NCBI RefSeq assembly: GCF_001942405.1
Contig: NZ_MKKA01000003.1
Span: forward strand, 1 to 64,000
Direction: 5' to 3'
Source of the DNA: Ornithinimicrobium sp. CNJ-824
GTDB taxonomy: Bacteria > Actinomycetota > Actinomycetes > Actinomycetales > Dermatophilaceae
DNA length: 64,000 nucleotides
Part shown: in pieces, positions 1 through 64,000 of the stretch
How positions within the stretch are numbered: position 1 is the stretch's first letter
Layout: each line of letters starts with the position of its first letter
Translations under genes and position numbers: made by a program
Notes under the pieces: generated by a model
Database searches by the model: none
Seen by the model: the letters and a program-made list of their open reading frames with translations, nothing else
What the model was told of the DNA's origin: nothing

Positions 1-99
1 GGCTGGAACGACCGCTGCCACCCCTTCGTCTGGACCAAGACCGCCGACGACATCCTCAAGAAGGCCAACCGTCAAGCAACTTCAAACGCGGGCCACTAG
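1..99 (+). CDS. Transposase C-terminal fragment, IS630-like (cut by window edge)
   Basis: The first 32 codons of frame 1 are open and end at a TAG at 97-99. The peptide holds WNDRCHPFVWTKTADDIL followed by a basic tail, which resembles the C-terminus of IS630-type DDE transposases just after the catalytic glutamate region. The rest of the element lies upstream of the window. The next 65 bases up to the topoisomerase stop are less GC-rich than their surroundings and probably hold the right end of the element, but I could not define a terminal repeat. The family call rests on memory of the motif. Confidence 0.6.
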   Translation, partial: GWNDRCHPFVWTKTADDILKKANRQATSNAGH

Positions 100-164
100 G
101 AAACCTATGGCTCCCCGTGCCCAGCTCCTGGCTTGGTGAACTACATCTGCCTTTCTGTCTTCAT

Positions 165-2642
165 TCATGAAGACCCCACCACCGCGATCGGCGCGCCCGC
201 CGGGGTGCCCGAGCCGTCCCGCTTGTCGTTGGTCTCGGGCAGGTCGACCGGGACGCCGTTGCCGGACGCGGCCCTGGGCGGGGCGGCCCCGGCCCAGGCG
301 AGCACGAGGGCGTCCTCGCCGCGGAGGAAGCGGTGGCAGCGGACGCCGCCGGTGGCCCGGCCCTTGGCCGGGTAGGCCCACATGTCGGTCACCTTGACCG
401 AGCCGGTCTGGGTGCCGGCCGGCGCCCCGGCCGAGCCGGCGACCGTGACGACGACGTTCTCCCGCCCGGGCTCGACGGCCGTGAAGGAGACGGCGGACGC
501 GCCGGCGGACAGCTTGACCCCGGCCACCCCGCCGCCGGACCGGCCCTGCGGCCGGACCAGGGAGGCCGGGTAGTGCAGCAGGTGGGCGTCGGTGGTGACG
601 AAGACCAGGGACTCCTCGCCGGTCGTCAGCTCGACCGCGCCGACGACCCGGTCGCCGTCCTTGAGGGAGACGACCTCGAAGGCGTCCTTGTTGCCGGGGT
701 AGTCGGGGTTGACCCGCTTGACCACGCCCTGGGCGGTGCCCAGGGCCAGCCCTGGCCCCTCGCCGGTCAGCGTGCACAGGGTCAGCGCCCGCTCGTCCGG
801 AGGGAGGTCGACGAACGCGCTGAGCGGCACCCCGCCGGACAGCGAGGGCGCGTCGGCGGTCGGCGGCACGGTCGGCAGCTCCACCACGGACAGCTTGACG
901 ACCCGCCCGGCGGAGGTGACCAGGCCCACCTGCCCGCGGGCGGTGGCCAGCACCTCGGCGACGACGACGTCGTGCTTGGACCGGCGACCACCGGTGCCCA
1001 GCGGCTCGTCGGTGGTCGTGCGCGCCAGCAGCCCGGTCGAGGACAGGATCACCCGGCACGGGTCGTCGGCGACCTCCAGCCCGGCCCCGCCCCGGGCGGC
1101 CTGCGCCCCGGCGCCGGCGGACGGCATGCCCGACTGCCCGTCCGACTCCAGCAGGACGGTGCGGCGCGGGGTGCCGTGCTCCTTGGCGACCTCGGCGAGC
1201 TCGTCGGAGACCTGCCGGCGCAGCAGCTGCTCGTCGGCCAGAAGCGCCTCCAGGCGCTCGATCTCGCGCAGCAGGTCGTCGCGCTCGGCCTCCAGCTCGA
1301 TCCGGGAGAACTTCGTCAGCCGGCGCAGCTGCAGGTCCAGGATGTGGTTGGCCTGGATCTCGGAGAGGTCGAAGACCTGCATGAGGCGGGTGCGGGCGGT
1401 GGCCACGTCCTCGGCCGCGCGGATGAGCTGGATGACCTCGTCGATGTCGAGGATCGCGATGAGCAGCCCCTCGACCAGGTGCAGCCGGTCCTGCTTCTTG
1501 CCGAGCCGGTGCCGGGTGCGCCGGCGCACGACGTCGGTGCGGAAGTCGACGTAGACCTGAAGCAGCTGCTTCAGGCCCAGCGTGCGCGGCTGACCGTCGA
1601 CCAGGGCGACGTTGTTGATGCCGAAGGACTCCTCCATCGGCGTCATCCGGTAGAGCTGCTCGAGCACGGCTTCGGGGTTGAAACCGGTCTTGATCTCGAT
1701 GACCAGGTGCAGGCCCTTGGACCGGTCGGTGAGGTCGACGATGTCGGAGATGCCCTGCAGCTTCTTGTTCTGGACCAGCTGCTTGACCTTCTCGATGACC
1801 TTCTCGGGGCCGACGAGGTAGGGCAGGTCGGTGACGACGATGCCCTTCTTGCGCGGTGTCACGTTCTCGATCCGTGCGGTGGCCCGGGTCTTGAACGACC
1901 CGCGGCCGGTCTCGTAGGCGTCGCGGATGCCGTCGAGCCCGACGATCCGTCCGCCCAGCGGAAGGTCCGGGCCGGGCACGAAGCGCATCAGCGCTTCCAG
2001 GTCGGCCTCCGGGTCCGCGATGAGGTGCCGCGCCGCGCCGATCACCTCGACGAGGTTGTGCGGCGGCATGTTCGTGGCCATGCCGACCGCGATGCCGGAG
2101 GCGCCGTTGACGAGCAGGTTGGGGAAGGCCGCCGGCAGCACCTCGGGCTGGTAGAGCTGGTCGTCGTAGTTGGGGACGTAGTCGACGGTGCTCTCGTCCA
2201 GGCTGGCGGTCATCAGCAGCGCCGCCGGCGCCATCCGCGCCTCGGTGTAGCGGCTGGCGGCGGGCCCGTCGTCCAGCGAGCCGAAGTTGCCGTGCCCGTC
2301 GACCAGTGGCAGCCGCATCGTGAACGGCTGGGCCATGCGCACCATCGCGTCGTAGATCGCGGTGTCCCCGTGCGGGTGGTACTTGCCCATCACCTCACCG
2401 ACCACCCGCGAGCACTTCACGTGGGCCTTGTCGGGGCGCAGCCCCAGCTCGTCCATCGCGAAGAGGATCCGCCGCTGCACCGGCTTCAGCCCGTCCCGGG
2501 CGTCGGGCAGGGCCCGGGAGTAGATCACCGAGTAGGCATACTCCAGGAAGGCGCCCTCCATCTCCGCCTGGACGTCGATCTCGACGATCTTCTCCTCGAC
2601 GTCGAACAGGTCGGTCTCCTGCGGGCGCTTGCGGCGGGCCAT
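165..2642 (-). CDS. Type IIA DNA topoisomerase subunit A (GyrA/ParC-like)
   Basis: 825 aa breakage-reunion subunit of a gyrase/topoisomerase IV-type enzyme, which cuts and rejoins DNA through a tyrosyl-DNA link together with an ATPase B subunit not in this window. The N-terminus shows the QRRILFAM and [11 protein letters not shown] (quinolone-resistance region) segments and the catalytic tyrosine in [10 protein letters not shown] near residue 130. The middle has the coiled-coil tower and the C-terminal half has GyrA-type beta-propeller repeats (for example [10 protein letters not shown]). The start is the ATG at 2642; an AAGGAG lies rather far upstream (about 13 bases). Actinobacteria often have a second GyrA-like protein beside gyrAB, and this divergent sequence could be that one. 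The gene converges on the transposase remnant. Confidence 0.9.
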
Positions 2643-2779
2643 GGGGGTGCGGGCGCTCCTTGCTCTGCCGCGTCCGGCGGCGGGGTGGTCGGGGACGGCC
2701 CCAGGGTATGCGGTGCGTGCGGGCGGGCCGCGCAGGCGCGGCGCAGGCGGGCCCGGCGGGGCGGCCGTGGCCCCGGGCC

Positions 2780-2785
2780 TATGGT
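2780..2785 (+). promoter_or_regulatory. Leaderless -10 box for the MFS gene
   Basis: TATGGT lies 6 bases before the GTG at 2792 with no Shine-Dalgarno sequence between them. This is the TANNNT spacing seen for actinobacterial leaderless transcripts and supports that GTG over in-frame upstream starts, which would add about 44 Arg/Gly-rich residues. Confidence 0.5.
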
Positions 2786-2791
2786 GGCGCG

Positions 2792-4012
2792 GTGTCCCGA
2801 CGCGCGAGCCTGCTGACGATCCTCGCGGTCGTCCTCGTCGCGCTCAACCTGCGTGGGGCGATCGCCGCGGTGCCGCCGGTGCTGGAGGACCTGCAGGTCG
2901 CGGTCGGCCTGACCCCGGCCCAGGCGGCCCTCATGACGAGCCTGCCGGTGCTGCTGTTCGCCCTGGCCGCCCCGCTGGCCGCGCGCCTGGGCCGACGGCT
3001 CGGGCCGGGCCGCGCCGTGCTCGTGGGTCTGGCCCTCATCGCCGTCGGCACCCTGGTCCGGGTGCTGGGCGGGCCGCTCGTCCTGCTCCTGGGCACCGCG
3101 GTGGTGGGGCTGGGCATCACCGTCGGCAACGTCCTGGTCCCGGTCGTGATCAAGCGGGACTTCGCCGGCCGGGCCAGCCGGGTCACCGGGTTCTTCACCG
3201 CCACCCTCGCCGTCGGGGCGGCCCTGACCTCGGCCCTGACGGTCCCGGTGGCCCAGCTCCTGGGCTGGCGGGTGGCGCTGGCGCTGTGGACCGTGCTGGT
3301 CCCCGTCGCGGTCGTGGGATGGGTGCGGCACGTGGTGCGGCGGGAGCGGGACGGGGCGGGGGAGCCGGCGCGACCGCATACCCCCGTCCCTGCCGGGGTG
3401 CACGAGGACCGGTTCGTCTGGCGGCTGCCGACGGCCTGGGCCCTCGCGGTGGCGCTGGGCAGCCAGTCGGCGCTCTACTACTCCCTGACCACCTGGCTGC
3501 CGACGATCCTCGTCGACCGTGCAGGGGTGACCCACGCCGTCGGGGGGACGGCGATGGCGCTCTACCAGATCACCGCGATCCCCACGGCCCTGACGATCGC
3601 CGGCTTCGCCCGGATGCGGCCGCGGCAGGGCTGGATCGGGGTGCTCATCGCCCTCGCCTGGACCGTCATGGTCGCCGGGCTGCTGCTCGCGCCCGCCGCC
3701 TGGCCGGTCTGGGCGGTGGTCGGTGGGCTGGCCCAGGGGGCCGGGTTCACCTACGCCCTGACCCTCATCGTGCTGCGGGGGCACGACGAGCACGTCGTGC
3801 GGGCGCTCAACGCCATGGCTCAGCTGGTCGGCTACACGATCGGGGCGGCCGGTCCGTTCGCGGTGGGCTGGCTGGCCCAGTCGACCGGCGGGTGGGGCGC
3901 CCCGGGCCTGCTGCTCGTCGCGCTCGCGCTGTCCCTGGCCACGAGCAGCCTGGCCGCCGGGCGGGACGTGGTGGTCCGGGCCCCGTCGGGGCGGGGCCCG
4001 GACCCGTCCTAG
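2792..4012 (+). CDS. MFS transporter, CynX/NimT-like
   Basis: 406 aa integral membrane protein with about 12 hydrophobic segments. It starts with a TM1 motif [11 protein letters not shown], as in the CynX/NimT branch of the major facilitator superfamily (cyanate and 2-nitroimidazole transporters). A basic cytoplasmic loop near residue 190-210 separates the two six-helix halves. The substrate cannot be read from sequence. The gene faces the catechol operon, and its TAG stop overlaps the catC stop, the two sharing the palindrome CTAG at 4009-4012. A role in moving aromatic acids is possible by position only. Confidence 0.8.
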
Positions 4013-4287
4013 CCGATCGCGTTCGGGTGCCGGCTCAGCGCCTCGACCTGCGTGCTGATCCAGCCGAACATCGGCAGGCCGGAGACGCAGGCGTGCAGCT
4101 CCTCGTGGTCGGCCACGTCGAAGAGGCAGTAGTTGGCGAACTGCCCCGAGACGCGCCAGATCCCGGCGATCTTGCCCTCGCGCTGCAGGCCCTGGCTGTA
4201 CTCCTTCTCCGCGGCGACCAGCCTCTCCCGCAGGTCGGGGTCGAGGTCGGGCGGCAGGTTCACCTGCATGCGGACCATGTAGAGCAC
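4009..4287 (-). CDS. catC: Muconolactone delta-isomerase
   Basis: 92 aa, the usual length of CatC. The family core MVRMQVNLPPDLDP is present, as is the later FANYCLFDVADHEELH segment. It isomerises muconolactone to 3-oxoadipate enol-lactone, the third step of the catechol branch of the ortho-cleavage pathway, in the cytoplasm. The GTG start at 4287 has GAGGAG about 7 bases upstream. Nineteen bases separate it from the catA stop, so it is the last gene of the LysR-catB-catA-catC operon. Confidence 0.95.
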   Translation of the reverse strand: MLYMVRMQVNLPPDLDPDLRERLVAAEKEYSQGLQREGKIAGIWRVSGQFANYCLFDVADHEELHACVSGLPMFGWISTQVEALSRHPNAIG

Positions 4288-4306
4288 GGTGACGCTCCTC
4301 GCCCCG

Positions 4307-6359
<2,053 letters not shown>

Positions 6360-6363
<4 letters not shown>

Positions 6364-7298
6364 AGGGTCTCCTCGACGGGCGTGGGGGGTGCGCTCGGGT
6401 CGCGCGGGATCAGGTCGTGGGCGTGCAGCGCCTCCACGAGGCGGGTGACGACGGGTCGGGGGCGGCCGGCGGCCCAGGCCAGCGCCAGGTCGAGCCGCCG
6501 GTGGGAGTCGACCGGGCGGAAGACCACCCCGTCGAGGGTCAGCGCCGCCGCGGACTCCGGGACCAGGGCCACCCCCAGACCGGCGGCGACCAGGGCCACG
6601 GTCGTGGACGTCTCGGTGACCTCGTGGGCCCGGCGCGGGACGAAGCCGGCGTCCTGGCAGGCGTCCAGCACGGCGCGGAGCACGACCGAGCCGGTGCGGT
6701 CGGCGTAGGTGATGAAGGTGGCGTCGGCCAGCTCGGCCAGCGGCAGGGCGCCCCCGCCCCCGGCCGACGGGTAGCCGGCCGGCAGGGCGGCGACGAGACG
6801 TTCACGGGCGACGACGACGTGGTCCAGGTCCGGGGATCCCGTGGGCAGGCGCAGCACGCCGACGTCGAGCTGGTCGTCCAGCAGGGCCCGTTCCTGCTCG
6901 GGGGTGAGCATCTCGGTGCGCACCTGGAGGCTCACGTCCGGCATCGCCGTCGCGGCGGCCCGGGCCAGGGCGGGGAGGAAGCCGAAGGTCGCCGAGCCGG
7001 TGACGCCCAGGCGCAGGGTGCCCGACCGTCCGTCGGCGGTCGCGCGGGCGGCCACGGCCGCCTCGGCGAGGCGCGCGGTGAGGCCCCGGGCGCGGTCGGC
7101 GTACTCCGCCCCGGCGGGGGTGAGGGACACCGACCGGGTGGTCCGAACCAGCAGGTCCACGCCGAGCTCGCGCTCGAGCTGACGCACCGACTTGGAGACC
7201 GCCGGCTGGGCCAGGTGCAGCTGCTCGGCGGCGCGGCCGAAGTGGAGCGTGTCGGCGACGGCCAGGAAGCAGCGCAGGTGGCGGACCTCGACGTCCAT
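6360..7298 (-). CDS. LysR-family regulator of the catechol operon
   Basis: 312 aa. The N-terminal winged helix shows the LysR pattern FLAVADTLHFGRAAEQLH, and the rest is a type 2 periplasmic-binding fold that would sense an inducer, muconate in relatives such as CatM/CatR. The start at 7298 has GGGAGGT 7 bases upstream. It is unusual that the regulator is the first gene of the operon and overlaps catB by 4 bases; cat LysR genes are usually divergent from their targets. Regulation would then be autogenous, probably through the dyad upstream. Confidence 0.88.
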
Positions 7299-7378
7299 GC
7301 CGCGCACCTCCCTGTCGTCGCCTGCCGTTCTCCTCGACGGTACGGGCTGTGGGCGGGGCGCACAAGAACAGATCGACG

Positions 7379-7403
7379 CTCATTGATTCGTGGCAGGAAT
7401 GAG
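7379..7403. promoter_or_regulatory. Candidate LysR operator dyad
   Basis: CTCATT at 7379-7384 and AATGAG at 7398-7403 form a perfect inverted repeat with a 13-base centre, in an AT-richer island between the LysR gene and the divergent gene at 7446. It holds T-N11-A patterns as LysR boxes do. Binding is inferred from shape and position. Confidence 0.45.
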
Positions 7404-7445
7404 TTATCCGACGTCGCGGGGCCGGCCACGTGCCAGACTCCAGGC

Positions 7446-7963
7446 ATGCGGAGCGGCGGCGGGGTACGGCGGCTGTCCTCGACCGTCGCCTGGGCGGTCC
7501 TGCCGGCGGCTCCCGGCACACGGGTGGCCCGGCGGGCCGTGCACATCCTCACGACCGTCCTCCAGGTCCTCGGCGCCGGGTACGGCACCACCAGGATCAA
7601 CCGGGTGCGCGACCTGGACGGCCTGGACCCGCGGGTCGACGCGGACCCCTTGGGTCGGGTGAGGGTGTCCGGCACCGGGCCCGGCCTGCCCGATGGCCCC
7701 GGTCCCTGGCGGGCCACCGTGCGCTGCGACGGCCTCGTCGTCGACGCCCACCCGTCCGACGTCGAGCCGGTCGACCTGCACCTGCCGCTGCGCCGGCTGC
7801 GGCTCGTGGACGCCCGCCGGCTCGGCCGGGGCGGCCGGTGGCCGCGGACGCCGACGCCCGGTGGCGGCTGCACCTGGAGGGCGGGGGCTACGACGTGACG
7901 GTCGAGGGGACCTGGGTGCTGCTCGCCCACCTGGGCACCCTCGGCGGGTGGCCCCAGCCGTGA
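7446..7963 (+). CDS. Hypothetical protein (one-base frameshift near 7841)
   Basis: Reads as about 172 aa if one G is restored in the GG run near 7841. Before that point the frame gives RVARRAVHILTTVLQVL and later DLHLPLRRLRLVDARR; after it the protein-like frame continues as LHLEGGGYDVTVEGTWVLL and ends at 7963. I do not recognise a family. Beta-strand-like segments alternate with arginine-rich turns, and there is no signal peptide. The ATG at 7446 lies 6 bases after CAGACT, a leaderless-type box. It is divergent from the cat regulator. Confidence 0.5.
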
Positions 7964-7982
7964 GCTCCTCCCGGCCGTCGGG

Positions 7983-8492
7983 TCAGAGCCCGAAGGCGAA
8001 CCGGGTGCAGTCGGTGGGGAAGTCGAACCACGCGAGCACCACGTGCGGCGTGATCACGCGCAGGCCGCCGCCGTCCTGCCCCGACCAGGAGTCGGGGCCG
8101 GGGGAGTAGCCGGCGTCGTCGTACTTGGCGAACGCCTCGGCCAGGCGCATGCCCCACCCGCCCGGCTCCGCCCGGGTCGCGTGCGACTCGCCCTCGACGA
8201 TCACCACCTCGGTGCCGCTCTCCAGGGTGAGGGTGACGGCGGGGTTGCGGTCCACGTTGCGCGTGTGCCGGGTCGTGGGAGCGCCGTCGTACCAGAACCG
8301 GCCGTCCAGCCAGACGCCCCACCGCGGCACGGCGTGCGGGCGACCGTCGGGCCGGACGCTGCCGAGCCAGTAGTGCCGGGCCGTGCGCAACCGGGCCTCG
8401 ACCGTGCTCCAGTCCAGCAGCCCGGCCGTCGTGGCCGGCAACCCGTAGCCCTGGGGCAGGACCGGTCGGTCGGCGGTGGGGGTGGCATCCAC
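7983..8492 (-). CDS. Pyridoxamine 5'-phosphate oxidase-family protein
   Basis: 169 aa with the split beta-barrel pattern of the PNPOx-like flavin/F420-binding family: RHYWLGSVRPDGRPHAVP followed by VWLDGRFWYDG and HTRNVDRNP. Members bind FMN or F420 and reduce small molecules; the substrate here is unknown. It converges on the hypothetical gene, leaving 19 bases between stops. It may be monocistronic: 77 bases separate its start from the stop of the upstream ABC operon. Confidence 0.8.
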   Translation of the reverse strand: MDATPTADRPVLPQGYGLPATTAGLLDWSTVEARLRTARHYWLGSVRPDGRPHAVPRWGVWLDGRFWYDGAPTTRHTRNVDRNPAVTLTLESGTEVVIVEGESHATRAEPGGWGMRLAEAFAKYDDAGYSPGPDSWSGQDGGGLRVITPHVVLAWFDFPTDCTRFAFGL

Positions 8493-8569
8493 GCCACCGA
8501 CGGTAGCCCCGTCCTGGGGCGAGGGAAAGTGTCTGCGGGGGCCTCCCTCCTACGGTCAGGGTGCTTCCG

Positions 8570-9387
8570 CTAGCGCGAGGAGGCCTGCCGGAAGCGTGCG
8601 ACCGCCACGGGGATGAAGACGGCCAGCATCAGCGCCGACCCGACCAGGACGGTCAGGACCGGGTTCTGCATGGGGAAGGTGTCGGCGACCGGCGCGGTGC
8701 CGGTGTTGCCGAACAGCTCCCGGGCGGCCTGGACGAGGGCCGACACGGGGTTCCAGTTGGCGAAGACCTCGAGCGGCCTGGGCAGGTTGGAGGCCTGCAC
8801 GAAGGCGTTGGAGATGAAGGTCAGCGGGAAGAGCACCATGAACGAGGCGTTGTTGATGACCTCCGGCGTGCGCACGACGATGCCGATCAGGGTCATCACC
8901 CAGCTGAAGGCGTAGCTGAACAGCAGCAGGATCCCCACGCCGGCCAGGAAGGACACCCACCCCTCGTGGAACCGCCACCCGACCAGGCACCGGTGGCGAT
9001 CATGATGACCATCGAGATGGCGTTGAGGACCAGGTCGGCGCTGGTGCGCCCGAAGAGCACCGCCGAGGAGTGCATCGGCAGCGTCCGGAAGCGGTCGATC
9101 AGGCCCTCCTTGAGGTCCTGCGCCATCTGGTAGCCGCTGAACGTGGAGCCGAACAGCACGGTCTGGCCGAAGATCCCGGCCATGAGGTACTCGGTGTAGT
9201 TGCCGCCGTCGATCTGGATGGACCCGCCGTAGACCTGGCTGAACAGCAGCACGAACATGATCGGCTGGAGCACCGCGAAGACGAGCATCTCCGGGTTGCG
9301 CCGCAGCTTGAGCAGGTTGCGCCACGTCACGGTCCAGCCGTCGGACCACCAGGTCGCCAGGGTCCCCTCCGGTGCCGCCCCGCTCAT
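8570..9387 (-). CDS. ABC-2 type membrane permease, DrrB-like (one-base frameshift near 8990)
   Basis: About 272 aa once one base is restored near 8990, most simply a C in GCC(C)TGGTCGG. Before the break the frame reads WRNLLKLRRNPEMLVFAVLQ and LKEGLIDRFRTLPMH; after it WRFHEGWVSFLAG and VVRTPEVINNAS, both typical of DrrB/ABC-2 permeases with six membrane spans. The start overlaps the ATPase stop as ATGA. With the ATPase it forms an exporter of the daunorubicin-resistance type; the substrate (drug or lipid) is unknown. The break is probably a sequence error, as the rest is intact. Confidence 0.8.
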
Positions 9388-10361
9388 GCGCCCTGCCCCT
9401 CCTCGGTCTCCTCGGCGTGCTCCCGGCCCGTGAGGGTGAGGAAGACGTCGTCCAGGGTGGGGCGGCGCATGCCCGCGTCGTGCAGGCGGACGTCCTGCGC
9501 CGCGAGGTCGGTGAGCACCTGCTGCAGCGCGGCCGGACCGGTGTCGACCGGGACGTCGAGCGTGCGGCCGGCGGCGTCGACGTGCACCTCGCCCGACCCG
9601 TGGCGGGCCAGCACCTCCTCGGCGGCGGGCGCGTCCTGGGCCTCGACCAGGGTGACGACGATCCGGTGCCCGCCGAGCTGGCCCTTGAGCTCGTCGGCGG
9701 TGCCCTCGGCGATGACCCGGCCGTGGTCGACGACGCTGATGTGGTCGGCCAGGTGGTCGGCCTCCTCGAGGTACTGCGTCGTCAGCAGCACGGTGGTGCC
9801 GCCGCCGACGAGGTCCTGGATGACCTGCCACAGCCCCAGCCGGCTGCGCGGGTCCAGACCCGTGGTGGGCTCGTCGAGGAAGAGGACGGGCGGGGTGTTG
9901 ACGAGCGCGCACGCCAGGTCGATGCGGCGCCGCATACCCCCCGAGAAGCCCTTGACGGGGCGGTCGCCGGCGTCGGCGAGGTCGAAGGCGTCGACCAGCT
10001 CCCGCGCCCGGGTGCGGGCGCGCCGGGTGCCCAGGTGGTAGAGCCGGCCGACCATCTCCAGGTTCTCCAGGCCGGTGAGGTTCTCGTCCACGGCGGCGTA
10101 CTGCCCGCTGGCCCCGATGACCTCCCGCACCCGCCCCGGCTGGTCCAGCACGTCGACGCCGGCCACCTGGGCCGAGCCCGCGTCCGGCCGGATGAGGGTG
10201 TTGAGCACCTTGACCGTCGTCGTCTTCCCCGCCCCGTTGGGGCCCAGCAGTCCCTTGACCGTCCCCTCCGGCACGCTGAGCGTCAGCCCGTCGAGGGCGT
10301 GCACGTCCCCGCTGCGGGAGCGGTAGGTCTTGCGCAGGTCGCGCGCCTCGATCATGGCCAC
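9384..10361 (-). CDS. ABC exporter ATPase, DrrA-like
   Basis: About 325 aa nucleotide-binding subunit. The Walker A is GPNGAGKTTT, the signature FSGGMRRRIDLA, Walker B LFLDEPTTGLD and the H-loop LTTQYLEEAD. The C-terminal domain (VTLVEAQDAPAAEEVLARHG) belongs to the DrrA branch. I place the start at the GTG at 10361, because TATCCT lies exactly 6 bases upstream (leaderless pattern); an ATG two codons later at 10355 is the alternative. It is translationally coupled to the permease. Confidence 0.9.
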   Translation of the reverse strand: MAMIEARDLRKTYRSRSGDVHALDGLTLSVPEGTVKGLLGPNGAGKTTTVKVLNTLIRPDAGSAQVAGVDVLDQPGRVREVIGASGQYAAVDENLTGLENLEMVGRLYHLGTRRARTRARELVDAFDLADAGDRPVKGFSGGMRRRIDLACALVNTPPVLFLDEPTTGLDPRSRLGLWQVIQDLVGGGTTVLLTTQYLEEADHLADHISVVDHGRVIAEGTADELKGQLGGHRIVVTLVEAQDAPAAEEVLARHGSGEVHVDAAGRTLDVPVDTGPAALQQVLTDLAAQDVRLHDAGMRRPTLDDVFLTLTGREHAEETEEGQGA

Positions 10362-10367
10362 CGGGCA

Positions 10368-10373
10368 AGGATA
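10368..10373 (-). promoter_or_regulatory. Leaderless -10 box for the DrrAB-like operon
   Basis: TATCCT on the minus strand, 6 bases before the GTG at 10361, with no ribosome-binding site between. Confidence 0.5.
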
Positions 10374-10431
10374 GGGACCGGCACCGACAGACCGGGGGTA
10401 TGCGGCCGCGCCCCTCTCCGCGGGTCCTGCC

Positions 10432-11665
10432 TCAGGCGGGCGCGGAGGTGGCGTGCCCCGGTCGTTGGGTGGGGGCGCGCAGGGCCTCCGGCAGGTAGGC
10501 GCACGTGGGGTCGCTGCCCAGGATGTCGCCCGTGACGGCGTAGGCGTGGCTGCGCGAGCCGCCACACACGTCGTTGAACTCGCACACCCCGCACTTGCCG
10601 TGGAACCGTTCGGGACGGCGCAACGACCGCAGCAGCTCGCTGGTGCGGTAGACCTCGCGGAACCCGCCCTCCTTGACGTTGCCGCAGTGCTCAGGGAAGA
10701 AGCCGCTGGGGTAGACGTGGCCGAGGTGGTCGACGAAGGCGAACCCGCGGCCGGAGTTGATGTCGATCGGCGGCCGGGGAGGACGCTGCGGCACGGTGTT
10801 GCCCTGCGCACGCCACCGCTCCAGGTGCTCCCGGGTGTCCTCCGTCAGCCGCCGGTAGGTGTCGCCGCGGTGCTCCGGGTCGTGGGGGTCGAGCCCCTCC
10901 GCCCGGCGGCGGGCCCGCTGGACCAGGACACGGCGGTACTGCGGCGCCTCGGTGGTCTTGACCGCCAGCGTGCCCGAGATGTCGGCCATCCAGTGCAGGA
11001 CGTCCTCGATCTGCGGAGGGTCGAGGGTCTGCAGCTGCTGGCCGCGCCGGTGGGGACGAGGAAGAACAGGCTCCACAGCGAGACGTCGAGGTCGAGCATG
11101 ATCGGCAGCATCGCCGGCAGCTCGACGACGGTGTGCCGGGTGACGGTGGTGTTGACCTGCAGGCGGATCTGGTCGGCCCGGATCCAGCGCGCCGCCTCCA
11201 GGGTGGCCTCGAAGACGCCCGGGACGCCGCGGAACCCGTCGTGGGTCGCGGCGACGGCACCGTCGAGGGACAGGGACATGGAGTTGGCCCCGGCGGCGTG
11301 CATCTGCCGGACCGCGTCGTGGGTCAGCTTGGGCGTGACGGAGGGGGACAGGGCCATGTGCAGCCCGAGGCCGGCCCCGTGGCTGATCAGCTCGTGCAGG
11401 TCGGGCCGCTCGAAGGCGTCCCCGCCCGTGAGGATGACGATGGGCTGCGGCCGGCCGAAGGCGGCGACGTCGTCGAGGAGCGCCTTGCCCTCCTCGGTGG
11501 TGAGCTGGTCGGGGTGCCCCACGGGCTGGGAGTCGGCGCGGCAGTGCCGGCAGACGAGGGCGCAGGCCCGGGTGACCTCCCAGATGACGATCATCGGCCG
11601 GTCGTCGATGTCGTGCCGCAGGCGGCGGACGGCGGGGGCCGGCGGGTGGGTGGGGAGATGGTCAC
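10432..11665 (-). CDS. Radical SAM/SPASM protein, haem-linked family (two one-base frameshifts)
   Basis: About 411 aa after restoring two single bases, near 11045 and in the C/A-rich stretch 11640-11655. The radical SAM cluster cysteines are in ACALVCRHC (C-x3-C-x2-C) and a C-terminal SPASM-type cluster is suggested by GKCGVCEFNDVCGG and later DPTCAY. The segment RRLRHDIDDRPM before the cluster is family-like and supports the long N-terminus. The GTG start at 11665 overlaps the HemY stop as GTGA, with AAGGAG upstream. This family often sits with haem genes in actinobacteria. A porphyrin-related role is inferred from that overlap, and the reaction is not known to me. Confidence 0.75.
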
Positions 11666-13158
11666 GCAGGCTCCTTGCTCTTGGTCGCGGTGAGGTGGTC
11701 GTGCAGCCGGTCGACGGCGCCCCGGGCCGAGGCGGCGCAGGAGGTCAGGCCGAGACCGTCGTAGGAGGAGCCGGCCAGCTCGACGCCGGGGGCGTCGTCG
11801 GCGAGAGCCTCCCGTGCGGCGGCCAGCCGGGCCGGGTGGCCGACGGTCAGCTGGGGCAGGGCGGAGGGCCACCGTTCGACGTGCACCTGGACGGGGTCCG
11901 CACCGATGCCGGTGAACCCTGCGAGGTCCGCGCGGAGCCGCTCCACGAGCTCCTCGTCGTCCGAGGGGAGGTGTGGCCCGTCGGCCCGTCCCGCCGACAG
12001 CCGCACCAGGACGGTGTCGTCCAGGTCCAGGTGCGCCCACTTGGTGGACAGGAAGGTCGCCGCCTTGAGCGTCGAGCCGGTCGTCGAGGGCACGAGCATC
12101 CCGGTGCCTGCGAGGGCGGGGGCGTCGACGACGGCCGCACGGGGCAGCGCCAGCAGCACGGTGGCGACGTCCGCACGCCAGGTGGCCCGCAGCTGCTCCG
12201 CGGCGGTCGGGGAGCGCGGCGCCAGCAGCTCCGCCGCCACGGCGGCGCCGACGGCCAGGACGACGCCGTCCACGACGTGCGTGGCCCCGTCGGTGGTGCG
12301 CAGACGCCAGCGCCGGCCCTCCCGCGCGAGGTCGGTGACGGCCGACCCGGTCCGCACGGTGGCGCCCAGCTCCTCGACCAGCCGGTCGACCACCCGGCCC
12401 AGCCCTTCCGGCCAGCTGACGAACGACATCCGGCCGGCGGCGCCCGGACGTCGGCGGACCAGCAGGGAACGCCCGGAGCCGGCGGCGGGCACGAGGGCAG
12501 GGGCGCAGGCCCGGAGGCTGAGCCGGCGCACGTCCCCCGCGTGGAGTCCGCCGAGGAGCGGGTCCACGAACCGCTCGACCACCTGCCGGCCGAACCGGCC
12601 TGCCACGAAATCACCCACGGAGACGTCCTCCCCTGCCTCCAGGGTGGGGACGCGCCCGGAGCGCACCAGCAGCGGCTCCAACCCGGCCCTGGCCATCCCC
12701 GGGACGGTCATCACCCGGCTGCGGACCACGGGCCGCAGCCGGGTCGGACCCGCGGGCCCGACACCGGCCGGCAACGGCCGTAGGCCGCGCGGCGTGACCA
12801 GCCAGCTCCGCCCGGTCCGCGCGGTGACCATGGACTCCGTGAGGTCGAGCTCGTCGAGCAGCTCGGCCGTCCCCGGGGCGGCCAGGTGCATCGCCTCGGC
12901 GCCCACGTCCACCGGGACGCCGGCCACCGGCACGGTCCGGATCTGGCCGCCCACCCGCTCCGAGGCCTCCAGGAGCAGGACGTCGGCGCCTTCCGCCCGC
13001 AGCTGCCGGGCGGCCAGCAGGCCGGTGAACCCACCGCCCACGACGGCGACCGTGCGGCGGCAAGGCGAGTCCGGTCCGCCGGAGGATGACGTAAGAGTCG
13101 GAAGGTCTGGCACCGGGCCTCCTGTGAGGGGAAAAGCAGCGACGACCAAGTCTGACAT
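11662..13158 (-). CDS. hemY: Protoporphyrinogen/coproporphyrinogen III oxidase, HemY type
   Basis: 498 aa FAD enzyme. The dinucleotide fold VAVVGGGFTGLLAARQL lies near residue 40 after a short N-terminal extension, and a FAD-contact motif (SSYDGLGLTSCAASARGA) occurs at the C-terminus. In actinobacteria such enzymes oxidise coproporphyrinogen III to coproporphyrin III, feeding ferrochelatase and HemQ. The ATG at 13158 gives the longest frame; a GTG about 11 codons later with AGGAGG close upstream is also possible. It is followed directly by the overlapping radical SAM gene. The ferrochelatase at 25.6 kb would use its product. Confidence 0.88.
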   Translation of the reverse strand: MSDLVVAAFPLTGGPVPDLPTLTSSSGGPDSPCRRTVAVVGGGFTGLLAARQLRAEGADVLLLEASERVGGQIRTVPVAGVPVDVGAEAMHLAAPGTAELLDELDLTESMVTARTGRSWLVTPRGLRPLPAGVGPAGPTRLRPVVRSRVMTVPGMARAGLEPLLVRSGRVPTLEAGEDVSVGDFVAGRFGRQVVERFVDPLLGGLHAGDVRRLSLRACAPALVPAAGSGRSLLVRRRPGAAGRMSFVSWPEGLGRVVDRLVEELGATVRTGSAVTDLAREGRRWRLRTTDGATHVVDGVVLAVGAAVAAELLAPRSPTAAEQLRATWRADVATVLLALPRAAVVDAPALAGTGMLVPSTTGSTLKAATFLSTKWAHLDLDDTVLVRLSAGRADGPHLPSDDEELVERLRADLAGFTGIGADPVQVHVERWPSALPQLTVGHPARLAAAREALADDAPGVELAGSSYDGLGLTSCAASARGAVDRLHDHLTATKSKEPA

Positions 13159-13323
13159 GCCGTAGTAGTGACGTGGTCAGCAGGGAGCGGCCCGACGGCG
13201 CGCGGGCGTCGATCCTGTTTCCCGGGACCGGGCCTCGTCTGCCCCTCCGGGTCGCGCCGTGTGCGATGGTCTCCCTGGGAACGACGACGACCGACGGCCC
13301 GGGAGGGTCGCGAGGAGGCTGGG

Positions 13324-14061
13324 ATGACGACACGGACCGTGCTGGTCACCGGTGGAGGCAGCGGCATCGGGGAGGCCATCGCCCGGCGCAGCGCCCAGGA
13401 CGGGATGCGGGTGGTCGTGGCCGACCGGGACCCGAAGGCCGCCGAGCGGGTCGCCGAGGCGGTCGACGGGGAGACGTGGGTGGTCGACCTGTCCGACACC
13501 GCCGCGCTGGAGGACCTGCGGCTGGAGTGCGACGTCCTCGTCAACAACGCGGGGGTCCAGCGGGTCGCGCCCATCCACGAGTACGACCCGGCCGACTTCC
13601 GGCTCATCCACCGGCTGATGCTCGAGTCGCCGTTCCTGCTGGTCCGGGCCGCGCTGCCGCACATGTACGCGCGGGGGTGGGGCCGGATCGTCAACGTGTC
13701 CTCGGCCCACGGCCTGCGGGCCTCGGCGTTCAAGTCCGCCTACGTCTCCGCCAAGCACGGCCTGGAGGGCCTGTCCAAGGTCGCGGCCCTGGAGGGGGCT
13801 GCGCACGGGGTGACCTCCAACTGCATCAACCCGGGCTACGTGCGCACCCCGCTCGTGGAGAAGCAGATCGCCGACCAGGCGGTCACCCACGGGATCCCCG
13901 AGGCGGAGGTGGTGGAGAAGATCATGCTGACCCGCTCGGCGGTCAAGCGCCTCGTCGAGCCGGCCGAGGTCGCCGCCCTGGCGGCCTTCCTCATGAGCGA
14001 CGACGCCGGGATGGTGACGGGCACCTCCTACACGATGGACGGCGGCTGGACCGCCCAGTAG
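13324..14061 (+). CDS. Short-chain dehydrogenase, 3-hydroxybutyrate dehydrogenase-like
   Basis: 245 aa classical SDR. The NAD-binding TGGGSGIGEAIA is at the N-terminus, NNAG near residue 80, the catalytic serine in VSSAHGLRAS, and the Tyr/Lys pair in YVSAKHG. The SSAHG...FKSAYVSAKHG segment is characteristic of D-3-hydroxybutyrate dehydrogenases, which interconvert 3-hydroxybutyrate and acetoacetate in polyhydroxybutyrate or ketone-body use. AGGAGG lies 6 bases before the ATG. It stands alone between convergent and divergent neighbours. Confidence 0.85.
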   Translation: MTTRTVLVTGGGSGIGEAIARRSAQDGMRVVVADRDPKAAERVAEAVDGETWVVDLSDTAALEDLRLECDVLVNNAGVQRVAPIHEYDPADFRLIHRLMLESPFLLVRAALPHMYARGWGRIVNVSSAHGLRASAFKSAYVSAKHGLEGLSKVAALEGAAHGVTSNCINPGYVRTPLVEKQIADQAVTHGIPEAEVVEKIMLTRSAVKRLVEPAEVAALAAFLMSDDAGMVTGTSYTMDGGWTAQ

Positions 14062-14113
14062 CCGACGTGCGCGTTGACTGCCCGCCCCGCCGCCCCGCCC
14101 GGCCGGGCCGACG

Positions 14114-15397
14114 TCAGCGGCCCAGCCAGGACATCGTCGCCGCCACCATGGCCCGCACGCCGGTGTCCAGGGTCGGCTGCAGCACCGGGGCGAACTGCGG
14201 GGCGTGGTTGTCCGGGAAGTCGGCCGCCTGGGTGCCGGCGGCCTCGGCGTCGGCCCACCGCCGGGCGTCGAAGGCGCCGAAGCCCCAGTAGCAGTAGGGC
14301 ACGCCCCAGGCGTTCGGCAGCTCGGAGAAGTCCTCCGAGCCCATCTCCGGCTCGAACTCGCGGACCTGCTCGGCCCCGAGCTCGGCGGCCAGCGCCGACC
14401 GCACCCGGTCCGTGGTCGCGGGGTCGTTGTCGGTCACCGGCAGGTGGTCGAAGGTCTCCACGAGGGGTTCCGGCGCGCCCCAGGCCGCCGCCTCCGCCCG
14501 TGCCGTGCGGTGCAGGATGTCCAGGCACCGGCGGGCCACCTCGTCGTCGTAGGTGCGCACGGTCCCCTCCACGACGGCGCTCTCGGGGATGATGTTGGTC
14601 TTCGTGCCGGCCGCGATCCGGCCGACCGTGACGACGGCCGTGGCCCGGGGCGACACCTGGCGGGAGACGATCGTCTGCAGCCGGACCACGAGCGAGGCGG
14701 CCATGACCACCGGGTCGATCGCCGTGTGCGGCGCCGACCCGTGGCCGCCCCGACCGCGCAGCGTGATCCGGAAGTCGTCGCAGCTGGCCATGATCGGGCC
14801 GGCGGCCACCTGCACGGACCCCGCCGGCCCGGGCAGGACGTGCTGGCCCAGGGCGACGTCCGGGCGGGGGAGCCGCTCGACGAGGCCGTCGGCGACCATG
14901 GCCTCGGCCCCGTTGAACTGCTCCTCGGCGGGCTGGAAGACGGCGACCAGGGTGCCCGACCACGTGTCCGGGGCGGCGAGCAGCAGACGCAGCGTCGCCA
15001 GTAGCGTGGCCACGTGGGTGTCGTGGCCGCACGCGTGCATGACGGGGACCGCCTCGCCCGCCGCGTTGGCCGCGGTCGCCGTCGAGGCGTAGGGCAGCCC
15101 GGTGTCCTCACGGACCGGAAGACCGTCCATGTCGGCGCGGACGAGGACCGTGGGTCCCTCCCCGTGGCGCACGACGACGGCCACCCCGGTGCCGCCGACC
15201 CCGGTGAGGACCTCGGCCTCCTCGGCCCCCGGCATCGCCCGCACCTCCTCGACCACACGGGCCGCGGTCGCGTGCTCCTGCATCGACAGCTCGGGGTACG
15301 CGTGGAGCCAGCGGTAGGTCTCCTCCAGCCAGGGCTGGATCGCGGGCAGCCCGGTCAGGACGGCGGTGACGGCGGACGTGGGGGCGGTGGTGGTCAC
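14114..15397 (-). CDS. M20 family amidohydrolase (hippurate/IAA-amide hydrolase-like)
   Basis: 427 aa metallohydrolase. Metal-binding residues show in HACGHDTH and FQPAEEQFNGA, and in the later histidine of GGHGSAPH, as in M20D amidohydrolases that cleave N-acyl or aryl-amino acids. The C-terminal EMGSEDFSEL supplies the last metal ligand and adjoining active-site residues. The start is a GTG at 15397 with GGAGAG upstream. No signal peptide is seen. It converges on the SDR gene. Substrates could be hippurate, N-acetyl amino acids or indole-acetyl conjugates; the sequence alone does not choose. Confidence 0.88.
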   Translation of the reverse strand: MTTTAPTSAVTAVLTGLPAIQPWLEETYRWLHAYPELSMQEHATAARVVEEVRAMPGAEEAEVLTGVGGTGVAVVVRHGEGPTVLVRADMDGLPVREDTGLPYASTATAANAAGEAVPVMHACGHDTHVATLLATLRLLLAAPDTWSGTLVAVFQPAEEQFNGAEAMVADGLVERLPRPDVALGQHVLPGPAGSVQVAAGPIMASCDDFRITLRGRGGHGSAPHTAIDPVVMAASLVVRLQTIVSRQVSPRATAVVTVGRIAAGTKTNIIPESAVVEGTVRTYDDEVARRCLDILHRTARAEAAAWGAPEPLVETFDHLPVTDNDPATTDRVRSALAAELGAEQVREFEPEMGSEDFSELPNAWGVPYCYWGFGAFDARRWADAEAAGTQAADFPDNHAPQFAPVLQPTLDTGVRAMVAATMSWLGR

Positions 15398-15445
15398 GGG
15401 CTCTCCTCGGTGCGGTGCGGGTGCTGGCCCGACGCTAGCCCGTGG

Positions 15446-15451
15446 CAGGCT
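15446..15451 (+). promoter_or_regulatory. Leaderless -10-like box for the PfkB kinase
   Basis: CAGGCT lies 6 bases before the GTG at 15458. It deviates from TANNNT only in the first base and no ribosome-binding site is present. Confidence 0.4.
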
Positions 15452-15457
15452 GTGCGG

Positions 15458-16462
15458 GTGACATCACGGGTGATCCACACCGGTCAGGCGCTGGTCGACG
15501 TCGTGCTCGAGGTCGGCGGTCTGCCGGTCCGCGGCGGCAACGTCAACGCGCACTCCTCGCAGCGCTACGCCGGGGGAGCGGTGAGCATCCTGCTGGCCGC
15601 GGCCCGCACCGGGGCCCGGGCCGTGCACGCGGGGGCCCACGGCAGCGGCCCCAACGGCGACCTCGTCCGGCGGGCCCTCACGGCGGAGGGGGTGCACCTG
15701 GCCGACCCGCCCGTGCCCGGGGAGGACACCGGGATCTGCGTGGTGCTGGTGGAGCCCACCGCCGAGCGCACCTTCATCACCACCTACGGCGCGGAGCGCC
15801 GCATCAGCGTCGACTCCCTGGCCCGCAGCGGCCCGGCCCCCGGCGACGTCGTCTGCGTCACCGGCTACAGCCTCTACCCCCCGACGAGGGAGCCGCTCCT
15901 GGAGTGGCTCGAGGGGCTGCCCGAGGGGGTGCAGGTCGTCCTGGACCCCGGAGCCGCCCTGGCGGAGATGCCGGGGGAGGACCGGGCCCGGATGCTGGCG
16001 CTGACCCAGGTGTGGACCTCCAACGCGCTCGAGGCCAAGGAGCTCACCGGGGTGGGGGACGTCGCCGCCGCCGCGGGTGCCGTGGCCGGGCACCTGCCCG
16101 AGGGTGCCGTCGTCGTGGTCCGGGACGGCGCGGACGGGTGCGTGCTCCACGTCGAGGGCGCGACGACCACGGTGCCGGGGTTCCCCCAGGTCCCGGTCGA
16201 CACCAACGGTGCCGGGGACGCCCACACGGGGGTGCTCTGCGCCGAACGGACCCTCGGCACCGACTGGGTCACGGCCGCCCGGCGGGCCAACGCCGCCGGC
16301 GCGATCAAGGTGACCCGCCGCGGACCCGCGACGGCCCCGACGCGGGCCGAGGTCGACGCCTTCCTGGCCTCCCCCGACCGGGACGAGGACCGCCCCGGCG
16401 GGTCACCGGGCCGCGGGACCGTCCCAGGGCACGCCGAACCGCCCGTCGTGCACGACCTCTGA
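15458..16462 (+). CDS. PfkB-family carbohydrate kinase
   Basis: 334 aa ribokinase-like sugar or nucleoside kinase. The N-terminal glycine-rich motif YAGGAVSILLAAARTGA and the C-terminal signature DTNGAGDAHTG (catalytic Asp plus anion hole) are clear. The substrate is not evident. The last 20 or so residues run into the antisense 3' end of the nitroreductase gene and are probably a dispensable tail. The GTG start is chosen for its leaderless promoter spacing. It is divergent from the M20 gene, with 60 bases between the two starts. Confidence 0.82.
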   Translation: MTSRVIHTGQALVDVVLEVGGLPVRGGNVNAHSSQRYAGGAVSILLAAARTGARAVHAGAHGSGPNGDLVRRALTAEGVHLADPPVPGEDTGICVVLVEPTAERTFITTYGAERRISVDSLARSGPAPGDVVCVTGYSLYPPTREPLLEWLEGLPEGVQVVLDPGAALAEMPGEDRARMLALTQVWTSNALEAKELTGVGDVAAAAGAVAGHLPEGAVVVVRDGADGCVLHVEGATTTVPGFPQVPVDTNGAGDAHTGVLCAERTLGTDWVTAARRANAAGAIKVTRRGPATAPTRAEVDAFLASPDRDEDRPGGSPGRGTVPGHAEPPVVHDL

Positions 16463-17043
16463 GAGGGGCCTCCGCGGCCGCCGGGCGGAACCTCCCGGCG
16501 GCCGGGCCACCGCATACCCCAGCGCGACCACGCCGAGCAGACGGCGGTCGGGAGGGATCCCGAACGCCGCCCGCACCACGTCCCAGCGGTCGCCGGGCAC
16601 CCCGAGCAGGAGCGCTCCCAACCCCTCGTCGACGGCCGTCAGCAGCGCCAGCAGCGCGGCCATCCCGGTGTCCACGTCCCACCAGGCACCGGCCACGTCG
16701 CAGCGTCCCGGTCCGTGCGTCCCTTGTCGGGCTCGGCGTACCGGTCCAGGTAGGCCTCGGGGGAGGACAGCAGGACCACGAGGCAGGGCGCGCTCGAGAC
16801 GCCGCGCAACCACCGGTCGGGGACGAAGCCCGGGTCTGCCCGGCCCGGCACCGTGGCGGCCCACCACCGGTCGCGGTCGGCGGGGCGGGTCAGCACGAGC
16901 AGGTCGGTGCCCTGGCTGAAGCCCGCGCTGGGGCCGCGCCGGGCGCGGTCCAGCACCCGGGCGAGCACCTCCGGGGGCACCGGACGGTCGGGGTCGAACT
17001 CCCGGGTCATCCGCCGGCGTCGCAGGACCTCTCCCAGCTCCAT
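16403..17043 (-). CDS. Nitroreductase-family flavoprotein (one-base frameshift near 16686)
   Basis: About 213 aa when one C is restored in CC(C)TGG near 16686. The N-terminus ELGEVLRRRRMTREFDPDRPVP is typical of the FMN-dependent nitroreductase family, and the two frames join as WPVP then WWDVDTGMAALLALL, matching the usual WPVPYW-type motif. The C-terminal DRRLLGVVALGYA is also family-like. The ATG at 17043 is chosen from the family N-terminus; another ATG lies three codons upstream. The 3' end overlaps the convergent PfkB gene by 60 bases. Confidence 0.75.
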
Positions 17044-17116
17044 GCCCCGCATGGTGGCACGGCCGCCCGGGCGAGGACCGACCCGAACCCGGCCGCCCCG
17101 TGACGGACCGGCCTGC

Positions 17117-17122
17117 CATGAT
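17117..17122 (+). promoter_or_regulatory. Leaderless -10-like box for the GNAT/acyl-CoA synthetase gene
   Basis: CATGAT lies 6 bases before the ATG at 17129 with no ribosome-binding site; it fits the CANNNT variant seen repeatedly in this window. Confidence 0.35.
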
Positions 17123-17128
17123 GGACGC

Positions 17129-19795
17129 ATGACCGAGCCGGCACCGCTGCCCCCGGGCTACCCGCAGGAGTGGGAGGCCGACGTCGTGCTGTCCGACGGG
17201 ATGGTCGCGCACGTGCGACCGATCCGGCCCGACGACACCGAGGCCATCCACGAGTTCCACGCCGGCCAGTCCGACGAGTCCATCTACCTGCGGTTCTTCG
17301 CGCCCATCAAACGCCTCTCGGACAAGGACGTCCACCGGTTCACCCACGTCGACTACCACGACCGGGTCGCCCTGGTGATGACCGTGCGCGACAAGCTCGT
17401 GGGGATCGGCCGCTACGACCGGCTCGAGCCCGACGGCCCGGTGGCCGAGGTCGCCTTCAACGTCTCCGACCACCACCAGGGCCGCGGCATCGGGTCGGTG
17501 CTCCTGGAGCACCTGGCCGACATCGGCCGGGAGGACGACGTGCGCCGGTTCGTCGCCGACGTGCTCCCGCAGAACCGGAAGATGATCGGCGTCTTCCGCG
17601 ACGCCGGCTACGAGGTGTCCCACGAGTTCGACGACGGCGTCATCGCGGTGGCCTTCGACATCGAGCCCACCGACGAGTCCCGGGCCGTACGGATGAGCCG
17701 CGAGCACCGCTCCGAGGCCCGGTCGATGCGGCAGGTGCTGCACCCCTCCTCCGTGGCGGTCATCGGCGCCAGCCGAAGGCCGGACACCGTGGGCCGGGTC
17801 TTCCTCGAGGACATCGTCGCCGGCGGCTACCGCGGGCGCCTCCACGCGGTCAACAACCGGGCCGAGCCGGGCACCCTCATCGAGGGCCTGGAGTCGGTGG
17901 CCTCGGTGCGCGACGTCGAGGGGGGCGTCGACCTGGCCGTGATCGCCGTGCCCGCACCGGACGTGCTCCAGATCGTCGACGAGTGCGCCGACGCGTCGGT
18001 CAAGACCCTCGTCGTGGCCTCGGAGGGGTTCGCCGAGTCCGGTCCGGAGGGGGAGGAGCGGCAGCGCGAGCTGCTCGAACGGGCCCGGCGCTACGGCATG
18101 CGCGTCCTGGGCCCCAACAGCTTCGGCCTTATCAACAATGACCCCGAGGTCTCCCTCAACGCCACCCTGGCCTCGGTGGAGCACGTCCCGCCGCACGGCA
18201 GCCTGGGGCTGTTCGCCCAGTCCGGCGCGCTCGGCGTGGCGGTGCTGGCCTCCGCCCAGCGCCGGGGCCTGGGGATCTCGACCTTCGCCTCGGCCGGCAA
18301 CCGGGTGGACATCTCGGGCAACGACCTCATGCAGTACTGGCTCGACGACGACGCCACCTCCGCCGTGGGCCTCTACCTGGAGTCGATGGGCAACCCCCGC
18401 AAGTTCTCCCGGATCGCCCGCAAGCTGTCGAGCATCAAGCCGGTCGTCGTGGTCAAGTCCGGCGTCGGCGGCGGCAAGTACGCCACCCCGCGGGGGCACC
18501 GGGTGCGCTCGACCCAGGAGCGGCCCGAAGCCTTCGCCCAGATGCTCAAGCAGGCCGGGGTCATCCGCGTCGAGAACCTGCACCAGCTCTTCGACGTGGC
18601 CCAGCTGGTCATCAACCAGCCGCTGCCGGCGGGACGCCGGGTCGGGGTGGTGACCAACAGCGACGCGCTGGGTTCGCTGGCCGCCGACGCGGCGGTCTCG
18701 TGGGGCCTGGAGGTGACCCACGGCCCGGTCTCGGTGACCGCGGAGGCGCGCACCGACTCCTTCCGGGAGGTGGTCGAGCAGGCGCTCGCCGACCCGGCCG
18801 TGGACGCCCTCATCGCCTGCTTCATCCCGCCGGTCGCCCAGATCGACCCTGAGGTCGTCGACGCGGTCGAGCAGGCGGTGGACCGGTCGGACAAGCCGTG
18901 CGTGGCCACCTTCCTGGGGATGCGCGGGGTCGGGGCCACCCGGCGGCTGCCGGTCTACCCCACCCCCGAGGACGGGGTGCGCGCGCTGGCGGCGGCGAGC
19001 CGGTATGCCGACTGGCGCCGCAGCGACCGCGGCGAGCGGGTGCGTCCCGAGGGGATCAACCGGCGCGCGGCCCACGACGTGCTGGAGACGGTCCTGGCGC
19101 AGGAGCCGGCCGGGCGGGAGCTGACGCCCGAGGAGGCCGACGCGCTGCTGTCGGCCTACGGCATCGACGTGTGGCCCACGGTCGCCGTCGGCTCCGACGA
19201 GGAGGCGGTCGACGCGTACAAGAAGATGCGCGGCACCGTCGTCATGAAGGCGACCTCCCCGCTCCTGCAGCACCAGCCGGGCCAGGGGTGGATCCGCACG
19301 GGGCTGCGTCACCCCAAGGCGGTGGGCGCGGCATACCGGGACCTGGACGCCCTGGTGCGCCCCCTGGGCGCCGAGGGCATCGCGCTGCAGCAGATGGCGC
19401 CCCCCGGGGTGGCCGTGGAGATCAACACCTCCGAGGACGCGCTCTTCGGCCCGGTCGTAGGCTTCGGCGTGGCCGGCCTGCCCGTGGACCTGCTCGGCGA
19501 CGTGGCCCACCGCTTCCCGCCGATGACCGACGTGGACATCGAGGACATGGTCGGCTCCATCAAGGCGGCGCCCATGCTCGACGGGTACCGGGGCGCCATG
19601 CCGGTCGACCACGGTGCCCTGCACGACCTGATCGCCCGGGTGTCGGTGCTCACCGACGACCACCCCGAGCTGGCGCACGTGCGGCTCAACCCGGTGATGG
19701 CCCACCAGGACGGCATCGAGGTGCTGGGGGCCCGCGTGCACGTCGCGCCCGCGCCCACACGCACCGACGCCGAACGGCGCGCGATGTCGTCCTGA
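17129..19795 (+). CDS. GNAT acetyltransferase fused to NDP-forming acyl-CoA synthetase (Pat-like)
   Basis: 888 aa. Residues about 20-190 are a GNAT domain (VAEVAFNVSDHHQGRGIGS acetyl-CoA loop). Then follow a CoA-binding Rossmann domain (VAVIGASRRPDTVGRVF, about 205-300), a succinyl-CoA-ligase-like domain with FAQSGALG, and a C-terminal ATP-grasp domain. Proteins of this make-up acetylate lysines of metabolic enzymes, classically acetyl-CoA synthetase. In enterobacterial Pat the GNAT domain is C-terminal; here it is N-terminal, an arrangement I recall from Streptomyces PatA. The catalytic histidine of the ligase domain is not obvious, so it may sense rather than make acyl-CoA. Confidence 0.88.
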   Translation: MTEPAPLPPGYPQEWEADVVLSDGMVAHVRPIRPDDTEAIHEFHAGQSDESIYLRFFAPIKRLSDKDVHRFTHVDYHDRVALVMTVRDKLVGIGRYDRLEPDGPVAEVAFNVSDHHQGRGIGSVLLEHLADIGREDDVRRFVADVLPQNRKMIGVFRDAGYEVSHEFDDGVIAVAFDIEPTDESRAVRMSREHRSEARSMRQVLHPSSVAVIGASRRPDTVGRVFLEDIVAGGYRGRLHAVNNRAEPGTLIEGLESVASVRDVEGGVDLAVIAVPAPDVLQIVDECADASVKTLVVASEGFAESGPEGEERQRELLERARRYGMRVLGPNSFGLINNDPEVSLNATLASVEHVPPHGSLGLFAQSGALGVAVLASAQRRGLGISTFASAGNRVDISGNDLMQYWLDDDATSAVGLYLESMGNPRKFSRIARKLSSIKPVVVVKSGVGGGKYATPRGHRVRSTQERPEAFAQMLKQAGVIRVENLHQLFDVAQLVINQPLPAGRRVGVVTNSDALGSLAADAAVSWGLEVTHGPVSVTAEARTDSFREVVEQALADPAVDALIACFIPPVAQIDPEVVDAVEQAVDRSDKPCVATFLGMRGVGATRRLPVYPTPEDGVRALAAASRYADWRRSDRGERVRPEGINRRAAHDVLETVLAQEPAGRELTPEEADALLSAYGIDVWPTVAVGSDEEAVDAYKKMRGTVVMKATSPLLQHQPGQGWIRTGLRHPKAVGAAYRDLDALVRPLGAEGIALQQMAPPGVAVEINTSEDALFGPVVGFGVAGLPVDLLGDVAHRFPPMTDVDIEDMVGSIKAAPMLDGYRGAMPVDHGALHDLIARVSVLTDDHPELAHVRLNPVMAHQDGIEVLGARVHVAPAPTRTDAERRAMSS

Positions 19796-19838
19796 CGGAC
19801 GGCGCACCCGCCCCGGACCGCACGAGGAGAGGACGGAC

Positions 19839-20555
19839 GTGGCCGCACGGTTCGAGGAGCTGGCGTGGGCGCAGACCCCGATCGGCGAGCTCAGCCTCCG
19901 GCGACGGCGGGAGCCGGTGACCGGGACGGAGGTCCACGAGGTCAAGCTCGGCGAGGAGTACCTCATGTCGAGCCTGTTCACCGTGGCCGAGGAGGAGCTG
20001 GCCCGGCTGGCCCTCGCCCGCCTCGAGGGCGAGGGTCTGCGGGTCGTCGTGGGCGGGCTCGGCCTGGGCTACACCGCCCGGGCCGTGCTCGAGGACGACG
20101 GGGTGGCCGACCTCGTCGTCGTCGACGCCCTCGAGCCGGTCCTCGACTGGCACCGGCAGGGCCTGGTGCCCCTCGGGGCCGGGCTCACGGCCGACCCCCG
20201 GTGCCGGCTCGTCCACGGGGACTTCTTCGCGATGGCCGCCGGCGAGGGGTTCGACCCGTCCGGCGGGGGCAGCGGCTGGGACGCGGTCCTCGTCGACATC
20301 GACCACTCGCCCCGGCACGCGCTGGCCGAGGGCAGCACCGGCTTCTACGGGCCGGTGGGGACGCGGGCGCTGGCGGGGCACCTGCGCCCCGGCGGCGTCT
20401 ACGCCCTGTGGTCCGACGACCCGCCGGACGCGGACTACCTGGAGGTCCTGCGGGCGGTGTTCACCGACGTGGCCGCCCAGGTCGTCGAGTTCCCCAACCC
20501 CCTGCAGGGGCGGACGGCCGCCAACACGGTCTACCTGGCGACCCGGCAGGAGTGA
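19839..20555 (+). CDS. Spermidine synthase-like SAM-dependent protein
   Basis: 238 aa with a Rossmann methyltransferase fold. VVVGGLGLGYTARAVLE is the SAM-binding loop, DLVVVDALEPVLDW supplies the ribose-binding acid and DAVLVDIDHSP stands where spermidine synthases have their catalytic DxxDP-type motif. It lacks enough polyamine-site residues for me to call a true aminopropyltransferase. The GTG start has GAGGAGAGG 5-8 bases upstream. It lies 43 bases after the Pat-like gene and may be co-transcribed with it; a strong palindrome follows it. Confidence 0.75.
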   Translation: MAARFEELAWAQTPIGELSLRRRREPVTGTEVHEVKLGEEYLMSSLFTVAEEELARLALARLEGEGLRVVVGGLGLGYTARAVLEDDGVADLVVVDALEPVLDWHRQGLVPLGAGLTADPRCRLVHGDFFAMAAGEGFDPSGGGSGWDAVLVDIDHSPRHALAEGSTGFYGPVGTRALAGHLRPGGVYALWSDDPPDADYLEVLRAVFTDVAAQVVEFPNPLQGRTAANTVYLATRQE

Positions 20556-20580
20556 GGAGCCCGGGGGCACCTCGTCCGCG

Positions 20581-20606
20581 GGGACGGACCGGCGCCGGTC
20601 CGTCCC
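20581..20606. terminator. Perfect 26-base palindrome, likely terminator
   Basis: GGGACGGACCGGC pairs exactly with its downstream complement, with no mismatch. It sits 25 bases after the spermidine-synthase-like stop and 28 bases before the next start. There is no T-tract, as is common in high-GC actinobacteria. A dimeric repressor site is an alternative reading. Confidence 0.6.
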
Positions 20607-20634
20607 GCACGTCGGCAGGTGGCACCATGGGTCC

Positions 20635-21213
20635 ATGGTCCGTCGCCTGAGGTCCCCGCTCCCCGAACAGCTCGTCGCCGACATCGACCGCGCCGGCTAC
20701 CTGCCGGCCGTCGTCCACGACGTCGTGCTCACGGCCGTCGGGCGGGACCAGGTCGTGAGCCACCTGGTGCACGCCGAGACGACCTTCGACGAGCAGGCCG
20801 TGCGCAACCACCTCACCGTGCTGGTGCTCACCGACCGCCGCCTGGTCATCGCGCACGCCGACGACCACGAGGGTCCCGACCGCCAGCGGATGGCGACCGC
20901 CACCAGCGAGACGGTGCCCCTGCGGGCGGTGCGCGGCGTGATGCTCACCCACGTCGTGGCGGACCCGGAGAACTACGACGGGTCCCTGGACGGACGGGCG
21001 GTGACGCTCACCCTGGGCTGGGGCGCGGTCTCGCGGCTGGACCTGCTGCCCGCGCTGTGCGAGGACCCCCAGTGCGAGGGCGACCACGGCTACGAGGGCA
21101 CGGTCTCCTCCGACGACATCTCGCTGCGGGTGTCGGCCGACGCCGACGGCGTCGAGCAGCTCGAGCACGCGCTGACCTTCGCCCAGGAGCTGTCGGCCCG
21201 ACTCGGCCGGTGA
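20635..21213 (+). CDS. DUF5998 family protein
   Basis: 192 aa cytoplasmic protein of unknown function, conserved in actinobacteria beside thymidine kinase, a phosphodiesterase and sepH, as here. It begins LPEQLVADIDRAGYLPAVVHDVV and contains TVLVLTDRRLVIAHADDH, a PH-like strand pattern, and an odd CEDPQCEGDHGYEG segment with two cysteines and a histidine. The ATG is 6 bases after CACCAT (leaderless pattern). The stop overlaps the next start as GTGA. The family name is from memory of the neighbourhood. Confidence 0.75.
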   Translation: MVRRLRSPLPEQLVADIDRAGYLPAVVHDVVLTAVGRDQVVSHLVHAETTFDEQAVRNHLTVLVLTDRRLVIAHADDHEGPDRQRMATATSETVPLRAVRGVMLTHVVADPENYDGSLDGRAVTLTLGWGAVSRLDLLPALCEDPQCEGDHGYEGTVSSDDISLRVSADADGVEQLEHALTFAQELSARLGR

Positions 21214-22404
21214 GCACGCCCGTCCCGGCGCCGGACGTGCGCCCGGAGGCCGTCGCCGCCGCGCGGGACCTCTACCGACCGCCCGCGCCCGGCGAGGGCC
21301 TGGCCTCGGTCCTGCCCGCCGCCCTGGGGGCGCTGGGGGTCGAGCTGCCCGACGGCATACCCGCCCCGACGTGGTCCCTGCCCCCCTGCGCGCCACGTCG
21401 TCGTGGTCCTCGTCGACGGCCTCGGCGCCCGGCAGCTGAAGCGTCGCGCCGGGCACGCCCCCTTCCTGCGGTCGATGACGGCGGCGACGCCGGACGCCCG
21501 GTGCGGGTTCCCCTCGACCACGGCGACCAGCCTGACCAGCCTGGGCACGGGTCTGCCGCCCGGCGGGCACGGGATCGTCGGCTGGCAGACGGTGCTTCCG
21601 GACGGCCGGCTGTTCAACCACCTCGGCTGGCGCGACGGGCCGGAGCCGGAGGTCCACCAGCCCCACCCGACACTGCTGCAGCACGCGGAGGCCGCCGGGG
21701 TGTCGGTGACGACCGTCTCGCGGCCCCTGTTCGAGACCTCCGGGTTCACCCGGGTCGCCCTGCGTGGCGGCGGCTACGTCCCGACCGAGGACGCGGGGGA
21801 GCGGGCTGCGGGTGTCCTCGGCGCCCTGGCCGGTGCCGGCCCGGCAGGCCGCAGCCTCGTCTACGCCTACTGGGACGAGGTCGACAAGGCCGGGCACGTC
21901 CACGGGCCCGGGTCGGTCGAGTGGGGCGAGGCGCTGGAGGAGATGGACGCATTCGTCCGCGAGGTCGCCGCCGGGGCCCCCGACGGCACCGTCGTCGTGC
22001 TGACCTCCGACCACGGCATGGTCGACGCACCGCACGCCTCCCGCCGGGACCTGGCCTACGACGACGTGCTGGCCGCCGGGGTCCGGGTGCTGGCCGGCGA
22101 GCCGCGGGCGCCGCAGGTCTGGTGCGAGCCGGGGCGGGTGGTCGACGTCGTGACGATCTGGGCCGAGGAGCTGGGGGGCTCCGCCCTCGTCCTCACCCGT
22201 GAGGAGGCCGTCGAGGCGGGCTGGTTCGGCCCCGTGCGGGCCGGCTACGAGCAGCGGATCGGGGAGGTCGTGGCCGTGATGCTCGACGCCACGACCGTCC
22301 TGGACTCCCGTCTGCTGCGGCCCCAGGTGCTCGCCCTGCGGGGGCACCACGGGTCGGTCACCGACGCCGAGACCGCCGTCCCCCTCCTGGTCCACCCGGT
22401 ATGA
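21210..22404 (+). CDS. Alkaline phosphatase/nucleotide pyrophosphatase-family protein (one extra C at 21381-21386)
   Basis: About 397 aa if one C is removed from the six-C run at 21381-21386. The metal-binding N-terminal motif VVVVLVDGLGARQLKRR follows immediately after that run, then the nucleophile region FPSTTATSLTSLGTG with its threonine/serine, and later YWDEVDKAGHVHGPGS and TSDHGMVD, all standard for type I phosphodiesterase/pyrophosphatases. The GTG start overlaps the DUF5998 stop, so translation is coupled. The substrate is unknown. Confidence 0.85.
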
Positions 22405-22472
22405 CGTCGCGCACCTGCGGGCCGGTGCCGCGCGGAGGATCGCACCCGGACGGGACCGCCGCGGCGCCCTCG

Positions 22473-22478
22473 TAGACT
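22473..22478 (+). promoter_or_regulatory. Leaderless -10 box for tdk
   Basis: TAGACT lies 6 bases before the GTG at 22485 with no ribosome-binding site; a textbook TANNNT leaderless arrangement. Confidence 0.6.
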
Positions 22479-22484
22479 GCCCCG

Positions 22485-23206
22485 GTGGCCGAACTCGTCT
22501 TCTTCACCGGGACCATGGACTGCGGGAAGTCGACCCTCGCGCTGCAGATGGACCACACCCACGCCAGCCGCGGTCGCGCCGGGCTGCTGTTCACCCAGCA
22601 CGACCGTTCCGGGGAGGCCGTCCTCTCCTCCCGCCTGGGGCTGACCAAGCCGGCGCTGGAGGTCGACGACGACCTCGACCTGTGGGAGTTCGTCGTGGAC
22701 CAGGTCACCGCGGGCCGACGGGTGGACTACCTGGTGTGCGACGAGGCGCAGTTCTACACGCCCGTGCAGGTGGAGCAGCTGGCCCGGCTCGTGGACGAGA
22801 TGGACGTCGACGTCTTCGCCTTCGGGATCACCTCCGACTTCCGCACCGAGCTCTTCCCCGGGTCGCGGCGCCTCATCGAACTGGCCGACCGCACCGAGCA
22901 GCTCCAGGTGCGCGCCCTGTGCTGGTGCGGCAAGCCGGCCACGGTCACGCCCGGGTCGTCGACGGGGTCATGGTCGTCGAGGGGGAGCAGGTCGTCGTCG
23001 GCGACGTCACCGGGGAGACCGGCCAGGTGCCGACGGTGGAGTACGAGATGCTCTGCCGCCGGCACTACATGCGGCGGATGAACTCCTCGGCCGCCCGCGC
23101 CCAGTCCCTGTCCCCGGACGTCCTGCCCTTCGACCTGGACCTGTGCGCCCTCCCCGGCACGGCCGAGCCGTCCCCGGACGGCCGGGCAGGACCCCCGGCG
23201 GGCTGA
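22485..23206 (+). CDS. tdk: Thymidine kinase (one-base frameshift at about 22946)
   Basis: About 240 aa once an A is restored in GTC(A)ACGCC at 22946. The P-loop is GTMDCGKST, DEAQFYTP is the catalytic/Walker B region, and the zinc-binding cysteines are in CWCGKPAT and CRRHYM. The second frame continues NARVVDGVMVVEGEQVVVGD exactly as type II thymidine kinases do. It phosphorylates thymidine in the salvage pathway. The C-terminal 40 residues are a Pro/Gly-rich tail beyond the usual end. The gene converges on sepH, 19 bases away. Confidence 0.9.
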
Positions 23207-23225
23207 CCCGGGCGCGGTCGGCCGC

Positions 23226-24680
23226 TCAGCGCTTGCGGTCGGCCGCGCCGAACATGATGTCGTCCCAGCTGGGGACGCTCGGTCGACCCTTCGCCCTGCG
23301 GCGGGGCGTGGTGGCCGACCCGTCGTCGGCCGGGACCACCTCCGGACCGTCCGAGACGTCGTCGCCCCCGTCCGTCGTGCCGGGGGCGTCCTGCGGAGGC
23401 TCCGGAGGGGCCTCGACGTCGACGGCCTCCGGCTCGTCGTCGGGCACCGGCCCCGCCAGCACCTCGTCGTCGGCGAGCTCGTCGTCCTCGAGGTCGACCT
23501 CGTCGTCGGCGAGCTGCTCGTCGTCGAGGTCGACCACGTCGTCGTCGACCGGGTCGCCCTCGTCGTCGGTGCCGAAGAACTCCTCGAAGCTGACCTCCTG
23601 CGGGTCACCCCGGCGGGCGTAGGCCAGGTCGGGGTTCTCCTCGTCGTGGAGGTCGTCCTCCTGCGGCTCGCCGACCGGGGTCGGCAGCTTGGGAAGACGC
23701 AGACGACGGCGTCCGCCGCGGCCCCCCTGCCGTCCTGCGCGTCCGGGAGTCTCCTCGGGCTCCTCGTCCGGCCCGCCAGGTTCCTCGTCCGGGCCGCCGG
23801 GCTCGTGGCTCTCCTCCTCCGCAGGGTGGACGGGGGAGGGCGCCTCGGGCGCCGAGCCGCGGGGATGGGCCGCCGGCGGGTCGCCCATGGTGTCCGGGTC
23901 GAAGCGCAGGTCCTCCAGCGGAAGAACCTCGTCGGGCATCGCCTGCTGACCGGGCACGTGCGTGGCGTCCCCCTCGACCGTCTCGGGCCGACGGGTCCGG
24001 CGGCCGCGCCGCTGCCGCCGTTCCCGCATGGTCGCCATGAGGTCGGCCGTCTCGTCCTCGGCCGTGCTGGGCCCCAGCAACGGGTTGCCGGCCAGCCCCC
24101 CGGGAAGGGCCTGCTCGTCCTCGCTGAGCCACCGGGCCTCGTCGTCCAGCGCCTCGATCGACCGGTCCGACACGGAGTAGTGCCAGACCGCGCGCCGCCC
24201 GCGTCCCCCGGCCAGGAAGGTCACCTGGACCGTCCAGGGGCCGTGCGCCTCGGTCCGTGCGGCGTCCCACCCCACGTCCTGCGGCTGCACGCCGCGGGCC
24301 TGCAGGCGCTCGCGGACCCGCCGCTCGAGGGTGTGGGAGCCGTCGGTGCGGCCGGCGGCCCGCACGTGCGCGGCCTTGGCCAGCCCCACGACGTGCTCGC
24401 GCTCGGCCAGCACCGGACCCTCGAACCGGCGCACCCGCGCCAGCTCCCACCCGGTGCCGGAGGCGACCTCCTCGGCCGTCTGTCCCGCCCGGATCATCGA
24501 CTGGACCTCCCGCGGCGTCGCCGCCGCGGTCGTCCCGTGCTCGGGCGAGGGGTGGTGCGGACGGGCGCGGAGCGCCGCGCGGAGACGGTCGTCGACGGTC
24601 ACGACGTAGTGCGTCTGGTCCTCGCCCACGAGAACGAGACGTCCCCCCTCGTCGAGGTCCTTGAACTGCAGCTGCTGCAT
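23226..24680 (-). CDS. sepH: Septation protein SepH
   Basis: 484 aa. The N-terminal DUF3071 domain carries QLQFKDLDEGGRLVLVGED and the helix-turn-helix-like TPREVQSMIRAGQTAEEVA, as in SepH, which binds FtsZ and promotes Z-ring assembly. The middle (about 210-440) is a long disordered acidic linker with tandem GGPDEEP and repeated DDE clusters. The last residues RPSVPSWDDIMFGAADRKR are the conserved C-terminal tail, which indicates the gene is complete. It faces tdk and is divergent from the TRIC channel gene. Confidence 0.9.
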   Translation of the reverse strand: MQQLQFKDLDEGGRLVLVGEDQTHYVVTVDDRLRAALRARPHHPSPEHGTTAAATPREVQSMIRAGQTAEEVASGTGWELARVRRFEGPVLAEREHVVGLAKAAHVRAAGRTDGSHTLERRVRERLQARGVQPQDVGWDAARTEAHGPWTVQVTFLAGGRGRRAVWHYSVSDRSIEALDDEARWLSEDEQALPGGLAGNPLLGPSTAEDETADLMATMRERRQRRGRRTRRPETVEGDATHVPGQQAMPDEVLPLEDLRFDPDTMGDPPAAHPRGSAPEAPSPVHPAEEESHEPGGPDEEPGGPDEEPEETPGRAGRQGGRGGRRRLRLPKLPTPVGEPQEDDLHDEENPDLAYARRGDPQEVSFEEFFGTDDEGDPVDDDVVDLDDEQLADDEVDLEDDELADDEVLAGPVPDDEPEAVDVEAPPEPPQDAPGTTDGGDDVSDGPEVVPADDGSATTPRRRAKGRPSVPSWDDIMFGAADRKR

Positions 24681-24759
24681 GGTTCACCACTGTGCCATCC
24701 CGGGCGTCGGCCGGGGCGCAGGGCACGCCGCCGCACGCCGCCGCCGACCGCCCGGCGGA

Positions 24760-24765
24760 TACGCT
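24760..24765 (+). promoter_or_regulatory. -10 box for the TRIC channel gene
   Basis: TACGCT lies 9 bases before the ATG at 24775 with no ribosome-binding site; a near-leaderless arrangement. Confidence 0.4.
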
Positions 24766-24774
24766 GTGGGCGTC

Positions 24775-25614
24775 ATGCTGACCGCCCCCGCCGATCTCCG
24801 GCTCGCCCTCGACCTCGTCGGGATCTTCGCGTTCGCCATCTCCGGCGGGCTCGTCGGCGTGCGTGCCCGCCTGGACCTGTTCGGGGTGGCCGTGCTGGCC
24901 TGGGCCACGGGTCTGGGCGGCGGCATCCTGCGGGACCTGCTGCTCGGCGACGTGCCCCCCGTCGGCATCAGCGAGCCCCGGTACATCATCACGGTGCTGC
25001 TGGCGGGACTGGCGGTCGTCGCGGTCTACCCGGTCGTCGTCGACCTGGGACGCAGACGCCCGCGGCTCCGGCTCGGCGTCATCGGCCAGGCCGTGAAGTA
25101 CCTCGACGCCGTCGGGCTGGCGGTCTTCTCCGTCGCCGGTGCGCTGAAGGCCCTCATCCTGGGCGCGCCGCCCCTGGCCTGCATCGTCGTGGGCGTCCTC
25201 ACCGCCGTCGGCGGGGGTGCGATCCGGGACGTGCTCGTCGGCCAGGTGCCCGAGGTCCTCCGGCGCGAGGTGTATGCCGTGCCCGCGCTGCTGGGCGCCT
25301 CCACCGTCGTCGTGGCCTCACGGCTCGAGGTGCTCAGCGTCGCGGTCGTGTGGGGGGCCGTGGCCCTCGTGCTGGGCCTGCGCATCACCGCGATCGTCCT
25401 CGACCTCCAGGTGCCCACCCGGCTGCACCTGCCCACCCTGCCCACGGTCCGCCGCGGACAGGACCACCGACCGGCGCGACCGCATACCGTGCGCCGGCGC
25501 GAGGGTCCCGCCGGGCCCGCGACCACGGACCACCGTCCCCCCGACCTGCCCGCCCGCACCGACGGGCGACCCTCCGACCACCTCCCCCCACCTCCCGAGG
25601 AGAGCTCCCGATGA
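24775..25614 (+). CDS. TRIC-family cation channel protein (YicG/UPF0126)
   Basis: 279 aa with about seven membrane spans made of two three-helix repeats. Each repeat holds the glycine motif: GLGGGILRDLLLGDVP near residue 45 and AVGGGAIRDVLVGQVP near residue 145. Prokaryotic TRIC homologues conduct monovalent cations. After residue 215 a basic, proline-rich cytoplasmic tail of about 60 residues follows, longer than usual; it includes the region just before the ferrochelatase ribosome-binding site and may be poorly conserved. The stop overlaps the next ATG as ATGA. Confidence 0.85.
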   Translation: MLTAPADLRLALDLVGIFAFAISGGLVGVRARLDLFGVAVLAWATGLGGGILRDLLLGDVPPVGISEPRYIITVLLAGLAVVAVYPVVVDLGRRRPRLRLGVIGQAVKYLDAVGLAVFSVAGALKALILGAPPLACIVVGVLTAVGGGAIRDVLVGQVPEVLRREVYAVPALLGASTVVVASRLEVLSVAVVWGAVALVLGLRITAIVLDLQVPTRLHLPTLPTVRRGQDHRPARPHTVRRREGPAGPATTDHRPPDLPARTDGRPSDHLPPPPEESSR

Positions 25615-26893
25615 GCCAGCCCACCGCCGACCCGTCCGACCCCGGCCGCCCGATGCCCGACGGCCCGGCACCCGAGCCCGTGACCCCGGGAGGCGGCCCC
25701 GTCGAGCCCGCCGCCGGGACCGGGGGGACGCCCGCCACCGCCGCCGAGGACGAGGTCGTCGCCGAGCTCGAGGAGAGCCTCGCCGAGGCCGAGGAGCACG
25801 ACCTGTTCCCCTACCAGGCGGTCGTGCTCACCTCGTTCGGCGGCCCGGAGGCCCCCGAGGAGGTCATGCCCTTCCTCCGACGGGTCACCGGCGGGCGCGG
25901 CATCCCGGACGAGCGCCTGGCCGAGGTCGCCGAGCACTACCACCACTTCGGCGGCAAGAGCCCCATCAACGACCAGAACCGGGCCCTCGTGGCCGCGCTC
26001 CAGGAGGAGCTGCAGCGGCGCGGGCTGACCCTGCCCGTGCTCTTCGGCAACCGCAACTCCGAGCCGTTCCTCACCGACACCGTCCGGGATGCCCACGAGG
26101 AGGGGATGACGCGGCTGCTGTCGATCACGACCAGCGCCTACTCCTGCTACTCCTCCTGCCGGCAGTACCGCGAGGACATCGCCGCCGCCGTCGACGCGCT
26201 GGCCACCGAGGGCCGGACCGTCGACGTCGACAAGATCCGGCAGTACTGGAACCACCCCGGCTTCTCCCGGGCCAACGCGCGCATCGTCACCGAGGGCGCC
26301 CGCCAGATGATGGAGCGCACCGGGGTCGCCCCGCACCTGGTCTTCGTCACCCACTCCCTGCCGCTGGCGATGGACGAGACGTCCGGACCCGGCGACGAGG
26401 AGGGCCACCTCTACTCCCGCCAGCACCTGGAGCTGTCCGCCGCGGTCGCCGAGGAGGTCTCGGCCACGCTCGGCACCGAGCTCGGGCACGACCTGACCTA
26501 CTGCTCCCGGTCCGGCCCACCCTCCCAGCCGTGGCTGGAGCCGGACGTCAACGACCACCTGCGCGAGCTGGCCGGCCGGGGGGTGCGGCACGTCGTGCTC
26601 GCCCCGATCGGCTTCGTCTCCGACCACATGGAGGTCGTCTTCGACCTGGACACCGAGGCCGTCGAGACCGCCGAGGAGCTGGGCCTGGACCTGCTGCGGG
26701 TGCCGACGGTGGGCACGGACCCCGAGTTCGTCTCCGGCCTGGTCGACCTGGCACTGGAGCGGGCGGCCGAGCGCGTGGGGGGCAGCCGGTCCGGCCGACC
26801 TGGCCGGGGGAGCGGCCGCGGCCCTCGACCTGCCTGCCGGGGTGCTGCCCCAACCTGCGGGTCGACCGGCGCGCCGCCTGCGGGATGGACTGA
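25611..26893 (+). CDS. hemH: Ferrochelatase, coproporphyrin type (indel between 26776 and 26850)
   Basis: About 427 aa after correcting the frame near the 3' end. It starts with a Pro/acid-rich extension of some 60 residues, then VVLTSFGGPEAPEEVMPFL. The catalytic histidine is in FVTHSLPLAMDE and the second active-site region in GFVSDHMEVVFDLD. The downstream frame ends STCLPGCCPNLRVDR and AACGMD at 26893, the cysteine motif that binds a [2Fe-2S] cluster in some actinobacterial ferrochelatases. It inserts iron into coproporphyrin III in actinobacteria. GAGGAGAG precedes the ATG. The end is 2 bases before the IMPase start, which confirms the corrected frame. Confidence 0.9.
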
Positions 26894-26895
26894 CC

Positions 26896-27801
26896 GTGGC
26901 CGAGGACGCCGCCGACCGTCCGTCCGCCCCCGACCCCTCCGTCGTCCCCGAGCAGGAGCGGGCGGCGCTCGAGGAGCTCGCCGTCCGGATCGCGGTCGAG
27001 GCGGGACGGCTGGTGCGCGACGAGCGTCCCCGCGCGGTCGACGTCCACCGGACCAAGTCGACCGACCTCGACGTGGTCACCCTCATGGACACCCGCAGCG
27101 AGGCGCTGGTGCGCCGTCGTCTCGCCGAGGCCCGGCCCGACGACGGCGTGCTGGGGGAGGAGGAGGGGGTCACCGGCGGCACCTCGGGGCTCACCTGGGT
27201 GGTCGACCCGATCGACGGGACGGTGAACTACCTCTACGACCTGCCGGCGTACGCCGTCTCCCTCGCCGTGGTCGTGGGCGACCCCACCCGGCCGGGGGCC
27301 TGGAGCCCGGTGGCCGGTGCGGTGGTCGCACCCCGCACCGGCGAGGTCTTCTCGGCCCGGGCCGGTGGCGGCGCCCGCCTGCGCCGGTCCGACCCGGCCG
27401 GCGACCACGCCGACGAGGCCCCGGCCCGGTTGCGCGTCAGCGACGTGCGGGACCTGGCAGGGGTGCTGCTGGCGACCGGTTTCGCCTACGACCGGCAGGT
27501 GCGCGAGGACCAGGCGCGGGTCGTGGCCGACCTGCTGCCCCGGGTCAGGGACGTGCGCCGGCTGGGTGCCGCGGCGCTGGACCTGTGCCACGTCGCGGCC
27601 GGCCGGGTCGACGCCTACTACGAGGTCGGGACGCACGCGTGGGACGTCGCCGCCGGCGCCCTCGTCGTCGCCGAGGCCGGGGGCGTGGTCACCGGGCTCG
27701 GGGCCGACGACCCGCCCTCGGAGACCATGGTCGTGGCCGGGGGACCGGCCGCGCACGCCACCGTCCGGGCCGAGGTCGAGCGCCTGCTCCGGCGCGGCTG
27801 A
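26896..27801 (+). CDS. Inositol monophosphatase-family phosphatase (SuhB-like)
   Basis: 301 aa Mg-dependent phosphatase. LGEEEGV, VDPIDGTVNYLYDLP and HAWDVAAGALVVAEAGG are the three metal/substrate motifs of the IMPase superfamily. The substrate could be inositol phosphate or another sugar phosphate. The GTG start is 2 bases after the ferrochelatase stop, so it is probably translated from the same message. In Mycobacterium a suhB-like gene also lies near DUF4193 and dut, as here. A separate IMPase occurs at 49.5 kb. Confidence 0.88.
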   Translation: MAEDAADRPSAPDPSVVPEQERAALEELAVRIAVEAGRLVRDERPRAVDVHRTKSTDLDVVTLMDTRSEALVRRRLAEARPDDGVLGEEEGVTGGTSGLTWVVDPIDGTVNYLYDLPAYAVSLAVVVGDPTRPGAWSPVAGAVVAPRTGEVFSARAGGGARLRRSDPAGDHADEAPARLRVSDVRDLAGVLLATGFAYDRQVREDQARVVADLLPRVRDVRRLGAAALDLCHVAAGRVDAYYEVGTHAWDVAAGALVVAEAGGVVTGLGADDPPSETMVVAGGPAAHATVRAEVERLLRRG

Positions 27802-27820
27802 GCGGCCGACGCGGGGGCTG

Positions 27821-27850
27821 TTGGCGCGGAGGCCCTCGATAGGGCACAAT
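27821..27850 (+). promoter_or_regulatory. Candidate promoter for the DUF4193 gene
   Basis: TTGGCG (27821-27826) and CACAAT (27845-27850) are separated by 18 bases. The -10 falls in the first copy of a repeat, GGGCACAATCCG at 27842-27853, whose near-copy GGGCACAAATCCG is at 27888-27900. The predicted leader is about 100 bases. Confidence 0.4.
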
Positions 27851-27959
27851 CCGCCCGACACGCACGTGACGGTCGAGCGCCGTCGTCGGGCACAAATCCG
27901 GCGGCCCGTGCGTTCTGCACCGCTGACGACGCATTCCGCCGGAGCCGAGGAGGACGAGG

Positions 27960-28259
27960 ATGGCGACCGACTACGACGCCCCCCGCAAGAACGACGACGA
28001 GCTGAGCGAGGACTCGCTCGAGGAGCTCAAGGCTCGCCGCAACGACAAGTCCTCGGGCAGCGTCGACGTCGACGAGACCGAGCAGGCCGAGGGCTTCGAG
28101 CTGCCGGGGGCCGACCTGTCCAACGAGGAGCTGTCGGTGCACGTGCTGCCCCGTCAGCAGGACGAGTTCACCTGCTCGAAGTGCTTCCTGGTGCACCACC
28201 GCAGCCAGCTGGCCAAGGAGGTCGGCGGGCTGCCGGTCTGCACCGAGTGCGCGGCCTGA
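27960..28259 (+). CDS. DUF4193 zinc-ribbon protein
   Basis: 99 aa small acidic protein. The C-terminus holds [15 protein letters not shown] and VCTECAA, two CxxC knuckles that should bind one zinc. The start [14 protein letters not shown] and the whole length match the actinobacterial DUF4193 family, of unknown function and possibly linked to transcription. AGGAGG lies 6 bases before the ATG. It has its own upstream region of 158 bases with a candidate promoter and a repeated motif. Confidence 0.88.
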
Positions 28260-28322
28260 GCCCGACGGGTCCGCCCAGGACCCCGACCGGCGCCCGCGCG
28301 CACCCCGAGGGTCCCGACGCCT

Positions 28323-28340
28323 CGGCCACCACGGTGGCCG
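28323..28340. promoter_or_regulatory. Dyad CGGCCACC-ac-GGTGGCCG upstream of dut
   Basis: Eight-base perfect arms around 2 bases, ending 5 bases before the dut -10 box. The loop is too short for a good terminator, and the position covers the -35 region, so an operator is the better guess. Confidence 0.35.
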
Positions 28341-28345
28341 GGGCG

Positions 28346-28351
28346 TACCCT
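28346..28351 (+). promoter_or_regulatory. -10 box for dut
   Basis: TACCCT lies 8 bases before the ATG at 28360 with no clear ribosome-binding site; near-leaderless. Confidence 0.45.
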
Positions 28352-28359
28352 CGAGAGCG

Positions 28360-28872
28360 ATGAGCACACCACCCGCGCCCCCCGTCGTCCCCGTGCTCCT
28401 GCGCCGGTTGGACACGGAGCTGCCCGTGCCCTCCGCCGCCCGTGCGGACGACGCCGGGGTCGACCTGCACGCCCGGGAAGGGCTGACCCTGGCCCCGGGC
28501 GAGCGGGCCCTGGTGCCGACCGGCGTGGCGCTGGCCCTGCCACCGGGGCACGCGGGCTTCGTCCACCCCCGGTCGGGGCTGGCGGCCCGGCACGGGATCA
28601 CCGTGGTCAACGCGCCCGGCACCGTGGACGCCGGCTACCGGGGCGAGATCCTCGTCAACCTCCTCAACACCGACCCGCAGGTCCCGTTCACCGTGCGCCG
28701 CGGCGACCGCATCGCCCAGCTGGTCGTGCAGGAGGTCGTGCGCCCCGTCTTCGAGGTCGTCGACGAGCTGCCGGCCTCCGAGCGCGGCGAGGGCGGCCAC
28801 GGGTCCACCGGCACCTGGGGTGCCCGCGCGACCACGACCTCCCCCGTCCCCGACCCCGACCCGAAGGACTGA
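28360..28872 (+). CDS. dut: dUTP diphosphatase
   Basis: 170 aa trimeric dUTPase that hydrolyses dUTP to dUMP. The five family motifs are visible: [45 protein letters not shown] and the glycine-rich C-terminal arm [10 protein letters not shown] that closes over the site. After motif 5 a short Thr/Pro tail follows. It leads the conserved run dut-DUF3710-DUF3159-RNA methyltransferase, with 7 bases to the next start. Confidence 0.95.
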
Positions 28873-28879
28873 CCCGCCC

Positions 28880-29832
28880 GTGGCACTGTTTGGCAAGAAG
28901 CGCGAACGCCTCTCCGACGAGGACCTCCTCGCCGAGGACGAGGTCGTGGAGACCTCGGTGCGCCCCGAGCCGGCCGACGGCGAGCCGGGGGTCGACCGGG
29001 AGTGGGACCGGGCCGGCGACGGCCCCTACGACATCACCGAGTGGTCCGCGCTGGACGGCCGCCTCGACCTGGGCGCGCTGCGCCTGCCGGCCCAGGCGGG
29101 TATGCAGATGCGCCTGGACCTGGAGCAGGGCTCCGGGCGGGTGGTCGGGGCCACCCTGACCTTCGGGGCCTCCCAGGTCCAGCTGCAGGTGTTCGCCGCC
29201 CCCCGGACCACCGGCCTGTGGGACGAGCTGCGCCCGGACATCGCCCGCGGGATCGTGGAGGCCGGTGGGGCCGCGGAGGCCGTCGACGGCGTCATGGGCA
29301 AGGAGCTGCGCGCCCGGATGCCCGGTCGGGCCCCCGACGGCCGGGTGGCCTTCCAGCCGGCCCGCTTCCTCGGGGTGGACGGACCCCGATGGTTCCTGCG
29401 GGTGGTCGTCAACGGGCCGGCCGCGGCCGACGACGCGCAGCTGCGTCCGATCCTGGCCTTCGTCCGCAGGGTGGTCGTCCGGCGGGGCGAGGAGCCCCGT
29501 CCGCCCCGCGAGGTGCTCGAGCTGACCGCGCCGGCCGGCCTGCTGGAGGCCGCGGCCAAGCAGGCGCAGGCGCGCAAGGAGGCGGCCCAGAAGGCCGCCG
29601 CGGCCAAGGCCGCCACCCAGACCCAGCTCCTGCGCACCGCCGACGCAACCCGGCTCACGGGCATCAGCACCCGGCCCGGCGGCCAGCCCGGGTCCGGCGG
29701 CCCGGCGGCCCCCGAGGCCCCGTCCGCCCGGCAGGCCGCCGCGCGCCCGAGGGCGGGCGCCACCGCGCCCCCTCCGGCGACCCGCAGCGCGCCGACACCC
29801 CCCGGGCCCCGATCAACCCCGACTTCCGGTGA
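28880..29832 (+). CDS. DUF3710 family protein (one-base frameshift near 29746)
   Basis: About 317 aa when one base is restored near 29741-29750. It starts MALFGKKRE with an acidic stretch, then the conserved domain (GPYDITEW, RLPAQAGMQMRLDLEQ, GPRWFLRVVVNGPA). A charged Ala/Lys/Gln helix (about 230-260) and a disordered tail follow. The restored frame ends APINPDFR at 29832. The function is unknown; the family is actinobacterial and linked to dut. The stop overlaps the DUF3159 start as GTGA, which supports the corrected reading. Confidence 0.85.
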
Positions 29833-30515
29833 CCGCACCCGACGTCGAGGCCACCGTCGAGCAGGTCATCCGGCAGCGGATCGGCGACGCGCTGGGCGGT
29901 TGGTACGGCTCCCTGGAGACGGCGCTGCCGACGGTCGCGTTCGTCGTCACCTGGCTCGTCGTCGACGAGGTGCGCACGGCCGTGTGGGCCGCGGCCGCGG
30001 TCCTGCTGCTGCTGGGCGGCATCCGTCTCATGGTCGGGGGGTCGTGGCGCTTCCTGGCCTCTGCCGTCCTGGCCACCGCGCTGGCCGCCTTCTTCGCGCT
30101 GCGCTCCGGCCAGGCCGAGGACGCCTTCCTGCCGGGGATCCTGCTTAGCGGGCTCTACCTCGTCGGGGCGCTCGTGTCCATCCTGACCCGCTGGCCCCTC
30201 GTCGGGTTCGTCGTCGGGATCGGCGATCCCGAGTACGCCCAGGACCCGACCGCGTGGCGCCGCGACCGGGGGCTGGTGCGGGTGGCCTCCCGGCTGACCT
30301 GGGTGCTCGTGGCGCTCTTCGCGCTGCGGGTCGCCGTCATGCTGCCGCTGTACCTGGCCGGGGAGGTGGCCCTGCTGGGGGTCGCCAAGATCGGCCTGGG
30401 CTGGCCGGCCTACCTGCTGGCCGTCGTCGTCATGGGCTGGCTGCTGGCGACCGGACGGACCCCGCAGACCGACGACGGGACGGGTGCCCGCACCACGCCG
30501 GGGGCGCTGCCGTGA
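29829..30515 (+). CDS. DUF3159 membrane protein
   Basis: 228 aa with about six predicted membrane helices and a conserved N-terminal amphipathic stretch (VEQVIRQRIGDALGGWYGSL). The central loop WPLVGFVVG...DPTAWRRDRGL is typical of DUF3159. The function is unknown. It starts on a GTG overlapping the DUF3710 stop and ends in a GTGA overlap with the methyltransferase gene, so three genes are translationally coupled. The OB-fold and TrkA-type genes I recall between these families in mycobacteria are missing here. Confidence 0.85.
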   Translation: MTAPDVEATVEQVIRQRIGDALGGWYGSLETALPTVAFVVTWLVVDEVRTAVWAAAAVLLLLGGIRLMVGGSWRFLASAVLATALAAFFALRSGQAEDAFLPGILLSGLYLVGALVSILTRWPLVGFVVGIGDPEYAQDPTAWRRDRGLVRVASRLTWVLVALFALRVAVMLPLYLAGEVALLGVAKIGLGWPAYLLAVVVMGWLLATGRTPQTDDGTGARTTPGALP

Positions 30516-31813
30516 CCGCGGACCGCCCTCCGGGGCTGGCGGTCGGCGACGAGGTGGTCGTCGACGTCGGTGCGGTCGCGCACGGCGGGCACTGCGTGGC
30601 CCGGCACGAGGGCCAGGTCCTCTTCGTGCGGCACACCCTGCCGGGGGAGCGGGTCCGCGCCCGGGTGACCGGTCTGGGACCCCGGGGCAGGTTTGCCCAC
30701 GCCGACGCCGTGGAGGTGCTCGAGGCCTCCCCCCACCGGGTCGCCCCGCCGTGCCCCTACGCCGGGCCGGGCCGGTGCGGCGGGTGCGACCTGCAGCACG
30801 TCGACGTCGCCGAGCAGCGTCGGCTCAAGGCCGCCGTCGTCCGTGAGCAGCTGGCCCGGCTCGGCGGCGTCGCGGACGTCGACGTCGTCTGCGAGCCGGT
30901 GCCCGGGGACGAGGAGGGCCTGCGGTGGCGCACCCGCGTCGAGTTCGCCGTCGGCCCCGACGGGGTGGGGCTGCGACGGCACCGCTCCCACGAGGTCCTG
31001 CCGCTGAGGGACTGCCTCATCGCGGCCCCCGGCGTCGTCGGCACAGGCGTGCTGGACCGGGCCGCGCCCCGCGGCGTCGCCGCGCTGGACGTGGTCGCCC
31101 CCTCGGTGGGGGACCCGGTCGTCGTCCCTCTCGTCGCCGGGGACGAGGGGGCACGCGGACGGGGTGGCGGCCGCCGTCGCGGCGGCGGCGGGCGACGGGC
31201 GCCGCATACCCCTCTCCGTCCCCGGGGGCCGGTGCCCACGGTGCAGGAGCAGGTGGGTCCGGACCGGTATGCGGTCTCGGCCCGGGGGTTCTGGCAGGTG
31301 CACCCGGGTGCCGCCGCCACCTTCGTCGAGCAGGTGCTGGACTGGCTGGACCCGCAGGAGGGGGAGAGCGTCCTCGACCTCTACGCCGGCGTCGGCCTCT
31401 TCGCCCGGCCGCTGGCCGACCGGGTCGGGTCGCACGGGTGGGTGCTGGCCGTCGAGGCCGACCGGGGCGCGGCGGAGTCGGCGACCGGGAACCTCGGCGA
31501 ACGCCCCTGGGCGAGCGTGCTCGCCTCACCCACCGAGCGCGCCGTCGCGGACCTCGTCGCCGCGGGGGAGCGGGCCGACCTGGTCGTGCTCGACCCGCCG
31601 CGGTCGGGCGCCGGGGCGCAGGTCGTCCGCGGGATCGCCGCGCTGCGGCCCCGCGCGGTGGTCTACGTCGCGTGCGACCCCGCCGCGCTGGCCCGCGACG
31701 TGCGGACCGCTGCGGAGGAGGGGCTGGAGCTGGTCGAGGTGCGCGCCCTCGACGCCTTCCCGATGACCCACCACGTGGAGACGCTGGCCCTGCTGCGCCC
31801 ACGGCCCACCTGA
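30512..31813 (+). CDS. Class I SAM-dependent RNA m5U methyltransferase (TrmA/RlmC/RlmD-like)
   Basis: 433 aa. An N-terminal TRAM domain (GDEVVVDVGAVAHGGHCVAR) is followed by an iron-sulphur motif CPYAGPGRCGGCDLQH. The catalytic half has FWQVHPGAA, the SAM loop VLDLYAGVGLFA, DPPRSGAG and the nucleophile cysteine in YVACDPAALARD. It probably methylates uridine in rRNA or tRNA. Between 31148 and 31231 the frame is shifted: one extra G near 31147-31151 and one missing base near 31230 compensate each other. The family-like reading is DGVAAAVAAAAGDGRRIPL rather than the Arg/Gly-rich one printed. Confidence 0.87.
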   Translation: MTADRPPGLAVGDEVVVDVGAVAHGGHCVARHEGQVLFVRHTLPGERVRARVTGLGPRGRFAHADAVEVLEASPHRVAPPCPYAGPGRCGGCDLQHVDVAEQRRLKAAVVREQLARLGGVADVDVVCEPVPGDEEGLRWRTRVEFAVGPDGVGLRRHRSHEVLPLRDCLIAAPGVVGTGVLDRAAPRGVAALDVVAPSVGDPVVVPLVAGDEGARGRGGGRRRGGGGRRAPHTPLRPRGPVPTVQEQVGPDRYAVSARGFWQVHPGAAATFVEQVLDWLDPQEGESVLDLYAGVGLFARPLADRVGSHGWVLAVEADRGAAESATGNLGERPWASVLASPTERAVADLVAAGERADLVVLDPPRSGAGAQVVRGIAALRPRAVVYVACDPAALARDVRTAAEEGLELVEVRALDAFPMTHHVETLALLRPRPT

Positions 31814-31867
31814 CGGGCCCGGAGGGCATACGGCAGGATGGGGGGCGGACGGTGGGCGTGTCGAGGT

Positions 31868-31909
31868 TTGCCCGCGCCACGGCCCGTGAGATATCTTGAC
31901 GTCAAGATA
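31868..31909 (+). promoter_or_regulatory. acnA promoter with an 18-base palindromic operator
   Basis: TTGCCC (31868-31873) and TATCTT (31892-31897) are 18 bases apart. The -10 is the left end of a perfect palindrome, TATCTTGAC-GTCAAGATA, at 31892-31909. A dimeric repressor bound there would block RNA polymerase. MarR-family TamR is reported to bind a similar element upstream of aconitase in Streptomyces; that match is from memory. Confidence 0.65.
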
Positions 31910-31937
31910 AATAGCCGCCGAGCGAAGGAGCGAGACG

Positions 31938-34769
<2,832 letters not shown>

Positions 34770-34802
34770 CGTCGCGGGAGCGGCCCCGAGCGGGTCGCCG
34801 CC

Positions 34803-34850
34803 ACGCCCGACGCCCCCGTCGACCACCCGGTCGGCGGGGGCGTCGGCGTG
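34803..34850 (+). terminator. Hairpin terminator after acnA
   Basis: CACGCC(C)GACGCCCCCG pairs with CGGGGGCGTCGGCGTG as a 16-bp stem with one bulged C and a loop of about 16 bases. It lies 34 bases after the stop; there is no T-tract. Confidence 0.7.
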
Positions 34851-34907
34851 CCCGGCCTCCGCGCACCGACCGGACGTCCGGGCTGGACACCCGAGGGGGA
34901 GGTGCCC

Positions 34908-34927
34908 TAGACTAGGTGACACGTCAC
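34908..34927 (+). promoter_or_regulatory. -10 box and operator-like dyad for the VOC/LLM operon
   Basis: TAGACT (34908-34913) is followed at once by GTGAC-ac-GTCAC (34916-34927), an inverted repeat that would overlap the transcription start. A leader of about 25 bases with GAGGAG leads to the ATG at 34944. Confidence 0.5.
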
Positions 34928-34943
34928 GCATTGAGGAGCCGTC

Positions 34944-35837
34944 ATGACCGACCCGACCACCACGCCCGCCACCGTCCGGCAGGACCGGCTGGCCGCCGAC
35001 ACCGCGATGGGCCCGGTGACCCTCGAGGTCGCCGACCTGGCGGGGATGACCGCCTTCTACCGCGACGCCGTCACCCTGCAGGTCCTCGCCGAGGACGGCG
35101 ACGTCGTCACCATGGGCCGGGGGAGCACCCCGGTCGTCGCCCTGCGCCACCGCCCCCAGCTGCGTCACGCCGCCCCCGGGTCGGCGGGGTTGTTCCACAC
35201 GGCCATCCTCTTCTCGACGCAGGCGGCCCTGGCGGCCGCCGTCGCCTCGATGGCCAAGGCGCGCGCGCCCTACACCGGCAGCGCCGACCACCTGGTCAGC
35301 AAGGCGTTCTACTTCGACGACCCCGAGGGCAACGGCATCGAGCTCTACTGGGACCGGGACCGGACGCAGTGGAGCTGGGTGCACGGCCGCGTGGAGATGG
35401 ACAACCGCCTCCTCGACGCCGACGCCTTCCTCTGGGAGCACCTGACCCCCGAGGGCCTGGCGCGTCCGGACGCCGGCCCGGCGGTCGTGGGCCACGTCCA
35501 CCTGTCGGTCGGCGACGTGGGCACGGCCCGCGACTTCTACGTCGACACCCTCGGCTTCGACACCACCCTGGAGTGGGGCGGCGCCGCCCTGTTCGTCAGC
35601 GCCGGCGGCTACCACCACCACATGGCGATGAACGTCTGGAACAGCCGGGGCGCCGGCCGCCGCTTCCCCACGCTGGGGCTGGGGCAGGTGGACATCGAGC
35701 TGCCGACCCCCGACGACGTCGGGGCGCTGACCGAGCGGATGCGCCACCACGGCGTGCAGAGCGCCGACGACGGGCGCACGGTGACCTTCGAGGACCCGTG
35801 GGCCAACCGGCTCCACGTCCGGGTCGCCGGGGCCTGA
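34944..35837 (+). CDS. VOC-family dioxygenase-like protein (CatE-like)
   Basis: 297 aa with two vicinal-oxygen-chelate modules, about residues 20-135 and 165-295. Candidate metal ligands include the histidine of GHVHLSVGD, the histidine cluster GYHHHMAMN and the glutamate of VDIELP, the arrangement of extradiol dioxygenases such as Bacillus CatE. It may therefore cleave a catechol-like ring or act on another aromatic, but glyoxalase or resistance functions occur in the same fold. GAGGAG precedes the ATG. It is the first gene of a two-gene unit, with the flavoprotein starting 10 bases after its stop. Confidence 0.8.
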   Translation: MTDPTTTPATVRQDRLAADTAMGPVTLEVADLAGMTAFYRDAVTLQVLAEDGDVVTMGRGSTPVVALRHRPQLRHAAPGSAGLFHTAILFSTQAALAAAVASMAKARAPYTGSADHLVSKAFYFDDPEGNGIELYWDRDRTQWSWVHGRVEMDNRLLDADAFLWEHLTPEGLARPDAGPAVVGHVHLSVGDVGTARDFYVDTLGFDTTLEWGGAALFVSAGGYHHHMAMNVWNSRGAGRRFPTLGLGQVDIELPTPDDVGALTERMRHHGVQSADDGRTVTFEDPWANRLHVRVAGA

Positions 35838-35847
35838 ACGGCCGACC

Positions 35848-37437
35848 GTGCCCGACTACGGCCACGAGGTGCGGCTGGGGGTGTTCCCGACCCCGGCGGC
35901 GGCCGAGCCGCACCGCGCCGTGGAGCTGGGGATCCTGGCCGACACGGCAGGGATCGACCTGGTCACCGTCCAGGACCACCCCTACCAGGCGGCCCACCTG
36001 GACAGCTGGACCCTGCTGTCCTGGATCGCCGCCCGGACGACGCACGTCCGGCTCGGGCTCAACGTGGCCAACCTGCCGCTGCGGCCGCCCGTCGTGCTGG
36101 CCCGCTCGGTGGCCACCCTGGACCTGCTCTCCGGCGGCCGGGCCGACCTCGGGCTCGGCGCCGGTGCGTTCTGGGACGGGATCGTGGCCGCCGGGGGTCC
36201 CCGTCGACGCCCGGGGGAGGCCGTCGACGCGCTCGTCGAGGCGGTCGACGTGGTCCGCCAGGTATGGCGCGGGCAGGGATCGGTGCACGTGGACGGTGAG
36301 CACCACCGGGTCAAGGGGCTGCACGCCGGCCCGGCGCCCGCCGGGGACCCGGCCCTGTGGATCGGCGCCTACGGCCCGCGGATGCTGCGGGTGACCGGTC
36401 GGCTCGCCGACGGCTGGCTGCCGAGCCTGGGCTACCTGCCGCCGGAGAGGCTCGGCGCGGCCAACGCCAGGATCGACGAGGCGGCGGCCCGGGCCGGGAG
36501 GGCGCCGCAGGACGTCGTCCGGCTCTACAACGTCCACGGCCGCTTCGGCCGTGGCGGCGGACTGCTCCAGGGCGGTCCGTCGGAGTGGGCCGAGCAGCTG
36601 GCCGACCTCGTGCTCGGACACGGCATGTCCACCTTCGTGCTGGCCACCGACGACCCCGGGGCCGTCAGGACGCTCGGCCAGGAGGTCGGTCCGGCGCTGC
36701 GCGAGCTGGTGCAGGCCGAGCGGTCCGCGACCGCCGCGGGCGGCGCCGGCGACCCGGCACCGGGGGTCACCACGGTCCCGGCAGGGTCCGGCGCCCCGGC
36801 CGTCGACGGCACGGTCCCGCCGGGCATCACGCCCACCCCCGACGACGGCACCCGGCTCACCGGCGAGCTGGCCTGGGACGAGGACTCCCGTCCCAGCGCG
36901 CCCGCGCCCGAGGGGGAGCCGGCGGCATACTCCACCGAACGGCTGGCCCTGCCCCAGCACCTCATCGACATCCACGACCACCTGCGCGGCGAGCTGGCCT
37001 CCGTCCGGGACGTCGTCGACCAGGTCCGTCGCGGCCACCTGCAGGTGGGCCAGGCGCGATCGGTCGTCAACACGATGGCCATGCGGCAGAACAACTGGAC
37101 GCTGGGGGCGTTCTGCGAGTCGTACTGCCGGATCGTCACCGGGCACCACACCCTGGAGGACCGGTCGGTCTTCCCGCACCTGCGCCGCCTGGAGCCCGGC
37201 CTGGCCCCGGTGCTGGACCGGCTGGAGGAGGAGCACGAGGTGATCGCCGACGTGCTCGACCGGCTCGACCGCGCGCTGGTCGCCCTCGTCGACGAGGAGG
37301 GCTACGGGCAGGGGGCGCGGGACGCGCTCGACGAGCTGGGCCGCAGCGTCGACCTGCTCACCGACACCCTGCTGTCCCACCTCTCCTACGAGGAGCGCGA
37401 GCTGGTCGGCCCGCTGGCCCGGCACGGCTTCGGCTGA
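35848..37437 (+). CDS. LLM-class flavin monooxygenase fused to a hemerythrin domain
   Basis: 529 aa. Residues 1 to about 295 are a bacterial-luciferase-like TIM barrel (VRLGVFPTPAAAEPHRAVEL, TLDLLSGGRADLGLGAG, ALWIGAYGPRML). A disordered Pro/Gly/Thr linker to about 365 leads to a C-terminal hemerythrin domain. This shows the di-iron ligands as IDIHDHLRGEL, GHHTLEDRSVFPHL, EEEHEVI and HLSYEEREL. The first part should use FMN or F420; the second binds O2 or senses redox state. Joined in one chain they suggest oxygen delivery to, or oxygen gating of, a flavin reaction. The GTG start is inferred from spacing after the VOC gene. Confidence 0.88.
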   Translation: MPDYGHEVRLGVFPTPAAAEPHRAVELGILADTAGIDLVTVQDHPYQAAHLDSWTLLSWIAARTTHVRLGLNVANLPLRPPVVLARSVATLDLLSGGRADLGLGAGAFWDGIVAAGGPRRRPGEAVDALVEAVDVVRQVWRGQGSVHVDGEHHRVKGLHAGPAPAGDPALWIGAYGPRMLRVTGRLADGWLPSLGYLPPERLGAANARIDEAAARAGRAPQDVVRLYNVHGRFGRGGGLLQGGPSEWAEQLADLVLGHGMSTFVLATDDPGAVRTLGQEVGPALRELVQAERSATAAGGAGDPAPGVTTVPAGSGAPAVDGTVPPGITPTPDDGTRLTGELAWDEDSRPSAPAPEGEPAAYSTERLALPQHLIDIHDHLRGELASVRDVVDQVRRGHLQVGQARSVVNTMAMRQNNWTLGAFCESYCRIVTGHHTLEDRSVFPHLRRLEPGLAPVLDRLEEEHEVIADVLDRLDRALVALVDEEGYGQGARDALDELGRSVDLLTDTLLSHLSYEERELVGPLARHGFG

Positions 37438-37447
37438 GACCGGGGGC

Positions 37448-37747
37448 TCAGGGGGTGTGCCACTCCACGACGAGCCCCGCCTTCTGCCCGAAGCGCTCCA
37501 GGTGGGACCCGACGACGTGGGTCAGCCGCTCAGCGACCTCGGGGCTGCTGCCCTCGACCTCCAGCCGCAGCACGTCCGGGCGGGTGGTGTCCATCAGGCA
37601 GCGGGCCGATCCGTGCTCGCCGTCCATCACCACCTGGGGTCCGGACGGCGTCTCCTCCTGGGTGAGCTTGCGCCCCAGGTGGGAGGCCAGTTGCTTGGCC
37701 CAGCGGGCCGGGGTGTCGGTGCGCACGTCGGCGCGGACGGTGGTCAT
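37448..37747 (-). CDS. DUF2218 family protein
   Basis: 99 aa small soluble protein. Its pattern VRTDTPARWAKQLASHLGRKL, then GSARCLMDTTRPDVLRLEVE and HLERFGQKAGLVVEW, matches the DUF2218 family. Members are short alpha/beta proteins often encoded with siderophore uptake or utilisation genes, and this copy is the last gene of such an operon. The start overlaps the ABC ATPase stop as ATGA. A role in iron handling is inferred from context only. Confidence 0.85.
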   Translation of the reverse strand: MTTVRADVRTDTPARWAKQLASHLGRKLTQEETPSGPQVVMDGEHGSARCLMDTTRPDVLRLEVEGSSPEVAERLTHVVGSHLERFGQKAGLVVEWHTP

Positions 37748-38630
37748 CGGGAGAGGCTCCTGTCGGGGGAGGGGACGAGGTCGGGGTCGGTGGCTGGGGC
37801 GTCGACCGGCACGGAGGGCGGGTCCTCGACGGGGGCGCGTCGCCGTGGTGGGCCGCGACCGGCGCACCGGGTGTCCAGTAGACGCCCAGACGCATGCCGT
37901 GCAAATCCTGCACGACGATGTCCATGTCGAAGACCTCGCGCAGCACCTCGCGCCGGATGATCTGGGAGGGCGGCCCGGCCGCGACGACGGCGCCGTCCCG
38001 CATGGCCACGATGTGGTCGGAGTAGGCGGAGGCGAAGTTGATGTCGTGCAGCACCACCACCACCGTCTTGCCGAGCTCGTCGACCGCGCGGCGGAGCAGG
38101 GCCATCGTGTGCGCCGAGTGCTTCATGTCGAGGTTGTTCAGCGGCTCGTCCAGGAGCAGGTAGTCGGTGTCCTGCGCCAGCACCATGCCGAGGAAGGCAC
38201 GCTGGCGCTGCCCGCCGGAAAGCTGGTCGAGGTACCGGTCCCGGAAGGCCCCCAGGTCGACCCACTCCAGCGCCTGCTCGGCGATGCGGTGACACTCCGG
38301 CGTGAGCCGCCCCTTGCTGTAGGGGAAGCGCCCGAAACGCACCAGGTCGATCACGGTCAGCCGGGCGGTCACGTGGTTGTCCTGCCGCAGCACGGCCAGC
38401 TGCCGGGCCACCTGGTCGGCCGGCGCCCGGAGCACGTCGAGGTCGCCGACGACCACGTGGCCGCGGTCGGGGGTCAGCATGCGCGCGACGACCGACAGCA
38501 GGGTCGACTTCCCGGCGCCGTTGGACCCCACCAGCGAGGTGAGCGCGCCCCGGGGGATCTGCAGGTCGACGGCGTCCAGCACCGGGGTGCTGCCGTCGTA
38601 GGAGTGGTGGACGTCGGAGACGGTGATCAC
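37744..38630 (-). CDS. Iron-siderophore ABC transporter ATPase, FepC-like (one-base frameshift at 37831-37835)
   Basis: About 295 aa after restoring one base in the G5 run (C5 on the coding strand) at 37831-37835. Walker A GSNGAGKSTLL, signature LSGGQRQRAFLGM, Walker B YLLLDEPLNNLD and the switch histidine VVVLHDINFASAY are intact upstream of the break, so only the C-terminal tail is affected. The corrected frame ends at 37744 overlapping DUF2218. The GTG start at 38630 overlaps the permease stop. It energises uptake through the two permeases below. Confidence 0.9.
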
Positions 38631-39651
38631 AGGCGGGAGGTCCTCATGAGCAGGAGCAGGAAGTAGACGCCGCCGACGAGGTTGACGACGACCGAGAGCG
38701 TGGTGCGCAGGTCGAACAGGTGGGTGACGAGCAGCTGGCCGACCACGCAGCAGAGGACCCCGACCAGGCCGAGGCGGGGACCAGGACGGTGTGCCGGTGG
38801 CTGCGCACGACCTGGCGGGCCAGATTGGCCACGATGAGTCCGAGGAAGAGCATCGGCCCCACGAGCGCTGCCGAGGCGGCCACCAGCACGGTGACCGTCA
38901 CGAGCACCCGGCGCACGACGCGGTGGTAGTCCACGCCCAGGGCCACGGCGTTGTCCCGGCCCAGGTCGATCACGTCCACCGCGCGCAGCAGCGGCCACAT
39001 GGCGACCAGGCCGACGACGGTGGCGACCGCGGTCACGAGCAGCAGCCGGGTGTCCACGGTGGTGAAGCTGGCGAAGGTCAGCTGCTGCAGGGTGAGGAAG
39101 TCGTCGGGGTCGAGCACCCGGGAGGCCAGGGTGGTGAGCGAGCCGAAGAAAGTGCCCATGACGATGCCCACCAGCACCAGGACGAACAGGTTGCGGCTGC
39201 GCGCGCGGAACAGCCAGGAGAACAGGAGCAGGCCGAAGGCGGTCAGCACCGCCGTGTTGAGGGCGAAGCGCGGCAGGACGCCCAGCAGCAGCGCCCCCGA
39301 CCCGAAGGCCGTGACCAGCACCGTCTGCACGAGCACGTAGACCGAGTCGAAGCCCATCACCCCGGGGGTGAGGATCCGGTTGCCGGCGATCGTCTGGAAC
39401 ACGAGGCTGGAGGCCCCGACGGCCGCACCCACGACGACGAGGGCCCCGGCCTGACGGCCGCGCAGGTCGAGGGCGTAGGACCAGCTTCCGCGCACGTCCC
39501 AGGTCAGGTATGCCGCGAGCGCGGTCAGGGTGAGGAGCGCCAGGACGACCATCGTGCGCCGGACGTGCCGCTCCCGCGCCTGTTCCGGGCCGGCGCCGTC
39601 CAGCTGTGGCAGGGGGCCGCGGTCGGAGGCGCGTAGGACGGTGGTGCTCAT
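38627..39651 (-). CDS. Iron-siderophore ABC permease, FecCD family, second subunit (one-base frameshift near 38768)
   Basis: About 341 aa with some nine membrane helices once a C is restored in GCC(C)TGGTCGG near 38768. The coupling region GPMLFLGLIVANLARQVV is the FecCD signature next to the ATPase contact. After the break the frame continues VGVLCCVVGQLLVTHLFDL and ends at 38627. The N-terminus is a basic cytoplasmic stretch. It starts by ATGA overlap with the first permease. Confidence 0.87.
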
Positions 39652-40692
39652 CGCGCTGCTCCTGCCGTCCGGGCCGCCGGGCGGGTGGAGCGCAGGATCA
39701 GCCAGATGAACACGCCGCGCCCACGACGCCGGCCACGACGCTGACCGGGATCTCGTAGGGGTGGATCAGGGTGCGACCGACGATGTCGCAGGCGAGGACG
39801 AAACCGGCTCCGGCCAGGGCCGTGACGGGCAGGATGCGGCGCACGTTGTCGCCGAGGAAGAGCGAGACGATGTTGGGGACGATCAGCCCCAGGAAGGGGA
39901 TGGCGCCGACGACGACCACGACCGTGGCTGCCATCACCGACACGACCACCAGCCCCGTATAGAGGATGGTGGTGTAGCGCACCCCCAGGTTGACGGCGAA
40001 CTCGCGGCCCATCCCGACGACGGTGAACCGGTCGGCGAACAGGTAGCCGACCACCCCCACCAGCAGCACGAGGTAGAGCGGCTCGTACATCCCGGCCATC
40101 ATGCTGGAGAAGGACCCGCTGCTCCAGATCTCCAGCAGCTGGAGCAGGTCGCGCTGGTAGGCGATGAACGTGGTCACCGAGCCGATGACGCCGCCGTACA
40201 TGAGGCCGACCAGGGCGACGACGACCGGGTCCCGGAAGCGGATCCGGTGCAGCAGGTGCAGGAAGACCATCGTGCCGAGGATCCCGGTGCCGATGGCGAA
40301 GGTCATCTTCCCGACCAGGCCGACCTGGGGCAGGAAGAGGGTGGCCAGCAGCACCCCGAGCACGGCCGCCTCGGTCGTCCCGGAGGTGGACGGGGAGACG
40401 AAGGAGTTCTGGGTGATCCGCTGCATGATCATGCCGGCGACGGCGAGCGCAGCTCCGGCCAGCAGCACGGCCACGGTGCGCGGCAGCCGCGCGACCGAGA
40501 GGATCCGCCACTGGTCCTCGGTGGGGGAGAGCAGGTCGCCCAGCGGGATCGGGACGGCACCGATCCCCAGGGACAGGTAGGCACCCGCCAGGACGGCCAG
40601 CAGCGAGGCGGCGTAGACGAGCCGCCACCGCGTCGCCCCGCCGGCGGTCGTGGTGACCGCGGCGGGGGGTTGGACGTCGTTGTGGGGGGCAC
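39648..40692 (-). CDS. Iron-siderophore ABC permease, FecCD family, first subunit (one-base frameshifts near 40666 and 39715)
   Basis: About 348 aa if one base is restored in the G6 run at 40664-40669 and one near 39715. Core motifs are GAALAVAGMIMQRITQNSF near the N-terminus and VGAIPFLGLIVPNIVSLFLG before the ATPase-coupling loop. The GTG at 40692, 2 bases after the binding-protein stop, is the only plausible start; without the correction the frame has no start codon there. The second correction gives the C-terminal GVFIWLILRSTRPA that overlaps the next gene. Confidence 0.85.
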
Positions 40693-40694
40693 TG

Positions 40695-41714
40695 TCAGCC
40701 GGCGTCCGGCAGGCTCGCGCGGACGTCGTCGACCATCTGCTGGATCGAGCTGGGTGCGCTCGTGGCCAGGTACCAGGCGAAGCCGTCGACCTCGACCACA
40801 CGGCCGTCCTGGACGGCCGTGGTCGTGTTGGCCAGGCCGTTGTTCAGCACGTCCAGCGCCGGGGTCTGCTCGTCGTCCCCGATCGCCTTGGCCCGGTCGA
40901 GCACAAAGAGGACGTCGGGGTCGTACTGGACGAAGAACTCCTGGCTGATCTCGTCGCCGTGGCCGCCGCCCTCCTGGAGGGGCGCTTCGGTCGGCGCGTA
41001 GCCGAAGTCCTCGTAGACCAGACCGAAGCGTGAGCCCGGACCGTAGGCCGAGACCGTGCCGTCGGAGACCTGGACGACCATCGCCGTGTCACCGCTGGCG
41101 GAGATCTGCGACTCCAGCTCCGCGATCTGGGACTCCAGGTCGTCCATGAGCGTGGCCGCCTCGTCCTCGACCGCGAAGATCTGGCCCAGCTGCTCGACCC
41201 GCTCCCGGGTCTGCGGAATCACCTCGGCCGGTTCTTCGGCGCGGACCGACAGGTCGATGACGGTGGTGAACTTCTCGAACTCGGCGACGACCTCCGGGGT
41301 GCCGCTGCGGCTGCCGACGATGACGACGTCGGGTGCCATGCCCTCGATGGCCTCGTAGTCCGGCTCGAACACGTCGCCGACCTTGGGGACGTCCTCGCCC
41401 TCGTAGATCGCCAGGTCCTCGGGCAGGCCGCTGACCGGAGCGGGGACGGCGTCGGCCTGCACGCCCAGGTCGGTCAGGGCGCGGATGACGCTCCAGTCGG
41501 TGACCACGACCATCTCGGGGTCGACGGGCACCTCGACCGTGCGGTCCTGCGCGTCGGTGATGCTCACGGTGGCGGCCTGCGGGTCGCTCGTCGTGGAGAC
41601 GTCGGCCGCCTCAGCCGCGGTGCCGGCGGTCTGGGGCGTGTCGGTGCTGCCGCAGGCGGTCAGCGTCAGGGCGAGGGCGGCGGCGCCTACGGCGTGCCGA
41701 GAGTGTCGGAACAT
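40695..41714 (-). CDS. Siderophore-binding lipoprotein
   Basis: 339 aa substrate-binding protein of the FepB/FatB type. The signal peptide ends in a lipobox, LTLTACGS, so the mature protein would be anchored by a lipid on the cysteine near residue 21. A Thr/Ala-rich linker and then two lobes joined by a long helix follow (VDPEMVVVTDWSVIRALTDLG; EGMAPDVVIVGSRSG; EFFVQYDPDVLFVLDR). It captures a ferric siderophore and hands it to the two permeases encoded next. Its promoter carries an iron box, so expression should rise under iron limitation. Confidence 0.92.
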   Translation of the reverse strand: MFRHSRHAVGAAALALTLTACGSTDTPQTAGTAAEAADVSTTSDPQAATVSITDAQDRTVEVPVDPEMVVVTDWSVIRALTDLGVQADAVPAPVSGLPEDLAIYEGEDVPKVGDVFEPDYEAIEGMAPDVVIVGSRSGTPEVVAEFEKFTTVIDLSVRAEEPAEVIPQTRERVEQLGQIFAVEDEAATLMDDLESQIAELESQISASGDTAMVVQVSDGTVSAYGPGSRFGLVYEDFGYAPTEAPLQEGGGHGDEISQEFFVQYDPDVLFVLDRAKAIGDDEQTPALDVLNNGLANTTTAVQDGRVVEVDGFAWYLATSAPSSIQQMVDDVRASLPDAG

Positions 41715-41738
41715 GGTCTCCGTCCAGGACTTCGATGA

Positions 41739-41780
41739 TTAGGCAAGGGTTACCTAAGCATCCTTTCGTTGTTTTTCCAA
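41739..41780 (-). promoter_or_regulatory. Iron-regulated promoter with DtxR/IdeR box
   Basis: On the minus strand TTGGAA (41775-41780) and TTAGGT (41752-41757) are 17 bases apart. The -10 lies in the 19-base iron box TTAGGCAAGGGTTACCTAA (41739-41757 as read on the plus strand), whose TTAGG...CCTAA arms and central spacing match the DtxR/IdeR consensus. Confidence 0.85.
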
Positions 41781-41831
41781 CATGGGTATGTCGTAAGTGC
41801 ACGAGGCGTGACCGACGCCGGTGAGGAGTCG

Positions 41832-41837
41832 TACACT
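41832..41837 (+). promoter_or_regulatory. Leaderless -10 box for the hypothetical gene at 41845
   Basis: TACACT lies 7 bases before the ATG at 41845 with no ribosome-binding site. Confidence 0.5.
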
Positions 41838-41844
41838 TGTTCGC

Positions 41845-42204
41845 ATGTCGACCGGACCTCCTGGCTGGCCCGACCGGGTGCCCCCAGCGGGGGTGCCCGG
41901 CTGGGAAGAGGCGGCGGTGTCCTGGTTACTGGACCAGTGCCCGGCCGACTACCGCGCCTACCAGGCCTGGCGCCGTCACCCGACGGCGCTGGCGTGGATG
42001 GCCACCCGGCACCTGGAGGCCCAGCTGGCGGCGATGCGCGGCGCCTGGCGGGACGTGCGGCCCGAGCTGGGCCCGGTGCTGCCCCCGGGGACCCTCGGGG
42101 ACGTCCTCGAGTCACTGACCAGGGAGGGCCTGCGGCTACGGGCCGCGCACCGGGCGGCCGGGCTGCTGCTGGAGGCGCTGCGGCTGCGGGCACCGATGCG
42201 GTAG
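41845..42204 (+). CDS. Hypothetical protein
   Basis: 119 aa helical protein with several tryptophans: WEEAAVSWLLDQCPADYRAY then WRRHPTALAWMATRHLEAQL and a final Leu/Arg-rich helix. I do not recognise a family. There is no signal peptide or membrane segment. It is divergent from the siderophore operon with 130 bases between the two starts, and its start fits a leaderless promoter. The iron box is about 90 bases upstream, so iron control is possible but not shown. Codon use looks normal for the window and the frame is intact, so I believe it is a real gene. Confidence 0.65.
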   Translation: MSTGPPGWPDRVPPAGVPGWEEAAVSWLLDQCPADYRAYQAWRRHPTALAWMATRHLEAQLAAMRGAWRDVRPELGPVLPPGTLGDVLESLTREGLRLRAAHRAAGLLLEALRLRAPMR

Positions 42205-42237
42205 GACGCCGGTCGCCCGGCCGTGCCACGATGGACC

Positions 42238-43092
42238 ATGGCCAAGAACCGCATCCCCCGTCTGGACCGCAAGATCTACGAGGCCGAGCTGCTCCGGCTC
42301 CAGGGTGAGTTGGTGCAGATGCAGGAGTGGGTCCGCGAGACCGGCCAGCGGGTGGTGATCGTCTTCGAGGGGCGCGACGCCGCCGGCAAGGGCGGGGCGA
42401 TCAAGCGGGTCACCGAGTACCTCTCACCCCGGCAGGCGCAGATCGTCGCGCTGCCCACGCCGACCGAGCGGCAGAAGACGCAGTGGTACTTCCAGCGCTA
42501 CGTCGAGCACCTCCCCGCCGCGGGGGAGATCCGGCTGTTCGACCGGTCCTGGTACAACCGGGCGGGCGTGGAACGGGTGATGGGCTACTGCACGCCCGAG
42601 GAGCACCGGCGGTTCCTGCAGCAGTGCCCGATCTTCGAGCGGATGCTCATCGACGACGGCGTCCTGCTGCGCAAGTACTGGTTCTCGGTCAGCGACGCCG
42701 AGCAGGAACGACGGTTCCGTTCCCGGCTGGAGGACCCGATGAGACGGTGGAAGCTCTCCGGCACCGACCTGGAGAGCCTGACCCGGTGGGAGGACTACAG
42801 CCGGGCCAAGGACGAGATGTTCGTGCACACCGACATCCCCGAGGCCCGGTGGAACGTCGTCGAGAGCGACGACAAGCGGTCGGCCCGGATCAACATGATC
42901 GCCCACTTGCTGTCCTCGCTGCCGTGGCACCAGGTCGACCTGCCCGAGCTGCAGATGCCGGACCGGCCGGCCTCGACGGGCTACCAGCGCACCGACCGCT
43001 CCCTGCAGCTGCAGGTCCCCGACCATGCCGCCGAGGTCGCGCACGCCCAGGGTCAGAAGCTCGTGCGGCGCTCCCGGGAGGACATGGACTGA
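42238..43092 (+). CDS. ppk2: Polyphosphate kinase 2 family protein
   Basis: 284 aa single-domain PPK2. The P-loop is [15 protein letters not shown] and the lid/Walker B region [20 protein letters not shown], with [11 protein letters not shown] and [12 protein letters not shown] further on. It transfers phosphate between polyphosphate and nucleotides, in the direction of GTP/ATP synthesis or of polyP synthesis depending on subclass, which I cannot fix. CACGAT is 5 bases before the ATG (leaderless-type). Confidence 0.92.
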
Positions 43093-43127
43093 CCGTCACG
43101 TCCAGCGCGCTCGCAGGCGCGGGACCG

Positions 43128-43133
43128 TACACT
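43128..43133 (+). promoter_or_regulatory. -10 box for dxs
   Basis: TACACT, about 48 bases before the GTG start, in the 89-base gap after ppk2. No good -35 is visible at the usual distance. Confidence 0.4.
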
Positions 43134-43181
43134 GGGTCGGCCTCTCGCCGACGTCGTCGACCCCCGACAGGAGCACGCCCC

Positions 43182-45073
43182 GTGGCACTCATGCGGACCA
43201 TCACCGGCCCGACCGCCCTCAAACGACTCTCCGCCCGGCAGGTCGAGACGCTGGCCGCGGAGATCCGGGACTACCTCATCAGCTCGGTCTCGCGCACCGG
43301 CGGCCACCTGGGGCCCAACCTGGGGGTCGTCGAGCTGACCATCGCCCTGCACCGGGTCTTCGACTCGCCGCGCGACACCATCCTGTTCGACACCGGGCAC
43401 ATCTCCTACGTGCACAAGCTGCTGACCGGGCGGCACGACTTCTCCACGCTCCGCAAGCAGGGCGGACTGTCGGGCTACCCCAGCCGCGCCGAGTCCGACC
43501 ACGACGTCGTCGAGAACTCGCACGCCTCCACCTCGCTGTCCTGGGCGATCGGCATCGCGGCGGGCCGCAAGCTGCGGGGCGAGACCGACCGGCACACGGT
43601 GGCCGTGATCGGGGACGGTGCCCTGACCGGGGGCATGGTCTGGGAGGCGCTGAACAACATCGCCGAGCACCGCGACCTGCCGCTCATCATCGTCATCAAC
43701 GACAACGAGCGCTCCTACGCCCCGACGCGCGGCGGGATGGCCGACTACCTGGCGTCCCTGCGCGCCACCCAGGAGTACGAGCACGTGCTCTCCTGGGGCA
43801 AGCGGCAGCTCAACCGGACGCCGCTGGTGGGCCGGCAGGTCTACGAGACCTGCACGGGATGAAGAAGGGCCTGAAGGACATCGTCAGCCCGCAGGGCATG
43901 TTCGAGGACCTGGGCCTGAAGTACCTGGGCCCGGTGGACGGGCACGACGCCGAGGCGATGGAGACGGCCCTGCGCCGGGCGCACGACTACGGCGGGGTCG
44001 TCCTGGTCCACGCCATCACCGAGAAGGGGCACGGCTACGACCCGGCGACGGCGGACGAGGCCGACCGCTTCCACGCCGTCGGCGTGATCAACCCCGAGAC
44101 CGGCCTGCCGCTGGAGCTGTCCGGGCGCAGCTGGACCGACGAGTTCAGCGACGAGATGGTGCGCCTGGGCAAGGAGCGGGACGACGTCGTGGCGCTCACC
44201 GCCTCCATGCTCATCCCGGTGGGGCTGCAGCCGTTCGCCGAGCGCTACCCCGAGCGCGTCTTCGACGTCGGCATCGCCGAGCAGCACGCCGTCACGATGG
44301 CGGCCGGACTGTCCTTCGCCGGGCTGCACCCGGTCGTCAGCGTCTACGCCACCTTCCTCAACCGTGCCTTCGACCAGCTGCTCATGGACTGTGCCCTGCA
44401 CCGGCAGGGGGTCACCTTCGTCCTCGACCGGGCCGGGATCACCGGCACCGACGGGGCCAGCCACAACGGGATGTGGGACCTGACCCTGCTGAGCATGGTG
44501 CCCGGGGTGCGCGTGGCCGCGCCCCGCGACGGGCAGCAGGTGGCCCGGATGCTGCGCGAGGCGGTGGACGTCGACGACGCACCGACGGTGGTCCGCTTCC
44601 CCAAGGGCACGGTCGGAGAGCCGGTCGAGGCGGTGCGCCGGTCCGGCACGGTCGACGTCCTGCGGGACCCCGTGCCGGTCGATGGCGCCGCCGAGGACGA
44701 CCAGCAGGGGGTCGACCTGCTGCTCGTCGGGGTCGGGGCCATGGCTACGACCGCGCTCGAGGTCGCCGACAAGCTGTTCGCGGAGGGGCGTGCCGTCCGC
44801 GTCGTCGACCCCCGATGGGTGATCCCGGTCAGCGACGACCTCGTCGAGATGGCCAGGTCGTCCCGGTCCGTCGGCGTCATCGAGGACTCCCTCGTCGGCG
44901 GCGTCGCCGGACGGATCGGTCAGGCCCTGGCCGACGCCGGGGTGGACGTGCCCGTACACGCCTACGGCATCCCCCAGGAGTTCCTCGACCACGGCTCGCG
45001 CGGTCAGGTCCTCGACCGGGTCGGCCTGACCCCCGACGCCGTGGCCACGTCGCTGACGGCCCGGCTGGCCTGA
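43182..45073 (+). CDS. dxs: 1-deoxy-D-xylulose-5-phosphate synthase (one-base frameshift at 43849)
   Basis: About 630 aa after restoring a C in GACC(C)TGCACGGGATG at 43849; the two frames then join as [16 protein letters not shown], the exact family sequence. The thiamine diphosphate motif is [11 protein letters not shown]...NNIAEH, the catalytic His region is [11 protein letters not shown] and the transketolase-like second half contains [16 protein letters not shown]. It makes DXP, the entry to the MEP isoprenoid route. AGGAG is 9 bases before the GTG at 43182; the ATG at 43191 is an alternative. An essential gene broken only by one base strongly suggests a consensus error. Confidence 0.93.
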
Positions 45074-45075
45074 GC

Positions 45076-46017
45076 GTGCCGGTCCCGGCTCCCGGCCGGG
45101 TCACGGTCGTGGTCAACCCGGTCGCCCGGGGCTCACGCGCCGCGGTCGAGACGGTCCGGCAGGCCTGCGCCGCCACGGGACGGGGCGACCCCGTCGTGCT
45201 GCCGACCACGGTCGAGGAGCCCGGGGGGCCACAGGCGGTCGAGGCGGTCCGTCGGGGAACGTCCAGGATCGTCGTCGTCGGCGGGGACGGGACCGTGCGG
45301 CACGTCGCCGGAGCCCTGGCGGACGAGGGCAGCGCCGGCCCCGGCCGTCCCACCGGGCTGGGGGTCGTCCCGGCGGGCACGGCCAACCTCTTCGCCCGCG
45401 GCGCGGCCCTGCCCCTGCGGGACCTGCGGTCCGCGGCGGGACTGGCGGTGTCCGGCCCCGCCCGGCCCACGGACCTGGGCCGGGCGCTCCTACGGACCGC
45501 CGACGGCCGGACGCTCGTGGAGCCGTTCCTCGTGGTCGCCGGGGTAGGGCACGACGCCGCGACCCTGGCCGCAGTCCGGCCGGACGCCAAGCACCGGCTG
45601 CGCTGGCTGGCCTACTTCGTCCCCGGCCTGGGCCGGCTCGGGCACCCCGGCCACGCGCTGACCCTCGAGCTCGACGGCCACGATGTCGACGCCGGGGAGC
45701 TGTGGAGCCTGCTGGCGGTCAACGCGGCCCGGCTCCCCGCCGGGGCCCGCGTCGTCCCCGGGGCCGAGCTGGACGACGGGCGGCTGCACGTGGTGCTGGT
45801 CACGCCCAGGCACGTGGGGGACTGGGCCAGGATCGCCGCCACCGGCCTCCGCAGGGTCCCCGCGGCCGACCACCCGGCGCTGCGCTACCGCAGCGGGCGG
45901 ACGCTGCTGGTCGGCTCGCCCGAACCCGTCCTGGCCCAGGTCGACGGCGACGTCGTCCCCGATATCGTGGGCGGCGAGCTCGCCGTGCTGCCGTCCGCCC
46001 TCCGGGTGGCCCGCTGA
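45076..46017 (+). CDS. Diacylglycerol/lipid kinase family protein
   Basis: 313 aa. RVTVVVNPVARGSR at the N-terminus and IVVVGGDGTVRHVAGAL are the DAGK catalytic-domain motifs, followed by GVVPAGTANLFARG. The C-terminal beta-sandwich is present. Such enzymes phosphorylate diacylglycerol or related lipids. The N-terminal region is slightly shorter than in full DgkB. The GTG start is 2 bases after the dxs stop, which suggests co-translation. The next gene, an App1-type lipid phosphatase, would act in the opposite direction. Confidence 0.85.
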   Translation: MPVPAPGRVTVVVNPVARGSRAAVETVRQACAATGRGDPVVLPTTVEEPGGPQAVEAVRRGTSRIVVVGGDGTVRHVAGALADEGSAGPGRPTGLGVVPAGTANLFARGAALPLRDLRSAAGLAVSGPARPTDLGRALLRTADGRTLVEPFLVVAGVGHDAATLAAVRPDAKHRLRWLAYFVPGLGRLGHPGHALTLELDGHDVDAGELWSLLAVNAARLPAGARVVPGAELDDGRLHVVLVTPRHVGDWARIAATGLRRVPAADHPALRYRSGRTLLVGSPEPVLAQVDGDVVPDIVGGELAVLPSALRVAR

Positions 46018-46058
46018 CCCGGCCCCCACCACCCCCCCCCAGGATCGAGGACGAGACC

Positions 46059-47231
46059 ATGGACCCGCGTGCGCTGCAGATCATCAGCCTGACCGGTGGC
46101 TGGCGGACCGGCAGGGACGCCGAGGTGCAGGTGCTGCGGATCCTCCGCGACGTGCCTGCGGGGGAGCTGGACGCCGTGCTGGCACCGCTGGACCTCGACG
46201 AGGTGGTCGGGGACATCGACAACCACGTGTGGGGCCCGGACCACCGCACCGAGCTGCTCGAGCTGCTGCTGGTGCGACGGCGGGAGGAGCTGTCCCTCCA
46301 GACCGTGGCGGAGATCCTCGCCGCGCTGCACCACGGACCGACGCCCCGGCCGCACCAGGAGGCGATCGTGGACGTCCTCACCGACTGCGAGGGCACCGAC
46401 TTCCACGACCTGAAGTACCGGCTCAACGCCCAGGGCGACTACCACGACCTCGAGCACCTGGTCTTCGACGACGTCGACGAGGACCTGCGGGAACGGCTGC
46501 TCGCGCACTTCGCCGAGCAGGCCACGGTCGACGCCACCTCCGACCTGCGCGTCCTGTGCGACATCGACGACACCCTCACCTGCGCGATCCACGACGACCG
46601 CTACCCGCGCGGCACGATCTACCCCGGCGTGGTGGCCCTGCTGCACGCCCTCGACGACGGGGCGGCCCAGGAGCCCAACCGGGCCGGTGACCTGACCTTC
46701 GTCACCGCCCGCCCCGGCGGGCCGCGCGGTCTGGTCGAGCAGTACACCCGCAACCACCTCGGGGAGCTGGGGCTGCCCCCGCACGCCGTGCTCGGCGGGT
46801 CCTTCCTCAACCTGCACACCAAGGCGGCGATCGCCGAGCGCAAGATCCAGAACATGGAGCGCGACCGCCTCCTGTTCCCCGAGTGCCGCATGGTCTTCAT
46901 CGGCGACAGCGGCCAGGCCGACGGCGACGTGGGCGCGCAGATGCACGAGCGTGATCCCGGCCACATCGTGGGCACGCTCCTGCACAACGTCACCGACCTC
47001 GACGAGGAGGCCCGCGGGCAGTGGGCCTCCCGGGGTGTGCACGTCTTCGACACCTACGTCGGCGCCGCGGTCCACGCCGTGCGGCTGGGGCTGCTGCGCA
47101 CCGACCAGGCCCACGAGGTGGCCCGGGCCGTGCGCACCGGCCTGGGCGCCGTGGACCTGTCGACCGACCAGCGGGACCGGCTGGAGCGGGACCTGGCCGC
47201 CGACGTCGCGGCGCTGGAGGCCCTGGCCTGA
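46059..47231 (+). CDS. App1-like phosphatidate phosphatase (DUF2183)
   Basis: 390 aa. The N-terminal 170 residues are a helical region with death-domain-like spacing (RILRDVPAGELDAVLAPLD). A HAD-type catalytic domain follows, VLCDIDDTLTCAI, with TFVTARPGG and MVFIGDSGQADGDV as motifs II and III/IV. This matches the App1/DUF2183 family of phosphatidate phosphatases. A GAG-rich ribosome-binding site precedes the ATG. It is the third gene of dxs-lipid kinase-phosphatase and perhaps part of the same message. Confidence 0.82.
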   Translation: MDPRALQIISLTGGWRTGRDAEVQVLRILRDVPAGELDAVLAPLDLDEVVGDIDNHVWGPDHRTELLELLLVRRREELSLQTVAEILAALHHGPTPRPHQEAIVDVLTDCEGTDFHDLKYRLNAQGDYHDLEHLVFDDVDEDLRERLLAHFAEQATVDATSDLRVLCDIDDTLTCAIHDDRYPRGTIYPGVVALLHALDDGAAQEPNRAGDLTFVTARPGGPRGLVEQYTRNHLGELGLPPHAVLGGSFLNLHTKAAIAERKIQNMERDRLLFPECRMVFIGDSGQADGDVGAQMHERDPGHIVGTLLHNVTDLDEEARGQWASRGVHVFDTYVGAAVHAVRLGLLRTDQAHEVARAVRTGLGAVDLSTDQRDRLERDLAADVAALEALA

Positions 47232-47291
47232 CCCGGTCCGGGCCCGGCGGTGGCGTTCCGCGCGCGGGCCGGGCACAGTGGGGCACGGCAG

Positions 47292-47308
47292 GCCCGGACC
47301 GTCCGGGC
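47292..47308. promoter_or_regulatory. Dyad upstream of the OsmC gene
   Basis: GCCCGGAC-c-GTCCGGGC, perfect 8-base arms around one base, 16 bases before the ATG and just upstream of the ribosome-binding site. It could be an operator for a peroxide regulator or the terminator of the upstream unit. Confidence 0.35.
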
Positions 47309-47324
47309 GCCGAGGAGGAGACGC

Positions 47325-47753
47325 ATGGCACTCACGAGCAAGGCTTCGACCACCTGGACCGGCAACCTCCCGGACGGTTCGGGACGCACCAGCCTGGACA
47401 GCTCCGGTCAGGGCACCTTCGACGTCAGCTGGCAGGCCCGGGCGGAGGCGCACGGGGGCACCACCAACCCCGAGGAGCTCATCGCCGCGGCCCACGCGTC
47501 CTGCTACTCGATGGCGTTCGCCGGGGCGCTGGGCAAGAACGGCACCCCGCCCACCCAGCTGGACACGTCCGCCGAGGTCACCTTCGACCCGACCGGCCCG
47601 GCGATCACCGGCATCCACCTGACGGTCCGGGCCTCGGTCGAGGGTCTGGACGAGTCGGACTTCCAGCGGATGGCCGAGGGCGCCAAGGAGGGTTGCCCGG
47701 TGTCCAAGGCCCTGGCCGGCACCGAGATCACCCTGACGGCCGAGCTGGTCTGA
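47325..47753 (+). CDS. osmC: OsmC-family peroxiredoxin
   Basis: 142 aa thiol peroxidase of the OsmC branch. The two catalytic cysteines are in AHASCYSMAFAG and EGCPVSKALAG, and the arginine-type activation residue lies in the N-terminal strand region. It reduces organic hydroperoxides in the cytoplasm. GAGGAGGAG lies just before the ATG. It converges on the NhaC gene with 17 bases between stops. Confidence 0.92.
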   Translation: MALTSKASTTWTGNLPDGSGRTSLDSSGQGTFDVSWQARAEAHGGTTNPEELIAAAHASCYSMAFAGALGKNGTPPTQLDTSAEVTFDPTGPAITGIHLTVRASVEGLDESDFQRMAEGAKEGCPVSKALAGTEITLTAELV

Positions 47754-47770
47754 CGCCCGCCCGGAGGCGG

Positions 47771-49381
47771 TCAGGCCCGGGTGATCTCGGCCTGCTCCGC
47801 CTCCGGGATCTCGTCCTCCAGCCGGGTGGCCACCACCTTGGCCAGGAGGCCGACGACGACCAGCCCCACGGCGACCGCGACCAGGCCAAGCCAGGTGCTC
47901 AGCGTGATCGCGAAGACGACGTAGCCGCCCAGGGCCACCAGCGCACCCAGGACGGCGTAGGGCAGCTGGGTGGTCACGTGCGTGATGACGTTGCACCCGG
48001 CCCCCGTGCTGGACAGGATCGTGGTGTCGCTGATGGGGGAGCAGTGGTCGCCCCACACCGCTCCGGCGAGCACGGCGCCGAACGCGGGCAGCAGCAGCTC
48101 GGGACCGCCCTCGACGGTGTTCATGATCTGTCCGGCGATCGGCAGCAGGATCCCGAAGGAGCCCCACGAGGTGCCGGTGGAGAAGGCCATCGCGCCGGCG
48201 AGGACGAACATCACCGGGATCAGCCAGGCCGGCGGCAGCGCGGTCCGCTCGACGAGGTTGCCGAGGTACTGCCCGGTGCCCAGCTCGGCGATGAGCGAGC
48301 CCAGCATCCACGCCAGCAGCAGGATGTAGACGGCCGGCAGCATGGACCGCACCCCCTCCCATAGGCCCCTGCCGAGGGTGGAGGTGGAGAAGCGCGGGTT
48401 GGAGGTGGTGTAGCGCAGGTAGTAGTACAGGGCCGTGACCAGACCCAGGAGGCCTCCGTAGAGCAGGGCGTCGGTCACCGCCGTGTTGGCCAGGACGTCC
48501 AGCACCGCCCAGCTGCCCCCGGCCTGGTAGCCGGTCCAGACGATCCCGCCCAGGACGCCGGCGACGAGGACGAGGAACGGGATGACCAGCGCCCTCTTGG
48601 CCCCCGGCTCGTGCACCGGCAGGTCCTCGGCCAGCTCGCCGGGCACCTCCTCGGAGGAGTCGAAGGTCCGCCCCTCGACGATCGCCCGGCGCTCCTCCCG
48701 GCGCATGGGCCCGACGTCGAGCTGCAGCACCACGACGATCCACACCAGCAGGACGGCCGCGATGGCGTAGTAGTTCATCGCCGCCGCGCCGAGGAAGGCC
48801 TCGACGTCGCTGACCGCCAGGGCCGACCCGGCCACGATCGGGGCCATGATGCCGATGATGCTGGCGCCCCAGCTGGAGAACGGGGCGAGCACCGCCACCG
48901 GGGCCGAGGTGGAGTCGATGATGTAGGCCAGCTTGGCCCGGGCCACGTGCATCCGGTCGGTCACCGGTCGCGCGACCTGGCCCACCGCGAGGGCGTTGAA
49001 GTAGTCGTCGATGAAGATGACGATGCCCAGCACGGCGGGCAGCACGGTCGCTCCGCGGCGGGTCCCGATGCGTTCCAGGGCCCAGTCGGCGAACGCCGCG
49101 CTGCCGCCCGCCATCATGATGAGGGCCGCGATCATCCCCAGGAGCAGGGTGAAGACGAGGATGTAGACGTAGTAGGTGTTCACCGCCCCCTCGTCCCAGA
49201 AGATGCCGGCGAAGGCCTCCCAGACCAGGCGCAGCGTGGGCACGGGGGAGAGGTCGGCCACCAGCAGGGCGCTGGCCAGGACACCCGCCCCCAGGCTGAG
49301 CAGGACCTTCCTGGTCGCGATGACGAGGACGATGGCCAGCAGCGGCGGCAGGATCGTCAGGACGGGCAGGTTCTCGGTCAT
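47771..49381 (-). CDS. NhaC-family Na+/H+ antiporter
   Basis: 536 aa with about twelve membrane helices. Family motifs are FIDDYFNALAVGQVARPVTD, SSWGASIIGIMAP, MAFSTGTSWGSFGI and WGDHCSPISDTTILSSTGA. NhaC proteins exchange sodium or organic anions such as malate or lactate for protons, and the sequence does not decide between them. A soluble acidic loop (about residues 240-270) lies in the middle. The ATG at 49381 is preceded by AGAAGG and a tandem 18-base duplication. The gene is divergent from the IMPase gene. Confidence 0.9.
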   Translation of the reverse strand: MTENLPVLTILPPLLAIVLVIATRKVLLSLGAGVLASALLVADLSPVPTLRLVWEAFAGIFWDEGAVNTYYVYILVFTLLLGMIAALIMMAGGSAAFADWALERIGTRRGATVLPAVLGIVIFIDDYFNALAVGQVARPVTDRMHVARAKLAYIIDSTSAPVAVLAPFSSWGASIIGIMAPIVAGSALAVSDVEAFLGAAAMNYYAIAAVLLVWIVVVLQLDVGPMRREERRAIVEGRTFDSSEEVPGELAEDLPVHEPGAKRALVIPFLVLVAGVLGGIVWTGYQAGGSWAVLDVLANTAVTDALLYGGLLGLVTALYYYLRYTTSNPRFSTSTLGRGLWEGVRSMLPAVYILLLAWMLGSLIAELGTGQYLGNLVERTALPPAWLIPVMFVLAGAMAFSTGTSWGSFGILLPIAGQIMNTVEGGPELLLPAFGAVLAGAVWGDHCSPISDTTILSSTGAGCNVITHVTTQLPYAVLGALVALGGYVVFAITLSTWLGLVAVAVGLVVVGLLAKVVATRLEDEIPEAEQAEITRA

Positions 49382-49389
49382 GGTCGGAC

Positions 49390-49425
49390 CCTTCTGAGGA
49401 GGTGAGCCCTTCTGAGGAGGTGAGC
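49390..49425. repeat. Tandem 18-base duplication in the nhaC leader
   Basis: CCTTCTGAGGAGGTGAGC occurs twice head to tail, at 49390-49407 and 49408-49425. On the minus strand each copy ends in an AGAAGG sequence; the nearer copy is the likely ribosome-binding site for nhaC. Confidence 0.85.
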
Positions 49426-49509
49426 CCGAGGACGACAGTAGCGGCGACGACGCCGCCTGCACAGGGTCCCGTGGCGGGACGGTCCCTGCGCCGTGGCAGG
49501 GTTGGCCCC

Positions 49510-50289
49510 GTGCCGATGGACACCCAGACCGTGCTCACCCTCCTGCAGGACGTCGCCGCCGAGGTGATCGACCCCCGCTTCCGCGCGTTGGCGGACGGCG
49601 AGGTCACCAGCAAGACCCACCCCGGCGACCTCGTCACCGTCGCGGACCGGGAGGCCGAGGTCATCCTCGCCCGTGAGCTGCGCGCGGCCTACCCGGACGC
49701 GATGGTGCTGGGGGAGGAGGCGTACGCCGAGGACGCCGACCTGCTGGAGCAGTTCCGCGGGGCCGCGCACGCCTTCACCGTCGACCCGGTCGACGGGACC
49801 CGCAACTTCGTGCACGGCTCCCCCGACCACGCGGTGATGGTGGCCGAGGTCCGGGACGGTCGGGCCGAGCGGGCCTGGATCTGGCAGCCTCAGCACCGTC
49901 GTGCCTACGTCGCCGAGCGCGGCCAGGGGCTGTGGTGCGACGGACGCCGGGTGAGGCGAGACGCCCCGGGCGCCGACCCCGCCACGTGGCGGGTCCGGGC
50001 CTCGGCACGCCGCCTCGTGGGGACCCACCTGGGCCAGGCCGGACCCCTCGGGCTGACCTGGGTCAGCTGCGGGATCGACTACCCCCACCTGGCCGAGGGC
50101 GACTGCGACGCCCTCGTCTACCGCGGCACGATGCCCTGGGACCACGTGCCGGGGTCGCTGATGCTCGAGGAGGTGGGCGGGACCGTCCTCACCACCGACG
50201 GGGAGCCCTACTCACCCTCCGGCCGGCCCCGCGGCCTGGTCGCCGCCGCCTCGCGGGAGGTCGCCGCCGGCCTGGTCGCCGCCCTGTGA
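49510..50289 (+). CDS. Inositol monophosphatase-family phosphatase (HisN-like)
   Basis: 259 aa. VLGEEAYAED, FTVDPVDGTRNFVHGSPD and MPWDHVPGSLMLEEVGG are the IMPase metal-site motifs. HGSPD and the short C-terminus resemble histidinol-phosphatase-like members as well as inositol phosphatases; the substrate is not fixed. The GTG start lies 7 bases after CAGGGT (leaderless-type box); an ATG two codons later is the alternative. The 3' end overlaps the convergent DUF2304 gene by 78 bases. Confidence 0.85.
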   Translation: MPMDTQTVLTLLQDVAAEVIDPRFRALADGEVTSKTHPGDLVTVADREAEVILARELRAAYPDAMVLGEEAYAEDADLLEQFRGAAHAFTVDPVDGTRNFVHGSPDHAVMVAEVRDGRAERAWIWQPQHRRAYVAERGQGLWCDGRRVRRDAPGADPATWRVRASARRLVGTHLGQAGPLGLTWVSCGIDYPHLAEGDCDALVYRGTMPWDHVPGSLMLEEVGGTVLTTDGEPYSPSGRPRGLVAAASREVAAGLVAAL

Positions 50290-50703
50290 CCCTTCCGCGG
50301 TGCCCTCGGAGGCGTCCCGGGCGGTGCCCGGCCGGGACCGGTGCCGGGTGGTGTCGTGCACCGCGGCCCGCAGCGCGAGCTCCCGGGCCAGGGTCGTGAC
50401 CTGCTGCTCCACCTGCCGCATCCGGCGGTAGGACGAGGCCACGTAGCCCAGGAAGACCACGGTCAGCCCGTACAGCAGCAGGTCCGCGCCACGCCCCACG
50501 CCCAGGAACTGGGCCACCTGGGTCAGCAGCCGGGGGAAGAGCACCGCCGCGGCGGCCAGCAGGACGAACCCCACGAGCAGGAGCCGGCGGATCGCCTGGT
50601 GCCGGGAGTCGGCCGTCGAGGCGTTGAGCATGAGGGTGACGACGACGACGGCCACGAGCAGGACCGCCTTGATGAGCGGCTGGTCCAACGGTTGGTCAAG
50701 CAC
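50212..50703 (-). CDS. DUF2304 membrane protein
   Basis: 163 aa with about three membrane helices (LIKAVLLVAVVVVTLML, LLLVGFVLLAAAAVLF, LLLYGLTVVFLGYVA) followed by the family's helical RRMRQVEQQVTTLARELAL. DUF2304 proteins are usually encoded next to polyprenyl-phosphate glycosyltransferases, as here, and may help anchor them. The last 50 residues are low-complexity Gly/Asp and lie antisense to the IMPase gene, so the true end may differ. The GTG start is 9 bases after the GT2 stop. Confidence 0.8.
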   Translation of the reverse strand: MLDQPLDQPLIKAVLLVAVVVVTLMLNASTADSRHQAIRRLLLVGFVLLAAAAVLFPRLLTQVAQFLGVGRGADLLLYGLTVVFLGYVASSYRRMRQVEQQVTTLARELALRAAVHDTTRHRSRPGTARDASEGTAEGSQGGDQAGGDLPRGGGDQAAGPAGG

Positions 50704-50712
50704 GGGGAGCCC

Positions 50713-51396
50713 TCACTTCAGCAGGGTGTCGACGAGGATGTTCACCGAGTTGATCAGCGACTGGCCCTTGCGGCGGCTGTAGTCGGTGTAGAGCACGTGG
50801 ACCGGGTGCTCGGCCCACGGCAGCCCGGTGCGGCCCAGCTGCAGGACGATCTCGGTGGCATGGGCCATCCGGTTCTGCCGCAGGTCCAGGGCGGCCGCGG
50901 CGTCCCGGCGCAGCACCCGCAGCCCGTTGTGCGCGTCCGTCAGCCGCATCCCGGTCTGCTGGTTGGTCAGCCACACCGCCGCCTTGAGCACGAGCTTCTT
51001 CAGCAGCCCGGGCCTGGTCCGGTCGTCGAGGAAGCGCGACCCGAAGACGACCCCGAGGTCCTCCTCCTCGGCCCGCCGCACCATGGCCGCGGCGTCCTCG
51101 ACCCGGTGCTGGCCGTCGGCGTCGAAGGTGACCAGGTAGGCGGCGTCCGTCGCCTCGAGCACGTACCGCAGCCCCGTCTGCAGGGCCGCCCCCTGGCCGA
51201 GGTTGAACGGGTGCCGCACGACGACCGCACCGGCCTCCCGGGCCCGCTCAACGGAGTCGTCGGTCGAGGCGTCGTCGACGCAGACGACGTGGGGGAACAC
51301 CTGCCGGGCCTCGGCGACCACCTGCCCGACGACGCTCGCCTCGTCGTACAGGGGGATCACCAGCCAGGCGTCCTCGTGCCGGGGCGATAGGGTCAT
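50713..51396 (-). CDS. Family 2 glycosyltransferase, polyprenyl-phosphate sugar synthase-like
   Basis: 227 aa GT-A fold enzyme. WLVIPLYDEASVVGQVV, VVCVDDASTDDSVE and VTFDADGQHRVEDA (the DxD-type metal site) mark the dolichol-phosphate-mannose/glucose synthase branch. It would load a sugar on undecaprenyl phosphate for glycan modification. The ATG at 51396 lies 7 bases after GACAAT on the minus strand. It forms a two-gene unit with DUF2304 and is divergent from the nucleotide-sugar genes. Confidence 0.88.
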   Translation of the reverse strand: MTLSPRHEDAWLVIPLYDEASVVGQVVAEARQVFPHVVCVDDASTDDSVERAREAGAVVVRHPFNLGQGAALQTGLRYVLEATDAAYLVTFDADGQHRVEDAAAMVRRAEEEDLGVVFGSRFLDDRTRPGLLKKLVLKAAVWLTNQQTGMRLTDAHNGLRVLRRDAAAALDLRQNRMAHATEIVLQLGRTGLPWAEHPVHVLYTDYSRRKGQSLINSVNILVDTLLK

Positions 51397-51403
51397 ACCC
51401 GTC

Positions 51404-51409
51404 ATTGTC
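51404..51409 (-). promoter_or_regulatory. Leaderless -10-like box for the GT2 gene
   Basis: GACAAT on the minus strand, 7 bases before the ATG at 51396, with no ribosome-binding site. Confidence 0.4.
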
Positions 51410-51459
51410 CCGCACCCGGGTGCGGGACGCCCGAGGACGTCCAGTGGCAAGGGAGAGCA

Positions 51460-52095
51460 GTGGCGACACGCATCGTGGACAGCGCCGACGTCTCGCCGGA
51501 GGCGACGATCGGCGAGGGCAGCTCGGTCTGGCACCTGGCCCAGGTGCGCGAGGGGGCCGTGCTGGGGGCCGGCTGCGTCGTGGGCCGTGGTGCCTACGTC
51601 GGGACGGGCGTGCGCATGGGGGACCACTGCAAGCTGCAGAACTACGCCCTCGTCTACGAGCCGGCCGAGCTGGGCGACGGGGTCTTCGTCGGTCCCGCCG
51701 CCGTGCTGACCAACGACACCTTCCCCCGGGCCATCAACCCCGACGGCTCGCTGAAGAGCGCCGCGGACTGGCATGCCGTGGGGGTGCGCATCGGCCGCGG
51801 GGCCTCGATCGGGGCCCGTGCCGTGTGCGTCGCCCCCGTCACCGTCGGCGAGTGGGCCACCGTGGCCGCCGGTGCGGTCGTGACCCGGGACGTGCCCGCG
51901 CACGCCCTCGTGGTCGGTGTGCCCGCCCGCCAGGTGGGCTGGGTCGGCACCGCCGGTCACCCGCTCCAGGAGAGCGGCACCCCCGGGGTATGGCGTTGCC
52001 CCGCCACCGGGGAGAGCTACCGCGAGCAGGACGGCCGGCTGGTCCCCGAGACGGCACCCACCCCCACCCCGAGCCAGGAGAGCGCCGATGTCTGA
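51460..52095 (+). CDS. Left-handed beta-helix N-acetyltransferase, WbpD/WlbB-like
   Basis: 211 aa of hexapeptide repeats (for example IGEGSSVWHLAQVREGAVLG, VVGRGAYVGTGVRMG). It contains CKLQNYALVYEPAELGDGVF, a segment typical of UDP-3-amino-2,3-dideoxy-sugar acetyltransferases, and the expected histidine in SVWHLAQV. It would acetylate the 3-amino group of a UDP-2-acetamido-3-amino-glucuronate-type sugar made by the two genes that follow. The ribosome-binding site is AAGGGAGAG before the GTG. It overlaps the aminotransferase gene by 8 bases. Confidence 0.85.
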   Translation: MATRIVDSADVSPEATIGEGSSVWHLAQVREGAVLGAGCVVGRGAYVGTGVRMGDHCKLQNYALVYEPAELGDGVFVGPAAVLTNDTFPRAINPDGSLKSAADWHAVGVRIGRGASIGARAVCVAPVTVGEWATVAAGAVVTRDVPAHALVVGVPARQVGWVGTAGHPLQESGTPGVWRCPATGESYREQDGRLVPETAPTPTPSQESADV

Positions 52096-53206
52096 CCTGC
52101 CCATGATCCCTGCCGCGAAGCCGATCATCGGTGAGGAGGAGCGGGCGGCGGTGGACCGGGTGATGCGGTCGGGGATGGTCGCCCAGGGTCCGGAGGTGGC
52201 GGCGTTCGAGGTCGAGTTCGCCGAGCAGCTGGTCGGTGGACGCACGTGCGTGGCGGTCAACTCGGGGACCTCGGGGCTGCACCTGGGGCTGCTGGCCGCA
52301 GGGATCGGGGTGGGGGACGAGGTGATCGTGCCCTCGTTCACCTTCGCGGCGACGGCCAACGCGGTGGCGCTGACGGGGGCCAGGCCGGTGTTCGCCGACA
52401 TCAGCGCGGATACCTTCAACCTGGACCCGGCCAGCGTCGCGGAGGCGGTCACGGAGGCGACGGCGGCGGTGATGCCGGTGCACCTCTACGGTCATCCGGC
52501 CGACATGGACGGCCTGGGGCAGGTCGCGGCCGAGCACGGGCTGCAGCTGTTCGAGGACGCCGCGCAGGCGCACGGGGCGACCTACCACGGGGCGCCGGTG
52601 GGCTCCTTCGGGGTGTTCGGGATGTTCTCGTTGTACCCGACGAAGAACATGACCTCCGGCGAGGGTGGGATGGTCGCGTGCGCGGACGAGGAGATCGCCC
52701 GCGGGGTGCGGCTGCTGCGCAACCAGGGGATGGAGCGCCAGTACGCCAACGAGGTGGTGGGGCTGAACAACCGGATGACCGACATCCACGCGGCGATCGG
52801 GCGGGTGCAGCTGACCAAGGTGGCGGGGTGGACAGAGACGCGCCGGGCGAACGCGGCCTGGCTGGACGAGGCGCTGGGGGACGTGGTCGTGGTTCCGCCG
52901 GTGCGGGCGGGCTGCACGCACGTCTACCACCAGTACACGGTGCGCATCGCCGGTGCCACGGGCGCCGAACGGGACCGTGTGGTGTCCGCGTTGCGGGAGG
53001 AGCACAAGGTGGGGTGCGGGGTGTACTACCCCACGCCGAACCACGAGCTGGTCTCGCTGTCGCGGTTCGCCCCGGAGCGGGAGCTGCCGCAGACGGCCCG
53101 GGCGGCGGCGGAGGTGATCTCGCTGCCGGTGCACCCGTCCCTGTCGCAGGGTGACCTGGAGCGGATCGCCGCGGCGGTCCACGCGGTCGTGGGGGCGGGC
53201 CGATGA
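52088..53206 (+). CDS. DegT/DnrJ/EryC1 aminotransferase, WbpE/WlbC-like
   Basis: 372 aa PLP-dependent sugar aminotransferase. The N-terminus MIPAAKPIIGEEE, the substrate loop CVAVNSGTSGLHLGLLA, FEDAAQAHGATY and the PLP lysine in SLYPTKNMTSGEGGM are clear. With an oxidoreductase and an acetyltransferase on each side it should aminate a 3-keto nucleotide sugar. Codon use shifts here: GCG, GTG and GGG are frequent where neighbours prefer GCC and GTC. It ends with an ATGA overlap into the next gene. Confidence 0.9.
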   Translation: MSDLPMIPAAKPIIGEEERAAVDRVMRSGMVAQGPEVAAFEVEFAEQLVGGRTCVAVNSGTSGLHLGLLAAGIGVGDEVIVPSFTFAATANAVALTGARPVFADISADTFNLDPASVAEAVTEATAAVMPVHLYGHPADMDGLGQVAAEHGLQLFEDAAQAHGATYHGAPVGSFGVFGMFSLYPTKNMTSGEGGMVACADEEIARGVRLLRNQGMERQYANEVVGLNNRMTDIHAAIGRVQLTKVAGWTETRRANAAWLDEALGDVVVVPPVRAGCTHVYHQYTVRIAGATGAERDRVVSALREEHKVGCGVYYPTPNHELVSLSRFAPERELPQTARAAAEVISLPVHPSLSQGDLERIAAAVHAVVGAGR

Positions 53207-54210
53207 GCGGGGTGCTGCCGGAGGGGCGGAGCATCCGGATGGGGCTGATCGGACTGGGCTCGATGGGCCGGCACCACGCGCGGGTGATCCGCGAGGTGGA
53301 CGGGATGGACCTGGTGGCGGTGGCCGACCCGCACGGGGACCGGCACGGGGTGGCCGGGGACCTGGAGGTGCTGGGTGACGTGGCCTCGTTGATCGCCGCG
53401 GGGATCGACGCGGCGATGGTCGCGGTGCCGACCTACCTGCACGAGGAGGTCGCGCTGGCGCTGGCGGCGGCGGGGGTGCACACGATGGTGGAGAAGCCGA
53501 TCGCGGCGTCGGCGGCGGCCGGGGCGCGGGTGGCGGAGGCGTTCACCGAGGCCGGGCTGGTCGGCGCGGTGGGGTATGTGGAGCGGTGCAACCCGGCGCT
53601 GCTGGAGATGCGGCGGCGGATCGCGGCCGGTGAGCTGGGGGAGGTCTTCCAGATCACGACGTCGCGGCAGGGGCCGTTCCCGGGGCGGATCGCCGACGTG
53701 GGCGTGGTCAAGGACCTGGCCACGCACGACATCGACCTGACCTCGTGGATCGCGGGCTCGCCCTACGCGGTGGTCTCGGGTCAGGTGACGCACCGTTCGG
53801 GCCGGGAGCACGAGGACATGGTCGTGGCCACGGGCCGGCTGGCCAACGGGGTCATCGTCGCGCACACGGTCAACTGGCTCAGCCCGATGAAGATCCGCCA
53901 GACCGTGGCCACCGGGGAGAAGGGGGCGTTCATCGCCAACACCCTCTCCGGGGACCTGACCTTCGTGGCCAACGGGGACGTGCGCAGCGAGTGGGCCCGC
54001 TCGACCGCCTTCCGGGGCGTGTCCGAGGGCGACTCGGTGCGTTACGCCATCGCCCGGCGCGAGCCGCTGCGGGTGGAGCAGGAGAACTTCCGCGACGCCC
54101 TCTTGGGCCGGCCCTCCGAGACCGTCTCCATGCCCGAGGGCGTGCACACCCTCCGCGTCGTCGAGGCCATCCTGGCCTCCGCCGCGACCGGGGAGACCGT
54201 CCACCTGTGA
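53203..54210 (+). CDS. Gfo/Idh/MocA sugar oxidoreductase, WbpB/WlbA-like
   Basis: 335 aa NAD-dependent oxidoreductase. MGLIGLGSMGRHHARVI is the nucleotide-binding loop, VEKPIAASAAAGARVAEA the active-site lysine region and DLATHDIDLTSWIAG a catalytic/histidine region of the family. Next to WbpE- and WbpD-like genes it most likely oxidises C3 of a UDP-N-acetyl sugar. GCG-rich codon use continues from the preceding gene until about 53.9 kb and then returns to the window norm. The ATG overlaps the upstream stop, and the stop overlaps the next GTG. Confidence 0.88.
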   Translation: MSGVLPEGRSIRMGLIGLGSMGRHHARVIREVDGMDLVAVADPHGDRHGVAGDLEVLGDVASLIAAGIDAAMVAVPTYLHEEVALALAAAGVHTMVEKPIAASAAAGARVAEAFTEAGLVGAVGYVERCNPALLEMRRRIAAGELGEVFQITTSRQGPFPGRIADVGVVKDLATHDIDLTSWIAGSPYAVVSGQVTHRSGREHEDMVVATGRLANGVIVAHTVNWLSPMKIRQTVATGEKGAFIANTLSGDLTFVANGDVRSEWARSTAFRGVSEGDSVRYAIARREPLRVEQENFRDALLGRPSETVSMPEGVHTLRVVEAILASAATGETVHL

Positions 54211-55409
54211 CCCGGCGGCCGCGGGTGCTGGTGGCCTCCCGGATCTTCGTGCCCGAGGCGGCGGCGGCCACCTTCCGGCTGCGGGCGCTGGTGACGGCCC
54301 TGGCCGGGCGGGCGCAGGTGGAGGTGCTCACGACCGACCCACCACCGGCCCTGCGGGCCCCCGGGCACGACCCCGACGAGGACGTGCCCGACGGGGTGCT
54401 GGTCCGCCGGTGGCCGGCGCTGCGGGACGCCACCGGATACGTCCGCGGCTACCTGCCCTACCTGTCGTTCGACCTCCCGCTCGCCCTCCGGCTCGTCCTG
54501 GCGGACCGCCCCGACGTCGTCGTCGTCGAACCGCCCCCGACCACGGGTGCGGTCGTGCGCGCCACGCTGGCGCTGCGGGGGCTGCGCGGCGGGCGGATCC
54601 CCTACGTCTACTACGCCGCCGACGTCTGGTCCGACGCCACCGCCTCCATGGGCGCCCCGGCCCCCGTCGTGGCCGCCATGCGGTGGGTCGAGCGGTTCGC
54701 GCTGCGCGGGGCGCGCGACGTCGTCGCCGTCTCCGACGGGGTGGCCGACCGGGTCCGGGCGCTGGCGGGGGACGAGGCACCGGTCACCGTGGTGCCCAAC
54801 GGGGTCGACACCGACCTCTTCACCCCCGAGGGGCCACCGTCGCCGGAGGCGCCGCGCACGCCATACCTCATCTATGCCGGGACCGCCTCGGAGTGGCAGG
54901 GCGCCGAGATCTTCGCCGCCGCCATGCCGCAGGTGCTGGCCCAGGTGCCGGGCGCCCGGCTGGTCTTCCTCGGCCAGGGCTCCAGCTGGCCGGAGCTGGA
55001 GCGGCTGCGGCGCGAGCTGCCGGCCGGGGCGGTCGAGCTGCGCCCGCTGGCGCCCCCGGCGCAGGCGGCCGCGTGGCAGCGTGGGGCGGCCGCGGCGCTG
55101 GTCAGCGTCCGGCCCGGGATCGGCTACGACTTCGCCTACCCGACCAAGGTGCTGGCCGCGCTGGCCTGCGGCACGCCCGTCGTGCACGCCGGCCCCGGCC
55201 CCGCCGGGGAGGACCTGCGCCGCGACGACCTGGGGGAGGCGGTGGCCTACGACGTCGACGAGGTCGCCGCGGCCATGGTGCGGACGCTCCGCGGCGCCGT
55301 CACGGACGTGGACCGGGACCGACGGGCCGCCTGGGTCCGGACGCACCGGAGCCTGCGCGCCACCGGCCGCCGCGTCGCGGACGTGGTCCTGCCACCCACG
55401 GCGCACTGA
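54207..55409 (+). CDS. GT-B glycosyltransferase (family 4-like)
   Basis: 400 aa. The N-terminal domain (VLVASRIFVPEAAAATFRL, YVYYAADVWSD) and C-terminal nucleotide-binding domain (YLIYAGTASEWQGAEI; DFAYPTKVLAALACGTPVVH) give a two-Rossmann GT-B enzyme. No signal peptide is seen. It is coupled to the sugar-oxidoreductase gene by a GTGA overlap, so it probably transfers the modified sugar. The acceptor is unknown. It is the last gene of the wbpD-wbpE-wbpB-GT unit. Confidence 0.87.
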   Translation: MTRRPRVLVASRIFVPEAAAATFRLRALVTALAGRAQVEVLTTDPPPALRAPGHDPDEDVPDGVLVRRWPALRDATGYVRGYLPYLSFDLPLALRLVLADRPDVVVVEPPPTTGAVVRATLALRGLRGGRIPYVYYAADVWSDATASMGAPAPVVAAMRWVERFALRGARDVVAVSDGVADRVRALAGDEAPVTVVPNGVDTDLFTPEGPPSPEAPRTPYLIYAGTASEWQGAEIFAAAMPQVLAQVPGARLVFLGQGSSWPELERLRRELPAGAVELRPLAPPAQAAAWQRGAAAALVSVRPGIGYDFAYPTKVLAALACGTPVVHAGPGPAGEDLRRDDLGEAVAYDVDEVAAAMVRTLRGAVTDVDRDRRAAWVRTHRSLRATGRRVADVVLPPTAH

Positions 55410-55509
55410 CCGGACGACCCGGCGCCGTCCGCGAACGCTGCCGGAACGCCACCCTCCGTAGCGTCGACCCCGAGCCGACGGACGGACCGCCGGGCGCAGG
55501 AGGGCCGCG

Positions 55510-55964
55510 ATGACCGTCACCACCGCTCCGCACGCACCGGCCGGCCGGTCGGTGACGCTGCTGGCGCCGCTGGCCCTGGCCGGGATGGCCTCCCAGTCGC
55601 TGCTGCTCGTGCTGGCCCCGTCCATGGCGGCCGTCGCCGACGACCTGGGGGTGGGGGTCCCGGCGGTGGGCCAGGCCCGGACCGTCACCGCCGCCGTCGC
55701 CCTGGCGGGAGCCTCGTGCTCCTGGTCCAGGTCTCCTCCCTCGGGGTCCGCCGCGTGGCGGTGGCCGGGTCGCTGCTGGCGGTGGCCGCGCTGGTGACCG
55801 TCTCCTTCGCCGGGATAGCGACCTTCGCCGGGGCGGACCGGTCGTGGGCCGCCGGGTGGGTGACGGCCGCGACCGGCTGGATCTGGCTCGGGCCGGTGCT
55901 GGCCGTGGTCCTGCTCGCGTCCGCCGCGCTCATGGCGCGGCTGCCGGACAGGTCGGTACCGTAG
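55510..55964 (+). pseudogene. Decayed MFS transporter remnant
   Basis: The start has an AGGAGG ribosome-binding site and reads VTLLAPLALAGMASQSLLLV and VGVPAVGQARTVTAAVAL, typical first two helices of an MFS exporter. After a one-base shift near 55712 the other frame gives LLVQVSSLGVRRVAVAGSLL and then jumps to what looks like a final helix, GWIWLGPVLAVVLLASAAL, ending at 55964. Even corrected it encodes about 151 aa instead of about 400, so the middle eight helices are deleted. This is a real deletion, unlike the single-base breaks elsewhere. Confidence 0.65.
55957..55962 (+). promoter_or_regulatory. Leaderless -10 box for the DUF1992 gene
   Basis: TACCGT lies 6 bases before the ATG at 55969 and sits inside the last codons of the MFS remnant. 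Confidence 0.5.
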
Positions 55965-55968
55965 GGCC

Positions 55969-56610
55969 ATGAGCGGCCAGGCCGACGGACGTCCTCCCTG
56001 GGGGACCCCCGGGCGGCGGCCGGGCGCGCCCGCCGCGGACGACCAGCTCGCCGACCAGGGCGTCCGGCGGTGCCCGCCCCCGCGGGCCACGGCCCAGGCG
56101 GTCTCGGGCTGGGTCGACCAGCAGATCCAGCAGGCCCAGCGGCAGGGGGCCTTCGACGACCTCCCGGGAGCGGGGCGTCGGCTGCCGGACGTCGACGTGA
56201 GCACCGACCCCGACTGGTGGGTGCGCGGCCTCGTCCAGCGGGAGAAGCTCGACCTGTCCGAGGCGCTGCCGGGGGTCCTGCAGCTGCGCCGCGAGAAGTC
56301 CACCTTCCCGGAGTCGCTGCTGGGGCTGCCGGACGAGGCGGCCGTCCGCGAGCGGCTCGAGGACTTTAACGAGCGGGTCCTGGCCGACCGTCGGCGTCCC
56401 CACGTGGGGCCGCACCCGCCGCCCGTCGTGGGCCGGGTCGACGTCGAGCAGATGGTGGGCCGGTGGCGGACGCTGGCCGCCGCGCAGCCGGAGCGGACGG
56501 GTGCTCTTGACGACGCGGAGCCCGGACCGTCGGCGGCGGGACCGGCCGGGGGCCAGGTCAGCCCGCAGCCCCGCCGCCCCCGCCGCTGGTGGCGCCGAGG
56601 ACCTCGCTGA
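55969..56610 (+). CDS. DUF1992 (DnaJ-homologue C28-like) protein
   Basis: 213 aa soluble protein. The conserved core WVDQQIQQAQRQGAFDDLPG, then GRRLPD and WWVRGLVQREKLDLSEALPG, is the DUF1992 signature shared with DNAJC28; no J domain is present. The function is unknown. An Arg/Pro-rich tail of about 50 residues follows the domain, and its last 53 bases overlap the convergent glycosyltransferase gene. The start is fixed by the leaderless promoter. Confidence 0.85.
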   Translation: MSGQADGRPPWGTPGRRPGAPAADDQLADQGVRRCPPPRATAQAVSGWVDQQIQQAQRQGAFDDLPGAGRRLPDVDVSTDPDWWVRGLVQREKLDLSEALPGVLQLRREKSTFPESLLGLPDEAAVRERLEDFNERVLADRRRPHVGPHPPPVVGRVDVEQMVGRWRTLAAAQPERTGALDDAEPGPSAAGPAGGQVSPQPRRPRRWWRRGPR

Positions 56611-57796
56611 GCACCTGCGCGGCCCGGCGCCCGTCGTGGTGCTCCCGGGCCCACGCCGGCCCGGCGGCCGCGACCTCACGGTAGGCCTCCGGCCGGGAGA
56701 CGATCTCGCGCACCACGTCCTCGAACGTCGTGGGGTCCGCCTCGACGACGGGCAGGTCGTGACCGGCGGCCGAGAGCTCCCGGGCCCGGGTCCGCACCGC
56801 GTCGGTGACGTGCCCGACGACCAGACGGCCGGCGGCCATCGACTCCGCGGCCAGGGTGGCCACGTTCCCCAGGGCGACCTGGTCGACCACGACGTCGGCC
56901 TCCGCGACCACCTGCGGCATCCGCGCGTGCGGGACGCCCGTCAGCCGGCGGTAGACGATCCGCCCCTCGTCGTGGAGCCGCGTCAGCACCGGCTCGACCA
57001 CGGCCGTGCCCTTGAGGCGCGGGTTGGTCGGCGCGTGCAGGACCACCGGGACGGGACGCCGCAGCGCAGGGGCGTCCGTGGTGAACAGGTCCACGTCCGT
57101 GGTGATGGGCAGCAGCCCCGCGCCCGGCACGGCCTCGAGCATGTCGAGGGTCGGCACGAGCACCGGGCCAGGAAATGCCTCGACGACGGTGCGGGTGCGG
57201 TCCACCAGGGCCTGCAGGGCCTCGAACCGCTCGTCCCACCGCTCCCGGAAGGGCGAGTGGGGGTCCCGCTCGGCGTGCTGACGCAGGTCCCGCATCTCCG
57301 AGCCGTGGACGAGGAGCGCGGTGCGGATCCCGGCGTCCGCCAGGGCCGGCAGGTCGTCGAGGATCGTCCCCCCGAAGAAGTTCCCCAGCACCGGGCGGCC
57401 GCTCTCGGCGAGGACACCCGTGGCCCCGGGCACACCTCGGCCCAGGACCCGGTCGCGGTGGGCGGGGGTGCCGCGCAGCTGCATACCCCGGTCCAGGTGC
57501 ACCTCGGTCGCGTAGCCGAGGGTCCCGGCCCCGGCGGCGATGCGTTCCACCGACAGGCTGAGGGCCTGGGCCCCGGCGTGCCGGCGCGCCGACCGGGCCC
57601 AGGCGGCCGCCTGGCCGGCCGTGTCCAACGGGCCGAGGAGCCACCGGTCGGGCGGCTCCGGGGTGAACCAGGGCTGGCGTCGCACCCCGCTGCCGGCCCG
57701 CACCCGCAGCACCGTCTCGGGCAGGGAGCGCACGGGGGCGGGCAGGCCCCGGTAGGTGTCGTAGACCACCTTGCGGACACCCGTGAGCGCAGCCAT
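56558..57796 (-). CDS. GT-B-like glycosyltransferase or related protein
   Basis: 412 aa. The C-terminal half has nucleotide-sugar-binding features of GT-B enzymes: VVLHAPTNPRLKGTAVVEPV, then ARMPQVVAEADVVVDQVALG and ESMAAGRLVVGHV. The N-terminal half contains GNFFGGTILDDLPALADAG and HGSEMRDLRQHAE, which I do not recognise from a named subfamily. A glycine tail ends the protein. The ATG at 57796 is 7 bases after TAGGTT on the minus strand. It is divergent from the flippase gene and convergent with DUF1992. Confidence 0.75.
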   Translation of the reverse strand: MAALTGVRKVVYDTYRGLPAPVRSLPETVLRVRAGSGVRRQPWFTPEPPDRWLLGPLDTAGQAAAWARSARRHAGAQALSLSVERIAAGAGTLGYATEVHLDRGMQLRGTPAHRDRVLGRGVPGATGVLAESGRPVLGNFFGGTILDDLPALADAGIRTALLVHGSEMRDLRQHAERDPHSPFRERWDERFEALQALVDRTRTVVEAFPGPVLVPTLDMLEAVPGAGLLPITTDVDLFTTDAPALRRPVPVVLHAPTNPRLKGTAVVEPVLTRLHDEGRIVYRRLTGVPHARMPQVVAEADVVVDQVALGNVATLAAESMAAGRLVVGHVTDAVRTRARELSAAGHDLPVVEADPTTFEDVVREIVSRPEAYREVAAAGPAWAREHHDGRRAAQVLSEVLGATSGGGGGAAG

Positions 57797-57803
57797 GGCT
57801 CCC

Positions 57804-57822
57804 AACCTAGGTCAACTACGCT
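57804..57822. promoter_or_regulatory. Divergent -10 boxes between a GT gene and the flippase gene
   Basis: TAGGTT on the minus strand (57804-57809) serves the leaderless GT gene at 57796. TACGCT on the plus strand (57817-57822) is a candidate -10 for the flippase gene, whose GTG at 57858 has its own AAGGAG. Confidence 0.5.
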
Positions 57823-57857
57823 GGGGCGACCTGCCATCCGGACCGGGAAGGAGCAAC

Positions 57858-59689
57858 GTGCTGTCCCTGTGGCGCACCGTGCGTGACCTCCTGGCCGTGC
57901 TCCCCCCGGGGACGAGGCGGTTCATCATCACCTTCGCCGGCCTGCAGTCCCTCCTGGCGACCCTGGACGTCGCGGCCATCGGGCTGCTGGCGCTGGTGCT
58001 GGCCCCCATGCTCACCGGCGCGACCCTGACCGTGCCCGTCATCGGGCTGGAGATCTCCACCCCCGAGCAGTTCCGGACCGTGCTGATCATGGTCGGCGTG
58101 CTCATCATCGCCAAGTCGGTGCTCGCGGTCGCCCTGCAGTGGTGGGCCACCCGCCGGTTCGCCCGCTTCGAGCAGAACCTCGGGGCCCGCCTGCTGGAGT
58201 CGACCTTCGCGGCCCCGTGGACCGAACGGCTGCAGCGCAACTCCACCGACCTGGTGCGCTCCACCGACGTCGGGGTGGCCTCGACGGTCTCCGGGGTGCT
58301 CATCCCGTTCTGCCAGCTCTCCGGGGAGCTGTTCACCTTCCTGGCCGTGCTGACCGTCCTCCTCGTCGCCCAGCCGCTGCTGGCGGGGGCCACGATCGTC
58401 TACTTCTTCCTCGTCGGCCTGCTGCTCTACAAGGTGGTGCTGCGCCGGGCCGTCCAGGCCGGCCGGGACAACCGGGACGCCTCCACCCGGGCCGTGCGCC
58501 TGGTGAGCGAGATGGTCCACTCGCTCAAGGAGATCACCTTGCGGGACAAGCAGGAGAGGTGGCCGAGGTGGTGCTGGAGGTCCGCCGGCGCGCGTCCTCG
58601 GCCCGGGCCGACCAGGCCTTCCTGGGGGCCATCCCGCGCTACCTCCTCGAGGCCGCGCTCATCGGCGGGCTGGGGATCGGGGCCGCGATCGGCTACCTGC
58701 AGGGTGGTCCTGCAGGCGCGCTGGCGGCGATCGCGCTGTTCGGGGTGGCCGGCTTCCGGATCGTGCCCAGCCTGACCCGCTTCCAGACGATCATGGCCCA
58801 GACCGGCGCCAACATCCCCTTCGCCCGGCAGGTGCTGGACGAGATCGAGCGCGGGTCCAGGTATGCCGAGGAGCGCCGGACCGGGGGAGCCCGCCCGGTC
58901 CCGGAGGACGCGCGCAGCCTGGTGCTGGACCGGGTCACGTTCAGCTACCCCGGCGCGGACGCCCCGGCGGTGAGGGGTATCTCGCTGGAGCTGCCGTTCG
59001 GCCGGACGCTGGCGCTCGTCGGCGCGTCGGGGTCGGGCAAGTCCACCCTCGTGGACATCATCCTCGGGCTGATGCCGCCCGACGAGGGCGAGGTCCGGGT
59101 CGGCGACCAGCCGCTGGCCGAGGTGCTGCACGACTGGCGGCGCCGGGTCGGCTACGTGCCGCAGGACGTCTCGTTGTTCGACGCCTCGGTCGCCCGCAAC
59201 GTGGCGCTGACCTGGCGGGACGAGGAGATCGACGAGGACCGGGTGCGGCGGGCCCTGGCCCGGGCCCAGCTGCTGGACCTCATCGAGTCCCGGCCCGGCG
59301 GCATCCACGGGCGGGTCGGCGAACGCGGCCTGGCGCTCTCCGGGGGGCAGCGGCAACGGCTCGGGGTGGCCCGGGCGCTCTACACCGAGCCGCTCGTGCT
59401 CGTCATGGACGAGGCCACCTCGGCGCTGGACACCAGCACGGAGGCGGCTGTGACCGCGGCCATCCGCGAGCTGGCCGGCGAGGTCAGCGTCATCGTCGTG
59501 GCCCACCGGCTGGCCACCATCCAGCACAGCGACCAGGTGTGCTTCCTGCGCGACGGGCAGCTGGTGGCCAGGGGGAGCTTCGACGAGGTGGTGGCCGCCG
59601 AGCCGGACTTCGCCGTCCAGGCGGCCCTCGCGGGTCTCGGGGACCCGGGGGCCCGGCAGGCCGCCCTGGAGGGGCGGGTCGATGGCTGA
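57858..59689 (+). CDS. ABC transporter with fused TMD and NBD, PglK-like flippase (one-base frameshift near 58555)
   Basis: About 610 aa after restoring one base near 58553-58558, where the frames join as LKEITLRDKQE-VAEVVLEVRRR. Six membrane helices in the first half precede an ATPase with GASGSGKSTLVDIILG, LALSGGQRQRLGVARAL and LVLVMDEATSALD. The architecture and the glycan-gene context suggest a lipid-linked oligosaccharide flippase of the PglK type. AAGGAG lies 5 bases before the GTG start. The stop overlaps the next gene by 8 bases. Confidence 0.85.
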
Positions 59690-61073
59690 GCCGCCCCGGC
59701 TGCCGACGGTCGGCGGGCGCCCGGCCCGGGTCGTCAGCCTGGTCTACAACGACGCCAGCGCCGACTCGCGGGTGCAGAAGACCGCGGCCACCCTCCGCGC
59801 CGCCGGTGCCGACGCCCTCGTCGTGGCGATCTCCCGGGAGGTCGCCGGCCACCCGCCCGGTCCGGGCACCCTGGGCGACGGCCTGCCGGTGCACCGCGTC
59901 CACGACCTCGACCTCACCCGGCTGCTGCCCCGCACGACCCGGGCGTGGCGCCGGCTGCGGGGACGCGCCCCGGACGGCGGCCCCCGGACCCCGTCGGCGC
60001 CGGTGCCCGCACCGGCCGCGGCCCCGCCCTCCGCGGAGCCGTCGCCGACCACACCAGCCGCCTCCTCGACCGCCCGTGCCGTGGCCGTCGACCTGTGGAT
60101 GCGCCTCTACCAGACCGTCCGGCTCGGCCACTGGTGGTACGGCGCGGTGCGCACCGCCCGCGGGCTGGAGCCGGACGTGGTCCACGCCAACGACGCCAAC
60201 ACCCTCGTGCCCGCCCTGCTCACGACGATGGGCACGCCGGGGCAGGTGGTCTACGACTCGCACGAGCTGTGGCGTCGACGCAACACCCGGCAGGACCGGT
60301 GGCTGGCCCCCGCCGTCGACGCGCTGGTGGAGACCGTCGGCACCCGCCTGGCGGCCGGGGTGATCACGGTCTCGCCCTCCATCGCCACCTGGCTCCAGGA
60401 CCGCTACCACCTCGCGCAGACCCCCACCCTGGTGCGCAACATCCCCACCGCGCGCCCCACCCCTGCGCCCGCCGAGGGCCGCCTGCGCGAGCTGGCCGGC
60501 CTCGGCCCCGAGGCCCGGGTCGTGTCCTACACCGGCAGCATCACCACCGGCCGTGGCCTGGAGGAGACGGTCGACGCCCTCGCCCTCCTCGACGACGACG
60601 TCCACCTCGTGCTCCTGGGCTACGGGGCGCCGCAGTACGTCGAGCGGCTGCTCCGGCGCGCCCGTACCGAGGGGGTGGCCGACCGCATGCACCTCGTGGG
60701 GTCGGTGCCCTCCGCCCAGGTCCCGCAGACGCTGGCCGACGCCGACGTCGCCGTCGTCTACGTCCGCCCGATCTGCCTGAGCTACCTCTACTCCCTGCCC
60801 AACAAGCTGTTCGAGTCGATCCACGCCGGCCTGCCGATCGTCGCGGCCGACCTGCCGGACACCGCCGAGGTGGTGCGCCGGCACGGGGTCGGTGAGGTGT
60901 TCGACGCCCGGACCCCCGCCGACCTGGCGGCCGCGATCCGCACGGTGCTGGCCGACCCCGGCCACTACCGGCAGGCCGCGGTCGCCGCCGCCCGCGACCT
61001 GACCTGGGAGCGGGAGGCCGCCCGCATGGTCGCGCTCTACGACCGGGTGCTGACCGGCCGGGCCGCCCGATGA
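59682..61073 (+). CDS. GT-B glycosyltransferase
   Basis: 463 aa. N-terminal RVVSLVYNDASADSRVQKTA and VYDSHELWRRR, and C-terminal VSYTGSITTGRGLEETVDAL and YSLPNKLFESIHAGLPIVA, are typical of GT4-like enzymes; the last includes the donor-binding glutamate. A Pro/Ala-rich insert of about 25 residues (around 103-128) interrupts the N-terminal domain and is probably a flexible loop. It overlaps the flippase gene by 8 bases and couples to the next GT by an ATGA overlap. Confidence 0.87.
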   Translation: MAEPPRLPTVGGRPARVVSLVYNDASADSRVQKTAATLRAAGADALVVAISREVAGHPPGPGTLGDGLPVHRVHDLDLTRLLPRTTRAWRRLRGRAPDGGPRTPSAPVPAPAAAPPSAEPSPTTPAASSTARAVAVDLWMRLYQTVRLGHWWYGAVRTARGLEPDVVHANDANTLVPALLTTMGTPGQVVYDSHELWRRRNTRQDRWLAPAVDALVETVGTRLAAGVITVSPSIATWLQDRYHLAQTPTLVRNIPTARPTPAPAEGRLRELAGLGPEARVVSYTGSITTGRGLEETVDALALLDDDVHLVLLGYGAPQYVERLLRRARTEGVADRMHLVGSVPSAQVPQTLADADVAVVYVRPICLSYLYSLPNKLFESIHAGLPIVAADLPDTAEVVRRHGVGEVFDARTPADLAAAIRTVLADPGHYRQAAVAAARDLTWEREAARMVALYDRVLTGRAAR

Positions 61074-62218
61074 GGCCCGACCCCCGGCCCCGGCTGCTGG
61101 TCATGGCCTTCAGCCCGCTGCGCTCCGACGCCCGCGTGCTGCGCCAGGTCCGGCTGTTCCGTGAGCGTTACGCGGTGACCACCCTCGGCTACGGTGAGGC
61201 GCCCGACGGGGTCGTCGAGCACCTGCGCCTGCCGGACGACGTGGTCGCCTGGCACAAGGACCGCCGCCTCCTGGCGGCGCACCGCTACGAGACCGCCTAC
61301 CGCCGGTCCCCCGTCGTCCGGGCCGCCGAGGAGCTGCTCGCCGGACGGCGCGGCCGGTTCGAGGTGGTGCTGGCCAACGACGCCGACACCCTGCCGCTGG
61401 CGCTCGACCTCGCCCCGCAGGGCGGGCTGCACCTGGACCTGCACGAGTACGCCTCCCGGCAGAGCGAGGAGTCGTGGCGCTGGCGGGTCTTCGTGGCGCC
61501 CTACTACCGCTGGCTGCTGCGCCGCTACGGGCACCGGGCCGACTCGGTGAGCACGGTGGGCCGGTGGCTGGCCCGGGAGTACCGTCGCGAGTTCGGCCTC
61601 GTCGCCGGCGTCGTCCCGAACGCCGCCCCGTGGGCCGACCGGACGCCCACCCCCGTCGGCTCGCCCCTGCGGCTGGTCCACTCCGGCCTGGCCCGGCGGG
61701 GGCGCAGCCTGCACGTGATGCTCGACGCCGTCCGCGCCACCCGCCGGGGCGTGACCCTCGACCTCTACCTCATGCCCAACGACCCGGCCTACCTGGCCGA
61801 GCTGCAGGAGGCGGCCCGCGACCTGCCGCAGGTGCGCTTCCACGACCCCGTCCCGCCGGACGCGCTCGGGGACGCCCTCGCCGGCGCCGACCTGGGGGTC
61901 TTCGTCCTGCCCCCGGTCAACTTCAACTACAGGTTCACCCTGCCCAACAAGTTCTTCGACTTCGTCCAGGCCCGGCTGGGGATCGTCGTGGGCCCCAGCC
62001 CCGAGATGGCCGACCTCGTGCGCTCCCACCACCTGGGGGTCGTCCTCGACGACTTCACCGGGGAGGCGCTGGCCGCGGCGCTGGACGACCTGGGCGACGA
62101 GGACGTCGCCGGCTTCAAGGCCGCCGCGCACGACGCTGCCCGCGCGCTGTCCGCCGAGGAGCAGGTCCGGGGGTGGGTGCGGGCCGTGGACACCCTGGCG
62201 GCCAGGGTCAACGGCTGA
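61070..62218 (+). CDS. GT-B glycosyltransferase
   Basis: 382 aa, clearly related in layout to the preceding gene: LLVMAFSPLRSDARVLRQVR, LDLHEYASRQSEES, SVSTVGRWLAREYRREFG and FNYRFTLPNKFFDFVQARLG. The shared pattern DARV-RQ and PNK-FD/FES suggests the two arose by duplication or belong to the same subfamily. Donor and acceptor are unknown. It is the last gene of the flippase-GT-GT operon and converges on the epimerase gene with 24 bases between. Confidence 0.87.
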   Translation: MRPDPRPRLLVMAFSPLRSDARVLRQVRLFRERYAVTTLGYGEAPDGVVEHLRLPDDVVAWHKDRRLLAAHRYETAYRRSPVVRAAEELLAGRRGRFEVVLANDADTLPLALDLAPQGGLHLDLHEYASRQSEESWRWRVFVAPYYRWLLRRYGHRADSVSTVGRWLAREYRREFGLVAGVVPNAAPWADRTPTPVGSPLRLVHSGLARRGRSLHVMLDAVRATRRGVTLDLYLMPNDPAYLAELQEAARDLPQVRFHDPVPPDALGDALAGADLGVFVLPPVNFNYRFTLPNKFFDFVQARLGIVVGPSPEMADLVRSHHLGVVLDDFTGEALAAALDDLGDEDVAGFKAAAHDAARALSAEEQVRGWVRAVDTLAARVNG

Positions 62219-62242
62219 GCGGGGGTATGCCGCGACCCCGCC

Positions 62243-63310
62243 TCAGCGGGGCAGGTCCCCGGCGAGGGCGTCCAGGACCGCGGAGGCGGCGTGCCCGTCG
62301 CCGTAGGGGGTGGCGTCGGTGGAGGCCGGCAGGGGGCGCGAGGCCGCGGCGGCCAGGTCGGGTCCGGGCTCGACGAGGACGTTCCAGCCCAGCTCGACGG
62401 TCTCGACCCACTCGGTCTCGGTGCGCACGGTCGTGCAGGGGGTGCGCAGGACGAAGGCCTCCTTCTGCAGCCCGCCGGAGTCGGTGATCACGCCGCGGGC
62501 CTGGTCCACCGCTCCGACGAGGGCGGGGTAGGGCAGCGGCTCGTGCACCCGCACCGACCCCCCGGCCAGGGCCAGCCCCTGCTCGGCCGCCCTGGCCCGC
62601 AGCCGTGGATGGGCCAGCAGCACGACCGGGTGGTCGACCTGCCGCAGGGCGTCCACGACCGCGGCCAGCCGGGCCGGGTCGTCGGTGTTCTCGGCCCGGT
62701 GGACCGTGGCCACCGAAAAGCCTCCCGGGACGACGCCCAGACGCTGCAGCACCGCGTCGGCGTCGACGAGCTCCTCCCGCACCCGGTGCAACACGTCCAC
62801 CATCACGTCGCCGACGAGAACGGACCGGTCGGCCAGCCCCTCGGCGGCCAGGTGCTCCATGGCCGCTCGGGTCGGGGCCAGGCACAGGTCGGCGGCGTGG
62901 TCGGTCAGCACCCGGTTGTGCTCCTCGGGCATGCGCCGGTTGAAGCTGCGCAGCCCCGCCTCCAGGTGGGCCACCGGCACCTGCAGCTTCACCGCCGACA
63001 GGGCACCGGCCAGGGTGGAGTTGGTGTCCCCGTAGACCAGCACCCGGTCGGGGCGGTGCTCGGCCAGCACCTCGTCCATGGCCGCCAGGATCGCCCCCGT
63101 CTGGACCCCGTGGGTCCCGGAGCCGACCCCCAGGTGCACGTCCGGGTCCGGGATCCCCAGGTCCCGGAAGAAGACGTCGGAGAGCGCCGGGTCGTAGTGC
63201 TGCCCGGTGTGCACGATGACGTGCTCCACCCCGCGGACGGCGCACTCGGCCGCCACCGGCGACAGCTTGACGAACTGGGGACGGGCACCCACGACCGAGA
63301 GGATCCTCAC
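62243..63310 (-). CDS. wecB: Non-hydrolysing UDP-N-acetylglucosamine 2-epimerase (WecB/WbpI-like)
   Basis: 355 aa GT-B-fold epimerase. RILSVVGARPQFVKLSP, VHTGQHYD, VYGDTNSTLAGALSAVK, AHLEAGLRSF, TVHRAENTDD and TDSGGLQKEAFVL are all present, including the catalytic Asp/Glu/His set. It makes UDP-ManNAc from UDP-GlcNAc. In WbpI-type enzymes the substrate is the diacetamido-uronate made by WbpD, which fits the trio at 51.5-54.2 kb; sequence alone does not separate the two. The GTG start is 6 bases after TACGCT. Confidence 0.92.
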   Translation of the reverse strand: MRILSVVGARPQFVKLSPVAAECAVRGVEHVIVHTGQHYDPALSDVFFRDLGIPDPDVHLGVGSGTHGVQTGAILAAMDEVLAEHRPDRVLVYGDTNSTLAGALSAVKLQVPVAHLEAGLRSFNRRMPEEHNRVLTDHAADLCLAPTRAAMEHLAAEGLADRSVLVGDVMVDVLHRVREELVDADAVLQRLGVVPGGFSVATVHRAENTDDPARLAAVVDALRQVDHPVVLLAHPRLRARAAEQGLALAGGSVRVHEPLPYPALVGAVDQARGVITDSGGLQKEAFVLRTPCTTVRTETEWVETVELGWNVLVEPGPDLAAAASRPLPASTDATPYGDGHAASAVLDALAGDLPR

Positions 63311-63316
63311 CGGGCC

Positions 63317-63337
63317 AGCGTAGGGCCCCGGTAGGTT
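63317..63337. promoter_or_regulatory. Back-to-back leaderless promoters between wecB and the last GT gene
   Basis: TACGCT on the minus strand (63317-63322) is 6 bases from the wecB GTG, and TAGGTT on the plus strand (63332-63337) is 7 bases from the GTG at 63345. The whole divergent region is only 34 bases. Confidence 0.55.
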
Positions 63338-63344
63338 GGGCCCT

Positions 63345-64000
63345 GTGCGCGTGCTGGTGGTGACGACCTGGTTCCCCACCCCGTCGTCCCCGGGCACGGG
63401 AGTGTTCGTGGCCCGGGACGTCTCCGCGCTGGCAGACCGCCACGACGTGCGCGTCCTCCACCTGGTGGCGCCCCGCCTCGCTCCCGGCTCAGGGGAGGAC
63501 CCGGCAGGGGAGGACGCGCGAGCCCGGGTGCCCGTCCGGCGGCTCGTCATGGATCCGCGCCGCCCGGACCACGTGCTGCGCGCCGCCCGGGTCCTGCGAC
63601 GGGAGGCGCGGTCGGCCGACCTCGTCCACACGATGGCGGTCTCCGCCCTGCTGCCGACGGTCCGGTGGCGGCCCGCGGTGCCGTGGGTGCACACCGAGCA
63701 CTGGTCGGGCCTCGGCGCGCCGGGGACGCTCTCCGCGGGTCTGCGCCTGGCCCGCAGGGTCGTGCGGCACCTGCTGGCCGGCCCGGACGTCGTTGCCGTC
63801 GTGGGGGAGGAGCTGGCCGCGGAGGTGCGCCGGCACCGCACCGGGCCCGTGGCGGTGGTGCCCAACATCGTGACCCGGCCACCTGCCCTCGCGCCCCGTC
63901 GGCGGCCGCAGGAGCCGCTGGCGGCCCGCGGCCCGTTCGAGCTCGTCGGCGTCGGCGGGCTGATCGGACGCAAGGACCCCCTCACCGCCGTGCAGACGGC
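63345..64000 (+). CDS. Glycosyltransferase, GT4-like (3' end beyond the window)
   Basis: The frame from the GTG at 63345 stays open for 218 codons to the window end. It begins RVLVVTTWFPTPSSPGTGVF and continues VARDVSALADRHDVRVLHL, VHTEHWSGLG and VVPNIVTRPP, ending in GVGGLIGRKDPLTAVQT, the start of the C-terminal nucleotide-binding domain of GT4 enzymes. A TAGGTT box 7 bases upstream gives a leaderless start. It is divergent from wecB and should belong to the same glycan locus. Confidence 0.85.
   Translation, partial: MRVLVVTTWFPTPSSPGTGVFVARDVSALADRHDVRVLHLVAPRLAPGSGEDPAGEDARARVPVRRLVMDPRRPDHVLRAARVLRREARSADLVHTMAVSALLPTVRWRPAVPWVHTEHWSGLGAPGTLSAGLRLARRVVRHLLAGPDVVAVVGEELAAEVRRHRTGPVAVVPNIVTRPPALAPRRRPQEPLAARGPFELVGVGGLIGRKDPLTAVQT

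Follow-up and report, generated by a model that had tools for sequence, protein, structure and literature searches.

A single intact gene in the 64,000-nucleotide stretch of Ornithinimicrobium sp. CNJ-824 DNA analyzed here (the window) encodes a luciferase-like barrel (LLM, PF00296) fused to a hemerythrin-type domain (Hr, PF01814). The product, CNJ-824 LLM-Hr or the window protein, belongs to an apparently unstudied actinobacterial LLM subfamily that swaps its C-terminal redox partner: a di-iron domain, an FAD oxidase or none. At a probability of roughly 0.4, and by analogy, we favor a role for the iron module as a di-iron accessory tethered near the LLM, where it would handle peroxide, O2 or NO. 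Points for this reading are the intact two-domain frame, its occurrence in many genera, low dN/dS, RIC-like predicted ligands, separable modules and a variable linker.

Architecture of the fusion protein

The gene and its main segments are as follows.

35848..37437 (+) LLM-Hr fusion gene, 529 aa, GTG start, without internal stop
35848..36726 (+) LLM TIM-barrel domain, residues 1-293 (PF00296, Foldseek)
36727..36828 (+) variable linker, residues 294-327 (low pLDDT, raised dN)
36829..36894 (+) N-terminal tail of the iron module, TPTPDDGxR...WDE..RP, residues 328-349
36934..37425 (+) hemerythrin (HHE) domain, residues 363-526, five predicted helices (PF01814, models)

Pfam identifies Bac_luciferase (PF00296) at residues 16-223 of the window protein (E = 1.1e-49, 169.9 bits versus a gathering score of 27.9) and Hemerythrin (PF01814) at residues 372-520 (E = 1.1e-13, 52.2 versus 25.3 bits). 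With an intact reading frame and both domains above gathering score, the first-pass annotation of one 529-residue chain joining an LLM barrel to a hemerythrin is confirmed. The fusion is real and an assembly join is excluded, because it lies in one frame in 17 of the 24 genus genomes (G000-G023, with the window's own counted), and several of these are one-contig assemblies. Over all 38 genomes, own included, a one-frame LLM-Hr is found in 18 (in 13 one match covers it, and in 5 the match falls into two parts of the same open frame), which agrees with the earlier view that the halves form one gene rather than two.

The same annotation knew of no characterized enzyme of this design, and we also found no paper on an LLM-Hr fusion among those listed by our full-text searches on hemerythrin together with LLM or luciferase, though InterPro may already list the architecture. 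In papers on Frankia (PMC3188489) and on a phenanthrene consortium (PMC5591006), hemerythrin and LLM appear as distinct genes or proteins. In an excerpt on Streptomyces kebangsaanensis (PMC5712208), a hemerythrin HHE protein and an F420-type LLM are likewise separate genes (3283 and 3288) in a phenazine biosynthesis region. The word luciferase does not occur in the main text of PMC4919030, which covers 56 architectures of long O2-binding hemerythrins.

The full-length model has a mean pLDDT of 80, with values below 50 at residues 45-50 (within the conserved QDHPY loop), 300-325, 411-426 and 484-486. From the end of the LLM to the first Hr helix, 70 distinct fused ORFs span 39-119 aa. The disordered linker originally proposed is retained for approximately residues 294-327, which are variable and poorly ordered, but not for residues 328-349, which form the N-terminal tail of the iron module. 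Because L147, L148 and L150 keep TPTPDDGxR...WDE..RP in their stand-alone iron domains, the tail is assigned to the iron module in these loci. Herbidospora and other Streptosporangiaceae retain just its D(D/E)..RP end. By a strict, narrow pattern, 37 of the 70 fused ORFs have the whole tail, 14 the end alone and 19 neither. Residues R348-P349 are invariant in alignment A1 (28 rows: the window protein plus 27 of 29 GTDB contig-scan loci, leaving out the frameshifted L058 and the LLM-FAD protein L077).

Four pairwise comparisons give dN/dS values of 0.23-0.31 for the LLM, 0.18-0.27 for the iron module and 0.24-0.80 for the linker, with the module border set at residue 331, inside the tail motif; linker dN is raised. 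These values bear on whether the iron domain might ride along passively and do little. The LLM of one genome (G776) and other unfused rows lack it, but the iron-module dN/dS, the invariant predicted ligands and the presence of the domain alone where the LLM is missing make such a passenger very improbable.

The predicted iron site

Conservation is given for an alignment of 78 iron domains (69 fused, 9 unfused; L055 is distant).

36973..36975 (+) H376, predicted iron ligand (78/78 rows)
37114..37128 (+) CxxYC motif, C423-Y426-C427 (78/78 rows)
37144..37158 (+) H433xxxE437, predicted iron ligands (78/78 rows)
37231..37248 (+) E462-H463, with H463 the predicted ligand, and A467 (H463 78/78, E462 75/78)
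37378..37395 (+) H511xxxE515-E516, predicted iron ligands (H511 77/78, E515 76/78, E516 77/78)

H434 is also present in all 78 rows, as is the longer pattern Cys-x2-Tyr-Cys-x5-His-His-x2-Glu. As judged from sequence, the predicted site is the HHE/RIC-like set of four His and two Glu, not the oxygen-carrier set. All expected ligands had been reported at the outset; this stands for the HHE set and fails for the oxygen-carrier set, in which the fifth His is replaced by A467 and the Asp position by Glu. The canonical O2-binding motif is H-HxxxE-HxxxH-HxxxxD in a passage of PMC9388753, and the window protein departs from it at A467 and E516. The ligand order of YtfE/RIC in the relevant part of PMC9268430 is H84, H129xxxE133, E159-H160 and H204xxxE208; the window protein matches it as H-HxxxE-H-HxxxE, including the Glu before the third His. 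The equivalent of YtfE E125 is I429, and Val, Ile, Thr, Leu or Phe occupies this position in 74 of the 78 rows.

Position 467, the fifth His of oxygen carriers, is Ala in 38 rows (the window protein among them), His in 36, Ser in 3 and Gly in 1, and it changes seven times on the tree. All eight distant stand-alone homologs (L098-L105) have Ala or Ser there, so His is probably a derived gain. The C..YC.....HH..E pattern is found in these eight as well; the pattern used to pick their ORFs included C...C, and it dropped none of them (0/8). The subfamily offers a natural Ala/His switch at the ligand that separates oxygen-carrier from RIC-like sites.

The model of the iron domain is helical (pLDDT 81.7, below 50 at residues 417-424). 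With this partly low-pLDDT model, Foldseek found nothing at or below 0.001, and the best 50 of 451 rows are designed bundles and unrelated helical proteins, with no hemerythrin. Up to E = 1, a profile search of the PDB likewise turned up no hemerythrin chain.

Several known di-iron proteins resemble the module in part. The RIC/YtfE repair proteins share the ligand order H-HxxxE-EH-HxxxE, whereas the window protein lacks the E125 equivalent and, by Pfam, the ScdA N-terminal domain, and adds a CxxYC insert helix and the LLM fusion. According to PMC9268430, RIC proteins shield iron centers and are reactive towards NO. The oxygen-binding bacterial hemerythrins and sensors (DcrH and others) share the Pfam Hemerythrin domain and the tethering; the window protein differs from them in having Ala for the fifth His, Glu for Asp, and an oxidoreductase instead of a signaling domain as its partner. 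An excerpt of PMC8913304 describes a mycobacterial hemerythrin-like protein with four His, two Glu and a Tyr ligand that has weak catalase and NO peroxidase activity. This Mycobacterium kansasii protein resembles the window protein in the predicted four His plus two Glu and in a fifth helix; the likeness covers these features, and the Tyr ligand belongs to the M. kansasii protein.

The ligand pattern bears directly on oxygen delivery or storage, in which the hemerythrin would bind O2 and feed an LLM monooxygenase. The domain is of the hemerythrin type, and the single-domain hemerythrin of Methylococcus supplies O2 to methane monooxygenase (a passage of PMC4919030). Since 36 of the 78 homologs carry the fifth His, some may bind O2. 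Against this stand A467 and the Glu for Asp in the window protein, which break the motif of PMC9388753, the Ala or Ser at the fifth-His position in all eight distant stand-alone homologs, and the iron module in three genomes without an LLM orthologue. Same-family LLMs also persist without Hr (G776) or with an FAD oxidase. Delivery, one of the roles first proposed, is weakened accordingly and appears distinctly improbable.

A sensing or iron-handling role is somewhat unlikely. Here the iron domain would report redox, O2 or iron state and control LLM stability or activity, or would donate iron in a RIC-like manner. The best-described hemerythrin chimeras are sensors (PMC9388753), and in a section of PMC4919030 the commonest named hemerythrin architectures pair with MCP or GGDEF domains. 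The invariant Cys pair C423/C427 and the RIC-like ligands also speak for such a role. The chain, however, has no signaling domain by Pfam, I429 replaces the E125 of YtfE, and stand-alone Hr copies persist.

The LLM barrel and its cofactor

The barrel model matches solved LLM enzymes of both F420- and FMN-dependent types, with Foldseek E-values of 4.3e-15 (2i7g), 1.9e-14 (FGD), 5e-14 (Mer) and 1.2e-13 (SfnG). By sequence, FGD1 is matched in the PDB at 2.9e-19. For the 25 NCBIfam families listed (of 31), the LLM stays below every curated cut-off, and its best score is with TIGR03619 (130.5 versus 166.9 bits). In the FGD alignment, the GTGE of FGD corresponds to GAGA in the window protein; we take the Glu of GTGE to be the catalytic acid of FGD. 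Compared with LLM class F420/FMN oxidoreductases (PF00296; FGD, Mer, SfnG, RutA), the window protein shares the fold and core motifs and differs in its scores below the NCBIfam cut-offs listed, GAGA for GTGE and the C-terminal iron module.

QDHPY (residues 42-46) is among the barrel residues kept in the Hr-fused, FAD-fused and lone LLM groups, and the Hr and FAD groups differ at three barrel positions at the thresholds used. Because the conserved residues are nearly alike across partner groups, the partner probably makes no difference to barrel chemistry.

None of the 24 genus genomes, of which the window's own is 92.5% complete, has a CofG/CofH/FbiC FO synthase scoring above cut-off; weak matches are seen for CofH in four (best 2.8e-6) and CofG in one (8.8e-4). 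Among all 38 genomes, CofG exceeds the cut-off in two (G030 and G037), whose CofH matches (1e-71 and 1e-88) are below cut-off. As a control, fused FbiC is above cut-off in 6 of 11 additional genomes from the LLM-Hr family (Dactylosporangium twice, Planotetraspora, Herbidospora twice and Nocardioides), which indicates that the CofG search is sensitive; it is absent above cut-off from the Terracoccus, Humibacillus, Intrasporangium, Terrabacter and Nakamurella genomes searched. CofD is above cut-off in 27 of the 38 genomes, 20 of them in the genus (20/24). In three further genus genomes, G000, G003 and G008, one of them the window's own, CofD is broken into at least two pieces, and G004 has a trace alone. 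The CofD (FbiA) of G000 lies at C55:116927-117929.

Since FO synthesis is detectable in some hosts of the fusion family and not in others, the LLM cofactor may be FMN, or F420 made from imported FO. F420 dependence by family name was not accepted, as the NCBIfam cut-offs are unmet and FO synthase is below cut-off in the genus. CofD without FO synthase in the genus possibly reflects FO salvage or another FO route; the word salvage is absent from the main text of the F420 review PMC8498797. The presence of CofD without a detectable FO synthase bears on the annotation of "F420-dependent" LLM enzymes in the order of the window.

Exchange of partners and probable loss of either half

The LLM tree comprises 105 rows: 70 fused to Hr, 21 fused to an FAD_binding_4/BBE oxidase and 14 alone. 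These rows were chosen from fetched loci and are not a census; L058 was labeled by hand, and L076 (a short LLM piece) and repeated sequences were left out of the trees. Pfam names the FAD-oxidase domains in 3 rows out of 21; in the remainder they were recognized by similarity to one of those. BBE-like FAD oxidases often make H2O2, and having one as the alternative C-terminal partner is a further point for the accessory reading. A BBE-like oxidase is fused to a related LLM in L046, L047, L052, L053, L077, L132, L133, L154-L163, L165 and L166, and some LLM-FAD loci also have an unfused LLM alongside. In L048 and L049 (822 and 746 aa), the same FAD oxidase is joined to a divergent LLM (32-35% identity) near a closer unfused LLM. 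A single origin of the FAD fusion is compatible with the LLM tree (p = 0.14). A single origin of the LLM-Hr fusion was rejected on this tree, in which long branches are present (AU p = 1e-5).

Close relatives also carry one half by itself. Within Herbidospora, L083 is an iron domain without LLM, to be compared with the fused L074, and both flanks are conserved. Two further Hr-only loci were recognized there, L082 by downstream comparison with the fused L072 and L084 by gene listing. One genus (g267) has SPL-Hr (L148, L150) versus SPL-LLM-Hr (L145), with the same SPL gene directly upstream; another (g256) has TPR-Hr (L147) versus TPR-LLM-Hr (L152), again with the same TPR gene directly upstream. 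The apparently Hr-only L149 and L078 lie at contig ends and were excluded from the count. Scoring of every candidate in G643, G440 and G455 revealed no LLM orthologue with an E-value of 1e-25 or lower. All six Herbidospora genomes have another LLM elsewhere, which may back up the loss of the fused one. Conversely, G776 has an LLM without Hr, whereas G732 of the same genus has the fusion; the upstream genes are the same and the spacings differ.

Because Hr is found alone in three lineages with fused kin and the LLM alone in one genome, the two modules are, on these comparisons, separable. Stand-alone Hr nests among fused Hr, so the Hr-only cases are best read as losses rather than gains. Relatives with the iron domain alone or the LLM alone at matching places are natural controls. 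Together with the Ala/His switch, they allow a direct test of what tethered hemerythrin domains do.

Flavodiiron proteins carry a flavin-type domain and a di-iron domain in one chain, and the window protein likewise pairs a flavin-type domain with a predicted di-iron domain. The folds are unrelated, and the window protein contains no Lactamase_B or flavodoxin domain by Pfam. An enzyme of this kind, in which reduced FMN or F420H2 in the LLM would pass electrons to the di-iron site to reduce O2, NO or H2O2, is unlikely here. Both modules are in one chain, the ligand set is RIC-like, and the LLM and Hr trees correlate over 69 fused rows (r = 0.82 versus a permutation maximum of 0.19, species descent uncorrected). 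On the other hand, each half is found without the other, linker length ranges from 39 to 119 aa, the conserved barrel residues are nearly the same with an FAD-oxidase partner, and no conserved electron-donor gene adjoins the fusion among the clusters annotated. A fuller scheme is decidedly unlikely: a non-homologous flavodiiron protein with a deazaflavin/FMN barrel coupled to the HHE di-iron site, a Cys-pair relay, and the Ala/His switch tuning peroxide/NO reduction versus O2 binding. If flavodiiron-like coupling were true, the fusion would be a new chassis for pairing flavin with di-iron.

For the tethered di-iron accessory that we favor, the LLM barrel would perform substrate chemistry with FMN or F420, and the iron module would bind and remove, or turn over, peroxide, O2 or NO nearby. 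By analogy, this could protect the LLM and its neighbors. Because either half is absent in close relatives, we infer that the modules can work apart, in which case the tether would mainly raise local concentration. Among delivery, sensing and protection, the roles initially put forward, protection fits best.

Distribution

Among named species, Ornithinimicrobium pekingense (78-80% identity) and O. cerasi have the proteins closest to the window protein. Scanning GTDB contigs yielded 29 loci, not all fused, with titles from Ornithinimicrobium, Humibacillus, Terrabacter, Terracoccus, Intrasporangium, Dactylosporangium, Planotetraspora, Microbispora, Herbidospora, Nakamurella, Nocardioides, Kineosphaera, Agrococcus and Dermatophilaceae. 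One-frame LLM-Hr orthologs occur outside the genus in Terrabacter, Dactylosporangium, Planotetraspora, Herbidospora, Nakamurella and others.

In a sample of 396 genomes drawn evenly over the phylum, the iron domain reaches E = 1e-15 or better in 13, counting the window's own. An LLM shares the locus in five of them; the other eight hold distant copies, with no LLM match in flanks of about 1.5 kb (shorter in L103 and L104). Within the order, matches of E = 1e-40 or better come from 117 of 396 genomes: 28 with both halves, 5 with iron only and 84 with LLM only, as read off a listing of three scored candidates per genome, so that paralogs may be missed. Twenty-one of the 84 LLM-only genomes were fetched, and these contain 16 FAD fusions and 5 unfused LLMs.

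Gene neighborhood

The gene immediately upstream of the fusion is the following.

34944..35837 (+) two-domain VOC (glyoxalase/extradiol-dioxygenase-like) gene, 10 bp upstream (PF00903, E = 8e-20)

It is possibly in the same operon as LLM-Hr. The VOC gene found no match in the PDB at 1e-4; presumably it is CatE-like. A two-domain VOC gene lies directly upstream in all six members of the window's clade, and a VOC gene is also near five further genus loci (L038, L039, L041, L042 and L047), with either partner. An upstream VOC gene is limited to Ornithinimicrobium clades, and the neighboring TPR, SPL, HxlR, AraC, MFS and DJ-1 genes are each confined to one or a few lineages. A conserved operon as a clue to the substrate was rejected, as neighbors differ between genera.

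Divergent regulators stand beside some LLM-FAD genes, namely MarR by Pfam (L156 and L158) and HxlR-like proteins by BLAST (L157, L160 and L161), which suggests inducible detoxification. A small gene that is TPR-like by appearance, not by Pfam, lies near the start of LLM-Hr in L109, L110, L111, L118, L121, L131, L146 and L152, and near Hr alone in L147; these loci span two genera of the window's family. In one genus, a spore photoproduct lyase-like (SPL) gene (PF20903) is directly upstream of LLM-Hr (L145) or of lone Hr (L148 and L150), and SPL is present in 4 of the 38 genomes. The pairing of SPL with a lone iron domain in L148 and L150 was considered as Fe-S protection and rejected, as the relative L145 has SPL followed by a full LLM-Hr.

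Downstream, positions 37530-41714 (-) of the window encode an iron-siderophore-type ABC importer by Pfam (ATPase, two FecCD permeases and a binding protein), convergent with LLM-Hr. Related permease genes are also found near the fusion gene in L032 and L043.
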